A DNA stretch of 64,000 nucleotides from Sulfitobacter undariae (lineage in GTDB: Bacteria > Pseudomonadota > Alphaproteobacteria > Rhodobacterales > Rhodobacteraceae), in assembly GCF_014196805.1 (NCBI RefSeq), contig NZ_JACIEI010000014.1, positions 1 to 64,000 of the forward strand, written 5' to 3'. A program made the position numbers and the translations under genes. Under the pieces are notes generated by a model that did no database searches, was not told the origin of the DNA, and saw nothing but the letters and a program-made list of their open reading frames with translations. Shown piece by piece: positions 1 to 64,000 of this stretch. Positions within the stretch are counted from its first letter, which is position 1. Every line of letters begins with the position of its first letter.

Positions 1-397
1 AACCCGTCCGCTGCCCCGTAGCTCATTGCTGCGCTTCGGTAGAGGCGTTCTAGGGTTTACTCAACAATCCCGCAACCCGATTCCGACATAAAAACCAAAA
101 AATCCGAACCTTTCTGCCCTAACCGCCTGAAGAATACACAAATCTGTCATATTTATATGGCCATACTAAAAGTTCGCGCTACTGAATAAATGCGCTAGGG
201 CTCGCGCAACTATGCCCCACAACACCACAAATCCCCCCAAATCCAACGCCATCCAGCCCGACCACACCCGAATCCGACACAAAAACACAAGAATCAAACC
301 CAGAATCAGGAATCGCTGAACACCGGACCGCACAAAAAACTCTCAGCATTGAAGTTTAGAACGTGAAAGGAGGCGGGGGCTGACCCAATCTCGGAAA
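1..397. other. Gene-free left edge
   Basis: No convincing gene is visible. One frame is open from the window edge to a TAA at 89-91 (29 codons), but it is too short and featureless to call. The stretch is rich in A and C with low coding character. It could be the downstream flank of a gene lying outside the window. Confidence 0.4.
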
Positions 398-419
398 CGC
401 CGCTCCTATCGGAGCGGCG
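398..419 (-). terminator. Terminator-like hairpin after the crotonase gene
   Basis: A perfect 9-bp GC-rich stem (CGCCGCTCC / GGAGCGGCG) with a TATC loop begins 7 nt after the crotonase stop codon. Read on the minus strand, it is followed by only three T residues, so termination strength is uncertain. Confidence 0.6.
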
Positions 420-425
420 ACCTTG

Positions 426-1232
426 TTATGTGTTGGGACGGACCCTTGCCGCGCTTTTATCTGCAAAAGCGGCAAGGCGGGCGCGGGCATCCGGCTGTGT
501 ATTCACAACGCCTGCCACAACGGCTTCGGCATAGGCCGCATCCATCGCCGACATGTTCTGCATGTGGCTTACCGCCGAACAGATGGCAAAATTCGACAGC
601 GGCAAGTTTTGCGCAGTTTTGCGCGCCAGTTCCAAAGCCGCATCAAAACTGGAGCCTTCTACGATATATTGTGCCAGTCCCAGATCAACGGCCTCTTGGC
701 CCTGATAGACGCGGCCCGTCAGCATCATGTCTATCATACGTGATTTACCAACCAAGTCTGTCACACGAATGGTTGCGCCCCCTCCGGTGAACAGCCCACG
801 CTGGCCTTCGGGCAGAGCGAAGTAAGCGGTTTGATCCATCACACGGATATGCGCCGAGCTGGCAAGCTCAAGCCCACCGCCGACAACTGCTCCTTGCAGC
901 GCGGCGATAACGGGAACACCGCCGTATTCCATTTTGTTAAAGGCTTCATGCCAACGCAAGCATACATGCATGAAATCGGCAGGGCTGCGGTCTTGGTCAT
1001 GGTGCTCAATCAAATCGAGCCCAGCGCAGAAGTGATCGCCACTGCCTGCCAGCACAACGGCCCGCACACCAGCACGGGGCGCTGTGGAGAAGAACTCGAC
1101 CAGTTCTTCGATGGTGTCGATGTCCAGCGCATTACGTTTGGTGGGACGATTCAGGGTCACCACCCAAACGCCATCATCATGGGCTTCTACCGCAAGGTTG
1201 GTGTAGCGGGTGGGATCAATTGTGAGGGCCAT
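426..1232 (-). CDS. Crotonase-family enoyl-CoA hydratase, possibly DmdD-like
   Basis: A 268-residue enoyl-CoA hydratase/isomerase-family enzyme that should act on an acyl-CoA thioester in the cytosol. Visible family signatures are CAGLDL and [10 protein letters not shown] (oxyanion-hole regions) and two glutamates 20 residues apart, one in GLEL and one in PEGQRG; this is the spacing of the two catalytic glutamates in hydratases. The start at 1232 is preferred over the ATG at 1238 because AGGA sits 7 nt upstream of it. The ALPEGQRG and HDDGV segments resemble, from memory, roseobacter methylthioacryloyl-CoA hydratases (DmdD, DMSP demethylation). No dmdB or dmdC is present nearby, so the substrate is unproven. 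Confidence 0.85.
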
Positions 1233-1340
1233 CGGCATATCCTATCCAGATCAGAAAACATTCTGCCAATTTGGTCCTTCATTTTGTTTCAGATCACAAG
1301 CTCCAGCACGCCTTGCCGTACCATCATGACGAAGTGACGC

Positions 1341-1378
1341 GGCGTCAGGATGATGTGTCACCCACCTTGCCTGACGCC
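1341..1378 (-). terminator. Inverted repeat after the RND operon
   Basis: Perfect 9-bp arms (GGCGTCAGG / CCTGACGCC) are separated by 20 nt and lie about 13 nt beyond the RND permease stop. There is no T-run, so this may be an mRNA 3'-end structure or a weak terminator. Confidence 0.4.
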
Positions 1379-1391
1379 AGATAACATCACC

Positions 1392-4300
1392 TCACTCTGC
1401 TGGTTGAGCCTGCGTTGCTTTGCGGTTTGCTTTGCGTTCTCCCAGCATCAACATCGCGGGTGTCACCACAAGGGTCAGCACCGTTGCTACGATCAACCCG
1501 CCCGCAATGGCCGAGGAAAGCTCTGTCCACCATTGGGTTGACGGGGCGCCGTAGACAATTTCACGGGTGAAAAAATTCAGGTTCAAGCCAATCACCATCG
1601 GCATAAGGCCAAGCGCGGTTGTGACCGACGTGAGCAAAACAGGACGCAAGCGTTGCGCCCCTGTGCGCAGAGCAGCCTCCCGGGGGGATTGGCCCATTTT
1701 CCTGAGGTCATTATAAGTGTCGATCAACACGATGTTGTTGTTCACCACGATACCCGCCAATGCAATCACCCCGATCCCGCCCATAACGACGCCAAAGGGC
1801 CTACCTGTAATCAGCAATCCCAGCAGCACGCCTGCGATGGAAAAGACGATCGCACTCATCACAACAAAAGCTTGGAAGAAGTTGTTGAACTGGATCACGA
1901 GGATCACAAACATCATAAAGATTGCCGTGAAAAACGCGCCCATCAGAAAGATCATACTTTCTTGCTGCTCTTCTGCTTCACCGGCAAAGCTAAAGGCGAC
2001 GCCATCGGGTAAGTCAGCATCTTCCAGCGCCGCAGTCAGAGCAATCACCTGATCGTTGGGTAACACCCCTGGCGCGACGTTTGCTTCGATTGTGGTCACA
2101 CGTTTTTCATCGATGCGGCGAATTACGCCCGTGCGCTCAGACGGCGCGAAGGTCACGAAGTTGGAAATAGGCACGAGACCGGACGCTGTCGGCACCCGCA
2201 AACTGGCCAGCTCAGAGAGCGAGCGTTCTTCGCGTGGGAAACGCACGCGGATATCCAACGATCCGTCCACATCATCAGGGCGATAGTCAGCCACTGTTAT
2301 CCCTTGGGTCAAAAGCTGCACGGCTTGACCCAGCAAACTCACATCCGCACCAAAACGTGCGGCCTCTGCGCGGTTCACAAGAATTGACACCTCGACACCG
2401 GGAACGGGGCGGGTATCAGTCACATCGGTAAATCCCCCGACGCCATCCATGATGTCGCGCACCTGCTGAACGGCGTCTCCTTGTACGGATTGGTTACGCG
2501 CCGTGATCTGCAAGTTCACGGGTTTACCCGCTGTCGGGCCGCCGCTTTCGGTTTGGACCTGCACATCAATGCCCGCGATGTCAGACACGCTGCGGCGGAT
2601 GTCCTCGCCGATCTCGGCGGCCGTGCGGCGGGTATCCCATGGCGTCAGTTCAAGCTGTAGGGTGCCGATGGTTTCCTCATCCCCCTGCCCCGCACTCATC
2701 ATCGAGCGTGCATAGATGCTGGCGATCTCGTCATAGCCCAGAATGCGGTCTTCAACAGCACGCACCAGCGCGTCGCGCTCAAAAATTGAAAAGTTATCGC
2801 GAGCGCGGACTTGGACCTGCATAAAGTCAGGCTCAACCGATGGGAAAAAGCTGATGCCCTTGCCGAAAGCGCCATAGAGGCTAAAGCCCCCCAACAGCAA
2901 TGCAATCGCCAACAACAGTGTCGCACCCGGACGCAAGATTGCCCACTCCAACAACCGCACATATCGCCCTGTGAAACCGCCCATATCACGCGGATCGCCC
3001 AGCTCGGCTGCATGCAACCCTGCTTTTGCAATTGCGGTTTGGGGTTGGCGTTTGCCTATCAGGCCGCCCACAACGGGAATAAACACCAAGGCCATGAACA
3101 AAGACGCGGTAAGCGTCAGGATTACAGTGATGGGCAGGAACTTCATGAACTCCCCCATCATACCGCTCCAGAACAGCAGCGGGAAAAACACACTTAGGGT
3201 GGTCGCGGTAGACGCAATGATCGGCCAAGACATGCGCTCGGCGGCATAGGCATATGCCTCTTTTGGGGATGCCCCCTCTTGCAGTTTTCTATCCGCAAGC
3301 TCGGTTGTGACGATCGCACCATCCACCAACATTCCAACCACAAGGATCAGCGAGAAGAGGACAACGATATTCATCGTGTACCCCATAACCCACAGCGCAA
3401 TCACCCCCGCCAGAAACGCACCGGGAATAGAGAGGCCCACAAGGATCGCAGACCGTGTGCCCAGTGACAGCACAATCACAATCATCACAAGGATCACGGC
3501 GGCGATGACGTTGGCCTCCAGATCGCTCAACATATCTTTGACCTGTTTACTCTGGTCTTGCAGATAGGTGATTTCGATGTTGTCAGGCCAATCAACGCGC
3601 AGTTCTTCTACCCGCGCCTTTACCTGATCCACGGTATCAATGATATTCGCGCCCGAACGTTTTGTAACCTCAAGCGCAAGGGCAGGCTGCCCATTGATCC
3701 TCGCAAAGGAACTTGGGTCTTCAAAGGTGCGGCGGATCGTTGCGACATCGCCAAAGGTGACAACGGCATTGCCACGCACTTTGACAGGCATCGCCATCAC
3801 ATCCTCAAGGCCCTCAATCAGCCCCGGCACCTTCAACACAATGCGGCCTGACCCAGTTTCAATCGCGCCTGCTGCTATCAGACGGTTGTTTCGCTGTATC
3901 TGCCCGATCAATTCGTCAAATGACAGATTGTAGGTTTGAAATACTGTCGGATCGATCAGCACCTCCAAAAACTCAAACCGCTGCCCCCCGATTTCCGCCT
4001 CCAAGACCCCCTCAAGACCCTCGAACTCTTCCTGAAGCTGCTCTGCCAGCTTGTTCAGCGTCCGTTCTGGCACGGGACCAGACAGGATCGCCGTGATGAT
4101 CGGGAAAAGGGCGGTATTGATCTCGGTAATAACAATGTCATTGGCATCTTCTGGCAACTCGGATTCCACGCGGTCCACGGCCTGACGCACCTTATCCAAG
4201 GCCTCGTCATTATCCCCGCCTGCTTTGAACTCCAGTTGGATGCTCGCAAACCCTTCGGAGGCATCCGACTTCATACTGTCCAGCCCTGCGATGGACGCAA

Positions 4301-4514
4301 ACTCAGTCTCCATCGGTTCCAACAACAAGCGCTCGGCGTCAGAGGGGCTAATGCCGTCCAAACCCGTGGAAATATAGAAAAACGGCAAAGGGACTTCTGG
4401 GTTCGCCTCTTTGGGGATGGCACTGTAGGCAAAGGCACCCACAGCCAAAACCATCACAAGAGCCATGACCACGACACGCGCGCGCGAAAAGGCTGCGTCG
4501 ATAATAACCTTCAT
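1392..4514 (-). CDS. RND efflux permease (AcrB/HAE-like)
   Basis: A 1040-residue inner-membrane proton-driven pump subunit, full length for the family. It has an N-terminal membrane helix at about residues 13-33, a large periplasmic loop, a membrane bundle near 335-480, a second periplasmic loop and a C-terminal bundle near 860-1020. The helix-4 motif reads GMLVDGAIV, so the first of the two proton-relay aspartates seen in AcrB is kept and the second is Gly. The helix-10 region reads VVNNNIVLID. Its ATG overlaps the adaptor stop by 1 nt (TAATG), so the two are translationally coupled. No outer-membrane TolC-type factor is adjacent. The substrate cannot be told from sequence. Confidence 0.93.
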   Translation of the reverse strand: MKVIIDAAFSRARVVVMALVMVLAVGAFAYSAIPKEANPEVPLPFFYISTGLDGISPSDAERLLLEPMETEFASIAGLDSMKSDASEGFASIQLEFKAGGDNDEALDKVRQAVDRVESELPEDANDIVITEINTALFPIITAILSGPVPERTLNKLAEQLQEEFEGLEGVLEAEIGGQRFEFLEVLIDPTVFQTYNLSFDELIGQIQRNNRLIAAGAIETGSGRIVLKVPGLIEGLEDVMAMPVKVRGNAVVTFGDVATIRRTFEDPSSFARINGQPALALEVTKRSGANIIDTVDQVKARVEELRVDWPDNIEITYLQDQSKQVKDMLSDLEANVIAAVILVMIVIVLSLGTRSAILVGLSIPGAFLAGVIALWVMGYTMNIVVLFSLILVVGMLVDGAIVTTELADRKLQEGASPKEAYAYAAERMSWPIIASTATTLSVFFPLLFWSGMMGEFMKFLPITVILTLTASLFMALVFIPVVGGLIGKRQPQTAIAKAGLHAAELGDPRDMGGFTGRYVRLLEWAILRPGATLLLAIALLLGGFSLYGAFGKGISFFPSVEPDFMQVQVRARDNFSIFERDALVRAVEDRILGYDEIASIYARSMMSAGQGDEETIGTLQLELTPWDTRRTAAEIGEDIRRSVSDIAGIDVQVQTESGGPTAGKPVNLQITARNQSVQGDAVQQVRDIMDGVGGFTDVTDTRPVPGVEVSILVNRAEAARFGADVSLLGQAVQLLTQGITVADYRPDDVDGSLDIRVRFPREERSLSELASLRVPTASGLVPISNFVTFAPSERTGVIRRIDEKRVTTIEANVAPGVLPNDQVIALTAALEDADLPDGVAFSFAGEAEEQQESMIFLMGAFFTAIFMMFVILVIQFNNFFQAFVVMSAIVFSIAGVLLGLLITGRPFGVVMGGIGVIALAGIVVNNNIVLIDTYNDLRKMGQSPREAALRTGAQRLRPVLLTSVTTALGLMPMVIGLNLNFFTREIVYGAPSTQWWTELSSAIAGGLIVATVLTLVVTPAMLMLGERKANRKATQAQPAE

Positions 4515-5680
4515 TATTTTGGCTCCGCAGTCGCTGGCGCCACCGTTTCGCCCGCGTTAACATAGCCCTGACCAACAGTGATCACGTCCACCGCTTCTGG
4601 CAAACCAGTGACCCAAACACCGTCAAGCTGCGCCTTTACGATTGTGATCGGAAAGAAGGCGACAATATTTTCGGCATCAACAGTTTTCACGCCCAATGTC
4701 CCTTCGGTATCAAGCGACACGATAGAGGCGGGCAGAAAATGCGCAGTCGTCTCACCTGTCGGGATGACAACCTCGGCGGAAATACCCGCTGGAATGGCAC
4801 CATCGTCATTGGCAACTTCGACTTCGGCAAGAAAAGTACGTGTTTCTGACGCTGCGGAGGAGCCTACAAATGTCAGCGTCCCTTCCCGTTCTTCTCCTGT
4901 GATGAAATTCACGGATGCCGCTTGGCCCACACTCAGACGGGTTAACGATTGCTGCGGCACCTGAATGGCAACAGTCAGCGGCGTAATGTCAACCAAACGC
5001 CCGACTTCGGCACCGACCGAGATGTATTCACCTTCGTTCAAATCAAGCGTTTCGATCCGCCCAGCAAACGGTGCTGTAATCGTCAACGCCTTGGCTTCTT
5101 GCGCAATCGCAGTGACTTGTGCTTGGGCCGAGGCAAGCGCCGCACGCGCCTGCGCCAAGCGGTCAGCGGTGGCCACGCCCCGTTCCAGCAGGCTGGCGGC
5201 ATTGTCGAATTCACGCTGCGCACGCGCCAGCTCTTCTGCTGCGCGATTGGCGTCTGCGGTGTTATTGGTCGGGTCAAAACGCGCAATCACTGCGCCCGCG
5301 GCAACATCCTGCCCTTTGGAAACCAGAACCTCTGTAATGTCCCCCGCAGCTTCGGCACGCAGCATAGTGTCGCGATCAGGCTGTGCTTGCCCTTCCGCGC
5401 GGTAAAATTGCGTCACAGTTTCAGCAACGGAGGCAACAACAGCAACGGAAACAGGTTTGGGGTCTTCGCGTTTGGTGACGGGTTGTTCGTCCTCTGACGG
5501 CAAGACAAACCCGCTCCCCATCCATGCTACAATCCCAAGCACCAAGAAGCCCGCAATCCATGTCGAACGAGAAGCCCCTTTATCAGAGCTGAAGGTTAAA
5601 TCCTGTCTAGATGGCTCGCTTGCATCTGTTTGCCCCTCGGATGCTCGCCCTGATAGGGTTTCTGTCGGCTTACTGGTCAA
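4514..5680 (-). CDS. RND efflux periplasmic adaptor (MFP)
   Basis: A membrane-fusion protein that bridges the pump to an outer-membrane channel. It has a cytosolic N-terminus, one transmembrane segment (about residues 43-60, IAGFLVLGIVAW), a biotinyl-lipoyl-like half (VSKGQDVAAGAVIARFDP), a coiled-coil alpha-hairpin rich in Ala, Arg and Glu at about residues 125-175, and the matching half-motif (APFAGRIETLDLNEGEYISVG). Start choice: the frame opens at TTG 5695, but a second TTG at 5680 has AGGA 8 nt upstream. No in-frame ATG lies ahead of the membrane segment. It is first in the operon with the permease. Confidence 0.9.
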   Translation of the reverse strand: MTSKPTETLSGRASEGQTDASEPSRQDLTFSSDKGASRSTWIAGFLVLGIVAWMGSGFVLPSEDEQPVTKREDPKPVSVAVVASVAETVTQFYRAEGQAQPDRDTMLRAEAAGDITEVLVSKGQDVAAGAVIARFDPTNNTADANRAAEELARAQREFDNAASLLERGVATADRLAQARAALASAQAQVTAIAQEAKALTITAPFAGRIETLDLNEGEYISVGAEVGRLVDITPLTVAIQVPQQSLTRLSVGQAASVNFITGEEREGTLTFVGSSAASETRTFLAEVEVANDDGAIPAGISAEVVIPTGETTAHFLPASIVSLDTEGTLGVKTVDAENIVAFFPITIVKAQLDGVWVTGLPEAVDVITVGQGYVNAGETVAPATAEPK

Positions 5681-5759
5681 CTGTCGGTTCCTCAAACGCG
5701 GCCGATGGTGGCCCCTTGCTGTGAAAGACTTAGCGCCAGCATTGCATCAAAGGAAACAT

Positions 5760-5784
5760 ACATGACTTCGCAAAGAGGTCATGT
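5760..5784. promoter_or_regulatory. Possible operator upstream of the RND operon
   Basis: The inverted repeat ACATGAC-N11-GTCATGT lies about 80 nt upstream of the adaptor start. It could bind a dimeric repressor, but no local regulator gene is next to it. This is suggested only by symmetry. Confidence 0.3.
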
Positions 5785-5942
5785 GTGGTTTCAACATCAA
5801 TGGCAGGTACGGCGCTTCGTTCCCAAAAATACTCCACCCTATATAGGGCTAAATCACGCATTTCCAATTCGCCCAAAAATTAACTGCGTCAATCTTCAAA
5901 AAGGTCACAGTTTCAAAAGTGATCAGCAACACAAGCCTTCCA

Positions 5943-7010
5943 TCAGCCCGAAGATGTACTGAGCCCCATATTACCCAGCGTAATCCGTACCGGGCCAAAG
6001 GTGACATTGACCGACATGGACGGTGAGGCGTTGCGAAACCCGCGCATTACGGCAATGGCTGTCGGTGAAGACCCGGCCAGAAAATGGTTGCCCCCGCTGC
6101 CCCCTGCTTCTGTCAAATCAATAACCAAAATCCCCAAATCCCCAAGCAAGTCTAAATCATCAACCGTTCCTAGCCGCTGTCGACCGCCTGAAAGACCTGC
6201 TGATATTTTCAACAACCGATCATTTTTAGCGACGGCAACGGTAAAGGGCTGCGGCAACGGCGCAAGGCTGCGTGCCTGCATCTTGAACAAATCAATGTCG
6301 ATGTCAGGAGATATAAGCACGACATTCGCCAGTCGGTCCAATATCTTCCGGTCGCCTTGCAACGCAATCTGGCGCAGCGCTTCCATAACCAGAAAACCGC
6401 CCATAGAATGACCAACGATGGCTAGTTTTGGCTGATCGTGCTGCAAAAGCCGCAACAACGTTTCAACCAACCCGTCGCGCGCGTGCAGCGCACTATCCCG
6501 ATCTTCGGTATAGGCCAAAGCATGTGCCGCAGACGCCCAAGCAAAGTGAATTTGCGGCCCTTTCATATCATAGTCCCAAGCAATCTGGGCCTGTCGATAA
6601 ACACCTTCGGCGAAATTCGTGTTATAGCCGTGGACAAACAGCACAGCCTCTTGCGCCCCATGCGCTTGCTCGCGAACGGCGCCAGCAAGCGCCTCAAGAT
6701 CGGGCAGCAACTGTGCGCCCACCAATGCAAAGTGTTTTTGCGGATCGGGGTTGTTCCCAGAGGGCCATTCAATGTGGCCTGTTTGATGCACAGGCGGAAT
6801 TGAGACTGCGAGCTGGGCAAATTGCGCGCTATCCGCACGGTCTGCCCCATAGGCAATCGGTGCGGGATCAGCAACGCGTAAGGTCGCGACCAATAGCTGC
6901 TGTACCCCTGTCGCATCTTCAGCATCTGCGCGCCCGAATTGCCCACGTGGACTGCACGCAGCTAAGCCGCTGGCGGCCAAATAGGTAAGGAGAGCACGTC
7001 GGTTATTCAT
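5943..7010 (-). CDS. DUF900-type alpha/beta-hydrolase lipoprotein
   Basis: 355 residues. The N-terminus has an Arg pair, a hydrophobic stretch and the lipobox LAAC (lipidated Cys at 19), so the protein is probably anchored in the envelope. An alpha/beta-hydrolase fold is indicated by VLFVHGYN (about 123-130) and the nucleophile elbow GHSMGG (Ser 202), followed by an Asp/His-containing C-terminus (GGNHFL). This pattern fits the DUF900 family of secreted serine hydrolases of unknown substrate. ATG 7010 is preferred over GTG 7022 because a GGTGGA-like site precedes it at normal distance. It is divergent from the RTX gene and separated from the RND operon by about 250 nt. Confidence 0.82.
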   Translation of the reverse strand: MNNRRALLTYLAASGLAACSPRGQFGRADAEDATGVQQLLVATLRVADPAPIAYGADRADSAQFAQLAVSIPPVHQTGHIEWPSGNNPDPQKHFALVGAQLLPDLEALAGAVREQAHGAQEAVLFVHGYNTNFAEGVYRQAQIAWDYDMKGPQIHFAWASAAHALAYTEDRDSALHARDGLVETLLRLLQHDQPKLAIVGHSMGGFLVMEALRQIALQGDRKILDRLANVVLISPDIDIDLFKMQARSLAPLPQPFTVAVAKNDRLLKISAGLSGGRQRLGTVDDLDLLGDLGILVIDLTEAGGSGGNHFLAGSSPTAIAVMRGFRNASPSMSVNVTFGPVRITLGNMGLSTSSG

Positions 7011-7158
7011 ATTGCCGTCCACCCAAGGGACACCCTTTTCTGCGCTAACTCGCCCCAGCTATCACATTGTAATAATGATGTAAAATTCCTCATGCTCCTC
7101 AATCGTTAGATTTGAACACACAATCGGGAACCTGCGCTGCACAAACTGTGGCTCAAAT

Positions 7159-7202
7159 AAGGAAATATTATGACATCTCCTCCTATCTTGTCCTCAACTT
7201 GA
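7159..7202 (+). other. Possible 10-codon leader ORF ahead of the RTX gene
   Basis: A strong AAGGA at 7159-7163, 6 nt before ATG 7170, opens a 10-codon frame (M-T-S-P-P-I-L-S-S-T) that stops at 7202, about 70 nt upstream of the RTX start. The ORF carries CTCCTCC, which resembles an anti-Shine-Dalgarno sequence. It could be a leader or chance. Confidence 0.25.
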
Positions 7203-7271
7203 TTTTCTTGACCGCGAATCTTTCATCAAATGCTGACGAAAGCCGAGCGCCGCAAATAGGTGTATAGTCTT

Positions 7272-10200
7272 ATGAGTGTCGATATTTCCACGAACAGCCT
7301 CTATGAATATAATGGCGATCTTACTTCTCTGCTGAACCTGTCTATTCTCCCCGATGTCTCCGGCCCTATGTCAGGCACCATAACTGATGATAACGGGCTA
7401 CTGGGTACAGGCACCCCAACCACAGTCACTATTGGTGGTGTGGAATCCGAAATTGTTTACATCGGTGCCGGAACAGTTTCTCTCACCATCGCGTTCATCA
7501 CGCTCGACAGTCGCGAGATTGCGGCGTTTTCCATTGATGGTCAAATCTATCTCTACGCTCCTGACGGGTTTTCGTTGCTAGCCGGCGTCGTTGCGACCTT
7601 TGAATTTAATGAAGGCGTTCCCTTCAGGTTGTACGATGGGGCTGTGGATGGTTCGGATATTGGTCAAACCATGGGCTTTGGGTACTCCGATGTCGATGGT
7701 GACAGCATCACCACGGGCGCCGACACGATTTTTGGCAACGGGGGCTCGGATTACATTTCGGGGCTTGCCGGGAATGATCTGATTATCGGCGGCACTGGCA
7801 ACGATACGGTATTAGGTGGCACCGGAAATGACACTATTCACGGCGATGAAGGTGACGATTCTCTTTTAGGCGGCGACGGCGCGGATTCCATCGAAGGCGG
7901 CATCGGGGATGATACGATCGATGGTGGCGCTGGAAACGACACCCTCTATGGAGACGAAGGTAACGACACCATAAATGGCGGCGCGGGCGACGACGCCATT
8001 TATGGTGGCGACGGCAACGACGTTTGGCGTGATAGTGGTGAGAATGGGGGATCTGATACCGTTTATCTTGAGGACGGCGATGATTATGCTGAGGTTGGAT
8101 ACCTCATCACCGGTGTCCCCGAAATTGTTGATGGCGGCAGCGGGAATGACACCATCGCCTTGGATGCGGCGATTACAAACACCCTCGACTTGGACCTTAC
8201 CTTAAATGATGATGGGACCAGCAGCTCTACCTCGATTGGCAGCGTAATTTCCAATTTCGAAAATGTCCGCGGTAATGCGGGCGAAAACCAGATCGCGGGC
8301 AACATGCTCGGCAACCAAATCTGGGGTCTCGCGGGCGATGACTCTCTGAGTGGTGGTGGGGGCAGCGACACGCTTTCTGGTGGCGATGATAACGACACAA
8401 TTGATGGTGGCGATGGTAACGACCTCATCTATGGGGGCACGGGCGATGATAGCCTAACCGGCGGTGACGGTGATGATCAGTTTTTCTATTCTAACGGTGC
8501 CGATACAATTTCCGATTTTGGCACCGATGACAGTGGTTCTGTCGATGACGGCGACCAAACAAACAACGACTTCATCAACTTAAGTGGATTTTATAACGGC
8601 ACGAGCACGGCATCCGTAAACAGCGCCGACGCAGATCCAAGCAATGACTTTGCTGGGGCGCTAGAAATGTTGCGCGCAGACGCCGCAGACGGGCGCATCG
8701 ACGCCGTCATCGGGGGAGTAGATTACAGTGCCCTGATTGGCGACATAGATTTAACCCTGCTTTCAGGAGGGTCTGCCGTTACCGGGGCGGATTTGACCTT
8801 TGACAATACGGGTGTATCAGGCGCGGGCGTCGGATCAGACGGGATCGTCAGCGGAACAGGTGGCAACGACACAATTGACGTAAGCTATACCGGCGATCCT
8901 GACGGCGATATGGTCGATGCGAACGACAACGCCGCTGGTAACAATGATGATATTATTGATGCTGGCGATGGCGACGACTTTATTATCGCTGGTGAAGGGG
9001 ATGACTTCGTTCTGGGTGGCACCGGTGTCGATACTATTTATGGCGGCGACGGCAATGATCAGATCGATGCTGGCGAAGACGCGGGCATTGTGTCTGGCGG
9101 GGATGGCGGTGACGTCATTCAGGTTTTCGGCGGAACCCGTGCAGATGAGATCGACGGCGGCAGCGGGATCGACTATTTCTTTATCGTACAGGTTGATACC
9201 TCTGGCAGCGCAAATCTGGGTCTAATCGCGGGCGGCGATGGCAGTGACTTCATCGATGTCATTGATTCAGACATCGGCGAAATCTACGGCTCGGACATAA
9301 GCGGTACCGATCTTGGCGGTGCCGGATATGATACGTTTAACATTTATGGCGACAGTTCCGTTGACCTCATTTGGACCGGATATTCCAGTGATGAAACGGG
9401 CGGCACGGATTTCATCACCATCTCGGACACTTCCACTGTCGACCAAGTCTCGATCACCACGCTAGATCAAGACGTCGCCATCACAATCAACGACCAAGGA
9501 CAATTGGGGAATGATACGTCCAATCCGACCGTCGACGGCTGGAGTGGCGCACAGACAGTTACGGTCAACGACAACGGTGTGATTGACGGCTCTGGCTCGT
9601 TCGATTTAGGGGCTGGTAATGATACCATCACGTTTAACGACGCGTCGACACTCGACACAGTGCTGGATGCGGGCCTTGGCGATGACCAGATCGCATTTCA
9701 GGGCAATGCCACTGCCCAAGCCAATGTGCTGGGCGGCGATGGCAATGATGTCATCATCTTCGCCGGCACCGCCACAACCACAGGTAACATCCAAGCAGGC
9801 GTGGGCGATGACCTGATCTTTGCAGGTATCTCGGATGACGTTATTTACGGCGATTCAGGCAATAACACCCTTTCTGGCGGTAGCGGCGATGATACGATCT
9901 ACAGCGGTACGGGTGACGACGAGGCCCTTGGTGGCAGCGGCGACGACGTGTTCATTGCCACGGGTGCGCTATCGGACAATGATACCATCACAGGCGGTGA
10001 ATCCGGCGAAACCACTGGCGATACGATCGATTATTCTGGCGTTACCGATAACCTGACGGTTGCCTACTCTGCGCTTGAGACCGGCACGATCTCTGGCGGG
10101 GCCGGTACGCATACCTTCAGTGAAATCGAGAACCTCATCTTGGGCAGCGGCGACGACACGGTTGTCGGGGCTGCGGGTGCTGACAACATCGATGGCGGCG

Positions 10201-11228
10201 CAGGGGATGACAGCCTCACTGGGGGCGATGGCGATGACACTCTTCTAGGCGGGGCGGGTAACGACACCCTTTCAGGCGGGGCAGGTGCCGATTCACTTGT
10301 AGGGGGCACAGGGGATGACACCTTTACTTACAATGACGGAGATGGTGCTGATACGATTTCAGATTTTGGCACCGATGACAGCGTACCAACTGAAGACGGT
10401 GATCCAACCAACAATGATTTTGTCGATCTCAGCAGCTTCTATGATGCCGCATCTCTTGCAGCGGTAAACGGGTCTGACGCCGACCCGAGCAATGATTTCA
10501 CACATGCGCTGCAAATGTTGCGTTCTGACGCAGCTGACGGGACAATCGACGGCATCATCAACGGTGTCGATCATAGCGCATTGATCGGTGATATTGATCT
10601 CACCCTGCTTTCGGGTGGCGCGGCGGTTACAGGCGGTGACCTTACCAATGATAACACCGGTGTGGTTTGTTTCACATCCGGCACAGCAATCCGCACGCCG
10701 CGCGGCGATGTCCTGATCGACGAGTTGAAAGTTGGGGATTCGGTCACCACGATGGATAATGGGCCCCAGCAAATCCGCTGGATTGGCACCCGTGAGCTGA
10801 AACAGCCAGAACTAAACCAGAATCCGAGCCTGCGCCCCATCCTTTTCCCCAAAGGGGTTATGGGGGCCGAGCGTGATCTTTTGGTTTCACCGCAACATGG
10901 CATGTTATTTCGAAGCACCCAACATCTGGCACGCGCCAAACATCTGACAACCAGCGAAAAGCAGGTCCGCGTTGCCAATGGTAAACGTGAGGTCACATAC
11001 ATCCACTTGATGTTCGATGCCCATCAAATCATCTTTGCGGAAAATGTCCCATCCGAAAGCTTCTTCCCCGGTCCAATGGCCTTCAAAATGCTGAGCCACT
11101 CCGCCCGCCAAGAGGTATTGGAAATCTTTCCTGAACTTGGGCAAATCACAGATAGGACCTCAGCGTTTACGGCCTACGGAATGTTGGCGCGTGAGTTTTC
11201 AAATGATAAAAACGTCCTATGCCGTTAG
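7272..11228 (+). CDS. RTX calcium-binding repeat protein with C-terminal Hint domain
   Basis: 1318 residues, strongly acidic and almost free of Lys/Arg until the C-terminus, typical of type I secreted proteins folded by Ca2+. Blocks of GGxGxDxxx nonapeptides lie at about residues 149-257, 335-400, 530-620, 777-893 and 957-1017. A module of about 110 residues (from TISDFGTDDS to IGDIDLTLLSGG) occurs twice, at about 402-515 and 1017-1132. The second copy runs directly into a Hint domain (CFTSGTAI, then SPQHGML) at 1132-1287. ATG 7272 is chosen over GTG 7260 because it is the stronger start codon, although neither has a good ribosome site. No type I exporter genes are adjacent. Function could be adhesion, surface layer or exoenzyme; no catalytic domain was recognised. 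Confidence 0.9.
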   Translation: MSVDISTNSLYEYNGDLTSLLNLSILPDVSGPMSGTITDDNGLLGTGTPTTVTIGGVESEIVYIGAGTVSLTIAFITLDSREIAAFSIDGQIYLYAPDGFSLLAGVVATFEFNEGVPFRLYDGAVDGSDIGQTMGFGYSDVDGDSITTGADTIFGNGGSDYISGLAGNDLIIGGTGNDTVLGGTGNDTIHGDEGDDSLLGGDGADSIEGGIGDDTIDGGAGNDTLYGDEGNDTINGGAGDDAIYGGDGNDVWRDSGENGGSDTVYLEDGDDYAEVGYLITGVPEIVDGGSGNDTIALDAAITNTLDLDLTLNDDGTSSSTSIGSVISNFENVRGNAGENQIAGNMLGNQIWGLAGDDSLSGGGGSDTLSGGDDNDTIDGGDGNDLIYGGTGDDSLTGGDGDDQFFYSNGADTISDFGTDDSGSVDDGDQTNNDFINLSGFYNGTSTASVNSADADPSNDFAGALEMLRADAADGRIDAVIGGVDYSALIGDIDLTLLSGGSAVTGADLTFDNTGVSGAGVGSDGIVSGTGGNDTIDVSYTGDPDGDMVDANDNAAGNNDDIIDAGDGDDFIIAGEGDDFVLGGTGVDTIYGGDGNDQIDAGEDAGIVSGGDGGDVIQVFGGTRADEIDGGSGIDYFFIVQVDTSGSANLGLIAGGDGSDFIDVIDSDIGEIYGSDISGTDLGGAGYDTFNIYGDSSVDLIWTGYSSDETGGTDFITISDTSTVDQVSITTLDQDVAITINDQGQLGNDTSNPTVDGWSGAQTVTVNDNGVIDGSGSFDLGAGNDTITFNDASTLDTVLDAGLGDDQIAFQGNATAQANVLGGDGNDVIIFAGTATTTGNIQAGVGDDLIFAGISDDVIYGDSGNNTLSGGSGDDTIYSGTGDDEALGGSGDDVFIATGALSDNDTITGGESGETTGDTIDYSGVTDNLTVAYSALETGTISGGAGTHTFSEIENLILGSGDDTVVGAAGADNIDGGAGDDSLTGGDGDDTLLGGAGNDTLSGGAGADSLVGGTGDDTFTYNDGDGADTISDFGTDDSVPTEDGDPTNNDFVDLSSFYDAASLAAVNGSDADPSNDFTHALQMLRSDAADGTIDGIINGVDHSALIGDIDLTLLSGGAAVTGGDLTNDNTGVVCFTSGTAIRTPRGDVLIDELKVGDSVTTMDNGPQQIRWIGTRELKQPELNQNPSLRPILFPKGVMGAERDLLVSPQHGMLFRSTQHLARAKHLTTSEKQVRVANGKREVTYIHLMFDAHQIIFAENVPSESFFPGPMAFKMLSHSARQEVLEIFPELGQITDRTSAFTAYGMLAREFSNDKNVLCR
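8476..8815 (+). repeat. Internal repeat copy A (pre-Hint module)
   Basis: Encodes about 113 residues closely matching copy B at 10321-10665: ISDFGTDDS, a TNNDF segment, ADPSNDF, ALxMLRxDAADG, and IGDIDLTLLSGG are shared. Unlike copy B, it leads into further RTX repeats, not into a Hint domain. Confidence 0.85.
10321..10665 (+). repeat. Internal repeat copy B (pre-Hint module)
   Basis: Second copy of the roughly 113-residue module, joined directly to the Hint domain beginning at CFTSGTAI. Within this gene, copy A looks like a duplication that lost its Hint partner. Confidence 0.85.
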
Positions 11229-11254
11229 ATGCGTAGGCACTTCGCCACACGGGT

Positions 11255-11291
11255 TTTTATGCTTCCAGCAACCCTCGGTGGAAGCATAAAA
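11255..11291. repeat. Strong inverted repeat downstream of the RTX gene
   Basis: Perfect 13-bp arms (TTTTATGCTTCCA / TGGAAGCATAAAA) flank an 11-nt loop, 26 nt after the RTX stop. The T residues are on the 5' arm on both strands, so it is not a canonical intrinsic terminator. It may protect the mRNA 3' end or act as a binding site. Confidence 0.7.
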
Positions 11292-11467
11292 CCAAATATG
11301 CCTGCACACTTGGCCATGAAACAATGCGTAAGCGGCATTCTGACAGGCATGACCCTCAGCAAAGACAACAGGTTGACCCAAGCCCCGGCGCAACACTATC
11401 ACAAAAAGAAACTGCTGCGCCCTATCGGCTTCTTGTACGCCTCAGAGCACGGCGATAAGTGGAGATC

Positions 11468-12235
11468 ATGACAGCATCACACCCCGCAAGACAGCTCACC
11501 GTACGCGGTGCCTATAACATCCGCGATCTGGGCGGCTATACAACCGCCCAAGGCACGCCCGTTCCGTGGCGGAATTTCTTGCGCGCCGATTGCCTACACC
11601 GATTGGACAAAGGTGAACCCGAGCGCTTGCATTTCGAAGGCCTCTGTATGGTTGTGGACTTGCGCACAGCGCGTGAAGTCCGCGATGCGCCCAGTTGTCT
11701 GGAAGGTATGCGAGGGGTTGATTGGGTAAACCTGCCGCTCTTTGATGCGCTGTCCCCAGCCGCACTGGCCGAGGTAGATGTGCCAGAAGGCGGTCATCCG
11801 CTGCTGACCATGTACATCACTGCCGTTGAAACACGGGCAGAGGCGATCACCAACATCCTGAACCGAATTGCGCAGGTGGAACAGGGTACAGTTCTCTTCA
11901 ACTGCACCGCAGGCAAAGACCGCACTGGCGTGATTGCTGCACTCTTGCTGGGTTTGGCTGGCGTGTCCCATTCGGACATCATCACCGACTACGCTCTGAC
12001 AGAATCCCTGATCCCCGAATTGGTTTCCGAATTCCTTAGCCTGTCGCGGAGCAATGGTGGCGACGTACAAGCCTATGCAACGCTGCTGGAAAGCCCAGCG
12101 GATGCAATGGCCGGATTGTTGGCGCATCTGGATGCCAACTACGGCTCTGTCACGGGTTACCTAGACCATATTGGCGTACCTCTAGAGACTTTATCCCGCC
12201 TACAGGATCGCCTAGGTCTAAACGACAGCCATTAA
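11468..12235 (+). CDS. Tyrosine-protein phosphatase, Y_phosphatase3-like
   Basis: 255 residues. It carries the CX5R phosphatase loop CTAGKDRTG (Cys 146, Arg 152) and the N-terminal NIRDLGGY motif typical of bacterial DSP/PTP-like phosphatases of the Y_phosphatase3 family. The Cys attacks the phosphoester and the general acid is probably one of the Asp residues in LFDALS or VDVPEG. ATG 11468 is preferred over GTG 11459, since a GGAG precedes it closely. It is convergent with the DgoK-like gene. The substrate (phosphotyrosine, phosphoinositide or small phosphate) is unknown. Confidence 0.85.
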   Translation: MTASHPARQLTVRGAYNIRDLGGYTTAQGTPVPWRNFLRADCLHRLDKGEPERLHFEGLCMVVDLRTAREVRDAPSCLEGMRGVDWVNLPLFDALSPAALAEVDVPEGGHPLLTMYITAVETRAEAITNILNRIAQVEQGTVLFNCTAGKDRTGVIAALLLGLAGVSHSDIITDYALTESLIPELVSEFLSLSRSNGGDVQAYATLLESPADAMAGLLAHLDANYGSVTGYLDHIGVPLETLSRLQDRLGLNDSH

Positions 12236-12276
12236 CGGCGATTTTTTGCGAAAGCTCGGTCAAAGGAACTTTTACT

Positions 12277-13131
12277 CTAATCCTTTTGCCCCGCATAAGC
12301 ATGCGCCACCCCCCGAAAGGCCATATCGACAGCGTCGCAACACGGCGCAATGACACCCTGTGTCCGCAAAGCCGCTTGATACTGCTCTGCCACCGCAGCT
12401 TCTCCGATGATCGCAACATTTTGGCCCAGCCAGTAAGGCCGCGCAGCCGCCATTTCCATCCCGATCCACATGCCTGACAGGCGCGCCCGCGCCTTGGCGG
12501 GATTATGCCCCACCAGCCGCTCTTCTGCATGTAGGGAAAACAGCGCCGCGACCGCGCGTTCGGGACGTGACATTGCGTCAGACAATGCAACTTCGAACGC
12601 GGCATCGTCCCAACCTGTACCTTCCAGCGCACGGCTTAAAGCAGAGTCCGCTGCCAGCATCTCAATCACCTCACCGGTCATAAAGGTCTGAAAGCTCACA
12701 ACTTCGCCAGCACTGATGTGAACCCAATTGCTACGCGCACCAGCCAAGCACAATACCCCGTCCCATTCAGGATTGGCCGCAAGAAACCCCAAAATCTGTG
12801 CCACCTGCCCGTCCATGACATCTGCGGGCTGCGTCTGCGCCATGCCATCAAGGCACATCACAGCAACACGCGGATCGATTTCTTGCAACGGCACAAAACT
12901 ACTTGGCGGCACAGCCGGAACATTCACAAGATTCAACGCGCTTGGCCCAGCAAAAAGAATGGGTAAAACGCTGTTCTCTTCTAAAAAGGGGGCAAGCATT
13001 TGCAACAGCGAACCTGTGTACGATGCCGTTGTGAGCGTTTCACTCATGTCGGTGACTGCGCCCGCATTGTGCACGCGCAGATGCAGGGTCTTGCCGATCA
13101 AAACTGCCGCGGCCCATCTATCGTCGTTCAT
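12277..13131 (-). CDS. DgoK-like protein lacking kinase signature residues
   Basis: 284 residues aligned end to end with 2-dehydro-3-deoxygalactonokinases: MTGE (151-154), then a YWLGQNVAIIGEAAVAEQYQ-type segment near the C-terminus where that family has its third conserved block. The N-terminal phosphate loop, DWGST in E. coli DgoK, is here VLIGKT (10-15). The MVGS segment is replaced by LFAGPS, RGEE by LDGMAQ, and PGTHxKW by AGARSNW. The fold is probably kept, but key ASKHA catalytic and substrate positions are not, so it may be inactive or have a changed role. ATG 13131 matches the family N-terminus. It is divergent from fbp. Confidence 0.7.
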   Translation of the reverse strand: MNDDRWAAAVLIGKTLHLRVHNAGAVTDMSETLTTASYTGSLLQMLAPFLEENSVLPILFAGPSALNLVNVPAVPPSSFVPLQEIDPRVAVMCLDGMAQTQPADVMDGQVAQILGFLAANPEWDGVLCLAGARSNWVHISAGEVVSFQTFMTGEVIEMLAADSALSRALEGTGWDDAAFEVALSDAMSRPERAVAALFSLHAEERLVGHNPAKARARLSGMWIGMEMAAARPYWLGQNVAIIGEAAVAEQYQAALRTQGVIAPCCDAVDMAFRGVAHAYAGQKD

Positions 13132-13286
13132 ATCACACCCATTGTTTGTCGCGCTGACCGTACCTTGTGTCTGGGGGGGCAGCAACGGGCAGCCGCATCA
13201 GAATTTAGCTGCTGCACGCTTGCCCTCAGGAGCGATAGCCTCCAATGTCGCCACAACAGCCAGAGACGGCTTCAAGAGGGCAAAAC

Positions 13287-14270
13287 ATGACACAAACCAC
13301 ACTCCGCCAGCACCTACAGGCACAACAAACCGACACCGATTTAATGATCCTGATGGAAGACATCGCCACAGCTTGCCGCATGATCGCGGACCGTGTGCGC
13401 CATGGTGCTTTTGCTGGTGTTCTAGGGGCCGCAGAGACCGAGAATATTCAGGGCGAAACACAAAAAGAACTGGATGTCATTTCTGACGAGGTATTCCAGC
13501 AGATTGTCGGCGGCAACCCGTCACTGGCCGCGCTGGTATCTGAGGAAGTGGATGAAGTGAACTGGCGCAAAGAAGCGCCCCAAGCGGGCGATTTTGTCGT
13601 TTATTACGATCCGCTGGATGGGTCATCTAATCTAGATGTGAACCTGTCCGTTGGTACTATTTTCTCCATCGTCCGTCTGGATGCCGCCATTTCGCCCCAA
13701 GCAGATGCCGTCAAGATCAAAGGCACTGAACAGGTCGCAGCGGGTTATGCCATTTATGGCCCCTCTACGGGTCTGGTAATCACAACAGGTCAAGGCGTCG
13801 ATGGCTTTACTCATCACCCTGGATCAGGTGAGTTTTTGCTGACCCAGCCAGAAATGAGCATCCCTGCCGAGACACAAGAATTTGCAATCAACGCGTCGCG
13901 CTATGACATGTGGGACACCCCTATTCGCGGTTACATCGACGATTGCCTACGCGGCGCAAACGGTCCGCGCGGTAAGAAATTTAACATGCGCTGGTGTGCT
14001 TCGATGGTGGCAGATGTCCACCGTATCCTGACACGGGGCGGCGTGTTTTTATATCCTGCGGATAGCGGCAACGCGGCACAGGGCGGTAAATTGCGCCTGA
14101 TGTATGAGGCAAACCCGATGGGTATGTTGGTTGAGCAAGCTGGCGGTGCCTCATCAACAGGCACGGGCCGCATCCTCGAAGTTGCCCCCACAGGCCATCA
14201 CCAGCGGGTGCCAGTGATCCTTGGATCACGCGATGAGGTCGCTGTGATCGAAGGATATCACAAAAAGTAG
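13287..14270 (+). CDS. fbp: Fructose-1,6-bisphosphatase, class I
   Basis: 327 residues. It hydrolyses fructose 1,6-bisphosphate to fructose 6-phosphate in gluconeogenesis. The metal-binding signature YYDPLDGSSNLDVN is intact near residues 95-110, and the C-terminal sugar-phosphate site includes MRWCASMVADVHR, LRLMYEANPM and LVEQAGG. The start at 13287 has AGAGGG 6 nt upstream. Gluconeogenic use fits the adjacent glycerol genes, since glycerol enters as triose phosphate. It is divergent from the DgoK-like gene and convergent with the GntR regulator, with only 3 nt between stops. Confidence 0.95.
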   Translation: MTQTTLRQHLQAQQTDTDLMILMEDIATACRMIADRVRHGAFAGVLGAAETENIQGETQKELDVISDEVFQQIVGGNPSLAALVSEEVDEVNWRKEAPQAGDFVVYYDPLDGSSNLDVNLSVGTIFSIVRLDAAISPQADAVKIKGTEQVAAGYAIYGPSTGLVITTGQGVDGFTHHPGSGEFLLTQPEMSIPAETQEFAINASRYDMWDTPIRGYIDDCLRGANGPRGKKFNMRWCASMVADVHRILTRGGVFLYPADSGNAAQGGKLRLMYEANPMGMLVEQAGGASSTGTGRILEVAPTGHHQRVPVILGSRDEVAVIEGYHKK

Positions 14271-14273
14271 CGC

Positions 14274-14927
14274 CTATTCCGCCTCGTCGAGGCCTTTGGC
14301 AACTTGGCTATGGCCTTGCAAAATATCGCTGTGGATCGCTTCGCCCACTGCTTCATAGTCGCCATCACGCAACGCACTGATGGCGACTTCGTGCATATCG
14401 GGCAGCTCTTCCGTCTGGGCCTGTTTTACCATCACGCGCAACGACGGACCAATCCGCAGCCAGTGTGACGCCGCCGTTGCCATCAGAATTTCCGCCTCTG
14501 AATGGGCATAAAGCGCCCAATGGAACCTATGATTATGGCGCAGGTAGGATTGGATATCCCCTGCTGCAAGCGCCGCATTCACGTGAGAGTCGATTTCTTC
14601 CAACGCGTCGATGTCGGCAGACTCCATGCCCACTGCAGCCAAACGCGCGATCTGCGGCTCAATCCCTGTGCGGGCGTATGTCAGTTCTTGCAACTGTTCG
14701 ATCGTCAGTTCAGGCACCATGATCCGGCGGTTATCACTTGCGCGCAATGCCCCTTCCGCTGTCAAACGGCGAATGGCTTCGCGGGCGGGCGTAATGCCTG
14801 CATCCAGCCGCTCAACAATACCTTGAATGGTCACAGCTTCACCCGGCAACAACTCTCCGAATAGGATCAGATCACGGGCTTTGCGGTAGATAATTTCATG
14901 TGAGGGTAGCGAGGAGGTTAGGGTCAT
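14274..14927 (-). CDS. GntR-family regulator, FCD (FadR-type) domain
   Basis: 217 residues. An N-terminal winged helix (about 8-72; IxxGELLPGEAVT, AGITPAREAIRRLTAEGAL) is followed by an all-helical FCD ligand domain (about 80-205) with conserved His/Asp positions (RHNHRFHWALY, HEVAISALRDGD) that usually bind a metal and a carboxylate. It lies 70 nt downstream of glpK on the same strand, so it could regulate or be co-transcribed with the glycerol genes. Its effector cannot be assigned from sequence. Confidence 0.88.
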   Translation of the reverse strand: MTLTSSLPSHEIIYRKARDLILFGELLPGEAVTIQGIVERLDAGITPAREAIRRLTAEGALRASDNRRIMVPELTIEQLQELTYARTGIEPQIARLAAVGMESADIDALEEIDSHVNAALAAGDIQSYLRHNHRFHWALYAHSEAEILMATAASHWLRIGPSLRVMVKQAQTEELPDMHEVAISALRDGDYEAVGEAIHSDILQGHSQVAKGLDEAE

Positions 14928-14934
14928 AATGTGC

Positions 14935-14955
14935 CTGTGACTGTGACTGTGACTG
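14935..14955. repeat. CTGTGA hexanucleotide tandem repeat
   Basis: Three perfect copies of CTGTGA plus a partial copy lie 8-28 nt upstream of the GntR start codon, where its ribosome-binding region should be. Copy-number change would alter spacing in the translation-initiation region. Confidence 0.7.
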
Positions 14956-14997
14956 GTAAAGTATCATGGCAAAGATTGATCCCTTTGACCATGGCGA

Positions 14998-16491
14998 TCA
15001 GACGCTCAGCGTTGCGCGCACGGCGCGGCCCCATGCGGCATAACGATCTTCGCGGGTGCTTTCATCCATTTGCGGCGCAAAGGTCTGTTGCAACGCCCAC
15101 GCTTTGGCAAAGCCCTCCATCTGAGGATAGAGCCCCGCCCGCTGGCCTGCCAGCCATGCCACACCCAATGCGGTTGTTTCCGTGATATGCGGACGGTCCA
15201 CAGGCGCACCTGTGATGTCTGCTAAAAACTGCATCGCCCAATCGCTGGCTGCCATGCCACCGTCCACACGTAATGTCGGATCGGCATCATGGCTTTTCCA
15301 ATCGGCATGCATGGCCTCAAGCAAGTCACGCGTCTGAAAACCGACGCTTTCCAATGCGGCGCGTGCCATCTCGGCAGGGCCGGTTGCACGTGTCAGGCCA
15401 AAGGCCGCGCCACGGCAATCAGGGTTCCAATAAGGCGCACCTAATCCGGTAAAAGCAGGCACTAATATGACGTTTTGCGATCTATCCGATTGCTCTGCTA
15501 AGACACTGGTTTCGGCGGCATCGCCGATCACGCCCAGCCCGTCCCGCAGCCATTGCACAACGGCACCCGCCACAAAGATTGAGCCTTCCAGTGCATATGT
15601 CGGCACACCGTCCAACTGATAGGCGATGGTTGTCAGCAAGCGGTGTTTGGACGCCACGGCGGTTTTCCCCGTGTTCAGCAACGCAAAACACCCCGTGCCG
15701 TAGGTGGATTTCAACATCCCCGGCTCAAAGCACGCTTGCCCGACGGCAGCGGCCTGTTGATCCCCCGCCACCCCGAAAATCGGAATCGCCGCCCCCAGTA
15801 TGTCAGGATCAGTCTTGCCAAAATCGGCAGCGCAATCTTTGACCTGCGGCAGCATCTCCATGGGAATATCCAACAAGGCGCAGATGTCTTTGCTCCAGAC
15901 ACCTTTGTGAATGTCATAGAGCATCGTACGTGCGGCATTTGTCGCGTCAGTCACATGGGCACGGCCCCCCGTCAGGTTCCAGATCAGCCAACTGTCTACT
16001 GTGCCGAATTTCAGCAACCCTGCCCGCGCCTGATCCCTTGCGCCTTCATGATGATCTAGAATCCATTTCAGCTTTGTCCCTGAAAAATAGGGATCCAGCA
16101 GCAGACCTGTTTGCTCAGCAACCAATTCTCCATGCCCAGCCTCTTGCAAAGCATGGCACATATCTGCGGTGCGGCGGTCCTGCCAAACGATAGCATTGCC
16201 AATAGCCGCGCCTGTCTCGACATTCCAAACCACGGTGGTTTCGCGCTGGTTTGTGATTCCGATCGCGGCGATATCCGCTGCAGTACAATCAGCCGTTTCC
16301 AACACCTCACGGCAGGTGGCCAGCGTGGAGCGCCACAGGTCTTGGGGATCATGCTCCACCCAACCGGATTGCGGGAAATGTTGCGCAAACTCCTGTTGTG
16401 CGGTGGCGGCAACCTTCAGGTCTGCGTCAAATATAATCGCACGCGAAGAGGTAGTGCCCTGATCAATGGCCAGAATATTGTTTGCGGTCAT
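14998..16491 (-). CDS. glpK: Glycerol kinase
   Basis: 497 residues, the normal length. It phosphorylates glycerol to sn-glycerol 3-phosphate with ATP. FGGY-family signatures are present: the N-terminal phosphate loop DQGTTSSRA, the QSGWVEHDP substrate region, [11 protein letters not shown], and the C-terminal [10 protein letters not shown] motif. The ATG overlaps the glpD stop by 4 nt (ATGA), with GGAGG just upstream inside glpD, so translation is coupled. It is the second gene of glpD-glpK. No glpF or glycerol transporter is in the window. Confidence 0.97.
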
Positions 16492-18065
16492 GAGGCCTCC
16501 TTTACGCCACGCATAAAGACATCAAGCGCAGCAATTTGGGCGTTGTCCATCCGCAGTCCCAATTTTGACCGCCGCCAAATGACATCATCCGACGTGGTGG
16601 CATACTCGTAGGTCATCAGATAACGGACTTCAGCTTCGGTCAATGTCGCCCCGAATTCCTGCCCCAAATCCTCAGCCGTCTTGGCATCGCCCAAAACAAT
16701 CTGCGCATGAGTACCATAGGCGCGAAACAATCGTTTGGCCCATTTTTCTGTCAGGAAAGGGTATTCACTAAGCAGCGCAGCAATCCTTGTACCCACCTCT
16801 GCCACAGGGAAATCCCCCCCAGGCAAAGCAACGCCAGCGGTCCATTTCGGCTCTAACGTTGGGATATAGGGTAATAGCTTGTCCATCGCGTCTTCGGCCA
16901 ACACGCGGTAGGTTGTGATCTTGCCGCCAAATATATTCAGGATAGGCGCACCCGCGTCATCAACCTTGAGCACATAATCACGCGTCGCAGCAGTGGCCGA
17001 TGTCGCCCCGTCATCATAGAGCGGGCGCACGCCTGAATAGGTCCAGACCACATCATCAGCGGAAATGTTACTCTCGAAATACTGGTTCGCAAATTGAATC
17101 AGGTAATCCCGTTCCTCTGGCGTACATTCAGGCGCTTTGGACGGGTCATCATGTTCGGCATCTGTTGTACCGATCAGGGTGAAATCTGTCTCATAGGGTA
17201 TGGCGAAGATAATCCGCCCGTCGCTACCTTGGAAGAAATAGCATTTATCGTGATCGTAAAGGCCTTTGGTCACAATATGTGACCCCCGAACCAGCCGAAC
17301 ACCCTCGGTCGAATTAACGCGCACTTTGGTTTGAATAATATCGCCTACCCAGGGGCCCCCAGCATTAACAAGAATACGTGCGTGATGGGTTTGCAGCCCA
17401 TATGGCCCCTCTGTCTGTACCTCCCACAGGTCACCCACACGCGCAGCCGAGATGACTTTGGTCTGCGTCATGATTTGTGCGCCGCGATCTTGTGCATCCC
17501 GTGCATTCAGCACCACCAAACGGCTGTCCTCAATCCAGCAATCGGAATACTCAAACGCATGTTCAAATCGCGCCTCTAGCGGGGCACCTTCAGCGGTGTT
17601 GCGCAATTTCAACGTACGTGTAGCAGGCAGCAAACTGCGCCCGCCAAGGTTGTCGTACATGAACAAGCCAAGCCGGATCAGCCAAGCAGGCCGCCGCCCC
17701 CGCATCCACGGCATCACCACGTTCAGAATTTTCGAAGTGGGCGTTTCCCCTTCAAAGCGCATGTCCCGGTGGTACGGCAGCACAAACCGCATTGGCCAAG
17801 AAATATGCGGCATCGCACGCAGCAAAACCTCGCGCTCCTTCAGGGCGTGACGGACCAGATTAATCTCAAAATATTCCAGATAGCGTAGCCCGCCATGGAA
17901 CATCTTGGTCGAGGCAGAAGACGTGGCTGACGCCAGATCGTTCATTTCGGCCAGCCCCACGCTTAACCCGCGTCCGGCCGCGTCACGGGCAATACCGCAG
18001 CCGTTCACGCCCCCACCAATGATAAAGAGATCAAATGGCTGGGCACTATTGGGGGAATTGTGCAT
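16488..18065 (-). CDS. glpD: Aerobic glycerol-3-phosphate dehydrogenase
   Basis: 525 residues. This FAD enzyme at the inner membrane oxidises glycerol 3-phosphate to dihydroxyacetone phosphate and passes electrons to quinone. The N-terminal dinucleotide fold reads [19 protein letters not shown]. Also seen are [13 protein letters not shown], the flavin-site LVNAGGPWV and [11 protein letters not shown]. It is the first gene of the glpD-glpK operon. Its product feeds triose phosphate into the pathway that includes the fructose-bisphosphatase encoded 3 kb away. Confidence 0.96.
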
Positions 18066-18174
18066 GAGATTGCCTGTCTTGTGACGAAAAATTTAAGGGC
18101 CAGCTTCCATACAGAAGCCTTACCGCGACCATACAACATGAGTGACCATAGTACAGATCACAGCGGGCCGGATA

Positions 18175-18194
18175 TTTCGTTTAAGGGATCGAAA
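18175..18194. promoter_or_regulatory. Possible DeoR/GlpR-type operator upstream of glpD
   Basis: TTTCG-N10-CGAAA lies about 110 nt upstream of glpD. TTCG/CGAA-containing repeats are typical for GlpR-like DeoR repressors. No glpR is in the window, so this is a weak suggestion. Confidence 0.3.
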
Positions 18195-18195
18195 G

Positions 18196-18230
18196 GCCAG
18201 ATTTGAACAAAAAATCCGATCAAATCTGGC
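18196..18230 (-). terminator. Hairpin after the M20 peptidase gene
   Basis: A perfect 11-bp stem (GCCAGATTTGA / TCAAATCTGGC) with a 13-nt loop starts 8 nt after the M20 stop codon, at the end of the peptide-transporter operon. The trailing sequence CTTTC is only weakly T-rich. Confidence 0.6.
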
Positions 18231-18237
18231 TGTCTCT

Positions 18238-19638
18238 TTAGCTGCGTGGCGCGCCCGACGGTGTGCCTTTTGCCCCGATGTCCCAGAACAGACCAGCCAT
18301 CAGGCGCAACGCATCACGGCTGAGGGACTTTAGCACATGCTCATTCGGCGCATGTTGTGAGCAGCTGCGGTAAGAATGAGGCACCCAGACTGTCGGCAAA
18401 CCAAGGATGTCGGTGAAACTGTCATTAGGCAGCGATCCGGCAAGGTTCGGAAGGACATGCGGCTGTTTGCCTGTGGTCTGCACAATCGAATCCGTCACAA
18501 ACCCCACCCAAGGGTGACTGGGGTCCAAACGTGTTGCGGCGAAGAATCCGCGGTCATGGGGGATGATTTTGACGGCTTCAAACCCATGCGCATCCAAATG
18601 GCGGCGTAGCGCGGGCAGAATTTCTTCTGGCGTTGTGCCAACCACGTAACGCAATTGGCACGTTGCGCGCGCAACATCGGAAATCGCGTTTACGGGCGCT
18701 TCTGGCACACCGCTTTTCATCGCCAACACGGCAAAGCTGTTCCAACCATAAGCGCGCTCAGCGGGGGATAGGCTTGCTTCGCCCCAATCTGTATCAATGG
18801 CAGGACCATCACTGCCCTCAATTGGCAACCCGTCCAGCGCAGCACGGACACTGTCGGTCAAGCTATCTGGACGCCATTCAGCAATCTGGATTTGTCCGCG
18901 CTTGTCGGTGATGCAGGCCAAAGCATGGGCCAAAATCATCGCGGGATCGGCCAGCAGGCCACCCCAGTTGCCCGAATGATGCGCCCCTTCGCGCAGGTTC
19001 AGTTCCAGATCAAAGGTAACCCCACCGCGCGACCCCATGAAAACAGTCGGCACATCCGGTTGCAAACGTGGTCCATCAGAGGCAATCAATACATCAGCAG
19101 TCAGGCGGTCTTTGTGGCTGTGAAAAACCTCGGCAAGGCCGCTAGAGCCTACTTCTTCGCTCATCTCGATGACAATGCGGGTATTGAATCCCAAGGTGCC
19201 GCGTACAGACAGCACGGCCTCCAACGCTGCGATATTGATCAGATGCTGACATTTGTTATCAGCGCTGCCCCGCCCATAGAGCCGGTCACCTTCTTCGATC
19301 AATTCAAACGGCGACAACCCCTCACGCCACATGCCCTCTTGGGCACGGATCACGTCGCCATGGCCATAAGTGAGAATGGTCGGCAGATCGTCGTCCTCGC
19401 GGCGTTCGCCAATCAGTAACGGACCACCACGGGGATCGGGGTTTTGGATGATCTCGGTGCCAAATCCCATCTTCTCCAACCGTGGTTGGATCGCCTCAAC
19501 CAGATACCGCACCAGTTCTGGGGCTGCCTCGGGATTCTGGCTTTCGGTAGGGTATGCCACAAGCGTTCCAAGTTCGCTTTGGAATTTGCCTGTCTCGAAA
19601 TAGTCGGTGATTGCATCAATAGCAGCATCGCGGGTCAT
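18238..19638 (-). CDS. M20-family metallopeptidase
   Basis: 466 residues, ArgE/DapE/CPG2-type dinuclear zinc peptidase. Metal-ligand motifs are visible in order: YGHGDV (His and its Asp partner), GRGSADNK (bridging Asp), MSEEVGSSG (catalytic Glu pair), and a later His in the C-terminal PHSYR region. HHSGNWGG lies in the dimerisation/substrate region. There is no signal peptide, so it is cytosolic. It is the last gene of the SBP-dppBCDF-ggt-M20 operon, with 4 nt between the ggt stop and its ATG. Probable role: hydrolysing imported small peptides such as Cys-Gly, or other dipeptides left after gamma-glutamyl removal. The exact substrate is inferred. Confidence 0.88.
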
Positions 19639-19642
19639 GGTA

Positions 19643-21211
19643 TTAATCCTCTAGTTCCAGTGCGGTATCACCCCAAGGTGACATGATTTCAGTACAACCC
19701 GTGTTTGTATCGCCGTCACGCATCACCCCTGCTGGGCAGGCAAAGGCATAAGGAAACACGCTACGCGGTGCTGTGGTCACATCATGATCTGCACGCAAAC
19801 GGTCCAAAACCTCTGGCGCATGTGCCTCATCTGCGACGACGGACTGAGCGCCTGAAACGTCAATACGCGGATGGTGGAACGCATCGCCCACGCCCATCCC
19901 GTAATCCGCCACAAAGGACGCCATTTGTGTCATGGCAGATACGATCTTGCGGCCACCAGAGGCACCGAACGCGAATTTTTTATCGCCTTTTTCACCCAAG
20001 ATAGGGCAGACATTCATCAAGCAGCGTTTGTCAGGCCCAAGTGAATTCGGGCGGCCTTGAGCCGGATCGAACCACATGATGCCGTTGTTCATCAAGAAAC
20101 CAGTTGAGGGCGAAACGACACGGCTCCCAAAGATAGACAGCAGCGTTTGTGTCTGTGAAACCATGTTGCCGTCTTTATCCACAACCGAGAAATGCGTTGT
20201 GCATCCAGGGGCTTCGGGGCTTTCGCCATCGTCGCCCATCGTGCCCAACCGCGCCGCATAGGCCGCGTTCAAAGCATCCGCATAGGCGGCAAAGGCGCTT
20301 GGCTTATCGCTCAGGTCGCGCTGTTCGATGTCACCCATCGCATGGGCAAATGTCGGACCAGCAGTCAGCCCGTCCATCACATGGAACTGTGCATCACGGT
20401 AGCCAAAGCTGAGCGGTTTTTGAATTTGGGCGTTGTAAGCTTGCAAGTCTTCGCGGCTCAGGTAGCCCCCTTTGTCTTGCACGTCTTGCGCCATGGCCGC
20501 GCCAAGATCGCCGTCATAAAGCGCGCGTGCGCCTTCGCGTGCGATGATGTCCAGACTGTCTGCCATGCGGCTTTGATCCAACCGTTTCTCAGCCAGCGCC
20601 GTCCAGCCAGAGATGGTAGGCCATTGCCCGTCTTCAAGGAAAAGCGCTGCCGCGTCTGGGTCTTTGGCCAACATCCGCGTCACCGAAGCGATGCACAATG
20701 CCGCGTACCAATCCACTTGCAGGCCTTCGCGTGCATAAGCCACAGCAGGGGCCAGCAGTTCGGCCCATGGCAACTTGCCATACAGCCCATGCACTTTACC
20801 CAAACCATCCACAACACCCGGCACGGCGATGGCTTTGGCACCCTGCACGTTCACATCCCCAACAACTTTGTCCCAAGGGAACAAATCCCCTGCTTTGCCA
20901 TCACCGGACAAAGGGAAATCCTCAACACGCAGACCTTTTGGCGAACGCATGCCATGGTTCACAGCAACGGCTTTGCCCTCACCTGCGCGCCACAGCATCA
21001 TTGCACCGCCCCCCGCAGGGCCACTCATCCATGGTTCTAGTACCCCGATCACAAACGATGTTGCCACTGCCGCATCAACGGCATCACCGCCTGCGCGCAG
21101 CACCGCTGCGCCTGCTTCGGCTGCAAGGCGGTGCTGTGCAGATACGACACCACCTTTTGTCTCAATGACGGTTTTGGTTGTTTGCATCGTACGTGACAGG
21201 CTGGAGGCCAT
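19643..21211 (-). CDS. ggt: Gamma-glutamyltransferase-family protein, cytosolic
   Basis: 522 residues of the Ntn-hydrolase gamma-glutamyltranspeptidase family, which self-cleaves before a Thr nucleophile. The predicted cleavage site precedes TTHFSVVD (within GCTTHFS). Also present are [12 protein letters not shown] and MSGPAGGG near the N-terminus and NNGIMWFDP downstream. No signal peptide is visible, whereas classical Ggt enzymes are periplasmic. The position 17 nt after the second ABC ATPase suggests it processes a gamma-glutamyl compound, perhaps glutathione, after import. Confidence 0.9.
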
Positions 21212-21228
21212 GGGAGGTTCCTTTGGTT

Positions 21229-22218
21229 TTAGACAGTAAGGTCCGCGCTATACATTGGGCTGTCGGGATCATGCAGGTGACATTCTACATGGCCACTATC
21301 GCGCGGGATCGGCGTAGGGACGCAGGTCTTGCAATGCGCTTGCGCAAACGGGCAGCGCGGGTGGAAATGGCAGCCCGAGGGCGGTGCAATCGGATTTGGA
21401 TAGGCCGCGCCCAATTGCGTATCAGGCACACCTTTGGATGGATCGGGCGTAAGAACAGAATTAAGCAAAGCCCGCGAATACGGGTGGCGCGGCTCTTCAA
21501 ACAAATCAGTGACGTTTGCTTCCTCAACGATGCGGCCCAGATACATCACAGCGACACGTGTCGCCAAATGCTCAACCACAGCCAAATCATGGCTGATAAA
21601 CAGATATGTCAGACCAAATTCTTCCCTTAAATCATTGAGAAGGTTCAAAATTTGGCTTTGGACAGACACATCAAGCGCCGATGTAGGTTCATCGCAAATC
21701 ACGATTTCAGGCCGCATGATCAAGGCGCGGGCGATGGCGACACGCTGGCGTTGACCGCCTGACATCTGGCTGGGATATGTGTTGAGAACACGCGCGGGCA
21801 GGCCGACCATGTCCAACGTTTCACGCACAGACTTTGCACGGCTGTTTGCATCACCGATGCCATGCACACGCAGCGGCAGTGAGACAATATCAGCAATGGT
21901 TTTACGCGGGTTCAAGGATGAATAGGGATCCTGAAAGATTGGCTGGATGCGGCGTGCCAGTGCCAAACGGTCCTGACCGCCAATCGCTTCGCCTTCAACC
22001 AAAACCTGACCCTCGGTCGGGGCCTCAAGGCCCAGCAGGATTTTGGCCAGCGTGGATTTGCCACAACCGGATTCCCCCACAAGGCCCAAAACCTCGCCTT
22101 TGTTCAGCGTGAGCGACACATCATTCACAGCTTTCAGCGGCTTTGGTTTGCCAAACATCCCCTGTTTGACGCTATAGGTTTTAGCGACGTTTTTAAGCTC
22201 CAATACGGGCGTGTTCAT
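21229..22218 (-). CDS. Peptide ABC importer ATPase (DppF/OppF-type)
   Basis: 329 residues. Walker [13 protein letters not shown] signature MSGGQRQR, Walker [13 protein letters not shown] and a switch His (FISHDLAV) are intact. The C-terminal oligopeptide-transporter extension with its [10 protein letters not shown] cysteine cluster is typical of OppF/DppF. It pairs with the upstream ATPase to drive the importer on the cytosolic face. Its ATG overlaps the stop of the upstream ATPase gene by 4 nt. Confidence 0.95.
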
Positions 22219-23225
22219 GCCAGCTCTCCTTCGGCATTAAGTGCCCCATCGGGATAGATGCACAAGAATTCATGAGGTGCCTCACCGCGTTCGGGGATCG
22301 CTTCGCGGCAGGTGTCAGTGGCATGCAAGCACCGTGTGCGGAAGGCGCAGCCAGAAACTTCGCCCACCAATGACGGGACAATACCCGGAATAGTGCCCAG
22401 AGGTTTGCCGCGCTCGGTCTTGCCCGGTTGCGGGATACAGCGCAGAAGACCACGTGTGTAAGGATGCATCGGCTGGCCGAAGACATCAGAAGCAGGGCCG
22501 GTTTCTACCAACTCACCCGCGTACATCACGCCGACTTTGTCAGCCACACGCGCAACAACACCAAGGTCGTGGGTGATTAGGATCATCGCCACATTCATTT
22601 CACGCGTCAGCTCAACCAGCAGGCTGAGGATTTGCGCTTGAATGGTCACGTCCAGCGCGGTTGTGGGTTCATCCGCGATAATCAATTCCGGTTCACACAT
22701 CAGCGCCATCGCGATCACAACACGCTGGCGCAAACCGCCAGAGAGTTGATGTGGATATTGGCTCAGACGGCTTTCGGCGGCAGTGATGCCAACCTTTTCC
22801 AACAGCTCAATGGCACGCGCACGCGCCACTTGATGGCTGACCTTACGGTGCAAGCGCAGCGCTTCAATCAACTGATCACCAATGGTGTAGGCAGGGTTCA
22901 GCGAGGTCATCGGCTCTTGAAAGATCATCGCAATCCGGTCGCCGCGCAGGGTACGCATTTGGCGGTTGGACGCTTTGGTCAATTCAATCCCGTTGAAATC
23001 CATACGTTCGGCGCTGCGGCGGATATTTTTATCCAGCAAACCCATGATCGCAAGCGATGTCAGTGACTTACCTGATCCGCTTTCACCCACGATACACAAG
23101 GTTTCGCCGCGATGAAGATCAAAATCGATGCCACGCACCGCATGGAGCATTCCGCTAGCCAGCGGAATATCCAAGGCCAGGCCGCGCACGCTCAGAAGTG
23201 GTTTTTCGGTTTCCTGTGTCATCAT
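22215..23225 (-). CDS. Peptide ABC importer ATPase (DppD/OppD-type)
   Basis: 336 residues with Walker [10 protein letters not shown], signature LSGGLRQR, Walker [13 protein letters not shown] and switch-His segment LITHDLGV. The C-terminal extension [12 protein letters not shown] matches the cysteine-rich tail of the DppD/OppD subfamily. Its start overlaps the permease stop by 1 nt (TGATG), indicating coupled translation within the operon. Confidence 0.95.
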
Positions 23226-24127
23226 CAGCTCCGGCTATCTGGGGCAGTTACATCGCGCAGGCCATCGCCCATGAGGTTGATCGCCAAAACAAGGACAAAC
23301 AACACAACACCGGGGATCAGGACCAACCATGGCTCAAACAACATCATGTTTTTACCTTCACTGACCATCAGGCCCCAACTGGGTGTGGGGGGCTGAACGC
23401 CCAGCCCGAGAAAGGACAGCGTCGCCTCTAGCAAAATCGCATGGGCCATTTCCAGCGTCACGATCACAATCAGATTGTTTACGATGTTCGGCATGATTTC
23501 CGACAGAACAACACGGGAAGTGGAGGCGCCGATAGCTTGCGCCGCAGCCACATATTCACGCCGCCGCACCTGCAACGTTGAAGCACGCATGACCACCGCA
23601 AAGCGGTCCCAAAGCAACAGGCCCAGCACGCCGATCACAACCTGCAAAGAGCCGCCCAAGATGGCCACAACCGCAAGCGCCACCAGAACAACTGGCATCG
23701 CCAGACGCACGTTGATCAAGAAGGTCACAACCGCATCAACTTTGCCGCCAAAGTAACCAGCGGCAACGCCCATCGCGGTGCCGATCGTGCCTGAAATCAA
23801 CGCAGCCACGAGGCCAATCAATAAAGACACACGCGCCCCGTAGATCAGACGCGACAGATAATCACGGCCAAGGTGATCCGTACCCAAAGGATGTTCCCAC
23901 GTACCGCCCATGAACACAGGTTCAACCATACGGTTGCCGAGGCTCTGCTCATACGGGGAATGTGGCGCCAGCAGCGGTGCAAAGATCGCCACCAATACCA
24001 GCAGGAAAACGATGAACAGACCAAAGATCAGGCCTTTGTGTCCCACTACGCGCTTGCGCAAAACCTGCGCGGGTGTCGGGCCGGAAATTTCCTCCAGCAG
24101 CGGGTCTAGATTTTTTTGCATAGCCAT
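23225..24127 (-). CDS. Peptide ABC importer permease (DppC-type)
   Basis: 300 residues with an N-terminal OppC_N-like segment (KRVVGHKGLIFGLFIVFLL), the conserved HPLGTDHLGRDYLSRLIYGAR motif and the EAA loop region near QAIGASTSRVVLSEIMPN. About six membrane helices. It begins 1 nt after the dppB-type stop, with AGGAG in the end of that gene as ribosome site. Confidence 0.95.
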   Translation of the reverse strand: MAMQKNLDPLLEEISGPTPAQVLRKRVVGHKGLIFGLFIVFLLVLVAIFAPLLAPHSPYEQSLGNRMVEPVFMGGTWEHPLGTDHLGRDYLSRLIYGARVSLLIGLVAALISGTIGTAMGVAAGYFGGKVDAVVTFLINVRLAMPVVLVALAVVAILGGSLQVVIGVLGLLLWDRFAVVMRASTLQVRRREYVAAAQAIGASTSRVVLSEIMPNIVNNLIVIVTLEMAHAILLEATLSFLGLGVQPPTPSWGLMVSEGKNMMLFEPWLVLIPGVVLFVLVLAINLMGDGLRDVTAPDSRS

Positions 24128-24128
24128 T

Positions 24129-25046
24129 TCAGGAGCTCCTCATACGGGGGTCAAGCCACGCATTCAGCACGTCCGCCAAGAATGTGAAGATGATATAAAA
24201 CATCGAAAAGATAAGGATCAGAGCCTGCACGGTGGGCAGGTCATTACGCGCGATGCTTTCCCACGCCAGATACCCAGCGCCATGTAAGGCAAAGACGGAT
24301 TCAACAACGATAGAACCGCCCAACATGAAACCCATCTGAACCGCAGCCAAGCTGACCACAGGAATGATCGCATTGCGCAGCGCATGTTTGAACATCACGC
24401 GGCCCTCGCCAGCCCCTTTGGCACGGGCGGTACGGATGTAATCCGAATTCAAAACCTCAAGCATCCCTGCCCGTGTCAAACGCATGATCGCAGGCATCGC
24501 ATAATAACCCAGAACAATTGTCGGCATCACAAAGTGCCGCCACGTACTGGCACCTGAGGGCGGCAACCAACCAAGCTGGATTGCAAATACTACGATCAAG
24601 ATCAACGCAAACCAAAAGCTGGGCATCGCCTGCCCCGCAACCGAGATGAACAGCGCAACCCGGTCCACGATAGAGTTGGGACGTACCGCAGCGGCAACCC
24701 CTAAAGGAACGGCTGTGAGCAACGCAAAAGTTATCCCGCACAGGCCCAACGTCATCGTCACGGTCAGACGATCAGCAATCAAGGTAGAGACGGGGAGCTT
24801 AAAGTAGTAGCTTTCGCCGAAATTGCCTTGAACCGCTTGGAACAACCATTCGCCGTATTGCACCAGCATCGGTCGATCGAACCCGTAAAGAACGCGGATC
24901 GCCTCGACATCTTCGCCGCTGGCGGTTTCGCCAGCCAGCGCTGATGCGGGATCACCAGATAGGAAAAGCAATGAAAAGCTGATGAAGCTAACGGTGAAAG
25001 CCACGAGTAACGCGAGGCCCAACCTTTTTAAAATGAATGGCAGCAT
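24129..25046 (-). CDS. Peptide ABC importer permease (DppB-type)
   Basis: 305 residues with the DppB N-terminus (FILKRLGLALLVAFTVSFISF), about six membrane helices and the EAA-type loop TARAKGAGEGRVMFKHALRN. First membrane component of the operon. It is separated from the binding-protein gene by an intrinsic terminator, so its expression probably depends on partial read-through. Confidence 0.95.
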   Translation of the reverse strand: MLPFILKRLGLALLVAFTVSFISFSLLFLSGDPASALAGETASGEDVEAIRVLYGFDRPMLVQYGEWLFQAVQGNFGESYYFKLPVSTLIADRLTVTMTLGLCGITFALLTAVPLGVAAAVRPNSIVDRVALFISVAGQAMPSFWFALILIVVFAIQLGWLPPSGASTWRHFVMPTIVLGYYAMPAIMRLTRAGMLEVLNSDYIRTARAKGAGEGRVMFKHALRNAIIPVVSLAAVQMGFMLGGSIVVESVFALHGAGYLAWESIARNDLPTVQALILIFSMFYIIFTFLADVLNAWLDPRMRSS

Positions 25047-25094
25047 GGGCCGCGGTCTCCTTATCCGTTTTATCGGACGCTATATTTTGAAAAT

Positions 25095-25135
25095 AAAAAT
25101 GCCCGAAAGGTCACGCAGACGCTTCGGGCATTTTT
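25095..25135 (-). terminator. Intrinsic terminator between SBP and dppB genes
   Basis: A perfect 13-bp stem (AAAAATGCCCGAA / TTCGGGCATTTTT) with a 15-nt loop starts 8 nt after the binding-protein stop. Minus-strand transcripts run from the stem into a T-rich stretch. It sits inside the operon, so it probably attenuates rather than ends expression. Confidence 0.85.
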
Positions 25136-25142
25136 GTGGAGT

Positions 25143-26669
25143 TTACTTCCAGTTCATGGTTGTGAACCGCAGCACTTCGTCCGCTGTCGGTGTGTATTCC
25201 ACGTTCTGGTTGGTCACATAGTTGGTGTTATAGCTGAACATCGGCGCCCAATAGGCTTCGTCCGCGATACGCTTGAGTGCTTTTGTGTAATACTCTTTGC
25301 GCTTTTCAGGATCGTTTGATTGGTCAGCAACGTCCAGCCATTCCAGCGTTTGATCGTCACGCGTCATGTCAAGGCTACCGTGCTTGAAGAACTGGCTGAC
25401 CATCGCGGAAGCATCGTTGATGGAATAGCTGCCCCATGTCTGGAAAGACATCGGCACTTCGCCCTTCATGTTCAACTCACGCAATGCGGAATACTGCAAC
25501 ATCTTGAAGTCGATCTTGATGCCAACGGCGTTCAGATAGCTTGCGATTGCTTCAGCATAGTCGCGGTCACGGTAAGCGTAAAACTCGGTTGTGAAACCGT
25601 CTGGATAACCCGCTTCGGCAAGCAGTTCTTTGGCTTTTTCAGGGTTGTAAGGATATTCGGTTACGTTCTGATCACAACCAAACTGGCTTGGGAAACACGG
25701 TGTCCAGACAACTTTGGACTTCCCTTTGAGCAGGTTATCAACCAGCGCGTTACGGTCGATGGCATAGTTAACGGCCTGACGCACTTTGACGTCCAGAAAC
25801 GGGTTTGGATCCATTGAGGAACGGCCCGCCGCATCCATGAACAAGTACCCAACACGCATGGTGGATTCGTTGGAAACAACGAACTTATCACCCATTTCCG
25901 CCAGCTTTTCCGCCTGATCCGCAGGCACCTGCCAGATCAGATCAAGAGAGCCCGAAAACAGTTCCGCAATCTGGGTGTTCACATCAGGAATGGTGCGGAT
26001 GTCAACTTTGCCAATGCTAGGCTGGCCTTTTGGGCTGTCATGGTAGTTTTCGTTCTTCTCCAGAACAAACCGCTGACCGGGCACAACTTCGACCACTTTG
26101 TAAGGGCCGGTGCCGACAGGTTTCAGGCCCATGCCTGACGGGCCTACTTCGGCGTAATATTCTGCGGGGTACATGGAAACCGGACCGGACAGGAATTCGA
26201 TCGCCGCCGGGAACACTTCTTTGGTTTTGATGCGAACGGTGAAGTCATCAACTTTTTCAGCCGATTCCATCCAGTTCACGTTGCGCTGTGTTTTTACGCC
26301 GTTTTCTTCGTTGGCCACGAAGTTAACAGTTGCAACAACATCATCCGCGTCAAACGCATCGCCATTGTGGAACGTCACGCCTTCGCGGAGTTTCAGCTCA
26401 AGCGTTTTGTCGTCGATCCATTTCCACTCGGTCGCAAGGTTGCCCTTGTATTCGTTGGTGATCGGGTCGCGATAGATCAGGCCATCCCAGACAGCACGCT
26501 GCAAAACAACGCCTTCGCGGGATGAGTTGAAATAGCTGTCAACGTTTTCCAGCTCTTTGGTGTAGGCGACGCGCAATGTGTCATCTGACTTATCCGCCAG
26601 CGCAATACCGGTAGCCGATACAGACATGGCCAAAGCCATGGCCGTTGTTTTTAGGAATGTAGTTTTCAT
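25143..26669 (-). CDS. Peptide-type ABC substrate-binding protein
   Basis: 508 residues, SBP_bac_5 (DppA/OppA cluster) family. The signal peptide is MKTTFLKTTAMALAMSVSAT ending near ALA-DK. The mature protein shows TEWKWIDDKTLELKLREGVTFHNG, GTGPYKVVEV and VRQAVNYAIDR signatures. ATG 26669 is chosen because GGGGG-AAAG lies just upstream and the signal peptide starts there. It is the first gene of the transport operon, divergent from the IclR regulator. Ligand unknown; the downstream ggt and M20 genes suggest gamma-glutamyl or small peptides. Confidence 0.93.
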   Translation of the reverse strand: MKTTFLKTTAMALAMSVSATGIALADKSDDTLRVAYTKELENVDSYFNSSREGVVLQRAVWDGLIYRDPITNEYKGNLATEWKWIDDKTLELKLREGVTFHNGDAFDADDVVATVNFVANEENGVKTQRNVNWMESAEKVDDFTVRIKTKEVFPAAIEFLSGPVSMYPAEYYAEVGPSGMGLKPVGTGPYKVVEVVPGQRFVLEKNENYHDSPKGQPSIGKVDIRTIPDVNTQIAELFSGSLDLIWQVPADQAEKLAEMGDKFVVSNESTMRVGYLFMDAAGRSSMDPNPFLDVKVRQAVNYAIDRNALVDNLLKGKSKVVWTPCFPSQFGCDQNVTEYPYNPEKAKELLAEAGYPDGFTTEFYAYRDRDYAEAIASYLNAVGIKIDFKMLQYSALRELNMKGEVPMSFQTWGSYSINDASAMVSQFFKHGSLDMTRDDQTLEWLDVADQSNDPEKRKEYYTKALKRIADEAYWAPMFSYNTNYVTNQNVEYTPTADEVLRFTTMNWK

Positions 26670-26731
26670 ATCTTTCCCCCTGCCACGTGTGCCCGCGGCG
26701 ACTATTTTATTTTTGCTAACCTTGCTGCAGT

Positions 26732-26746
26732 TATCATATAATGATA
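26732..26746. promoter_or_regulatory. Palindrome in the SBP/IclR divergent region
   Basis: TATCAT-ATA-ATGATA is a perfect 6-bp-arm palindrome about 65 nt upstream of the binding-protein start, where an IclR-family dimer or the promoter could lie. Confidence 0.45.
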
Positions 26747-26787
26747 CCAAGCATTGGCATATGATTATTTGAACCTGTGATTGTATA

Positions 26788-26813
26788 AAAATCAAGCCTC
26801 AATTCTTGATTTT
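26788..26813. promoter_or_regulatory. Likely IclR operator
   Basis: Perfect 9-bp arms AAAATCAAG / CTTGATTTT with an 8-bp spacer, 20 nt upstream of the IclR-family start. The size and position suit autoregulation and control of the divergent transporter. Confidence 0.55.
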
Positions 26814-26833
26814 ACGAATCCAGCGTTGAGAAG

Positions 26834-27619
26834 GTGAAAAAAGTGGCAGAGCCTAAACAGAATACTCTCTTTGTCAGCACCCTTGCAAAAGGCCTACAAA
26901 TTCTGAGAGCGTTTGACGAAACCCACACCGAACTGTCTCTGACCGAGCTGGCCAAAATCACCGCGCTAGAGAAAAGCGCCGTTCAGCGCCTTGCCAATAC
27001 CCTGCATCTGGAAGGCATGTTGGACAAAGACCCCACAACCCGACGCTACCGACCGTCTCACGCGTGGTTGGAGCTGGCTTATTCGTATTACTGGTCAAAT
27101 CCTTTGGTCGCACATGCGATGCCCAAACTCATTGATCTGTCACAACGCATCGGCGAGACCGTTAACCTCGCCGAGCTGTCGGGAAGCAGGGTAATATATT
27201 CTGCACGCCTGCCCTGCACCCGTACTATTTTTGCGGCCAGTATTCCGGGCCGAACAGTGCCTGCCTTGAACACATCATCGGGACAGGCCATTCTGGCCAC
27301 CCTTCCCCGTCATGAGCGCGAGGCGGCAATTCGGGATTGGCCGCTTCATGAATACACATCGCGCACGACCTTGGATCGTGCAGAAATTGCGGACCAAATC
27401 GAACAAGTTATCCAAACCGGATACGCCATTACGCAAAACCAGATGATTTTGGGCGAGATCGCTGTGGCCTGCGCCATTCGCGGCCCCAGCTCCATAGGAG
27501 TTGCTGCGGTACAATGCTCGATCTCGACCCACCATTGGGATGAAGCACGGATCAAATCAGAAATCTTGCCTTGGCTTTTGGATGCTGCCAATGCCATCTC
27601 TCCGACGTTGCGGCCTTAG
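26834..27619 (+). CDS. IclR-family transcriptional regulator
   Basis: 261 residues. An N-terminal winged helix (about 12-75; KGLQILRAFDETHTELSLTELAKIT, KSAVQRLANTL) is followed by an IclR effector domain (about 85-255; SGQAILATL, GYAITQNQMILGEIAVACAI). Start is GTG 26834 with GAGAAG just upstream; GTG 26843 is an alternative. It is divergent from the peptide-transporter operon and the most likely local regulator of it. The effector may be the imported compound or a breakdown product. Confidence 0.9.
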   Translation: MKKVAEPKQNTLFVSTLAKGLQILRAFDETHTELSLTELAKITALEKSAVQRLANTLHLEGMLDKDPTTRRYRPSHAWLELAYSYYWSNPLVAHAMPKLIDLSQRIGETVNLAELSGSRVIYSARLPCTRTIFAASIPGRTVPALNTSSGQAILATLPRHEREAAIRDWPLHEYTSRTTLDRAEIADQIEQVIQTGYAITQNQMILGEIAVACAIRGPSSIGVAAVQCSISTHHWDEARIKSEILPWLLDAANAISPTLRP

Positions 27620-27673
27620 CCCATCCGCCCTTAACCGCTTGCTGATTCAAGTAGACTCACGCCTATGCGTCAA

Positions 27674-27750
27674 TTTGGACCAATTGCCCCCACTCAACTT
27701 TGGACTATTATCCCCCTCAACAAGTGCCACCACACTGGTCCAATGACCAG
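27674..27750. promoter_or_regulatory. Repeats and palindrome upstream of cydA
   Basis: Two imperfect direct copies begin with TTTGGAC at 27674 and 27699 (25-bp period) and share a later CCCCC. A palindrome CTGGTC-CAAT-GACCAG follows at 27735-27750. They sit within 100 nt of the oxidase start, so regulator binding is plausible. No canonical FNR box was found. Confidence 0.4.
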
Positions 27751-27774
27751 CGCGTGCGCCTAGAGAGGTTTACC

Positions 27775-29184
27775 ATGTTTTTCGACATCTCTGCCCTTGA
27801 TCTTGCGAGGTTTCAGTTTGCCTTCACTGTCTCGGCACATATCATTTTTCCGGCATTCTCCATCGGGCTCGCCAGTTTTCTGGCGGTGCTGAACGGGTTG
27901 TGGCTTTGGAAACGTGATGAAGCCTTCTTGCGACTTTTCGACTATTGGAAAACCATCTTTGCCGTCGTGTTTGGCATGGGCGTCGTGTCGGGCATTGTCA
28001 TGTCCTATCAATTCGGCACCAATTGGTCGGTCTTTTCAGACAAGACAGGACCGATACTTGGGCCATTGATGGGCTACGAGGTTCTTTCTGCCTTTTTCCT
28101 TGAGGCCGGTTTTTTAGGTGTCATGCTATTTGGCCGCGACAAGGTCGGCGACCGAATGCACATGGTTGCCACTACCATCGTTGCGATAGGCACGCTGTTT
28201 TCAGCGTTCTGGATTCTCAGCGTGAACAGCTGGATGCAAACCCCCCAAGGGTTTTCGATCAACGATGTCGGACAGTTTGTTCCTGAGGACTGGTGGGCAA
28301 TTGTCTTCAACCCCTCCTTCCCCTACCGCTTGGTGCATATGGTGCTGGCCGCCTATCTCACCACTGCTTTTGTCGTGGGCGCTGTCGGCGCGTGGCATCT
28401 TTTGCGCAGCCGCGACAGCCGCGGCGCGGCCATCATGTTTTCCATGGCAATGTGGATGGCATTGATTGTAGCTCCGATCCAGATCGTTGCAGGTGACATG
28501 CATGGGCTCAACACACTGGAGCACCAACCCGCAAAAATCGCCGCGATGGAGGGCCATTACGAAAGCTTTCCCGAAGGCCGCGCACCGCTGATCCTATTTG
28601 GCATTCCCGATGACGAGGCTGGCGAAACCCGCTACAAAGTCGAAATTCCGCTGCTCGGCTCCCTCATCCTGACTCATAGCCTTGATAAACCCATTCTCGG
28701 ACTGGATGCCTTCCCCGAAGACGAGCGGCCAAAATCAGCCCTGATTTTTTGGACCTTCCGTATCATGGTTGCCATCGGCTTTGGCATGTTGGGCATCGGT
28801 CTGTGGTCAGCGTGGGCACGCTGGCGCGGGCGCCTCTATGAGGCGACATGGCTGCACCGTGCGACAGTGGTGATGGGGCCATCCGGCTTTCTTGCCGTGC
28901 TCAGCGGTTGGATCACCACCGAAGTTGGCCGCCAGCCCTTTACCGTCTACGGGTTACTGCGCACCGCTGACAGTGCGGCTCCCCTTCAGGCCGAAGCTGT
29001 TGGCGCTTCACTGATTGCCTTTATCATCGTCTATTTCTTTGTTTTCGGCTCTGGTACATTTTACGTCATGCGCCTGATGTCCAAACGGCCCAAAGACGGC
29101 TTGAACATGGATGATATCGGTCCGACACGCGCTGCTGGCATCACCCCGGTTGCTGCCGAAACACACCAGAAGTCAGGAGAGTAA
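27775..29184 (+). CDS. cydA: Cytochrome bd-type quinol oxidase subunit I
   Basis: 469 residues, about nine membrane helices. It oxidises quinol and reduces O2 without proton pumping. The b595 haem-ligand His lies in SAHIIFPAF (residues about 20-27). The E/Q region GYEVLSAFFLEAGFLGVMLFG and the Q-loop-end motif GWITTEVGRQP are intact. The short quinol loop is the form seen in cyanide-insensitive oxidases (CioA), and the DUF2474 partner agrees with that subtype. Start ATG 27775 has GAGAGG upstream. It is 3 nt from cydB. Confidence 0.95.
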   Translation: MFFDISALDLARFQFAFTVSAHIIFPAFSIGLASFLAVLNGLWLWKRDEAFLRLFDYWKTIFAVVFGMGVVSGIVMSYQFGTNWSVFSDKTGPILGPLMGYEVLSAFFLEAGFLGVMLFGRDKVGDRMHMVATTIVAIGTLFSAFWILSVNSWMQTPQGFSINDVGQFVPEDWWAIVFNPSFPYRLVHMVLAAYLTTAFVVGAVGAWHLLRSRDSRGAAIMFSMAMWMALIVAPIQIVAGDMHGLNTLEHQPAKIAAMEGHYESFPEGRAPLILFGIPDDEAGETRYKVEIPLLGSLILTHSLDKPILGLDAFPEDERPKSALIFWTFRIMVAIGFGMLGIGLWSAWARWRGRLYEATWLHRATVVMGPSGFLAVLSGWITTEVGRQPFTVYGLLRTADSAAPLQAEAVGASLIAFIIVYFFVFGSGTFYVMRLMSKRPKDGLNMDDIGPTRAAGITPVAAETHQKSGE

Positions 29185-29187
29185 GCC

Positions 29188-30192
29188 ATGATATTTGAAT
29201 TGTCATTCATCTGGGCGGGCCTGATTGCCTTTGCCGTGTTTGCCTATGTTTTACTCGATGGATTTGATCTGGGAATCGGCATCCTGTTTCCCCTGCTCAA
29301 AGACCGCGAGGAACGCCACCTAGCGATGAACACCATCGCGCCTGTCTGGGATGGGAATGAAACATGGCTTGTGCTGGGCGGCGGCGGATTGTTCGCTGTG
29401 TTTCCACTGGCCTATGCCATTGTCATGCCTGCACTATACCCGCTGATCATTGCGATGCTGTTGGGCCTGATCTTTCGCGGTGTCGCATTTGAGTTTGTGC
29501 ATCGGACCAAGCGCATGCAAACGTTTTGGGAAGTTGGGTTTTGGGGCGGTTCATTGGTCGCGACAATTGCCCAAGGCATGGCGCTTGGCGCATTGGTGCA
29601 AGGCATCGCAATCGAGGGCCGCGCCTATGCAGGGGGCAACTGGGATTGGCTCACCCCATTTTCAGCGCTGACAGCTTTGGCGTTGGTGGTCGGCTACGCC
29701 ATGTTAGGCGCAACATGGTTGATGCTTAAAACCGAAGGGGCCACATTTGAACGTGCCCGCCGCTTTGCACGCCCCCTTGGCGTCGGGCTTTTGGCTTTGA
29801 TCGGCTCTATCAGCTTGATCACACCGTTTCTACGCCCCGAGTATCTGGCGCGTTGGTTTGGCTGGCCTTCAGGTATCTGGAGCGCAATTGTTCCCTTGCT
29901 TCTCGCCCTTGCCGTCTGGCAATTGTGGAAAGGCCTGCGCGATGGTGACCATGCGCGCCCCTTCCTCGCAACGGTAGCGATCTTTGGGCTGTCCTATGCT
30001 GGGCTTGGCGTGAGCTTTTATCCCAACCTTGTGCCGCCCTCCCTGACAATCGTCGAGGCCGCCGCCCCTGATAAGTCACTCGCATTTCTGCTGGTGGGCG
30101 CCTCTGTTCTGATCCCAATGATTCTAGGCTACACAGCCTATTCTTACTGGGTCTTTCGCGGCAAAGTGCGTCCAGAGGACGGGTATCACTGA
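29188..30192 (+). CDS. cydB: Cytochrome bd-type quinol oxidase subunit II
   Basis: 334 residues, eight or so membrane helices, with the N-terminal VLLDGFDLGIGILFPLL and NTIAPVWDGNETWLVLGGG signatures of CydB/CioB. It forms the heterodimer with subunit I and has no haem ligands of its own. It ends in TGATG, shared with the following mini-gene. Confidence 0.96.
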   Translation: MIFELSFIWAGLIAFAVFAYVLLDGFDLGIGILFPLLKDREERHLAMNTIAPVWDGNETWLVLGGGGLFAVFPLAYAIVMPALYPLIIAMLLGLIFRGVAFEFVHRTKRMQTFWEVGFWGGSLVATIAQGMALGALVQGIAIEGRAYAGGNWDWLTPFSALTALALVVGYAMLGATWLMLKTEGATFERARRFARPLGVGLLALIGSISLITPFLRPEYLARWFGWPSGIWSAIVPLLLALAVWQLWKGLRDGDHARPFLATVAIFGLSYAGLGVSFYPNLVPPSLTIVEAAAPDKSLAFLLVGASVLIPMILGYTAYSYWVFRGKVRPEDGYH

Positions 30193-30284
30193 TGCGGCGC
30201 TGGATTTGGTTCATTGGACTATATGTTGTCAGCATCGTGGTTCTGGGCTCCATCGCAATGGCCATCCGCATGACACTGCTCTGA
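30192..30284 (+). CDS. DUF2474-type oxidase small subunit, 30 residues
   Basis: A 30-codon gene whose ATG overlaps the cydB TGA by 1 nt. The product is a single predicted membrane helix with a basic, Trp-rich N-terminus (MRRWIWFIGLYVVSIVVLG). DUF2474 proteins are found after cioAB-type genes and are thought to play a role like CydX in stabilising the oxidase. It is too short for ordinary gene calling, but coupling, composition and position all support it. Confidence 0.85.
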   Translation: MRRWIWFIGLYVVSIVVLGSIAMAIRMTLL

Positions 30285-30404
30285 AACCCAGTGCCGTGAC
30301 GATTATTGACACTGCCGCCGACCTGCCGGACAACTCCCTTAGGTTCACCGCGATACGCGGGGATGCGAAAAAGGATCGCAGGCAACCCCTGCAGGGATGT
30401 TCAG

Positions 30405-31325
30405 ATGAAAAATGGTGGCCCATTCGGGATCTACACAAGTGACAAAAACTATGAGCTTGGTTTTTGCACCGTTCCCCCGAAAACCAACCAGATCTGGGAA
30501 AGCCCCCAACCCGGAAGGTTCCTGATCCCAACCCGTGACAACTGCCTTGCGGGCGAACAGCCGCTTTCCCGCCTGCACCCTTCCGAAAACGTGCCAAACC
30601 CCGTCCAGATTTCCAATAGAGGGGACAGGCTTGCGCTACTCTTCACGCTCACACTATCGGCCGCTTCTAGTCTGATCTTTTTCGGCAGCCGCGCACAAGG
30701 AACCCACCTGTCGTCTTCCGACGTTGATCTTCTCATCATCACGCCCGACTGCGACTACGTTGGTGCAACGCATGGGGCGCTTTCCGTCTACACCGTCCCT
30801 CCAGAAGAGGCACTTCGACGGGTACGCAATGGGGATCTGTTTTTTGGCAGCTTACTGCAAACCGGTCAGCCCCTTTTTGACCCGCAAGAGCGTTTCGATG
30901 CTCTGACAAAAGCATTTACACCTCGCCCGCAACCCACCGCAAAGCGCGCGGCACAAGCCATTGGCACCCTAATGCTAAAAGACAGTTTGTTTGCCAGATT
31001 TCCCGAATTTGTCATTGGCCGTGCCTTGTGGTGCTTTCGCACGATCCTACTCGCCGAAGGGGAAAACCTGTTTCTCCTCCCTCATTCCATTCATGAAAAA
31101 GACCGTATTGCGCATGACCTTCTGATCGCAGCACGCAATAAGAAGGTGACAGCACAAACCGCTGCATTCGACGCTTTTACTGCATTTATGACCGGTCGCC
31201 GTTTGATAGAAGAAGACTGGTTAGACAAAGATTTTAACACTTGGAAAACCCGCTTTGAGGCATCTGGAAATGCCGCAGGGCTAAAGACTTTAACCATGCT
31301 CGAAGCACTTGCAAAACGCGCTTAG
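30405..31325 (+). CDS. Orphan nucleotidyltransferase-domain protein
   Basis: 306 residues. A polymerase-beta-like minimal nucleotidyltransferase motif FFGSRAQGTHLSSSDVDLLI lies at residues 92-110 (Gly 94-Ser 95, Asp 106 and Asp 108 as metal ligands). About 90 residues with no recognised domain precede it, and a helical region follows, which may be HEPN- or substrate-binding-like. ATG 30405 is chosen for its AGGGA site 8 nt upstream. It is monocistronic after the oxidase genes, with a hairpin downstream. The target (tRNA, protein or small molecule) is unknown. Confidence 0.72.
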   Translation: MKNGGPFGIYTSDKNYELGFCTVPPKTNQIWESPQPGRFLIPTRDNCLAGEQPLSRLHPSENVPNPVQISNRGDRLALLFTLTLSAASSLIFFGSRAQGTHLSSSDVDLLIITPDCDYVGATHGALSVYTVPPEEALRRVRNGDLFFGSLLQTGQPLFDPQERFDALTKAFTPRPQPTAKRAAQAIGTLMLKDSLFARFPEFVIGRALWCFRTILLAEGENLFLLPHSIHEKDRIAHDLLIAARNKKVTAQTAAFDAFTAFMTGRRLIEEDWLDKDFNTWKTRFEASGNAAGLKTLTMLEALAKRA

Positions 31326-31633
31326 GCACCGCCTTTCTCAGCACTCTACACCCGCCTCCACAAGCGGAGACAATAGGCCCAAACGAAATACCCTATAAAA
31401 AAAGTTGGTTAATTTTTCGCCGCAAAGACAGCATTCAACCAACTGTTTTTAAATAATAAATACTCCACCCCCATCGAAACTCCCACCGAATCCACTCCCT
31501 ATCAACCCTGCGGGAGCCTTGAACAGATAATCGGAATCTGCCATCACACGCTCAATTGGCTACCCGCCCCGATTTCGACTCAACTGACGTAGGGCGGGGG
31601 ATGCTTTGGTTATTTTCTCGGACGGGAACGCAT
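31326..31633. other. Intergenic stretch before the TonB operon
   Basis: About 300 nt with no gene. It holds the hairpin at 31403-31450, then an A/T-rich run near 31446-31462 that could be the upstream part of a promoter for the following operon. No regulator site was recognised. Confidence 0.4.
31403..31450 (+). terminator. Possible terminator after the nucleotidyltransferase gene
   Basis: AGTTGGTT and AACCAACT (8-bp arms) flank a 26-nt loop and are followed by GTTTTT on the plus strand. The long loop makes it a weak candidate. Confidence 0.45.
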
Positions 31634-32068
31634 ATGAAACGGCTTGGCATAATTAGTATTGTACCTTTGATCGCAGCCACATTAGGCGCCCCTTTGGCTG
31701 CTCAGGAAAATGATATGGCGGGCAAAATATCGGTTGAGCTGAATGCAGCGCAAACTGCTGATAACTCGTGCCAACTCACCTTTATGATTACCAACGGGCT
31801 GGCGACGCAAATCGATAAAGTAGTTTATGAAACTGTCCTGTTTGAGAAATCGGGTCAGGTAAATCGCTTGGCCCTATTTGATTTTGGCACCCTGCCCCCT
31901 GCTCGCCCCAGAGTACGTCAGTTAGTGCTGCCTCAGATCACCTGTGAGCAATTAAGCCGTGTTTTGTTCAATGGCGCGAACACCTGCGATGGTGAAGGTC
32001 TGGCCGAAGGAGTCTGCGCCAACAGCTTCACCCCTTCCAGCCGCACCGACATTGAGGTGTTGGGCTGA
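31634..32068 (+). CDS. Small secreted protein heading the TonB operon
   Basis: 144 residues. A signal peptide (MKRLGIISIVPLIAATLGAPLAAQ) is followed by a mature domain with four cysteines (NSCQL, ITCEQ, NTCDG, GVCAN), probably two disulfides, and beta-rich sequence (YETVLFEKSG, LALFDFG). No family was recognised with certainty. ATG 31634 is chosen as the signal-peptide start, with GACGGGA upstream. It overlaps exbB by TGATG, so it is part of the exbB-exbD-exbD-tonB operon and probably acts in the periplasm with that complex. Confidence 0.75.
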   Translation: MKRLGIISIVPLIAATLGAPLAAQENDMAGKISVELNAAQTADNSCQLTFMITNGLATQIDKVVYETVLFEKSGQVNRLALFDFGTLPPARPRVRQLVLPQITCEQLSRVLFNGANTCDGEGLAEGVCANSFTPSSRTDIEVLG

Positions 32069-32733
32069 TGTTGAATATCTCTCAATGGCTTGAGCCAATC
32101 CGTCAAATCGCCGAAATTGGTGGCCCCGTTGTTGTGATCCTGATGTCTGTTGGCGTCCTGACACTTGCGATCACCTTTTACAAAGTCTGGCAATTCTGGA
32201 TGGCAGGCGTGGGTCGCCATCATGCCTTGCGCAACGCTGTTACCGCGTGGGATGCTGGGGACCGCACAGGTGCACGCACCGCACTCGACCGCTCCACCAG
32301 CTATCTCGCCCCCGTTATAGACAGCGCTTTTTCCGCAACGCCACAAATGGAAACACGCCTTCAGGCAGACGCTGAAACACGTTTCGCAAAACTGGAAAGC
32401 GGGTTTCGCTTCCTTGATTCCGTTGCACAGCTTGCCCCGCTTTTGGGCCTGTTCGGCACTGTTTTGGGCATGATCGAGGCGTTCCAATCTTTGCAAGATG
32501 CCGGTGCCCAAGTTGACCCTTCCATCTTGGCGGGCGGTATTTGGGTGGCCCTGATGACCACTGCTGTCGGCCTTGTCGTTGCGATGCCAACCGCCCTGAT
32601 CCTGAGCTGGCTGGAAAGCCGCGTCGAGGCAGAACGGGTGATTGCAGACAAAGCAATCATGACTGTTCTACAGCCTGTCGGTGCCTCTGCCTCTCGTGAA
32701 ACATCCGACGGAATGGTGCCTGCACATGGCTAA
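32068..32733 (+). CDS. exbB: MotA/TolQ/ExbB proton-channel protein
   Basis: 221 residues with three membrane segments (near 20-40, 130-150 and 165-190). The conserved region LDSVAQLAPLLGLFGTVLGMIEAFQ and GIWVALMTTAVGLVVAMPT are family signatures. It uses the proton motive force with ExbD to energise TonB. It starts 1 nt inside the secreted-protein gene stop, and its end overlaps the next gene by 8 nt. Confidence 0.93.
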   Translation: MLNISQWLEPIRQIAEIGGPVVVILMSVGVLTLAITFYKVWQFWMAGVGRHHALRNAVTAWDAGDRTGARTALDRSTSYLAPVIDSAFSATPQMETRLQADAETRFAKLESGFRFLDSVAQLAPLLGLFGTVLGMIEAFQSLQDAGAQVDPSILAGGIWVALMTTAVGLVVAMPTALILSWLESRVEAERVIADKAIMTVLQPVGASASRETSDGMVPAHG

Positions 32734-33103
32734 GGCCCGTCAACGGCGGCGCAGATTGTCTATGACCTCCCTCATTGATGTCATCTTCTTGCTGCTGTTG
32801 TTCTTCATGTTGACCTCGACCTTCTCAAAATTCTCCGAGGTCGAATTATCTGCGGCAGGGTCTGGCGCAGCTGCCACGTCAGACAAGCCCCCTTTGTTCA
32901 TGCAGCTGGGCACAGATCAGCTTCGCCTGAATGGCAACGGGTTGGCCCTGACCGATCTGGCGACATCTTCGTTGGCACAAGCCGAAGAAGGCACTGTTTT
33001 GCTTGTCAGTCTGGAGGCCGAAGTGGATGCTCAGCGCTTAACTGATTTGCTTGTGGCCCTGCGTGGCTTGCCGCGTTTACGCGTCACGGTTTTGGGGTCT
33101 TGA
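32726..33103 (+). CDS. exbD: ExbD/TolR protein, first copy
   Basis: 125 residues. One N-terminal membrane helix carries the conserved Asp (TSLIDVIFLLLLFFMLTSTF), followed by a periplasmic domain. ATG 32726 overlaps the exbB stop by 8 nt, which supports this start over the upstream in-frame codon. It is the first of two non-identical ExbD proteins, possibly forming a heterodimer in the channel. Confidence 0.9.
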   Translation: MAKARQRRRRLSMTSLIDVIFLLLLFFMLTSTFSKFSEVELSAAGSGAAATSDKPPLFMQLGTDQLRLNGNGLALTDLATSSLAQAEEGTVLLVSLEAEVDAQRLTDLLVALRGLPRLRVTVLGS

Positions 33104-33106
33104 TCC

Positions 33107-33496
33107 ATGCGTAAATTCGCCAAATCCAAACCCCAACGTGAACCCACCATCGCATTGATCAACATCGTCTTTTTGATGCTGGTGTTTTTCATGGTGGCGG
33201 GCACGCTGTCACAGCCACTTGATCCTGCACTACGCCTTGTTGAAACCCGCGATCTTGAAGGGCGTGCGCCGCCTGATACTTTGGTGATCCATTCTGATGG
33301 CCGCATGGCCTATCGCGGCGATGATCAGCAGAACGCAACCGCCTTTGTCGAAGCCTTGAGCGAAGAAGAGCGCGCTGTAGTGCGTCTGGTTCCTGACCGC
33401 GCATTGCCTGCAAAAACGCTGGTCTCTCTCACCCGCGAGTTACGGACAGCAGGGGCACAAAAAGTAATGCTGGTCACAGAAAGAGGGCTGCAATGA
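33107..33496 (+). CDS. ExbD/TolR protein, second copy
   Basis: 129 residues. The membrane helix reads IALINIVFLMLVFFMVAGTL, so the position of the family Asp (LIDVIF in copy one) is Asn here (LINIVF). The periplasmic domain is SDGRMAYRGDDQQNATAF and onward. Loss of the protonatable Asp suggests this copy does not carry protons itself but pairs with copy one. It overlaps tonB by ATGA. Confidence 0.88.
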   Translation: MRKFAKSKPQREPTIALINIVFLMLVFFMVAGTLSQPLDPALRLVETRDLEGRAPPDTLVIHSDGRMAYRGDDQQNATAFVEALSEEERAVVRLVPDRALPAKTLVSLTRELRTAGAQKVMLVTERGLQ

Positions 33497-34419
33497 TAGC
33501 CAGTTCAAAGACAGCCAAGGCCTTGTCCTTCATCCTTTCGACTGTTGTGCTTGTCGGTGGCATGGTGCTGGCTGCGCCTCCGATGAAAGTCGAAATAGAG
33601 GGCGGCGGCGAGACGGCGGCGGCAAAAATGGGCACGAGCTTTGAGGATATGGCGGTAGGCACGCTCACTGCCGAACCCGCTGAAGACATAGCCGAAGCAC
33701 CCGCCCCAGCCGATACTGTCGAAACGGTCACTGCGGTGCAAACCGTGCAGCCCCAGACGACGCCCAGCCCACAAGTCACGCCCACCGTACCTGCCCCTGA
33801 CGCTGTTGTCGCGATGGCGGCGATACCGCTTGCCCCGACCCCACTGGCGGCGGCGCAGCCGACCATGCCCCCCCAGATTGAGACGCCGACGATTACAGCC
33901 CAAGACCCCGCATCTGCCGCGCCGCCCCAATCGGTACGGCCCACACGGCGTGACCCCGAGAAAGCCGCCGCAGTGGTTGCAGCGCGTCCAAAACCCCAAA
34001 AGGTGGCCCGCCCCGCACCTGCGCGCAAAAAACCAGCGGCCCAGCCCCGTGGCAATGCCAAACGCAACAACACACAGGGTGCTGCAAATGGCAGCGACAG
34101 ACAGGCCAAAGCAACAAGCCAAGGCACCACCCGCAAGAAGGCCACGCAAAGCGGTAACGCCGCGGTCAGCAATTACCCGGGTCAGGTCATGCGCCGCATC
34201 AGCCGCGTGTCCAAACCACGGGTAAAATCACGCGGTACGGCAGTCATTGCATTTTCAATCGGGTCCGGTGGGGGCCTTGCACGTGTATCAGTTGCCCGCA
34301 GCTCCGGCTCCTCTGCTCTGGATGCTGCTGCCGTCAACGTCATCCGCAAAGCAGCACCTTTTCCCGCACCACCGCGCGGTGCCAAACGTCAGTTTTCGAT
34401 CCGCATCAAGGGCCGCTAA
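33493..34419 (+). CDS. tonB: TonB-family energy transducer
   Basis: 308 residues. An N-terminal membrane helix (about 9-28, ALSFILSTVVLVGGMVLA) is followed by a long Pro/Ala-rich periplasmic linker with many Arg/Lys toward its end (DPEKAAAVVAARPKPQKVARP). The C-terminal TonB domain (about 225-308; YPGQVMRRISR, IAFSIGSGGGL, SSALDAAAVNVIRKAAPFP) contacts TonB boxes of outer-membrane receptors. No TonB-dependent receptor is next to it, so the transducer may serve remote transporters. Confidence 0.92.
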   Translation: MIASSKTAKALSFILSTVVLVGGMVLAAPPMKVEIEGGGETAAAKMGTSFEDMAVGTLTAEPAEDIAEAPAPADTVETVTAVQTVQPQTTPSPQVTPTVPAPDAVVAMAAIPLAPTPLAAAQPTMPPQIETPTITAQDPASAAPPQSVRPTRRDPEKAAAVVAARPKPQKVARPAPARKKPAAQPRGNAKRNNTQGAANGSDRQAKATSQGTTRKKATQSGNAAVSNYPGQVMRRISRVSKPRVKSRGTAVIAFSIGSGGGLARVSVARSSGSSALDAAAVNVIRKAAPFPAPPRGAKRQFSIRIKGR

Positions 34420-34424
34420 AACGC

Positions 34425-34468
34425 CGAAGCAAAGCCCACCTTATAGCAAGGCTGGCTTTGCTTCGTTT
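34425..34468. terminator. Bidirectional terminator between tonB and phoB
   Basis: A perfect 12-bp stem (CGAAGCAAAGCC / GGCTTTGCTTCG) with a 17-nt loop lies between the convergent tonB and phoB genes. It is followed by TTTACC on the plus strand and by GGCGTTTTAG on the minus strand, so it can serve both. Confidence 0.8.
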
Positions 34469-34480
34469 ACCAATTACAAT

Positions 34481-35170
34481 TTAACCTAACGCATATCCCG
34501 CACCGCGAATGGTACGGATTTGATCGCCCTCGCCGCTGCTGTTCAGCACTTTGCGCAACCGCGCAATGTGAACATCAACAGTTCTGGTATCCACGTAAAT
34601 TTCACGGCCCCAGACTCGATCCAACAATTGATCACGAGACCAAACGCGTCCGGGCTTTTCCATAAAAGTCATAAGCAGGCGGAACTCGGTCGGGCCCAGT
34701 TTCAATTCATTTTCACCGCGAAACGCTTTGTGCGTTTCGGCATCCAGCATGATGTCGTCATAGATCAGATACTCTCCCGCTGCCCCGGGGCGCGTGCGGC
34801 GCAATTGGGCTTTGACGCGGGCCAGTAACTCAACGAGGGAATAGGGCTTAACAACATAGTCATCCGCCCCGATCTCAAGCCCTCTAACCTTGTCTGCTTC
34901 TTCAGTACGGGCAGACACGATGATAACCGGCGTCAGGCGAAACGCCGGTTTCATTTTTATTTGACGACAGATTTCAATTCCTGACGTCCCAGGCAGCATC
35001 CAATCCAAAAGGATCAGATCTGGACGCTCCTCTTCTACCAGCATGACGGCTTCGTTGCCATCACCTGTTTTGATGACACGAAAACCCTCCCGCTCAAGAT
35101 TGTAAGAGAGAACTTCCCTTTGTGCGGGCTCGTCCTCTACCACCAATACAGAAGGTTGGGCCCGTGTCAT
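34481..35170 (-). CDS. phoB: Phosphate response regulator
   Basis: 229 residues. A receiver domain (VVEDE acidic pocket, phosphoacceptor Asp 56 in LLDWMLPG, and VVKPYS Lys) is fused to an OmpR/PhoB winged helix (LGPTEFRLLMTFMEKPG, DTRTVDVHIARLRKVL). Phosphorylated PhoB binds Pho boxes to turn on phosphate-starvation genes; the candidate boxes in this window are its likely targets. It is the last gene of pstSCAB-phoU-phoB, with TAATG overlap to phoU. The usual phoR kinase gene is not in the window. Confidence 0.95.
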   Translation of the reverse strand: MTRAQPSVLVVEDEPAQREVLSYNLEREGFRVIKTGDGNEAVMLVEEERPDLILLDWMLPGTSGIEICRQIKMKPAFRLTPVIIVSARTEEADKVRGLEIGADDYVVKPYSLVELLARVKAQLRRTRPGAAGEYLIYDDIMLDAETHKAFRGENELKLGPTEFRLLMTFMEKPGRVWSRDQLLDRVWGREIYVDTRTVDVHIARLRKVLNSSGEGDQIRTIRGAGYALG

Positions 35171-35886
35171 TAGCCCTTGCTTTCCGATGTATCCACAGCA
35201 GGAACGTCTTGCTTTGGACGGTCATCATCAGGCATCTGGCCCGTGACCAAATAGATGGTCTGTTCCGCAATACCTGTTGCATGGTCCCCGACACGTTCAA
35301 TGTTTTTCGCAATGAAATGCAAATGCATACCCACCGCGATGTTACGGTGATCTTCCATCATATGCGTCAGCAAGGACCGGAACAGCGTGTTGTAGATTTG
35401 GTCGGCTTCCTCATCGCGCGCAATGATTTCGCGTGCCTTTTCCAAGTCGCGCTGCACAAATGCGTCCAACGCATCTTTGATCATGGCTTCGACGAATTGC
35501 GACATCCGCCCCAGCGACGCCAACGTACCGTTGATCTCATTGCTGTCAGCCATCGCGATCGTGCGTTTGCCCATGTTCTTGGCATAGTCACCGCAGCGCT
35601 CAAGATGAGAACTGATTTCCATGACGGAAAGAACAGTGCGCAAATCGCTAGCTGTAGGAGAGCGGAGCGCGATCAATTTCGCCGCATCTGTCTTAACAAC
35701 TTGATCAAGCTCATCAATGAAACGGTCGCCTTTGCGAACCATAGCTGCCTTTTCGACATCACGGGTTTTCAAAGCAGTGATGGCATCTGCCAATGCCGCC
35801 TCAACGAGACCGCCCATTTTGATGACACTAGCCTGAATGCTTTCGAGGTCCCGATCAAACGAAGACACAATATGTTTATCGTTCAT
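35170..35886 (-). CDS. phoU: Phosphate signalling protein PhoU
   Basis: 238 residues, two PhoU helical-bundle repeats (about 15-105 and 120-210) with metal-site stretches AMVRKGDRFIDELD and IIARDEEADQIYN, and CGDYAKNMGKR / VGDHATGIAEQ helices. It links the Pst transporter state to the phosphate sensor and keeps the Pho regulon off when phosphate is plentiful. It follows pstB by 11 nt in the pst operon. Confidence 0.96.
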   Translation of the reverse strand: MNDKHIVSSFDRDLESIQASVIKMGGLVEAALADAITALKTRDVEKAAMVRKGDRFIDELDQVVKTDAAKLIALRSPTASDLRTVLSVMEISSHLERCGDYAKNMGKRTIAMADSNEINGTLASLGRMSQFVEAMIKDALDAFVQRDLEKAREIIARDEEADQIYNTLFRSLLTHMMEDHRNIAVGMHLHFIAKNIERVGDHATGIAEQTIYLVTGQMPDDDRPKQDVPAVDTSESKG

Positions 35887-35897
35887 AAGTCTATTCC

Positions 35898-36695
35898 TTA
35901 TCCGATCTTACCGGTGATGTAGCTTTCGGTACGGCTGTCTTGTGGGTTGGTGAAAATTTGGTCTGTGTCGTTAAACTCAACCAGATTTCCGAGGTGGAAA
36001 AAGGCGGTTTTCTGGCTCACCCGTGCAGCCTGCTGCATGGAGTGGGTCACGATCACAACCGAGTAGTCACGGCGCAATTCGTCGATCAACTCTTCGACTT
36101 GCGCTGTTGCAATAGGGTCGAGAGCTGAACAGGGTTCATCCATCAGCAGGATTTCAGGCTCTGTTGCGACAGCGCGCGCAATACACAAACGCTGCTGCTG
36201 ACCACCAGAAAGACCCGTACCGGGTTTATCAAGGCGGTCTTTTACCTCGTTCCAGATGGCACCGCGGCGCAAGGCTCTTTCAACGATCTCGTCAAGATCA
36301 GTTTTGGATTTTGCCAGCCCGTGGATACGTGGGCCATAGGCGATGTTATCATAGATTGACTTGGGGAAAGGGTTTGGTTTTTGGAAAACCATCCCAACCT
36401 GTGCGCGCAATTGAACAGGATCGATTGATTTGTCGTTGATGTCTTGGCCATCCAATTCGATCTTGCCAGTCACACGGCAGATGTCGATCGTGTCATTCAT
36501 GCGGTTCAAGCAGCGCAAGAAAGTAGACTTGCCGCAGCCCGATGGCCCGATGAAGGCGGTTACCGTTTTATCCGCGATATCCACGTTCACGTCTTTGATT
36601 GCGTGCGTGTCGCCATAATGGACGTTTACATTGCGCGCAGTGATTTTTGTATCTGTCATCTTCACGTCCCGTTCAATTTTTCTCATATCGTTCAT
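35898..36695 (-). CDS. pstB: Phosphate ABC importer ATPase
   Basis: 265 residues. Walker [20 protein letters not shown], signature LSGGQQQR, Walker [14 protein letters not shown] and switch His VTHSMQQA are the standard PstB motifs. ATG 36695 has AGAGGA 9-10 nt upstream; an in-frame region upstream is rejected because it reads into pstA. It powers phosphate uptake with PstA and PstC. Confidence 0.97.
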
Positions 36696-36720
36696 TTTAA
36701 TATCCTCTTTTGCGGAGCGC

Positions 36721-38022
36721 TTACCATTTGCGCTCAAACTTCTGGCGCAAGAAGATCGCGACTGCATTCATCATCACAAGGAAACCAAGCAGAACCAGGA
36801 TGGCCGCAGAGGTCCGCGAAACAAAGCCGCGTTCGGGGCTATCCGCCCAGATGAAAATCTGGGTTGGCAATGCCGTGGAGCTATCAAACGGGCTGCTGGC
36901 TGCCGACGTGATAAAGGCATTCATCCCGATCAGCAAAAGCGGCGCGGTTTCACCCAAAGCCTGGGCCAGACCAATGATTGTACCGGTAAGAATACCCGGC
37001 ATGGCAAGAGGCAGAACATGCTGGAAAACTACCTGCTGCTTTGAGGCGCCCAAACCAAGAGCCGCTTCGCGGATGGAGGGGGGAACCGCCTTGAGGGCTG
37101 CGCGGGTGGCAATGATGATCGTCGGCATGGTCATCAGAGCAAGTGTCAGACCGCCGACAAAGGGTGCCGAGCGCGGTAATCCGAACCAGCCAATGAACAC
37201 CGCAAGAGCAAGCAAACCGAACACAACAGAAGGCACAGCCGCGAGGTTGTTGATATTGACTTCGATGAAATCGCTCAGCTTGTTCTTTGGCGCGAATTCT
37301 TCCAGATAAATGGCCGAGCCTATGCCCAGTGGGAATGCGATCAAGAAACACGTCAGCAAGGCCCAGAACGATCCAACAAGAGCGCCCTTCAGGCCCGCCA
37401 GTTCAGGAAAGCGCGAGTCTGCGTTGGTGAACAAAGCAAGGTTGAAAGGTTTGGAAATTGCGCCCTGCTCTTTCAAGGCATCAAACCACACAATCTCATT
37501 GTCTTTCACACGGCGCAGCTGCTCTGGTGTTTCACGGTCAATCAGCCCTTTGTTCAACTGGTCAAATGTATCAGCAACAGGCACCTTCATGGTAATAGTT
37601 TTACCAATCAGTGAAGGGTCAGCAACAACAAGGTCACGCAGTTCAAACTGTGCACCGTTAGACAAAATCCCCTCAACTCCACGTTTGGTTGCCCTGTCAT
37701 CCATATCAACGCCGGGCAGCATTTGCCCCAAAGAGGCCGCCAAAGCATCATCAAAGTTACCGCGTGGCAACCGCGCTGGTGTCACTTCTTCTGGGTCAAC
37801 GAAGACTTCGAATGTTAAATGCGTCTGCGTGAACGCATACCGGCCTGTGGACACAAGCGAGGACACCAGAATGAACAGCGTGACAAAGGCGATGGCGATT
37901 GCGCCAATCCCGATCCATTGCAAGCGCTTTTCTTTGCGGCGACGGCCCTTCAAAGAGGCCGCGACCAGTTCCTTTGAAGTGGGTTTGCGGGGGACGCCCG
38001 CACCATTGGAAATATCGGTCAT
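36721..38022 (-). CDS. pstA: Phosphate ABC importer permease, long PstA
   Basis: 433 residues, longer than the roughly 290 of E. coli PstA. The N-terminus carries one membrane helix and a periplasmic domain of about 150 residues (DUF3333-like) ahead of the six-helix permease ([44 protein letters not shown]-type loop). This extended form is common in alphaproteobacteria. It is co-transcribed with pstC and pstB. Confidence 0.95.
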
Positions 38023-38032
38023 ATCCAGATCC

Positions 38033-39409
38033 TCAATCGTAGGCTTCGCGGTACTTACGCACGATGCGCAGCGCGAAAATGTTGATCAGTAGGGTGACAA
38101 GGAACAGCATCATACCAAGGGTAAATGCAGCCAGTGTCTTGGGGTTATCAAAGGAGGTATCACCGATCAGTAAGGTCACAATCTGAACAGTCACGGTTGT
38201 TACACTATCAAGCGGGTTGATTGTCATTTTGGCCATCAGGCCCGCAGCCATGACCACAATCATGGTTTCACCAATTGCGCGGCTCACGGCCAGTAGAACA
38301 CCCCCGACAATGCCGGGAAGAGCCGCAGGGAAAAGCACGTTGGTCATCATCTCGGCGCGGGTTGCCCCAAGGCCAAGCGCCCCTTCGCGCAATGTGTAAG
38401 GTACGGCAGACAACGCATCATCCGCAAAAGAAGAGATGAACGGGATCAACATGATCCCCATCACACTACCCGCCGCAAGCGCCGTGTTTGGTGCCACATC
38501 CAGGCCAATAGATTGACCCAGACTGCGAAGGGCTGGGGCAACAACCAGAATGGCGAAGAAGCCGTAAACAATGGTCGGAACACCCGCGAGGATTTCCAGC
38601 ATAGGTTTGATGACAGAACGCAGTTTCTTTGGGGCAAATTCGTTCAAATAGATTGCCGAAAAGAGACCAACAGGCACCGCAACGATCAGCGCGATGAACG
38701 TGATGACCAATGTCCCAAGGAACACAGGCAGCCAGCCAAACGCGCCTTCAGCAGCAATCTGATCCGCGCGCAGCGGAATTTGCGGCTCCCAATTTGTGCC
38801 GAACAAGAATTCGGTGACTGGCACCGCATCAAAAAAGCGGAAGGTTTCATATGTCAGCGAGACAACGATACCGATTGTCGTAAAAATGGCGACGGTTGAG
38901 CAAAAGATCATCAGGCCCGTAACAATGCCCTCCACACCCTGACGGGCGCGAAATTGGGCAGAAACACGCGAGCGCGCAAATGCCATCAGGCCCAGCGCCA
39001 TCAGCGCAACAGCAATGACCAGCAACCACGCAGAGCGGCCTTGTATCGCAACATATTGGTCTGCTGCGGCAATCTTCCAATCTTCAGGCGTGCCAAATAT
39101 CTGACCGCGAGAAATAGATTTAATTTCAGCGAGAACCAACTGGGTACTGCCCGAGTCCAAACCGTCAAGAACACCGTCTTGTAGGCCGTTCATGACCATA
39201 CGATCCATGACACTGCCTTGCAAAACCAGCCAAAGCAAAATGAAGGTCAGTACAGGCACAAGGATCAGCAAAGCTGAAAACAATCCGTGGTAGGTTGTCA
39301 GGGAATGAAGTTTGTTTCCGCCTTCGCGGATCGAACGTGCGGCAACGCGGTTGATTGCATAACCGACAATGACTGCAATAATGAGAAGGATAAAAGCGAG
39401 TGTGGTCAT
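38033..39409 (-). CDS. pstC: Phosphate ABC importer permease, long PstC
   Basis: 458 residues with an N-terminal extension of about 150 residues containing further membrane segments, then the PstC core (VPVGLFSAIYLNEFAPKKL, LEILAGVPTIVYGFFA, ALGLGATRAEMMTNVLFPAALPG). It is separated from pstS by an intrinsic terminator, so the membrane genes are probably made at a lower level than the binding protein. Confidence 0.95.
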   Translation of the reverse strand: MTTLAFILLIIAVIVGYAINRVAARSIREGGNKLHSLTTYHGLFSALLILVPVLTFILLWLVLQGSVMDRMVMNGLQDGVLDGLDSGSTQLVLAEIKSISRGQIFGTPEDWKIAAADQYVAIQGRSAWLLVIAVALMALGLMAFARSRVSAQFRARQGVEGIVTGLMIFCSTVAIFTTIGIVVSLTYETFRFFDAVPVTEFLFGTNWEPQIPLRADQIAAEGAFGWLPVFLGTLVITFIALIVAVPVGLFSAIYLNEFAPKKLRSVIKPMLEILAGVPTIVYGFFAILVVAPALRSLGQSIGLDVAPNTALAAGSVMGIMLIPFISSFADDALSAVPYTLREGALGLGATRAEMMTNVLFPAALPGIVGGVLLAVSRAIGETMIVVMAAGLMAKMTINPLDSVTTVTVQIVTLLIGDTSFDNPKTLAAFTLGMMLFLVTLLINIFALRIVRKYREAYD

Positions 39410-39424
39410 GGGCGTGTACTTTCC

Positions 39425-39458
39425 AAAAAATGCCCGGGGCGCAGATCTGCGCCCCGGG
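39425..39458 (-). terminator. Intrinsic terminator between pstS and pstC
   Basis: A 26-nt perfect palindrome at 39433-39458 (13-bp arms, GC-rich, centred on AGATCT) is followed on the minus strand by CATTTTTTGG. It begins about 20 nt after the pstS stop. Very strong, so pstCAB-phoUB must rely on read-through or internal promoters. Confidence 0.9.
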
Positions 39459-39479
39459 TCATCAGTCCGGGTCAGGACT

Positions 39480-40517
39480 TTATTCGGGAGCTGTCATGGA
39501 TTTGGCGTTCAGAACTGCATCCTGAAGCTCGATGCGGCGCTCTTCGGCCAAGGCTACAAGACCACGTTCCGCCAAGTAACCGCCTGCTTCCAACGCATCA
39601 TCCGACATGTATTCTTCGATGAATTCGTTCAGGTTGGCGATCACACCGCGGTGTGCATTCTTAACGTAGAAGTACAGAGGACGTGACACGGGGTAGGATT
39701 TGTCAGCGATTGAGTCGATCGTTGGCTCAACACCTTCAATTTTCACGCCTTTCAGCTTGTCCAGGTTCTCATACAAGAAAGAGTACCCAAAGATGCCCAA
39801 AGCATTTTTATCTGCTTCAAGACGCTGAACGATCAGGTTGTCGTTTTCGCCTGCTTCAACGAATGGTCCGTCTGTACGCATACGCGAACAGTTTTCTTTG
39901 ACCCATTTGCTGTCAAAGCCACCTTCTTTTACATAGTCCAGCTCTTCACAGCCGCCATGTATCGCCAGTTCAACCCATGCGTCACGTGTACCGGATGTTG
40001 GGGGAGGGCCGTATGCAAGGATATCGATCGCTGGAAGATCAGCGTTGATTTCGTTCCATTTTTTATAAGGGTTATCAGCCCACTTGCCTTCAACAGGTAC
40101 TTGCGCGGCCATTGCGAGGTAGATGTCGGCCAACGACAGGTCCCAGTCGAATTCATTGTCGCGCGAAACAACCAAGGACAGACCGTCAAAACCGATCAGC
40201 GCTTCGGTTACTTCTGTAACGCCGTTTGCTTGGCACAGCTCATACTCGGAGGCTTTCATAGCGCGTGAAGCACCGGTGATGTCTGGATGCTGTTCGCCAA
40301 CACCGCCGCAGAAGATTTTCATGCCGCCACCAGTGCCGGTGGATTCAACGATTGGCGATGGTGCGCCAGTGTTGTTTGCAAATTGCTCTGCAACAGCTTG
40401 GGTGTAAGGGAATACTGTGGACGATCCAACAATGCGGATTTCGTCACGTGCAGCAGCGACAGTGGCAGAAACGGCAACGAGGGCCAGTGCCGAAACGGAA
40501 AGGGTGCGAAGGGACAT
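39480..40517 (-). CDS. pstS: Phosphate-binding periplasmic protein
   Basis: 345 residues with a signal peptide (MSLRTLSVSALALVAVSATVAA). The phosphate pocket motifs are VGSSTVFPYT, STGTGGGMK, ITGASRAMK and PTSGTRDAW. It captures phosphate and delivers it to PstCA. It is the first gene of the pst-pho operon, with a Pho-box-like site 88-105 nt upstream of the ATG. Confidence 0.96.
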   Translation of the reverse strand: MSLRTLSVSALALVAVSATVAAARDEIRIVGSSTVFPYTQAVAEQFANNTGAPSPIVESTGTGGGMKIFCGGVGEQHPDITGASRAMKASEYELCQANGVTEVTEALIGFDGLSLVVSRDNEFDWDLSLADIYLAMAAQVPVEGKWADNPYKKWNEINADLPAIDILAYGPPPTSGTRDAWVELAIHGGCEELDYVKEGGFDSKWVKENCSRMRTDGPFVEAGENDNLIVQRLEADKNALGIFGYSFLYENLDKLKGVKIEGVEPTIDSIADKSYPVSRPLYFYVKNAHRGVIANLNEFIEEYMSDDALEAGGYLAERGLVALAEERRIELQDAVLNAKSMTAPE

Positions 40518-40604
40518 AGTAACTCCTGATTAAACTTTTTGGGCCATAGCAGCAGACCCTGTGCACGGCCTACTGGGATTCTGTGACGCTTATGCAAAAG
40601 TTAT

Positions 40605-40622
40605 GTTACGGTTTTGTGACAG
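40605..40622 (-). promoter_or_regulatory. Candidate Pho box upstream of pstS
   Basis: The minus-strand sequence CTGTCACAAAACCGTAAC matches the two-repeat E. coli Pho-box pattern at most positions. A further GCGTCACAG follows 17-25 nt downstream, as if there were more PhoB repeats. It abuts the arsJ stop codon, so any arsJ read-through would enter this promoter. Confidence 0.7.
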
Positions 40623-40623
40623 A

Positions 40624-41886
40624 TCAGGAGGACGCGGCTTTATCCCTAGGTTTCAGTTGTGCGGTCCCAAACCAACTGAATGCGATCATCAAAGCAGCGG
40701 CAGCCAGACAAAACGGCAGCCCTCCTATTTGATAGGTTAGCCCCGATAGAACTGTTCCCACCAAACGCCCCGCCGCATTGGCCATATAGTAAAATCCCAC
40801 GTCCATTGTGACCCGCTTTGCATCGGTGAAGCTGAGGATCAGAAACGAATGCAGCGCAGAGTTCACGGCAAAAATACCGCCAAAAGCCAATAGCCCTAGA
40901 ACAATAGTAACCGTGAGCGCGACAGAAGGTTCTGGCGTAAACCAAACCAAAGCAGCGAGAGTTGCAGGCACAAGGATCAGCACCCCCACCCATATCTTGG
41001 CCAGTGCCAAAATCTCTACCTCACTGCGGGACGCAGCCCTGAGGATACGCGGCGCCCATCCTTGCACAATCCCATAAAGGATCGTCCAAACCGCCATAAA
41101 GGTGCCGATCATAAAGAATGCTGCGCGGTTACCCTCTTCACTGCCATCCGACAAAACAGCGTAGAAATAGATGGGGATACCCACCACAAACCAAACATCA
41201 CGCGCCCCAAACAGAAACAGCCGCGCGGCACTCAGCCAATTGATGTTGCGATTTTTCGAAAAGACTTCGGAAAACTTGGCGTCTTTACGCCCCACAGGCA
41301 GACCAGATGGCATCCCGATCACCACAGCGACCAAGATGACAAATAGAATGGCCGCCATACTGAGCACTGAAGGCACAAAACCAAATGCCGCCAGCAAAAC
41401 CGCCCCCAGCAAAAAGCCACAGCCTTTGACTGCGTTTTTTGACCCCGTCAAAACCGCGACCCAGCGAAACAACCCGCCGCCCTCGGTTGGTGCTAGGATC
41501 TTCACCGCACTTTTGGAGCTCATCTTGGCCAAGTCCTTGGCCACACCCGATGCGCCTTGCACCAGCATCACAAAGACAACCGAGGCCGTGATCCCCCAAC
41601 TTGGATCAAGCTGCGCCAACGCCAGCAGCGCGACCACCTGCAAGGACAACCCAGCATACAGCGTCGCAGTCAGCCCGAACCGTGCGGCAATCCAGCCCGC
41701 AGACAGGTTGGTGATCACGCCCGCAATTTCATAAAGCACAAACAGGTAGGCCAATTGCACAGGTGAAAAGCCAAGCGTGTGAAAATGCAGCAGCACCAAC
41801 ATCCGCAGCGCGCCATCGGTCAACATAAACGCCCAATAGGCCGCTGTTACAGTGATATAGGCCGCAAATCCGTCAGGGCGTGTCAC
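40624..41886 (-). CDS. arsJ: ArsJ-type organoarsenical MFS exporter
   Basis: 420 residues, about twelve membrane helices (first near [20 protein letters not shown]). It is always paired with a GAPDH gene in known systems, as here by an ATGA overlap. ArsJ expels 1-arseno-3-phosphoglycerate, the unstable product formed when GAPDH uses arsenate instead of phosphate. It is the third gene of arsRC-gapdh-arsJ. The location immediately upstream of pstS, the main arsenate entry route, fits detoxification. Confidence 0.88.
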
Positions 41887-42881
41887 AGCTTGCCGCCCAC
41901 CATAAGCGCGACATCCACAAGGCGGTGCGCATAGCCGTATTCATTATCATACCACGCATAGATTTTCACCTGCGTACCATTCACAACCATCGTTGAAGGC
42001 GCATCAATAATACTGCTGCGCGTATCATTGGTATAATCGGATGACACCAAAGGCCGCTCTTCATAGCCAAGGATGTTTTTCAACGACCCCTCAGCGGCGG
42101 CTTTGAACAGGCTGTTCACCTCCTCAACCGTAGTTTCACGCGCCATCTCAAACACGCAATCGGTGATAGAGGCATTCAGCAAGGGCACCCGCACCGCATG
42201 GCCGTTCAACTTACCTTTCAATTCGGGATAAATCAGCGTGATCGCTGTGGCAGAGCCTGTTGTCGTCGGAATCAAGTTCGTCAAAGCCGACCGTGCACGC
42301 CGCAGGTCTTTGGCAGGGCGATCTACAATTGTTTGGGTATTGGTGACATCGTGAATTGTCGTTATCGACCCATGTTTAATGCCGATCCCCTCCAGCAGCA
42401 CCTTCACAATTGGCGCAAGACAGTTGGTGGTACAGCTTGCTGCTGTGATGATCTGATGTGTGTCGGGATCATAGGTTTCATCATTCACGCCGTAGACGAT
42501 ATTGGCAGTTGGCCCGTCCTTGACTGGAGCGGATACAATCACTTTTTTCACACCAGCGGCAAAATACGGGGCCAGTTTGGCTTGGGTTTTGAACGCCCCC
42601 GTGCAATCAATCACGACGTCCACACCTTCCAGTGGAAGCTGCGCCAGATCACGGGTGGCGACCACGGGAATACGCGTGCCGTCAATTGTGACGGACGTGT
42701 CATCTGACGAGAATTCCGCAGGCCAACGCCCATGGACGGAGTCGAATTCAAGCAAATGCGCATGCATCGCCGCATCCCCGACTGCGTCATTGATAAAGGC
42801 AACTTTTGCGCCTTTTTCTAACAAAGGGCGTAGGGCCAGTTTGCCCATGCGGCCAAGGCCGTTAATTGCATAAGTTGTCAT
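41883..42881 (-). CDS. ArsJ-associated glyceraldehyde-3-phosphate dehydrogenase
   Basis: 332 residues. It has the NAD-binding start [14 protein letters not shown], catalytic Cys 150 in [10 protein letters not shown], and the C-terminal WYDNEYGYA. In this context it should convert glyceraldehyde 3-phosphate and arsenate to 1-arseno-3-phosphoglycerate for export by ArsJ. Overlap of 4 nt at each end (with the ArsRC fusion and arsJ) makes a tight operon. It could also serve in glycolysis, but the arsenic context is stronger. Confidence 0.93.
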
Positions 42882-43729
42882 GGCGACACTCCTTGTTTGC
42901 CAGTATCTCTGCCGATCTCGTCGATTTCCAATTGCAACGCCCGACGCGACAGCGCCTCAAAAGGCAGCGTAGTGAATCTATTGATCCGGTTAGAAAGCAC
43001 AGCATATGTTTGCTGAAAAGCCAGCCGTTTTTCTGCCTCTGACCCTACCACCTTTACCGGATCAGGCAGGCCCCAATGCCCCGACACGGGCTGCCCCGGC
43101 CAAAGCGGGCAATCCTCATTTGCGGCAAGATCACAAACCGTAAAGACAAAATCCATTTGTGGCGCGTCGGCACCCTGGAATTCCTGTATATTTTTTGACC
43201 GTAACAGCGCCACTTCGTGACCGTTGGATTTTAGCATCTCAACTGCATATGGGTTCAGTTCAGACCGCTGTGCCACACCCGCCGAATGGGCGGCAAACCT
43301 GTCGCCTGCCATATCACGCAAGATCGCCTCGGCGAAAACAGAACGTGCAGAATTGCCTGTGCAGACAAACAGCACGTTAAATTTATGATCCTCCGCGCAG
43401 GCACCCAACTGTGCCAGCGCGTTGAATTCAGGCGGGCAAAGATCAGCGCGCCCGCCACAACAATCCATGAAAATGCCCGACACAACATCGCGAGCGGCTT
43501 GCAGGTTGACGCAGTATAGCAACCGCGTGCCATCGCGCCGCTGCGTGATCAAACCAACTTGGGTCAGCGCCGAGAGGTAAACCGAAGCGGTGCTGGCCTT
43601 CAGGGTCAAAATATCTGCTATTTCACCCGCAGGCAGTGCATCTGGGCAGCGCCGCATGAGCAATCGAAAAACCGCCATCCGCTGCGGGTGACTGAGGGTC
43701 GCAAGCCGATCTGTGAGTATTAATTCCAT
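42878..43729 (-). CDS. ArsR-ArsC fusion: arsenic sensor plus arsenate reductase
   Basis: 283 residues. Residues about 1-90 form an ArsR winged helix ([39 protein letters not shown]), with a Cys cluster at 90, 91 and 98 (DCC and DLC) that could bind arsenite. Residues about 115-255 form a low-molecular-weight phosphatase/arsenate reductase with CTGNSARS (Cys 123, Arg 129). One protein therefore carries sensing and reduction. It is the first gene of the arsenate operon, starting immediately beside an inverted repeat, with no visible ribosome-binding site, so the transcript may be leaderless. Confidence 0.93.
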
Positions 43730-43748
43730 ATTTCATGAATAATGAAAT
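43730..43748. promoter_or_regulatory. Likely ArsR operator at the ars start codon
   Basis: ATTTCAT-GAATA-ATGAAAT, 7-bp perfect arms, abuts the start codon of the ArsRC fusion. Autorepression by the encoded ArsR domain is the natural reading. Confidence 0.6.
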
Positions 43749-43776
43749 TAGATCAGATTCGTCAACCCAAATCACT

Positions 43777-44919
43777 TCACCCCACCCGCGCTCCTTTGCT
43801 CCAGACGCCACGGATCAACGGTGTTTTCCCATGCAGCCTGACCCGCAGCAGATCGCCTCGTTTGCCTGCCTTCACCTGCCCACGGTCCTTCAGGCCACCC
43901 GCCTTGGCCGGATTATGGGTGACACAGGCAATTGCGCGTGGCAAATCCTGCCAGACATCCGCCAGCGCAAATGCAGAAAGCAACAGCGCCGCTGGAACGT
44001 AATCGGACGACACGATATCCAGCAAGTCTGCTTTTGCCAGTTCCAAGGCAGACACATTGCCCGAATGTGACCCGCCACGAATGATATTTGGTGCCCCCAT
44101 CATCACCGATATACCACGCTCACGGCAGGCTTGCGCTGCCTCAACCGTTGTCGGAAATTCGCCAAACCGCACCCCGTTGACGAGCGAGGTTTGAACCTGC
44201 TCTGCGGTGGTATCATCATGGCTCGCCAGCACAGCCCCGTATCGGGCCGCCTCGGCCACCGCGCCCGCCTCGTGACGTGCGCCATTTTTACGGTGCAGTT
44301 CCTTGAGGTTGGCAACGTGCTCGTCAAATTCCGCGTCGTTCAGGCCGCGTTTCTTTGCAACATAGGTCTTAAGCGCACTCAAATCGCGGAATTGGCGCTG
44401 GCCTGGTGTGTGGTCCATCAGGCTGACGATGCCCACGCGGTCTTCTGGCCCAAAAAGCGCCATCTCCTCCAGCAAAGTCTCCGAGCAGATTTCAGCACGC
44501 AAATGCAAAAAATGGCTGATCCGAAACAATCCAGCGGCACGCGCCTCTAGAAGTTCATTCGCTAAATTACGGGCATAGGCATCATAACGTGCTTTGCCAC
44601 CGTGAATGGAGCCGACGCGCAGCGCATCAAATACCGTGGTGATCCCCGTTGAAGCCAACTCTCCATCATGCGCAATCAACGCTGCCAGATGTGGCCAATC
44701 GACTTCTGGTCGCGGCTCGATGTGACGCTCCAGATTATCTGTATGCAGCTCCACCAGACCCGGCAGCACATAATCGCCCTCACAATCAACCGCACCCGTT
44801 GGGACGTAATCGCCCTCAACGATTTCAGTGATCACGCCGTCAATAGCGGTCACGCGGCCATACATGACACGATCAGGTAAAACGATCTGCGCATTCGCAA
44901 GGCAGACGTTGCCAGACAT
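43777..44919 (-). CDS. phnM: PhnM: ribose-phosphonate triphosphate diphosphatase
   Basis: 380 residues of the amidohydrolase superfamily. In the C-P lyase pathway it removes pyrophosphate from alpha-D-ribose 1-methylphosphonate 5-triphosphate. Metal-site motifs: ELHTDNLERH, ASHDDTT, and MMGAPNIIRGGSHSG. ATG 44919 (MSGNVCLANAQIVLPD) is chosen because it matches the family N-terminus. The frame stays open to 45078 but only reaches a GTG and an ATG (44970) lacking ribosome sites. It lies 209 nt from phnN and has its own Pho-box-like sites. Confidence 0.92.
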   Translation of the reverse strand: MSGNVCLANAQIVLPDRVMYGRVTAIDGVITEIVEGDYVPTGAVDCEGDYVLPGLVELHTDNLERHIEPRPEVDWPHLAALIAHDGELASTGITTVFDALRVGSIHGGKARYDAYARNLANELLEARAAGLFRISHFLHLRAEICSETLLEEMALFGPEDRVGIVSLMDHTPGQRQFRDLSALKTYVAKKRGLNDAEFDEHVANLKELHRKNGARHEAGAVAEAARYGAVLASHDDTTAEQVQTSLVNGVRFGEFPTTVEAAQACRERGISVMMGAPNIIRGGSHSGNVSALELAKADLLDIVSSDYVPAALLLSAFALADVWQDLPRAIACVTHNPAKAGGLKDRGQVKAGKRGDLLRVRLHGKTPLIRGVWSKGARVG

Positions 44920-44994
44920 GTCAGTGTCATCTACGTCGGCCTCAGGGTTCGCGGCAAAATGGGAACTCATGTTATATACTCGCTTCGTAATAGG

Positions 44995-45012
44995 TTTTGT
45001 AATGCATGACAG
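44995..45012 (-). promoter_or_regulatory. Second candidate PhoB site upstream of phnM
   Basis: Minus-strand CTGTCATGCATTACAAAA starts with a perfect CTGTCAT half-site; a TATATAAC (possible -10) follows 16 nt later, just before ATG 44970. That would place the transcript start near 44970 and favour ATG 44919 as phnM start. Confidence 0.45.
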
Positions 45013-45076
45013 CCCGCGATTTCGGATCTGGCCTGTGGGGGCGGCAGCAAACATCGCCCCGCCATAGACCCACTTC

Positions 45077-45094
45077 ACGACAGTTCCATGACAA
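45077..45094 (-). promoter_or_regulatory. Candidate Pho box upstream of phnM
   Basis: Minus-strand TTGTCATGGAACTGTCGT contains two TGTC(A/G)T units 11 nt apart, the PhoB dimer spacing. It lies in the phnN-phnM gap, so phnM can be expressed apart from the phnG operon. Confidence 0.7.
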
Positions 45095-45128
45095 CACTTG
45101 AAATTCAGGTTGAACTTTGACGAACCGC

Positions 45129-45689
45129 TTAATGCGCTCCACAGGTCACCTCCTGTGTGCGCAACGCCTCAACCGCCGCCAAAACAGTGTCATCCAATGC
45201 CCCGTCATTTGAAACGGAAATGACATTCAATCCAGCAGGCAACGGTTTCACAGCCTGCAACAACCGCTTTTCGATCTCAGCCGTTGTTTCACGCCCCCTG
45301 CCCGACAGACGTGCCGCCAGCGTTTGCGCAGATGCGGTAATCTGCAACACGATAAGAGTGGGAAACGCCTGTGATGCCTCGATCAGAACGCCACGCGATA
45401 GGTTTGCAAGGCAGGTGGCACCCTTTTGCACATCAGCCTGTGCAGTGACAGGCACACCGTAAAGCAAATCATGTGCCCCCCAATGAAGGCAAAATGCGCC
45501 TTGCTTTACCATGACGCGAAAGACATCGGGGCTGACTGCATCAAAATCCTCCCCGCCCAATTCTGCTGCGCGGGTGATTGTCCTACGTACCAGATTGATG
45601 TCGGGCATCGCGGCGCAAATACCTGCCATCACGCTGTCTTTGCCAACACCCGAGGGGCCGACGACAGCAATAAGGCGCCCCCCGCTCAT
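45129..45689 (-). CDS. phnN: Ribose 1,5-bisphosphokinase PhnN
   Basis: 186 residues, a guanylate-kinase-like P-loop kinase (GPSGVGKDS) with lid/substrate motifs RRTITRAAELGGEDFDAVS and LHWGAHDLLYGV. It phosphorylates ribose 1,5-bisphosphate to PRPP, the final step of the C-P lyase route. Starts in ATGA overlap with phnL. phnP, which makes its substrate, is absent from the window. Confidence 0.93.
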   Translation of the reverse strand: MSGGRLIAVVGPSGVGKDSVMAGICAAMPDINLVRRTITRAAELGGEDFDAVSPDVFRVMVKQGAFCLHWGAHDLLYGVPVTAQADVQKGATCLANLSRGVLIEASQAFPTLIVLQITASAQTLAARLSGRGRETTAEIEKRLLQAVKPLPAGLNVISVSNDGALDDTVLAAVEALRTQEVTCGAH

Positions 45690-46369
45690 GCTGCCGCCTG
45701 CGGAGAAAACCCTGTCACGTCGATCTCACGGTCACACACACGCGCACGGGCCGCTTCGTCGTGGAAAATCCCGATGATCGCCGCCCCCCGCGCTTTCGCG
45801 TCCTCGATCAATTCCAGAACCACGGCACGGTTTGTCGCATCAAGACTGGCAGTCGGTTCATCCAACAACATTGCGGGGAATTGATGGGCAAAGCCGCGTG
45901 CAATGTTCACGCGCTGCTGTTCACCACCCGAAAACGTAGTGGGCGACAACCCCCATAGGGTCTGCGGTATGTTGAGGCGCTCCAACAACTCCTGAGCGCG
46001 GGCTTTTGCCTTGTCTGCTGGCGTGCCGATTTTCAGCAAAGGCTCCGCCACCACATCCAATGTCGGCACACGTGGCACCACACGCAAGAACTGACTGACA
46101 TACCCCATGACCTCGCGGCGCACACGGATCACCTCGCGCGGTTGGGCCTGCACCAGATCGACGTCACCCACACGAATGACCCCGCTTTGCGCCATATAGT
46201 TCCCATAAATCATCCGCATTAGGGTCGATTTACCCGAACCAGATGACCCCGTCAGTGCCACACATTCACCAGCGGCAACAGCAAAGGATACATCTGTCAA
46301 AACATCAATCACTGCCGCACCCTGATTGTGCAGCGTGAAGGTTTTATACACGTTTTCTAGTTCAATCAT
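45686..46369 (-). CDS. phnL: C-P lyase ABC-type subunit PhnL
   Basis: 227 residues. ABC ATPase with Walker A GSSGSGKST, signature FSGGEQQR, Walker B AMLLDEPTASLD and IFHDEA (in place of the usual HD context). In the C-P lyase system PhnL works with PhnGHI to form the ribose-phosphonate triphosphate and is not a transporter. Starts 10 nt after phnK with a GGTGAG ribosome site. Confidence 0.93.
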   Translation of the reverse strand: MIELENVYKTFTLHNQGAAVIDVLTDVSFAVAAGECVALTGSSGSGKSTLMRMIYGNYMAQSGVIRVGDVDLVQAQPREVIRVRREVMGYVSQFLRVVPRVPTLDVVAEPLLKIGTPADKAKARAQELLERLNIPQTLWGLSPTTFSGGEQQRVNIARGFAHQFPAMLLDEPTASLDATNRAVVLELIEDAKARGAAIIGIFHDEAARARVCDREIDVTGFSPQAAA

Positions 46370-46378
46370 GATCTCACC

Positions 46379-47155
46379 TCAGACTTGCAGAACCGAGCTG
46401 ACCAGCAGCTGGGTATAGGGATGTTGCGGGTCGTCCAACACTTGGTCGGTTAACCCGTTTTCAACAACTTGCCCCGATTTCATCACCATCAAACGGTCAG
46501 CCAACAGGCGTACCACAGCAAGGTCATGCGTGACGATGATCGCCGACAGCCCCATGTCGCGCACCAATCCACGCAGCAAATCCAGCAGACGCGCCTGCAC
46601 CGACACATCCAGACCACCTGTAGGTTCATCCATAAACACCAGTCGCGGCCCCGTGACGAGGTTGCGGGCAATTTGCAAACGCTGCTGCATGCCACCCGAA
46701 AAGGTGGAGGGACGGTCGTCAATACGGCTGGAGTCGATCTCGACACGGCCTAACCAATCGGTAGCCTTATCGCGGATATCGCCATAATTCCGCGCACCCA
46801 CAGCCATCAAGCGTTCACCCACATTGCCGCCTGCACTGACGCCCATGCGCAGCCCATCGCGGGCGTGTTGATGGACAAAGGCCCAATCCGTACGGCTGAG
46901 CATTCGGCGCTCAGGCTCGGACATCGTGACCGTATCGCGGGGGCCATTTACGCGAGTGTCAAAAACCACCTCCCCCGCATCTGGCGTCAGATGCCCTGCC
47001 ATACAGTTCAGCAAGGTAGATTTGCCCGAGCCGCTTTCACCGACAATGCCCATCACCTCACCGGGGAACAGATCAAACGACACGTTTTCGCAGCCGATGT
47101 GGTTGCCATAAGTCTTGGCGATTTTACGCACACTCAGCAGAGGTTGATCGGTCAT
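46379..47155 (-). CDS. phnK: C-P lyase ABC-type subunit PhnK
   Basis: 258 residues. ABC ATPase with Walker [10 protein letters not shown], signature FSGGMQQR, Walker B LVFMDEPTGGLDV and VTHDLAV. PhnK binds the PhnGHIJ core complex and is required for C-P cleavage in vivo. The ATG overlaps phnJ by 4 nt. Confidence 0.94.
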   Translation of the reverse strand: MTDQPLLSVRKIAKTYGNHIGCENVSFDLFPGEVMGIVGESGSGKSTLLNCMAGHLTPDAGEVVFDTRVNGPRDTVTMSEPERRMLSRTDWAFVHQHARDGLRMGVSAGGNVGERLMAVGARNYGDIRDKATDWLGRVEIDSSRIDDRPSTFSGGMQQRLQIARNLVTGPRLVFMDEPTGGLDVSVQARLLDLLRGLVRDMGLSAIIVTHDLAVVRLLADRLMVMKSGQVVENGLTDQVLDDPQHPYTQLLVSSVLQV

Positions 47156-48003
47156 GCTGCGTCCTTTCCTTTGTGGCCTGCATTCTGGCGCGCTTCACAG
47201 AAATCCGTATCCGAGCAAACAAACATCCGTCCGCCTGCGTCATCTACAATCACCTCATCCAAATAGCTGTCTTCCGCAGCGCAAAGGCCGCAGGGGTGAT
47301 CCGCCTTGGATGGGTCAAACGGGTGGTCTTCAAAATCCAGACTGGTGACACGGGTATAAGGCGGCAGCGCATAAATCCGTTGCTCGCGACCTGCGCCAAA
47401 CAACTGAATCGCAGGACTGTTGGAGAGCTTCGGGTTATCGAACTTCGGAATCGGAGACGGGTCCATCACATAACGCGCCTCAACCTTAACCGGATAAGCA
47501 TAAGCGGTTGCGATATGCCCGTGACGGCTGATGTCTTCATACAGCTTCACATGCATCAACCCGTATTCCTCAAGGCTGTGCATCTTGCGCGTCTCACTTT
47601 CGCGCGGTTCAAGAAAACGCAACGGCTCGGGGATCGGCACTTGGTAAACAAGGATCTGCCCCTCGCCCAGATCCGCCTCTGGGATACGGTGGCGGGTCTG
47701 GATCACAGTTGCTTCTGCCGTCTTGGTCGTCGTCGCCACTCCCGCTGTGTGTTCAAAGAACTTGCGGATCGAGACAGCATTTGTGGTGTCATCCGCCCCT
47801 TGGTCAATAACTTTGAAACGGTCCTCTGGTGTCAGCACCGCCGCAGATACCTGCACTCCGCCTGTACCCCAGCCATAAGGCATCGGCATTTCACGGCTGG
47901 CGAAAGGCACCTGATACCCAGGGATCGCCAGCCCTTTCAGGATCGCACGACGGATCATGCGTTTGGTCTGCTCATCCAGATAAGCAAAATTATAATCGGT
48001 CAT
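47152..48003 (-). CDS. phnJ: C-P lyase radical-SAM enzyme PhnJ
   Basis: 283 residues. The catalytic subunit cleaves the C-P bond of ribose 1-alkylphosphonate 5-phosphate by radical chemistry. It keeps the distinctive cysteine pattern CX2CX21CX5C (CGLC, then FVC, then FC) that binds the 4Fe-4S cluster and the catalytic Cys. The family N-terminus MTDYNFAYLDEQTKRMIRRA sets the start at 48003, coupled to the HAD gene by ATGA. Confidence 0.96.
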   Translation of the reverse strand: MTDYNFAYLDEQTKRMIRRAILKGLAIPGYQVPFASREMPMPYGWGTGGVQVSAAVLTPEDRFKVIDQGADDTTNAVSIRKFFEHTAGVATTTKTAEATVIQTRHRIPEADLGEGQILVYQVPIPEPLRFLEPRESETRKMHSLEEYGLMHVKLYEDISRHGHIATAYAYPVKVEARYVMDPSPIPKFDNPKLSNSPAIQLFGAGREQRIYALPPYTRVTSLDFEDHPFDPSKADHPCGLCAAEDSYLDEVIVDDAGGRMFVCSDTDFCEARQNAGHKGKDAA

Positions 48004-48599
48004 AATATCCCTCGTGAGACAAGCTTTTGCTCTAGATCGTCCGCGCCAACGAAATGGATCGCATCCATCCCTACGAACTTTGCGCCGTCGCAATTCGCGG
48101 CAAGGTCATCAACAAAAATGCAATCCTTCGCGTCCAAACCAAACTCCTCTAGGCAAAGTTTAAAAATGGCGAGGTCAGGTTTCACCAGCTGATGTTCGCC
48201 CGACACAATTGTAGCTTTGATCAAGCGCACCGCAGTGCTAGCCGCCTTTACAGCCTCAAAGGACTCGCGCGCGGCATTGGTGATCCCATAGAGACCAACA
48301 CCTTTTACATGCAGGCGTTCGATGATTTCGGTTGTGCCAGCCACAAGCGTACTATGGGCTGGCACTAATCCCGCCGCATAAGCTTCGTAAACATGCACGT
48401 ATTCGGGATGCTGCACCTCCATAAGAGCGATGCCCTCTTCCCAACTGCGGCCACGGTCTTGTTCTTTGTTCCATGTCGAAAATCCGGTTTTTTCAAAGAC
48501 ATCTTTCATCTCGTCTTCGGTTTCGAACAGATGAGACAACGCAAGAAACGGGCGCCATTGAATGACAACATTCCCGTAATCGAAGATTACATTTTTCAC
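48000..48599 (-). CDS. HAD-superfamily hydrolase inside the phn operon
   Basis: 199 residues. HAD motifs: nucleophile loop FDYGNVV (YihX-like, the usual second Asp is Gly), motif II GITNA, motif III Lys in VKPDLAIFK, motif IV FVDDLAANCDGA. Starts with GTG in a 4-nt overlap with phnI (GTGA) and is coupled to phnJ by ATGA, so it is translated with the core C-P lyase genes. It is not part of the E. coli phn operon. It may remove a phosphate from a pathway intermediate or from a damaged product; phnP is missing here, but replacing a cyclic phosphodiesterase with a HAD enzyme is only a guess. Confidence 0.88.
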   Translation of the reverse strand: MKNVIFDYGNVVIQWRPFLALSHLFETEDEMKDVFEKTGFSTWNKEQDRGRSWEEGIALMEVQHPEYVHVYEAYAAGLVPAHSTLVAGTTEIIERLHVKGVGLYGITNAARESFEAVKAASTAVRLIKATIVSGEHQLVKPDLAIFKLCLEEFGLDAKDCIFVDDLAANCDGAKFVGMDAIHFVGADDLEQKLVSRGIL

Positions 48600-49684
48600 T
48601 CATTCGCCTCCTGCTTTGGTGTGGCACCTGCATCGCGGCGTAGCTTGCGCACCAATTCCAGCTCGGACTGAAAGTCGACATAATGGGGCAGCTTGATGTG
48701 CTCCAAAAATCCGGTCGCTTGGATGTTATCCGAATGATAAAGAACAAATTCTGCGTCTTGCGCTGGGGCGCCAACATAATCCTCGCCCAATTCCTCCCAC
48801 CGCAAGGCGCGATCGACCAAAGCCATAGAAATCGCTTTGCGCTCGGTCTGACCAAAGACCAAACCGTACCCACGGGTAAATTGCGGCGGTTCGGTTTTAG
48901 AGCCTTTGAACTGGTTAACCGTTTCACATTCCGTCACGGTAATTTCGCCAATATCGATGGCAAAGCCCAATTCGGGGATGTCCATTTCAACCACCACATC
49001 ACCGATGCGCAATTCGCCCACAAAAGCATGGTTACGGGCATAGCCGCGTTGGGTGGAGTAAGCCATCGAGAGAGTAAATCCCTCATCCGCACGCGCCAAT
49101 GCTTGCAACCGCAAAGCGCGGTCCGCAGGCATTTCCAACGGTTCACGCGTCAAATCGCGAGGCGTTGTATCATCATGCGGCGCCTCTTCGATCAACCCTT
49201 CACGGTTAAGAAACCCCGTGACATGGGGTACTTTTGCCTGTGCTGCTTCACGCTGGGGCGCTTGCGCCACTTCACCATCAGCGGCCAGTTTAAAATCCAA
49301 CAAACGGTGGGTGTAATCAAACGTCGGCCCAAGGATTTGGCCCCCCGGCACATCCTTGAACGTTGCTGACACACGGCGGTCACAGGTCATATTGGCTGTG
49401 TCAATTGGCTGCGACGCGCCAAAACGTGGCAGAGTCGTGCGATAGGCACGGATCAGGAAAATCGCCTCGATCAGATCACCGCGCGACTGTTTGATCGCCA
49501 AAGCGGCAAGGTCAGGATCATACAGCGATCCTTCGGCCATCACACGGTTTACCGCCAGCGCCAGTTGCTCACGGATTTGCGGGACGGACAGTTCCATCAC
49601 AGACGTATCGCCGCGCCGTTCTTCTGCTAACCACGCATGAGCGTTTTCAATCGCGCGTTCGCCGCCTTTTACTGCAACATACAT
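48596..49684 (-). CDS. phnI: C-P lyase core subunit PhnI
   Basis: 362 residues. Nucleosidase-type subunit that, with PhnGHL, displaces adenine from MgATP with the phosphonate. N-terminus MYVAVKGGERAIENAHAWL, the LARADEGFTLSMAYSTQRGYARNH segment and C-terminal HSDNIQATGFLEHIKLPHYVDF are family features. Overlaps phnH by TGATG. Confidence 0.95.
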   Translation of the reverse strand: MYVAVKGGERAIENAHAWLAEERRGDTSVMELSVPQIREQLALAVNRVMAEGSLYDPDLAALAIKQSRGDLIEAIFLIRAYRTTLPRFGASQPIDTANMTCDRRVSATFKDVPGGQILGPTFDYTHRLLDFKLAADGEVAQAPQREAAQAKVPHVTGFLNREGLIEEAPHDDTTPRDLTREPLEMPADRALRLQALARADEGFTLSMAYSTQRGYARNHAFVGELRIGDVVVEMDIPELGFAIDIGEITVTECETVNQFKGSKTEPPQFTRGYGLVFGQTERKAISMALVDRALRWEELGEDYVGAPAQDAEFVLYHSDNIQATGFLEHIKLPHYVDFQSELELVRKLRRDAGATPKQEANE

Positions 49685-50247
49685 CAGCGCACCTCTGTTG
49701 ATCTGGGGAGCGCGGCAAGCCGGTCACCGCAAGTGAAAAAGAAATCTAAGCCAAGCGGGAATTGCGCCGCGTTTGTTTGAAAAGCAGAAACATCAGGCAC
49801 AGCAAAATGCGCCTCATCCTGAATACCCGGCCCTGTGAGGGTGGCCCCTTCAAGACGCAACTCAGGCATTTCCACCACCAGAGTGGCAGAACGGTCGGGA
49901 TATTCCGAGGTCCCGATTGGGAAAACGGACAGCGGCATCAGCGCCTCCCATGTGCCAAAGGCATAGGCGCAATCGGAGGCTGCGCAAATGGGTGCGCCCG
50001 TGTGAAACGTGATCCAGTCCCGCACAGCGCAGCAATCCACGTCACCCGCCAAATAGATCGGCGTATCCGTGTCGCATAGCGTCAACAGTACAACACCCGC
50101 CGCAACCGACAACGGCGCAGGCGGCTGTGCATCTTGAAGCACATGCACGGTCGCGGGGCGCGCCATTGCCTCCATCACACCGCGAAAGGCAGTTGCGGAT
50201 TGAAGTGCGGGGTTACTGAAACCCCCTTCTAAGGATTGCGTATCCAT
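49684..50247 (-). CDS. phnH: C-P lyase core subunit PhnH
   Basis: 187 residues. Family features: GGFSNPALQSATAFRGVMEAMARPG-like start (here GGFSNPALQSATAFRGVMEA then MARP), and the region GAPICAASDCAYAFGT. Dimeric component of the PhnGHIJ complex with a PLP-transferase-like fold but no known catalysis alone. Coupled to phnG and phnI by 1-nt overlaps. Confidence 0.93.
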   Translation of the reverse strand: MDTQSLEGGFSNPALQSATAFRGVMEAMARPATVHVLQDAQPPAPLSVAAGVVLLTLCDTDTPIYLAGDVDCCAVRDWITFHTGAPICAASDCAYAFGTWEALMPLSVFPIGTSEYPDRSATLVVEMPELRLEGATLTGPGIQDEAHFAVPDVSAFQTNAAQFPLGLDFFFTCGDRLAALPRSTEVR

Positions 50248-50702
50248 CAGTCTTCGCCCCTTACCATGGTAAAGAAATCCACCTTTGTGGCGGCTGCTTT
50301 TGCTGCGCGTGTGGTGCGGGCTTCTGTGCGCTCGGCCTCCAGCACATTCAGCACGGCAACCCGTATGTCAGCCGCATTTTCCGTTTGCATCAGTGCATCT
50401 ACCAATGCCGCCGCTTCGGCACATGCTTTACGGCGACCTTGAACATACCCGTGACCCACAGTGCCATCTGCCAAGCGCAAGCTACAGCGCGTCACCGTCA
50501 CTTCGCCGAGGTTAAAAGGCGATCCAGTGGCACCGGCACGGCCTCGCACCATGACGCTGCCAATCTCTGGCATGCGCAGCCATGTGAAATCTGGCCGCGC
50601 CATGACCTGATCCAAAAGGGCCCCCACGCGCCCCTCTGGCGACTTGGCCAAAGTGCCTAACCATTCCTTGCGGGGGTTTATATCGTCGATGGTATCTTTC
50701 AT
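50247..50702 (-). CDS. phnG: C-P lyase core subunit PhnG
   Basis: 151 residues, first gene of the C-P lyase operon. Conserved block RMPEIGSVMVRGRAGATGSPFNLGEVTV-like region (MPEIG, VRGRAG, FNLGEVTVTRC) and HGYVQGRRKACAEAAALVDAL. Structural subunit of the core complex. Divergent from phnF with an 82-nt gap that contains the promoter. Confidence 0.94.
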   Translation of the reverse strand: MKDTIDDINPRKEWLGTLAKSPEGRVGALLDQVMARPDFTWLRMPEIGSVMVRGRAGATGSPFNLGEVTVTRCSLRLADGTVGHGYVQGRRKACAEAAALVDALMQTENAADIRVAVLNVLEAERTEARTTRAAKAAATKVDFFTMVRGED

Positions 50703-50721
50703 CTCGACAACTTTTCCTATT

Positions 50722-50759
50722 ACTATACAACTATACTTATTCTAGCGAAGTCCCTTCAA
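50722..50759 (-). promoter_or_regulatory. phnG promoter with possible PhnF site
   Basis: On the minus strand, -35 TTGAAG (50754-50759) and -10 TATAGT (50730-50735) are spaced by 18 nt. The -10 overlaps AGTATAGTTGTATAGT (50722-50737), two TATAG units 8 nt apart, a plausible PhnF repressor site. Confidence 0.45.
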
Positions 50760-50784
50760 AACACCCAGAGAAGATTTGTAAAAG

Positions 50785-51507
50785 TTGCGTAACACACAGC
50801 CCCCCCGCACCCCGATCTGGCGCGCCATTGGCAACGCTTTGCGCCAAGACATATCCGAGGGGCGTTATGCCCCTGGTGATAAACTCCCGACCGAGGCCGC
50901 ACTGGCAGACCGTTTTGGCGTGAACCGCCATACGGTGCGGCATGCGCTGTCTGATCTGGTGGAACAGGGGCTGGTGCGCACAAGGCGCGGTGCAGGTGCA
51001 TTTGTGGCTGCGATGCCCACTGATTATCCTATCGGCGAACGTGTGCGGTTTCGCGAAAACCTGTTGGCCGCAGGGCGCACGCCTGAAAAACGGCTGCTTT
51101 TGATTGAAGAACGCGCTGCCACGCTGGGGGAAGCAAAGGCGCTAAATGTGGCTGAGGGCGAAGTGATCTGCGCCTATCACGGAATTTCGTTGGCGGATGG
51201 GCAACCCGTTGCGGTGTTTGAGAGCCTATTCCCTGCCAGCCGCCTGCCCGGCATTGCAAATGCGCTGTCCGAAAATCACGGCGTAACCGCAGCCCTGACC
51301 CAGATCGGGGTTGCCGATTACATCCGTGTTTCCACACGGCTAACGGCAGTGTCGGCCACCGCGACGCAAGCCTTACATTTGCAAGTTAGAGAAGGTGATC
51401 CGCTGTTGCGCAGCACTGGTGTGAACTTAGACACAGATGCCCAGCCCGTCGAATACGGGCGCACCTTTTTCGCGGGTGACAGGATCACACTCACGCTTGA
51501 AAGTTAG
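50785..51507 (+). CDS. phnF: Phosphonate operon regulator PhnF (GntR/UTRA)
   Basis: 240 residues. HutC-type GntR regulator: N-terminal winged helix (IGNALRQDISEGRYAPGDKLPTEAALADRFGVNRHTVRHALSDLVEQGLV-region) and C-terminal UTRA ligand domain (AEGEVICAYHGISLADGQPVAVFESLFP). Starts with TTG 50785; no in-frame ATG is upstream and AGAGAAG lies 11 nt before it. Its position between the two phn operons, divergent from phnG, supports a repressor role. Its stop overlaps that of the convergent transferase gene. Confidence 0.9.
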   Translation: MRNTQPPRTPIWRAIGNALRQDISEGRYAPGDKLPTEAALADRFGVNRHTVRHALSDLVEQGLVRTRRGAGAFVAAMPTDYPIGERVRFRENLLAAGRTPEKRLLLIEERAATLGEAKALNVAEGEVICAYHGISLADGQPVAVFESLFPASRLPGIANALSENHGVTAALTQIGVADYIRVSTRLTAVSATATQALHLQVREGDPLLRSTGVNLDTDAQPVEYGRTFFAGDRITLTLES

Positions 51508-52121
51508 CTCTCGTATTTATCCAGAAAAGCTTCGGCAGACAGCGTACGGAAATCAGGAAGAGTTTCGCGCAGCTTGTCATGGGACCAATCCCACCACGCC
51601 AGTGTGATCATCCGCTCGGCAATCTGTGTCGGCTGGCGATAGCGCAGATGCCGTGCGGGCGTGCCAGCGACGATCTCATAAGGCCCCACATCACGGGTAA
51701 CCACACTGCCCGACGCCACAACAGCGCCGTCTGCCAATGTGACCTCTGGCTTGATCATTGCCCCGTTGCCAATCCATGTATCGTGACCAACGTAAGCGCG
51801 CCGCGACTTGCGATGTTCAAAAAACGCCTCGTCGTTCTGTGCGTCATCCCAATAATCGGCAGAGCGATATAAGAAGTGATGGCACGCCGCCGTGTGCAGC
51901 GGGTGATCCGTAGCACCGATGCGGGTAAAGCTGGCGATGTTCGAGAATTTTCCAACTGTCGCATTGGCAATATCGGCATAACGATCACAATAGCTGTAAT
52001 CACCAAATTCACTATGCGCGATACGGCTGCCTGCACCAATTTCAACGAAACGGCCAAAAGTGGTATCCGTCAGGCTGCACCCCTCGTGGATAAAGGGGGT
52101 TTCAGATTTAAGACGTGCCAT
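51504..52121 (-). CDS. Phn-associated hexapeptide-repeat acetyltransferase
   Basis: 205 residues of the left-handed beta-helix acyltransferase group found with phn genes (phn_thr-fam type). Hexapeptide repeats (FGRFVEIGAGSRIAH, GDYSYCDRYADIAN, GHDTWIGNGAMIKPEVTLADGAVVASGSVV) and the VAGTPARHLRYR cap are clear. Probably uses acetyl-CoA on a small amine or alcohol; a detoxifying role on aminophosphonates, like PhnO, is possible but unproven. ATG 52121 overlaps the phnE2 end by 14 nt, so it is the last gene of phnCDE1E2. Confidence 0.85.
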   Translation of the reverse strand: MARLKSETPFIHEGCSLTDTTFGRFVEIGAGSRIAHSEFGDYSYCDRYADIANATVGKFSNIASFTRIGATDHPLHTAACHHFLYRSADYWDDAQNDEAFFEHRKSRRAYVGHDTWIGNGAMIKPEVTLADGAVVASGSVVTRDVGPYEIVAGTPARHLRYRQPTQIAERMITLAWWDWSHDKLRETLPDFRTLSAEAFLDKYES

Positions 52122-53448
52122 GACTATCTTTTCCACCTATCAGACGGCCCCGCAGCCATCCCGAAAACCAATCCATCAACATCACCACACCGATGATCAA
52201 CACGATATAATAGGCAACTTCTTCCCAATCCTTTTGGGTTTGGATCGCCTGTGTCAGCATCAAACCGATACCGCCACCTGTGATGGCACCAATGATTGTC
52301 GCCGAACGGGTGTTCGACTCGAGGAAATAGAGAACCTGCGCCAGCAGCACGGGCACAATCTGCGGGATCACGCCAAAGCGGTAGCGTTGCAGCGGTTTGG
52401 CACCTGTAGAACTGACACCTTCGATCTGTTTTTCGTCTACATTTTCCAGAGCCTCGGAAAAGATTTTACCAAAAGTGCCCATGTCGGTAACAAGGATCGC
52501 AAGCGCCCCTGTCAGCGGACCAGGGCCAAAGGCGCGGGCCAGAACAACTGTCCAGATCAACGCATCCACACCACGCACAAAATCAAACAACCGCCGCGCC
52601 ACGCCGCGCACCAGCATGAAGGGAGAGAAGTTCTTGGCGGCAAGGAAAGCCAGCGGCAGGGCAATGATCGCAGCGCCAAACGTACCAAGGAACGCCATCA
52701 GGATCGTTTCACCAATGGCCCACGCCACATCCTTATGACGCCACATACCGTTGTTCCAGAAATCCGAAATCGCGCCGGAAATATTGCTGCGCGTCGGATC
52801 AATGCGGCTGCCGAACACAATCTCGGGCAGGCTGTGGCCACTATACGGACTATCCAGCGTGAACCAGAACAGCTCCCAACCCGCGAAGTAACGATACACT
52901 TCGGTACGTGAGCGCGTCATGCTCAGGCGTCCTGCATCTGTTGTGACAGTCATCCGTTGTTCGGAAAGGTTGATCCAATCTGGAATAGGCTCTTGCAGAT
53001 TGGTCTGGATGATACCGTCGACCAGTTGCGCAGTGATCGTGCCAAAATCAGGGATCTCAAAAACCGTCGCATTGTCAGGTAGAAAACGCACAACATAGCC
53101 ATCGTCCAGATCAATAGTCACGTTTTCGGGATCGGCGACTTCTACCCACGCAGGGTTCGTGCCTTCGGCATAGGCACCCTTACGCTCGCCCTCAATCGCG
53201 GAAGACGTACCGCCACGGCGGTTGTCGCGGGTGATGTGAACTTTGTATGACCAGCTATCCGATGCAAGAATACCCGCATTTTCAAGGCTTGCGCGTTTCG
53301 CAAGCCCCAACACATCAAACGAAATAGCGATATACAGCAGATAAGCGAGGATCACCGCTGGCACAGCAAAGGCTGTCAGGCGTTTGCGGCGAAACGCGCC
53401 AGAGGCGGAAAATTTGGTTTGGTCCAGCATTGCAGTCGCGTCGGTCAT
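52108..53448 (-). CDS. phnE: Phosphonate ABC permease PhnE, long copy
   Basis: 446 residues. One N-terminal membrane helix is followed by about 190 extra residues, then the PhnE permease core (ETILMAFLGTFGAAIIALPLAFLAAKNFSP region, GPLTGALAILVTDMGTFGKIFSEALENVD, EGVSSTGAKPLQRYRFGVIPQ EAA loop). The periplasmic insert is unusual relative to E. coli PhnE. Pairs with the shorter PhnE as the transmembrane dimer. Starts 1 nt after phnE1 ends. Confidence 0.92.
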   Translation of the reverse strand: MTDATAMLDQTKFSASGAFRRKRLTAFAVPAVILAYLLYIAISFDVLGLAKRASLENAGILASDSWSYKVHITRDNRRGGTSSAIEGERKGAYAEGTNPAWVEVADPENVTIDLDDGYVVRFLPDNATVFEIPDFGTITAQLVDGIIQTNLQEPIPDWINLSEQRMTVTTDAGRLSMTRSRTEVYRYFAGWELFWFTLDSPYSGHSLPEIVFGSRIDPTRSNISGAISDFWNNGMWRHKDVAWAIGETILMAFLGTFGAAIIALPLAFLAAKNFSPFMLVRGVARRLFDFVRGVDALIWTVVLARAFGPGPLTGALAILVTDMGTFGKIFSEALENVDEKQIEGVSSTGAKPLQRYRFGVIPQIVPVLLAQVLYFLESNTRSATIIGAITGGGIGLMLTQAIQTQKDWEEVAYYIVLIIGVVMLMDWFSGWLRGRLIGGKDSHGTS

Positions 53449-53449
53449 C

Positions 53450-54322
53450 TTATTGGCCCTTGATCATTTTAGTGCGGTAGCGGCTGGACAGTTGGTCAAA
53501 GAACACGATCGTGCCAAACAGCAGAATGAAGATTGCAGCGGCTTCGTCAAAACGCCCCGGCCCCCAAGACATGGCATTGCGCAGCTCTGCACCAATACCG
53601 CCCGCCCCGACGAAACCCAGAATGGCAGAGGCCCGGATGTTGATTTCAAAACGCAGCAACGTATAGCTCAGAAAGTTTGGTGCGACTTGCGGCAGCACGC
53701 CCAACCACATCCGTTGCGACCAAGTGGCCCCCGTTGAGGAGAGCCCTTCAACAGCTTTGAGATCAGCGTTTTCAGCAACCTCTGAGTAAAGCTTACCCAA
53801 TGCGCCCGCAGTATGGAACGCAATCGCGATCATCGCAGGCACCGGTCCACCGCCTAGAATAAAGATCAGCACCAATGCGATCACAATTTCAGGCACCGCA
53901 CGCATGATGTCCATGATCCGGCGGAACACAGGAATCAAGCGCGGCCATTTCGCCAACCCGCGTGTAGAGAGCAGTGCAAGGACCAAGCCCATCATTGCAC
54001 CGATAAGTGTCGAGGCTGCCGCGATGTTAATCGTCTCTAACAAGGCGGGAAAGAAATCGACCATCAAGGCTGGCAAATTCGCACGCTTTTCCCATGCCTC
54101 TGACAGAACGTCAGCAGGGAAGTCGAAAATTTGATGCCACCCCGCCCAAAAACCGCCCGCATTGCGATTATCAGCGACAACAAAGCCCGACACCATCAAC
54201 AGAACGAAAATGCCAAGAGTCAGACCACCGTACATCCGGCGGCGGCGCACTTGGACCAAATAGCTCTCTTGAATTTGGGTGATCTGGGACGGGGTTGCTC
54301 CCGTTAGCGCGGCATCAGTCAT
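53450..54322 (-). CDS. phnE: Phosphonate ABC permease PhnE, short copy
   Basis: 290 residues, about six membrane helices: EAA-type loop AEVAENADLKAVEGLSSTGATW region and VGAGGIGAELRNAMSW. Homologous to the core of the following longer PhnE. Preceded by an intrinsic terminator after phnD. Confidence 0.93.
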   Translation of the reverse strand: MTDAALTGATPSQITQIQESYLVQVRRRRMYGGLTLGIFVLLMVSGFVVADNRNAGGFWAGWHQIFDFPADVLSEAWEKRANLPALMVDFFPALLETINIAAASTLIGAMMGLVLALLSTRGLAKWPRLIPVFRRIMDIMRAVPEIVIALVLIFILGGGPVPAMIAIAFHTAGALGKLYSEVAENADLKAVEGLSSTGATWSQRMWLGVLPQVAPNFLSYTLLRFEINIRASAILGFVGAGGIGAELRNAMSWGPGRFDEAAAIFILLFGTIVFFDQLSSRYRTKMIKGQ

Positions 54323-54337
54323 GGGTCACTCCAAGTG

Positions 54338-54364
54338 AAAAGGGGCAGCGTCATGCGCTGCCCC
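54338..54364 (-). terminator. Intrinsic terminator between phnD and phnE
   Basis: A perfect 9-bp stem (GGGGCAGCG / CGCTGCCCC) with a 5-nt loop is followed by TTTTCAC on the minus strand, 19 nt after the phnD stop. It resembles the elements after pstS and the peptide-binding gene. Confidence 0.85.
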
Positions 54365-54383
54365 GATCTGGAAGGTTTGTGGC

Positions 54384-55289
54384 TTAGTTGCCCTGAACAG
54401 CTTTGCGTACTGCGATAATGTTCTTATACGCGTCATGGGTGATCGGCTCAAAGCCCGCAGTGTCGCCAGCTGCCATGTTATAGGCGCACTCTGGGTCTTT
54501 TTCCTGCAAGCCCGCAAGGAATGCGGTCACATCGGTTTTAACCTTTTCAGGCAGACCACGGCGCAGAACAATTGGGCCTTCTGGGATGATCTCAGATTTC
54601 CAGATTTCAACCAGATCGTTCATGTCGACCAAACCTGAGTCAGATGCTTTGCGCAGCGCCCCCGAGTTGTAACCGTCCAGCCAGTCACCCTGACCGTCAG
54701 CCCATGTCACGCCTGCGTCAACATCACCATTGTTTACCGCAACGATTGTCTGCTCATGGCCGCCCGTAAAGCGAACTTCGCCGAAGTAGTCACCGGATTC
54801 CATTGTCGCACCCACAGCTTTGGGGATCTCAACCGACGGGATCAAGAAACCGGAAGTGGAGTTTGGATCACCAAAGCCGAATACTTTGCCCTTCATATCG
54901 GCCAGCGATGTGATGCCGCTATCCGCGCGTGCAAACCCGATTGAGTGGTAACCATAAGAACCATCAAGGTTGGTTTTAACCATAACAACATCAACCGCTT
55001 CTGGGTCTGTCATATATGTCTTGGCATAAGCAGAAGCGCCCAACCATGCCATATCAATAGAACCACCCAAGAGACCCTGGATCACGCCGTCATAGTCTGC
55101 AGGTGTGAAAACTTTGGTTTCAACGCCCAGCAATTCTTCAACATAAGCGCGAACACATTCGTTTGAGTTCATGCGGTCTTGAGCGTTTTCACCGCCAAGA
55201 ATACCAATGCGGAATTCGGTGATGTCTTGCGCTTGGGCAGCACTGACCAGCGCTGTTGTCGCCAGTACGAAAGCAAGTGTCTTTTTCAT
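54384..55289 (-). CDS. phnD: Phosphonate-binding periplasmic protein PhnD
   Basis: 301 residues with signal peptide MKKTLAFVLATTALVSAAQA. PhnD-family features: FRIGILGGENAQDRM, MAWLGASAYA, FGFGDPNSTSGFLIPS. Binds alkylphosphonates, probably 2-aminoethylphosphonate or similar, for the PhnCE importer. Second gene of the operon after phnC (53 nt gap). Confidence 0.94.
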   Translation of the reverse strand: MKKTLAFVLATTALVSAAQAQDITEFRIGILGGENAQDRMNSNECVRAYVEELLGVETKVFTPADYDGVIQGLLGGSIDMAWLGASAYAKTYMTDPEAVDVVMVKTNLDGSYGYHSIGFARADSGITSLADMKGKVFGFGDPNSTSGFLIPSVEIPKAVGATMESGDYFGEVRFTGGHEQTIVAVNNGDVDAGVTWADGQGDWLDGYNSGALRKASDSGLVDMNDLVEIWKSEIIPEGPIVLRRGLPEKVKTDVTAFLAGLQEKDPECAYNMAAGDTAGFEPITHDAYKNIIAVRKAVQGN

Positions 55290-55342
55290 CGTAGTCTCCG
55301 TGATAGGAATTGGCCCGCAGAATTGCGGAAAAGATAACTGGC

Positions 55343-56158
55343 TCAGGCGTAGGTTTCAGCAGCGTATGTCTGCGACCTGTCCAGTGTTTCGATTTCGGTG
55401 GATGTTGCGGCTTCGGAAAAATCCGCGCCTGCGCCGTAAATGTCGCGTGCAGCACCAGTGGTCAGTTGCTCTGGCGTGCCATCAAACACGACACGCCCGT
55501 CGCGCATGCCGATCACGCGGTCACAATAACGACGCGCAGTATCCAGCGTGTGCAGGTTGGCGATAACCATACGGCCATCTTCTTCGTGAATGCGGCGCAG
55601 GGCCTGCATGACGATTTGCGCGTTCATGGGATCAAGCGAGGCAATCGGCTCATCCGCCAGAATGATTTGCGGGTCTTGCATCAAGGCACGGGCAATCGCC
55701 ACACGCTGCTGCTGGCCACCAGAAAGCGCTTCTGCACGTTTCTCGGCCTGCTCGGCGATGCCAAGACGATCCAGAATTTCGATGGCTTTGTGAATGTCGC
55801 TGTCAGGGTACAGGTTGAACATCGTTGCCAGGGTTGAGCGACGGTTCAATGTGCCGTGTAATACGTTGGACACAACATCCATACGCGGCACCAGATTGAA
55901 CTGCTGGAAAATCATCGCACAGCGTGATTGCCAGTTGCGGCGTGCCGCACCTTTCAATCCGGTTATTTCCTGTCCTTCAAACGTGATGGAGCCAGAGGTA
56001 ACATCACTGAGGCAATTCAACGCACGCAGCAGCGTCGATTTACCCGCGCCAGAACGCCCGATCACACCAATCATCATTGAGCGATCAATGTTAAAGGACA
56101 CATTTTCAACGGCGGTCTTATCACCGAACCGCTTCGTTAACATTTGGACATCAAGCAT
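55343..56158 (-). CDS. phnC: Phosphonate ABC importer ATPase PhnC
   Basis: 271 residues. Walker [16 protein letters not shown], signature LSGGQQQR, Walker [14 protein letters not shown]. First gene of phnCDE1E2-transferase. AAGGGG lies 6 nt upstream of the ATG, and a Pho-box-like site lies farther upstream. Confidence 0.94.
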
Positions 56159-56196
56159 ATCGTACCCCTTGGTTAGGGAGGTACTAATCCTGCTCG

Positions 56197-56214
56197 TTGA
56201 CAGTTTTCCTACAT
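56197..56214 (-). promoter_or_regulatory. Candidate Pho box upstream of phnC
   Basis: Minus-strand ATGTAGGAAAACTGTCAA agrees with the E. coli Pho-box pattern at about 13 of 18 positions; the second half ACTGTCAA is strong, the first weak. It lies 39-56 nt upstream of phnC. Confidence 0.5.
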
Positions 56215-56382
56215 TTATGTTTCAATTATGTGAAACCTTGCAGCACTCTCTGTTTTGATATGGCCTTTCCGCTGCCCTTGGAATTGGGCATGGGGGCCAA
56301 TACATCGATACTAACTGCACGCATGTGTCGCCACGACGAAACTCGATGCCGCAACGTGCTGGAAATGATATAAGGTCACTCA

Positions 56383-57807
56383 ATGTTCTATTCCCGCTTT
56401 GCCACTTACCTAATGGCCCTTTTGTTCTCCTCTGCCGTGCCCGCCATTGCCGATACCGTCACCGGAACCGCAACCTTCCGCGAGCGGATCATGCCCCCTG
56501 CACAGGCACGGTTTGTTGCGGTTCTGTCTGATGTTTCCCTTGCGGACGCCCCCGCCGTTGAGCTTGGCCGCTTTGAGACAGAGAATGCGGGCGGACCGCC
56601 CTATTCTTTCTCAATTGACTATGACGCCGCCGCGATTGACCCACGCCACACCTACGCCGTGCGCGCAACACTGTGGGTAGGCGAGCAAATGATGTTCACC
56701 ACCGATACTTTCACGCCCGTACTGACACGCGGTGCTTCGGCTGAGGCCGAGATCGTTATGGTCCGCGCATCCGCCGGCAAATCGGACGCCCCAAAAGAGA
56801 AAGCGCAGATTGGCGCACATGGCCTACAACTCCCCGCAAGCTTTACGGGCACCCTGCCCTGTGCAAGCTGTGAAGGCATCCGCTATCAACTGAACCTCTG
56901 GCCAGACCAAGGCTATACGCTACGCCGCGAATGGTTGGGCACTGATGCCACCGCGAATGATGCTGTCGAAGATGATATCGGCTATTGGTACGCAGACCCT
57001 ATGCGCGATGCGATTGTCCTTGGAGGACTGACCGACACAGCCACACAATGGCAGGTCAAAGCCCCAAACCGCCTGAGACAGTTGGACATAAACGGCGATG
57101 TCATAGAATCCTCTTTGCCCTATGAGTTGATCAGCGAAGGCACTCTGACTGAAACGGATGTCAAAGACGTCTTTCTGGGCGGCATGATGACCTATTATGC
57201 TGATGCCGCCGTGTTTGAGGAATGCCGTACAGGCCGCCAGTATCCAATAGCGATGGAAGCTGATTATGCCGCGATGGAGCGTGCCTATCTGCGCGACCAA
57301 CCCGCTGCTGGCGAACCGCTTTATGTAAATGTCGAAGGCTCACTACTGATGCGCCCGGCCATGGAAGGGCCAGAGCAGCGCAGCCTTGTCGTTGACCGCT
57401 TTGTGCGCACCCGCGCGGGTATCACCTGCGAACGTCAACGCGCCGATGCCGAGCTGACAAACACCTATTGGCGGATTGACAGCTTGGCAGGCCAAGAGGT
57501 GAGCACCTTGCCCACAGGCCGCCGCGAGCCGCATGTGATCCTTCGGTCAGGCGACGAACCTCGCTACTCTGCAACGGTTGGCTGCAATGGCATGATGGGA
57601 GACTACAAACAAAACGGCGAGAGCCTGAGCTTTGGCAGTGGCGCATCAACTATGATGGCTTGCGCACCACCGCTGGATGTACTGGAGCGGAATTTGGGGC
57701 AGGCCCTAGCGGCAACGCAAAAGTACCGCATCAACGGAGAGACAATGGTGCTCTACAATGAAGCAAATGACATCATCGCTGTGATGACAGCCGTCTATCT
57801 GCGTTAA
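56383..57807 (+). CDS. Exported YbaY-NlpE-META three-domain protein
   Basis: 474 residues. A type I signal peptide (ending near PAIAD) is followed by a YbaY-like lipoprotein-type beta domain (about 25-130), an NlpE-like domain with its CASCEG CXXC pair (about 145-345), and a META/HslJ domain (about 358-474; TYWRIDSLAGQEV, VGCNGMMGDY, MMACAPPLDVLE). Each domain alone occurs in outer-membrane stress or lipoprotein factors. No lipobox is present, so the protein is probably soluble in the periplasm. It lies between divergent phnC and phoA on the same strand as phoA. The physiological role is inferred only. Confidence 0.82.
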   Translation: MFYSRFATYLMALLFSSAVPAIADTVTGTATFRERIMPPAQARFVAVLSDVSLADAPAVELGRFETENAGGPPYSFSIDYDAAAIDPRHTYAVRATLWVGEQMMFTTDTFTPVLTRGASAEAEIVMVRASAGKSDAPKEKAQIGAHGLQLPASFTGTLPCASCEGIRYQLNLWPDQGYTLRREWLGTDATANDAVEDDIGYWYADPMRDAIVLGGLTDTATQWQVKAPNRLRQLDINGDVIESSLPYELISEGTLTETDVKDVFLGGMMTYYADAAVFEECRTGRQYPIAMEADYAAMERAYLRDQPAAGEPLYVNVEGSLLMRPAMEGPEQRSLVVDRFVRTRAGITCERQRADAELTNTYWRIDSLAGQEVSTLPTGRREPHVILRSGDEPRYSATVGCNGMMGDYKQNGESLSFGSGASTMMACAPPLDVLERNLGQALAATQKYRINGETMVLYNEANDIIAVMTAVYLR

Positions 57808-57820
57808 CTTTCTATCTGAC

Positions 57821-57838
57821 TTGTCATGAAGACGTAGC
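57821..57838 (+). promoter_or_regulatory. Weak Pho-box-like site upstream of phoA
   Basis: TTGTCATGAAGACGTAGC has a good first half (TTGTCAT) and a poor second half. Position (46 nt upstream of phoA) is right; sequence match is marginal. Confidence 0.35.
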
Positions 57839-57839
57839 A

Positions 57840-57888
57840 TTCATGGTTAACGATTAAGATGTGGATCATTTTAAGGGTTAACCATGAA
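57840..57888. promoter_or_regulatory. Inverted repeat enclosing the phoA start codon
   Basis: Perfect 12-bp arms (TTCATGGTTAAC / GTTAACCATGAA) are separated by 25 nt. The 3' arm covers the phoA ATG (57884-57886), and the AAGGG ribosome site lies at or in the stem base. In mRNA this could hide the start. It could also be a protein-binding palindrome. Confidence 0.7.
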
Positions 57889-59380
57889 CAAGCTGCTTAC
57901 ACTTTCACTGCTCGCCTCGCTCACAGCGACAACTGCCATCGCGCAGGACATTCCGCAGAGCGACAACCAGTGGTTTATAGACGGACAAGCGCAAATTGCG
58001 GCCCGTCTTGCCACCCAGCAAAATACCAACCGCGCCAAGAACATCATCGTTCTGATTGCGGATGGGAATGGTGTAGGCACCAACTATGCCACGCGCCTGT
58101 ATCAAGGCCAGAAAAAGGGTAACTACGGCGACGAAGAAATTCTGCCACAAGAAGCATTTCCGAACCTCGCATTGGTCAAGACCTATAACACCAACGGCCA
58201 AACACCTGATTCCGCAGGCACAGGAACGGCGATCATGTCTGGCGTGAAAACCAAGGCTGGCGTTATTGGCGTGAATGAAAACGTGAATCGTGGCGATTGC
58301 GCGACCGTTCCGGGCAACGAAGTTGCAACGATGAACGAGATCATGGCAGCCATGGGCAAAGCAACCGGTGTGGTATCCACCGCACGCATCACCCATGCGA
58401 CACCAGCAACAAGCTATGCAAGCTCGGCTGACCGCAACTGGGAAGAATCTGTTCCAGAAGGCTGCACCACACAAGTAGACATCGCGCAGCAATTGGTTGA
58501 GGCCATCAAGAACGGCACGGTAGACGTTGCCATGGGCGGCGGACGCCGTAACTTTATCGGTACAGACGTTACCGACGAAGAGGGCAAAACAGGCCGCCGC
58601 GCAGATGGCGTAAACCTGATTGAAGCATTGAAAGCCGAAGGCGTTCAATACGCATGGGGCGACGAGAGCTTTGGCGCATTGAACCTTGATGGCAGCAAGC
58701 CGATCCTCGGTCTGTTTGAATCAAGCCACATGCAATACGAAGCGGACCGCGAAGGCGAACCATCGCTGGCAGAAATGTCCAGTGCAGCCATCAAATCCTT
58801 GCAAGCAGCCGGCGGCGACAACGGGTTCTTCCTGCAAATCGAAGCAGGCCGTGTTGACCACGCCAACCACGATGGCAACCTTGCACGCGCTGTCGAAGAC
58901 GGCGTCGCCTTTGCCGAAACGGTTGCGATGGTCGATGCGCTGACCGACGATGAAGACACATTGATCATCGTTACGGCAGATCACGAACATGCCATCGCCT
59001 TTAACGGCTATTGCGGTCGTGGCTCGAACATCCTTGGTCTTTGCATGGATATCGACAACGCTGGCGAAAAGAACACGGGCACACCATTGCTCGCCGAAGA
59101 CGGAAAACCGTTCACGGTTGCCGGTTACCTCAACGGTGGCGGCTCGGTGATGCGTGAAGAGTTGAACTGGGCAGGTGTGCGTGGTGATCTGACCGAAGAG
59201 CAAGCCACCGATGGCGATTACATGCAACAAGCACTTATTCCCACAGGCGCGGGTGAAGAAACCCACTCGGGTGAAGACGTTGCCGTATATGCGAAAGGTC
59301 CATATGCGCATCTGTTTGATGGCACGATTGAACAGAACGTGATCTTCCACGCCATGAACTACGCGGCCAACGCTCAGTAA
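57884..59380 (+). CDS. phoA: Alkaline phosphatase, PhoA family
   Basis: 498 residues with signal peptide MNKLLTLSLLASLTATTAIA. It releases phosphate from organic monoesters in the periplasm. Motifs: IIVLIADGNGVG (metal Asp), PDSAGTGTA around the nucleophilic Ser, ITHATPA, IEAGRVDHANH (metal Asp/His), TADHEHA and ETHSGEDVAVYA. Fits the phosphorus-scavenging block: its product is taken up by PstSCAB. Terminator 26 nt after the stop. Confidence 0.95.
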   Translation: MNKLLTLSLLASLTATTAIAQDIPQSDNQWFIDGQAQIAARLATQQNTNRAKNIIVLIADGNGVGTNYATRLYQGQKKGNYGDEEILPQEAFPNLALVKTYNTNGQTPDSAGTGTAIMSGVKTKAGVIGVNENVNRGDCATVPGNEVATMNEIMAAMGKATGVVSTARITHATPATSYASSADRNWEESVPEGCTTQVDIAQQLVEAIKNGTVDVAMGGGRRNFIGTDVTDEEGKTGRRADGVNLIEALKAEGVQYAWGDESFGALNLDGSKPILGLFESSHMQYEADREGEPSLAEMSSAAIKSLQAAGGDNGFFLQIEAGRVDHANHDGNLARAVEDGVAFAETVAMVDALTDDEDTLIIVTADHEHAIAFNGYCGRGSNILGLCMDIDNAGEKNTGTPLLAEDGKPFTVAGYLNGGGSVMREELNWAGVRGDLTEEQATDGDYMQQALIPTGAGEETHSGEDVAVYAKGPYAHLFDGTIEQNVIFHAMNYAANAQ

Positions 59381-59405
59381 CTATCTATTGACTGCTAAGG
59401 CTTGG

Positions 59406-59434
59406 GGGCTCTGCATTACGTGCGGGGCCCTTTT
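59406..59434 (+). terminator. phoA terminator
   Basis: 10-bp stem with G-U pairs (GGGCTCTGCA / TGCGGGGCCC), 5-nt loop, then TTTT. Begins 25 nt after the phoA stop. Confidence 0.75.
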
Positions 59435-59550
59435 CCTATCCAAACACACTTGGCTGGCGGTTTAGCCCTGCCCTGCACAACCCTACATTGAATATAGCTT
59501 TCTCCAGCAGCCCCGATAACAAACAATTCAAAAAACACTGAAGATTTCTC

Positions 59551-59581
59551 TTGAAGCTACAGTTGCTGAAGCTCCTATCTA
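59551..59581 (+). promoter_or_regulatory. MerR-type promoter upstream of the metal ATPase
   Basis: -35 TTGAAG and -10 TATCTA are separated by 19 bp, the over-long spacing used by MerR-family activators. The spacer region carries the dyad AGCTACAG-TTG-CTGAAGCT (7 of 8 bp match), centred between the elements. Expected activator: a ZntR/CadR/PbrR-like protein, whose gene is not in the window. Confidence 0.75.
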
Positions 59582-59609
59582 GGATGGGAAAGCATATGAG
59601 GATATGAAA

Positions 59610-61922
59610 ATGCACGGAGAATCCCCCCACAAACATGAGGCTGGAAGCTGCTGCCGCCACTCGAATGAAGCTGTCCCACAGGTGGATATGTCGAAGGTTT
59701 CTGGAAGCAGCTACCGCGTTAACGGGCTGGATTGCGCTGAAGAAGTGGCAATCTTGAATAAAATCATTGGTCCCGAAGTAGGTGGTGAGGATCATCTGGC
59801 GTTTGATGTCATAAATGGTCGTATGATCATTCTTGAAACCGCCGCACCCATCAGCGAAGACCGTGTGATCAAGCTCATCGGCTCCACTGGCATGAGTGCC
59901 AAAGTGTGGGACGCGGATACGGTTGGTGAAGATCAAGCCGCGCATTTCGCGCGTCAGCGCCTGTTTACAGGGTTAAGCGGCGGGTTTTGGGCTGCTGGTT
60001 TCATCTTTCACCTGATTGAGAACGGCGGCAGCGGCGTTTTGCGTCTGTTTGCAGGGCATGGTGATGTGCCGATGCCTTACATTGAAATTGGCCTGTTCTT
60101 ACTGGCAATTATTTTTGGTGCATGGCTTGTCGCGCCCAAAGCATGGTCTGCGGCGCGGCGGATGTCGCCCGATATGAACCTGTTGATGATTGTCGCAGTC
60201 ACTGGCGCCCTCGCACTTGGGGAATACTTTGAAGCGGCCACCGTGTCCTTCTTCTTTGCCCTCTCCCTTACTTTAGAATCTTGGAGCGTGGGACGTGCCC
60301 GAAATGCCGTTGCGGCCCTTTTAGATTTGGCGCCGCCAACTGCGCGTGTCATCCGCGAAGATGGCACCGAAGCGGATGTCCCCGCTGCGGAAGTTGTCAT
60401 CGGTGACCGTTTCATCGTGCGCGGCGGTGACCGCATTCCCCTTGACGGCGAAGTCACCGAAGGGCGCGGCGATGTGGATCAAGCACCGATCACAGGCGAA
60501 AGCGCATTGGTTGCCAAAGAAGCAGGCGATGATGTCTATGCGGGCACAATCAACGGCGACGGCACCCTGACCGTTCGCGCCACAAAGGCGGCAAGCGACA
60601 CTGTGTTGTCCAAGATCATCCGCATGGTCGGCGACGCACATTCGCGCCGCGCCGAGGTGGAACAATGGGTAACCAAATTTGCCCGTATTTACACCCCAAT
60701 CGTGATGGTTCTGGCGTTGCTGATCGCCACTGTGCCGCCTTTACTGTTCGCAGGTGTCTGGAGCTACTGGATCTACAACGCGCTGGTTTTGCTGGTTATC
60801 GCTTGCCCCTGTGCGCTGGTTATCTCCACTCCCGTCTCTATCGTGGCCTCGTTGGCAGCATCCGCGCGTAACGGCGTCTTGATCAAAGGCGGCGCGTATG
60901 TCGAAGCGCCCGCGCGTTTGACTGCCCTGGCGATGGATAAAACAGGCACCCTGACAATGGGTGAACCCGAAGTTGCCGGCCTGCACCCGCTGGGCGACAC
61001 ATCGGAGCGTGATCTTCTCAGCGTAGCTGTAGCACTCGAAGCACGGTCCTCCCACCCGCTGGCACGTGCCATCCTTGCGCGCGGCGAAAGCGACGGGCTG
61101 GAGCGTACCGCAGCCACCGACAGTAAAACTGTCCCCGGCCGTGGTGTAGAGGGAGAGTGGAATGGTCAGTCTGTCTGGCTCGGCTCTGACCGCTTTGCGA
61201 CAGAGAAAGGTCTAGGCGACTCTATCCCACGTGACGTTCTGGATCAGATCGAAGGCTCGGGCAGCACGCTGGTTGCTGTGGGTGCAGGCGACAAACTTCT
61301 TGGCCTGATTGAGCTGCGTGACCGCATCCGCCCTGATGCCAAAGACATTGTGGCCAAGCTGCATGCGCAGGGTGTTAAAACCATCGTCATGCTAACCGGT
61401 GATAATGAGCGCACTGCACGCGCAGTGGCGGCAGAAGTCGGCATTGACGAAGTCCGCGCCGAATTGCTGCCAGAAGACAAAGTCACCGCCATTGAAGAAC
61501 TGGTTGCGACACATGATGTGGTAGCGATGATTGGTGATGGCGTGAATGACGCCCCCGCCATGGCCCGTGCACATTTCGCGATTGCAATGGGTGCTGTCGG
61601 ATCAGATGCAGCGATTGAAACCGCTGACATCGCACTGATGACAGACGATCTGAGCAAGGTGCCATGGCTTGTTGGCCATTCGCGCCGCACTATGGGGATC
61701 ATTCACCAGAACATCGCGATCGCGTTGGTCACCAAGGCCTTGTTTGTTGGACTGACCGCCTTTGGCATGGCGACAATGTGGGGCGCAATTGCCGCCGACG
61801 TCGGGGTATCCCTTGTGGTTGTCGCCAACGCCTTGCGCTTGCTGCGTGCAAAAACGGATGAGGGCGCGTCCAGTGGTGGCAAAAAGCAACCTAGCCATAC
61901 AGCGCAGGGTGCTTTAGCTTAG
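59610..61922 (+). CDS. zntA: Zn/Cd/Pb-translocating P-type ATPase
   Basis: 770 residues of the P1B-2 type. An N-terminal His/Cys-rich segment (HKHEAGSCCRH) and an HMA-like domain with the GLDCAEEVAILNK site precede eight membrane helices. CPC metal site (IACPCALV), phosphorylation DKTGTLT, SSHPLA, and MIGDGVNDAPA are intact. It exports soft divalent metals. ATG 59610 is chosen because GAGGA lies 7 nt upstream; ATG 59604 is too close to it. Regulation is probably by a MerR-family activator. Confidence 0.94.
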   Translation: MHGESPHKHEAGSCCRHSNEAVPQVDMSKVSGSSYRVNGLDCAEEVAILNKIIGPEVGGEDHLAFDVINGRMIILETAAPISEDRVIKLIGSTGMSAKVWDADTVGEDQAAHFARQRLFTGLSGGFWAAGFIFHLIENGGSGVLRLFAGHGDVPMPYIEIGLFLLAIIFGAWLVAPKAWSAARRMSPDMNLLMIVAVTGALALGEYFEAATVSFFFALSLTLESWSVGRARNAVAALLDLAPPTARVIREDGTEADVPAAEVVIGDRFIVRGGDRIPLDGEVTEGRGDVDQAPITGESALVAKEAGDDVYAGTINGDGTLTVRATKAASDTVLSKIIRMVGDAHSRRAEVEQWVTKFARIYTPIVMVLALLIATVPPLLFAGVWSYWIYNALVLLVIACPCALVISTPVSIVASLAASARNGVLIKGGAYVEAPARLTALAMDKTGTLTMGEPEVAGLHPLGDTSERDLLSVAVALEARSSHPLARAILARGESDGLERTAATDSKTVPGRGVEGEWNGQSVWLGSDRFATEKGLGDSIPRDVLDQIEGSGSTLVAVGAGDKLLGLIELRDRIRPDAKDIVAKLHAQGVKTIVMLTGDNERTARAVAAEVGIDEVRAELLPEDKVTAIEELVATHDVVAMIGDGVNDAPAMARAHFAIAMGAVGSDAAIETADIALMTDDLSKVPWLVGHSRRTMGIIHQNIAIALVTKALFVGLTAFGMATMWGAIAADVGVSLVVVANALRLLRAKTDEGASSGGKKQPSHTAQGALA

Positions 61923-61946
61923 ACATACTGATGTAAAACGACTGCG

Positions 61947-61978
61947 ACTTGCCAGCTTTATGCTGGCAAGTTTCATTT
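61947..61978 (+). terminator. Terminator after the metal ATPase gene
   Basis: A perfect 10-bp stem (ACTTGCCAGC / GCTGGCAAGT) with TTTAT loop and a TTCATTT tail, 24 nt after the stop. Confidence 0.8.
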
Positions 61979-61997
61979 AAAGAGCTCGGGTAAAGTA

Positions 61998-62501
61998 ATG
62001 CTGAAAACGACACGCCGCATGGCGATATTAAGCGGTTTGGCCTTCGCCCTCGCCGCATGTTCAAACAAATTCAAAACCTATAACGGTCCAGAAGTGACCC
62101 GTCTGCAAATGTTCAAAGGTCAAAGAACATTGCTGCTGTTCAACAACGCCACAGTTTTAAAAACATATAAGTTTGATCTTGGCTTTGCCCCTGTCGGACA
62201 CAAGCAATTCGAGGGCGACGGAAAAACGCCTGAAGGATCCTACACAATCGACAAACGCAATCCGAACAGCATTTTTCACCTCTCTATCGGTATTTCCTAT
62301 CCCAATGAGGCAGACATCGCCTATGCCGCGTCCCAAGGGCGTGAACCGGGCGGAGAGATTTTCATCCACGGCGGCCCCCGTAAAGGGATTGATCCAATCA
62401 AACCCGACTGGACCGCTGGCTGTATCTCGGTTTCGGACCGCGAAATAGAAGAGATTTATTCGATGGTGCGTGACGGCACGCCAATCGATATCTTTGCCTG
62501 A
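61998..62501 (+). CDS. L,D-transpeptidase (YkuD) lipoprotein
   Basis: 167 residues. Lipobox LAAC (Cys 21) predicts an anchored lipoprotein. YkuD catalytic motif: His 124 in IFIHGGP and Cys 142 in DWTAGCISVSD. GDGKTPEGSYTI precedes it, as in the family. Makes 3-3 peptidoglycan cross-links or attaches proteins to the wall; small single-domain form without LysM. Not obviously tied to the neighbouring metal pump. Confidence 0.9.
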   Translation: MLKTTRRMAILSGLAFALAACSNKFKTYNGPEVTRLQMFKGQRTLLLFNNATVLKTYKFDLGFAPVGHKQFEGDGKTPEGSYTIDKRNPNSIFHLSIGISYPNEADIAYAASQGREPGGEIFIHGGPRKGIDPIKPDWTAGCISVSDREIEEIYSMVRDGTPIDIFA

Positions 62502-62672
62502 TGCATCCCAGTAGAACGTCTCGCATATGCGGGCCACGGTGGCGCGAACTATTCAAGTCGCGCCGCTGTCAGGCCCAAGCGTTAAACAACGCAAATTCAA
62601 GCGCCGATAGATTTCCGGGGTTACCTACTGAAAACGCTCAACAACCGATTAGGGTTTGAACGGGGCCTGTCG

Positions 62673-62690
62673 AAACGTCAAACGACGTTT
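62673..62690. repeat. Palindrome between convergent genes
   Basis: AAACGTC-AAAC-GACGTTT, 7-bp perfect arms, in the 240-nt convergent gap. Function unclear; may be a binding site or transcript end. Confidence 0.4.
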
Positions 62691-62717
62691 GTTAAACTGG
62701 CATCAACAGCGGTTAAA

Positions 62718-62740
62718 GCGATTATATGTCGGATAATCGC
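62718..62740 (-). terminator. Terminator after the HxlR gene
   Basis: Perfect 8-bp arms (GCGATTAT / ATAATCGC), 7-nt loop, followed by TTTAACC on the minus strand, just 2 nt past the HxlR stop. Confidence 0.65.
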
Positions 62741-62742
62741 TA

Positions 62743-63183
62743 TCACATTGTTTGCGCCAATACGCTGCGGTGCGTGATTTCATGTCCAGTTCGGGCGTCT
62801 ACCAGCTTTGGCTCAATAGGATTGCCCGTCTCTCGTGATACTAGCCTCACAGAAGGGCTGCCCTGAATTGGCACATGCTCATCAGCCCAATCAAGAAGCG
62901 TCACCAATACAGGGTAGAGCGCTTTGCCCTTGTCAGTCAGCCGGTATTCATACCTTGGGGGGCGCTGCTGATAGGCCTCCCGCCGCAGGACGCCATCGGC
63001 CTCAAGCTTGCGCAGGCGATCTGCAAGAACGTGGCGCGTGATGCCCAAACGTTCCTGCATTTGATCAAACCGCCGGATTCCAAAAAAACACTCGCGCACG
63101 ACAAGCATGGTCCAACGGTCACCAACGACGGACAGCCCGCGCGCAACGGGACAGGATTCGGTATGCAGGGCGTTCCATTTCAT
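62743..63183 (-). CDS. HxlR-family transcriptional regulator
   Basis: 146 residues. The HxlR winged-helix motif is clear: CPVARGLSVVGDRWTMLVVRECFFGIRRFDQMQERLGITRHVLADRLRKL-region, then YRLTDKGKALYPVLVTLLDWADEH. A longer C-terminus follows. Divergent from the MATE exporter; the intergenic region has two matching palindromes, so it probably represses that exporter and itself. Effector unknown. Confidence 0.88.
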   Translation of the reverse strand: MKWNALHTESCPVARGLSVVGDRWTMLVVRECFFGIRRFDQMQERLGITRHVLADRLRKLEADGVLRREAYQQRPPRYEYRLTDKGKALYPVLVTLLDWADEHVPIQGSPSVRLVSRETGNPIEPKLVDARTGHEITHRSVLAQTM

Positions 63184-63208
63184 AGAGATAACATATCATT
63201 GATTGACA

Positions 63209-63225
63209 GGTTCTGAAAGAGAACT
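63209..63225. promoter_or_regulatory. Possible HxlR operator 1
   Basis: GGTTCT-GAAAG-AGAACT, the same arm-5-arm layout as the site at 63239, 30 bp away centre to centre. Lies 26-42 nt from the HxlR start. Confidence 0.5.
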
Positions 63226-63238
63226 TAGTCAGATATAG

Positions 63239-63255
63239 AGTTCCAAAACGGAACT
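63239..63255. promoter_or_regulatory. Possible HxlR operator 2
   Basis: AGTTCC-AAAAC-GGAACT is a perfect 6-bp-arm palindrome. The pair of sites between HxlR and the MATE gene suggests cooperative binding. Confidence 0.6.
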
Positions 63256-63364
63256 TACAATTTTGATGACCCAGCGAAAGCAAAGGCGATGTGTAATAGT
63301 AAACTTTACGCTCACGGCTCAGCCACATGTTTGATCTACCCTTTGAAACCCATGGCAGGATAAG

Positions 63365-64000
63365 ATGATGACCGACACAGCCAACCGGAACGCGGCGCGA
63401 GCAGACGCGGCTTCATCCGCACGTGCCGCGCGCACTCATGCTTTGCTCACCGCGCCGATTGGGCCAACCCTTATGGCACTGGCCACCCCCAACGTACTGG
63501 CCATGCTGGTCCAAGCGGCCCAGAGCATTGCAGAAGCCTACTTCGCCAGCCTCATGGGTGTCACTGTGCTGGCGGGGCTGGCGCTGGTGTTTCCTTTGAT
63601 GATGTTGACCCAGATGCTTTCAGCGGGCGCGATGGGCGGGGCAATTTCTGCCGCTGTTGCGCGTGCTCTTGGCGCGAAAGACCCGGAGCGCGCAGCAACA
63701 CTTGCCTTCACTGCGTGGATCATCGCGGTCTGCGTAGCGCTTATCATGGCAGTCACAATGTTGCTGTTCGGGCGCGTGATTTTCAGCGCGCTTGGGGGCG
63801 GGTCTGAAGCCGTAGACGCTGCTGCGACCTATGCCACAGTATTCTTTCCAGGGTGCGTCGCAATCTGGTTATGCCATTCTTCGTTGAGCATTATTCGCGG
63901 AACAGGCGATATGCAGATGCCTTCGTTGCTACTGCTGCTGGTGTCTATCATCTCGATCCCGTTTTCGGGGGTCTTTGCATTGGGATGGTGGGTATTCCCT
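63365..64000 (+). CDS. MATE-family efflux transporter, 3' truncated by window
   Basis: 212 codons from ATG 63365 (or 63368) to the window end with no stop. GCAGGA lies just upstream. Several membrane helices, an ALATPNVLAMLVQAAQSIAEAYFASLMGV-type region, QMLSAGAMGGAISAAVARALGA, and the RGTGDMQMPS loop indicate a MatE exporter driven by Na+ or H+. Probably controlled by the divergent HxlR gene. Confidence 0.88.
   Translation, partial: MMTDTANRNAARADAASSARAARTHALLTAPIGPTLMALATPNVLAMLVQAAQSIAEAYFASLMGVTVLAGLALVFPLMMLTQMLSAGAMGGAISAAVARALGAKDPERAATLAFTAWIIAVCVALIMAVTMLLFGRVIFSALGGGSEAVDAAATYATVFFPGCVAIWLCHSSLSIIRGTGDMQMPSLLLLLVSIISIPFSGVFALGWWVFP

Follow-up and report, generated by a model that had tools for sequence, protein, structure and literature searches.

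A HAD hydrolase gene between phnI and phnJ encodes a probable optional helper of phosphonate breakdown in Rhodobacteraceae

What would a HAD hydrolase do in the middle of a C-P lyase operon, and does it take the place of a known step of the pathway? C-P lyase operons contribute to the phosphorus supply of marine bacteria and release methane from methylphosphonate. In the stretch of Sulfitobacter undariae DNA analysed here (64,000 nucleotides of contig C14, from a genome of 44 contigs and 3.85 Mb; referred to as the window), a gene for such a hydrolase occupies the junction, or slot, between phnI and phnJ. By our analysis, the encoded enzyme probably assists the phosphonate-breakdown pathway as an optional helper. 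The open-licence literature text that we searched yielded neither a paper on the phnI-HAD-phnJ arrangement nor a function for a HAD between these genes; operon drawings may show it.

The hydrolase gene and its cluster

The phn cluster of the window lies on the minus strand in the order phnC, phnD, phnE1, phnE2, hexapeptide transferase gene, phnG, phnH, phnI, HAD gene, phnJ, phnK, phnL, phnN and phnM, with a divergent phnF between the transferase gene and phnG. Pfam models identify phnG (50247..50702; PF06754, E 1.3e-51), phnH (49684..50247; PF05845, E 2.7e-55), phnI (48596..49684; PF05861, E 1.1e-165) and phnJ (47152..48003; PF06007, E 4.6e-143), and three further genes score above the cut-offs of their models: phnN, for ribose 1,5-bisphosphokinase (45129..45689; TIGR02322, 162.7 bits, cut-off 156), phnM (43777..44970; TIGR02318, 436.3 bits, cut-off 390.55), for which an internal ATG was chosen as the start of a listed ORF that extends to 45078, and the hexapeptide transferase gene of phn clusters (51504..52136; TIGR03308, 288.3 bits, cut-off 201.65). 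The ABC ATPase genes phnK (46379..47155) and phnL (45686..46369), both matching PF00005, were named by their order and by an annotated Qingshengfaniella cluster. The same cluster gave the names of the ORFs for the phnF regulator (50785..51507, plus strand) and the transporter genes phnE2, phnE1, phnD and phnC (52108..56158). An arsenate module follows directly after phnM (40624-43729, minus strand); it comprises a fusion of an ArsR-type HTH with an LMW phosphatase domain of the ArsC-like kind, an ArsJ-associated GAPDH (NF033735, 553.9 bits, cut-off 450) and ArsJ (NF033734, 537.2 bits, cut-off 400).

The HAD gene itself (48000..48599, minus strand) encodes 199 amino acids from a GTG start. Its start codon shares a GTGA with the phnI stop codon (48596..48599, minus strand; tcac on the plus strand), and its stop codon shares an ATGA with the phnJ start codon (48000..48003, minus strand; tcat on the plus strand). 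The overlaps on both sides that the original prediction described are thus borne out, and their geometry is that of co-translation: synthesis of the hydrolase would be coupled to that of PhnI and PhnJ.

By profile, the protein belongs to the HAD-IA group (TIGR01509, 44.6 bits, cut-off 29.4; PF00702, 42.6 bits, cut-off 26.4, E 1.2e-10), and it contains the Asp nucleophile, the Ser/Thr, the Lys and the acidic DD motifs (D7, G9, T107, K140, D164 and D165), with Gly instead of Asp at position +2 from the nucleophile. Membership in this family predicts phosphatase activity. The AlphaFold model has a mean pLDDT of 96.8, and a Foldseek search of the PDB with it placed E. coli YihX (2b0c) top by E-value (TM 0.74, 20% identity), with 3cnh (TM 0.77), other HAD proteins and soluble epoxide hydrolase as near-runners-up. 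The fold is therefore in keeping with the YihX-like group to which the protein had been assigned from its FDYGNVV loop; as proof of a sugar phosphatase the loop fails, since the score against the glucose-1-phosphatase equivalog NF006991 (40.4 bits) lies far below the cut-off of 295. Even the best NCBIfam match, to the epoxide-hydrolase N-terminal-like phosphatases of TIGR02247, stays below its cut-off (60.5 bits against 125.4).

The Gly at +2 would also suit a PhnX-like enzyme that has one specific phosphonate, or an ester of it, as its substrate and so broadens the substrate range of the operon, since some HADs that are not phosphatases likewise have no Asp at this position, and the hexapeptide transferase gene provides the cluster with another optional gene of unknown substrate. 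We regard this reading as highly improbable: the 50 PDB matches listed include YihX and the phosphatase domains of epoxide hydrolases but no PhnX, and there is no PhnX model among the 20 NCBIfam matches.

Recurrence and ancestry of the slot gene

The original prediction called for a survey of phnI-HAD-phnJ neighbourhoods, and in a sample of 248 Rhodobacteraceae genomes the arrangement recurs. PhnJ is present in 119 of these genomes and a homologue of the HAD (E 1e-10) in 192. Of the 119 phnJ genomes, 30 (about a quarter) have a HAD in the phnI/phnJ slot, as judged from the matches of one query sequence (E 1e-10), whose positions were compared by eye. Fetched regions confirm 28 of these cases; the others are G004 and G000, the genome of the window, and divergent slot HADs could hide in the 24 phnJ genomes outside the fetched set. 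The fetched set comprises 95 phnJ regions from 93 family genomes other than that of the window, and with 28 cases the HAD is the commonest occupant of the junction. These family counts come from a tally separate from the automated slot flag, which overlooked five slot HADs (L042, L056, L083, L097 and L113, flagged as HADelse). In two further family clusters (L039 and L063), a HAD lies near phnF rather than in the slot.

The overlaps recur with the gene. Although the junction script favours a 4-base overlap wherever one is possible, the phnI-HAD overlap is 4 bases in 27 of the 28 fetched loci, and so is the HAD-phnJ overlap (24 loci by script and, by eye, the ATGA of L069, L070 and L072). Among 35 tallied loci that have no slot HAD and a gap of less than 120 bases, 30 show a direct 4-base overlap of phnI with phnJ. 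The slot HADs are under purifying selection: dN/dS (NG86) is 0.06-0.23 in six of eight pairs, two of these six having dS above 2, and dS was not computable in the other two pairs. Since the slot HAD and its 4-base overlaps recur in relatives and dN/dS is low, the arrangement in the window does not reflect chance.

A gene at a recurrent position could still be a neutral or self-serving passenger, a HAD without a role in the pathway that settled in a junction tolerant of insertions. The junction does house other genes: DUF559 ORFs (four loci by Pfam, L044, L050, L110 and L124, and three by similarity, L057, L087 and L089), a glyoxalase-like ORF (L111) and a histidine phosphatase (L090; PF00300, 7423-7992) that is unrelated to the HAD. 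At least 15 of the 95 regions moreover have a CorA-like ORF between phnK and phnL, and on a tree of PhnI and PhnJ (94 loci) the presence of the slot HAD requires 23 changes, as scattered as under shuffled labels (mean 23.6). Against a passenger stand the rank of the HAD as commonest occupant, the exactness of its overlaps on both sides, its low dN/dS with conserved catalytic residues, and a tree in which one supported HAD clade consists almost entirely of slot genes (see below); we consider the passenger reading unlikely. The occupants also bear on what the slot is for, and they do so in both directions. The unrelated phosphatase of L090, although a single case, is an argument that the slot has a phosphatase role, whereas the DUF559 and glyoxalase-like occupants, which are not phosphatases, speak for a tolerant junction and against the phosphatase proposal.

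Two side observations concern these additional genes. The junction between phnJ and phnK of L070, a locus that also has a slot HAD, contains a 56% homologue of the L090 histidine phosphatase (8364-8933). Long ORFs are found between phnK and phnL in 21 of the 95 regions, and 15 of these loci make up a single similarity group; the CorA-like ORF, in L105 and other family clusters, encodes about 310-340 amino acids (L105: PF01544, E 1.2e-41).

Beyond the family, we fetched 60 of 61 phnJ regions from other alphaproteobacterial families (G407 was left out). None of the 60 has a slot HAD, and a HAD at another position was matched in L276 alone, weakly (41.8 bits) and upstream of phnG. Among the best 80 homologues of the HAD from a scan of genome contigs, 11 occupied the phnI-phnJ slot, including one from a Neomegalonema MAG, and the other 69 had no PhnG-PhnJ match in their flanks (up to 6 kb). 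Because so many of these homologues lack a flanking phn gene, the HAD family as a whole is mostly not phosphonate-specific, which counts against a dedicated role in this pathway. Loci L141 and L187 appear to come from the same organisms as genomes G030 and G124. A related HAD on pSymB of Sinorhizobium meliloti (L137) immediately follows mutY and is not near phn genes.

A tree of 115 HAD rows contains one supported clade (SH-aLRT 99) in which 31 of 32 rows are slot genes, and from this we conclude that most slot HADs share an origin. D7, T107, K140 and D164 are kept in all 31 of these main-clade proteins and D165 in 30. The HAD of the window falls outside the clade. It pairs with the unlinked HAD of L037/G228 (SH-aLRT 99) and is closest to that protein of G228 (47% identity), a genome with no PhnJ match. 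The neighbours of the window HAD are typical, PhnI and PhnJ having 84% mean identity to those of other slot loci, yet the HAD itself has 34% mean identity to the other slot HADs, which average 54% identity among themselves. It gives the largest residual when HAD distances are compared with PhnI/PhnJ distances (0.215; the next is 0.113), and with the window and L097 left out the two sets of distances correlate weakly (Mantel r 0.30, p 0.007, 27 loci). Several cap and loop positions differ as well, including a loop that reads ITNAARESFE in the window and is ITNWSAETWP-like in the main clade; because of these differences the window and main-clade HADs may not share a substrate, a point against the function proposed below.

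The slot of the window thus probably holds a HAD other than that of its relatives, and in-place replacement or independent recruitment would fit best. A single origin of all slot HADs was rejected: AU tests on an 86-row tree reject monophyly of the 38 slot rows, and still do so for the 37 that are left after removal of L157. Since unlinked rows inside the group add to the rejection, the tests do not separate gain, loss and relocation. In the 115-row tree, 42 branches are open, and the branch that joins the window and L037 HADs to the main group has a support of 83 and is not starred.

RcsF, PhnN and the tail of the pathway

No phnP had been seen in the window, and the hydrolase had accordingly been considered as part of a phnP bypass. 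The first of these observations extends to the whole genome, in which a search with the PhnP model gave a single match. It lies outside the window, on contig C26, and scores 35.4-54.5 bits where the cut-off is 272.25. This match is an MBL-fold ORF beside a TatD ORF (L001, 1027-2633) that other MBL models fit better. Genome lists that give phnP in all relatives, such as the one in PMC8774927 to the extent that its text is available, may count the MBL gene next to tatD. None of the 95 family regions and 60 class-level regions contains a match like E. coli PhnP.

What the genome does encode, on another contig, is RcsF (TIGR03223/DUF1045), a 2H-type phosphoesterase whose score of 239.9 bits is just below the cut-off of 248.95. 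Passages of PMC3840354 and PMC10574752 propose that RcsF carries out the PhnP step where a cluster has no phnP. Of the 119 genomes with phnJ, 118 have RcsF, among them all 30 with a slot HAD, as do 48 of the 129 without phnJ; in the other alphaproteobacterial families an RcsF-like protein lies nearby in 43 of 60 phn regions. Because RcsF tracks phnJ in this way, a missing phnP alone does not imply a missing step in these bacteria, and the survey separates the question of the HAD from that of phnP. The bypass was rejected as the main reading, since RcsF accompanies every slot HAD found. Replacement of PhnN was rejected too, PhnN being over its cut-off in 28 of the 30 slot-HAD genomes (the exceptions, G030 and G118, are fragmented assemblies). 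With RcsF and PhnN both alongside it, the slot HAD adds to a complete tail and replaces no step.

A narrower form of replacement, in which the HAD substitutes for PhnP or RcsF by opening 5-phosphoribosyl 1,2-cyclic phosphate, draws on the lack of a PhnP over the cut-off and on the whereabouts of RcsF: a copy linked to the phn cluster is rarer in regions with a slot HAD (14/25) than in those without (55/64; Fisher p 0.004; 6 of the 95 regions, without detected phnN, were dropped). On independent pairs (7 and 8 starred), however, this association is not significant (median p 0.25), and it hints at most that the HAD and linked RcsF are alternative states. HADs with the cap type of the window protein are known monoesterases, which weighs against the opening of a cyclic diester. 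Together with the presence of RcsF elsewhere in every slot-HAD genome, including that of the window, this makes substitution very unlikely.

Linked and unlinked copies are mixed in a tree of RcsF (76 rows, thinned from 142; 8 of 73 inner branches starred), which argues weakly against the unlinked copy being a separate housekeeping paralogue. RcsF may have a second role, given its occurrence in phnJ-less family genomes such as G055. G161 has a second PhnN match at a distance from the phn cluster, beside its unlinked RcsF (L283, on G161:C8). Finally, PhnJ exists in a divergent second form, which scores about 380 bits (L130, L131, L133 and others); 13 family genomes have it, and 12 of them also have the typical one.

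Proposed function and comparison with known systems

The reading that we favour, and hold tentatively, is that the slot gene encodes an optional, pathway-dedicated HAD-IA (YihX-like) phosphomonoesterase of the ribose-phosphate tail that replaces neither PhnP nor PhnN. The PhnP/RcsF step would yield alpha-D-ribose 1,5-bisphosphate, from which the hydrolase would, most likely, remove the anomeric 1-phosphate to give ribose 5-phosphate and Pi; the pathway leads to this compound and a YihX-like enzyme removes anomeric phosphates, and pathway logic makes it the most likely substrate. According to passages of PMC3463581, PhnN can convert ribosyl 1,5-bisphosphate to PRPP and the fate of its 1-phosphate in the E. 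coli pathway is called unknown. The proposed reaction would form a direct Pi-releasing branch, which would spare the cell the ATP consumed by PhnN and the longer route via PRPP and pyrophosphate. As a reasonable reading, the pathway-linked phosphatase of the original prediction is thus upheld by overlap geometry, recurrence in the family and a YihX-like fold. With 89 of 119 phnJ genomes lacking a detected slot HAD, the enzyme is dispensable, which counts against the proposal. A phosphatase co-translated with core subunits nonetheless makes a concrete, assayable candidate for turning phosphonate phosphorus into Pi.

The same enzyme could serve overflow or damage control instead, stripping the 5-phosphate or another phosphate from accumulating intermediates or dead-end analogues such as 5-phosphoribosyl phosphonate and the cyclic phosphate, to relieve toxicity and not to harvest Pi. 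The patchy presence of the gene fits an optional clean-up enzyme, HAD phosphatases are often promiscuous, as parts of PMC4251788 report, and dephosphorylated ribosyl phosphonates and ribosyl 1,2-cyclic phosphate are described in PMC3463581, in the text available, as appearing in the medium of E. coli. Removal of the 5-phosphate would, however, squander phosphonate phosphorus, and the preference of YihX for anomeric 1-phosphates (PMC4251788, in part), if shared by its relative here, would point to the other end of the molecule; clean-up is a realistic though less than likely explanation.

An extension of the favoured reading, possible but doubtful, is that the phnI/phnJ junction serves as a plug-in phosphatase slot that has seamlessly gained and lost its occupant many times, with genes from no fewer than two HAD lineages and, in one case, a histidine phosphatase, and that the HAD would be the missing ribose 1,5-bisphosphate 1-phosphatase of a PRPP-independent Pi branch.

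Among known systems, the main clade of slot HADs in Rhodobacteraceae is like the window HAD in position, 4-base overlaps and catalytic residues. The available text of PMC10734472 lists a haloacid dehalogenase, without a function, among the genes of HIMB59 phn genomic islands, and that of PMC9846622 lists a VOC protein, of a family different from the HAD, between phnI and phnJ of Nodularia spumigena. E. coli YihX (HAD4; PDB 2b0c and 8pno), characterized as a relatively specific alpha-D-glucose 1-phosphatase in the portion of PMC4251788 at hand, differs from the window HAD in sequence (about 20-23% identity, with NF006991 not reached) and in having its gene outside a phn operon, yet the two share the fold (TM 0.74), the FDxGNV loop, the Gly at +2 and the Lys and DD motifs. 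E. coli PhnP, an MBL-fold cyclic phosphodiesterase without sequence relation to the HAD, shares with the proposed enzyme a hydrolytic role in the tail of the C-P lyase pathway. RcsF, in turn, has an unrelated fold and occurs beside the HAD, not in its stead; like the slot HAD, it would be an accessory of C-P lyase clusters that acts in the ribose-phosphate tail, as passages of PMC3840354 propose for it.
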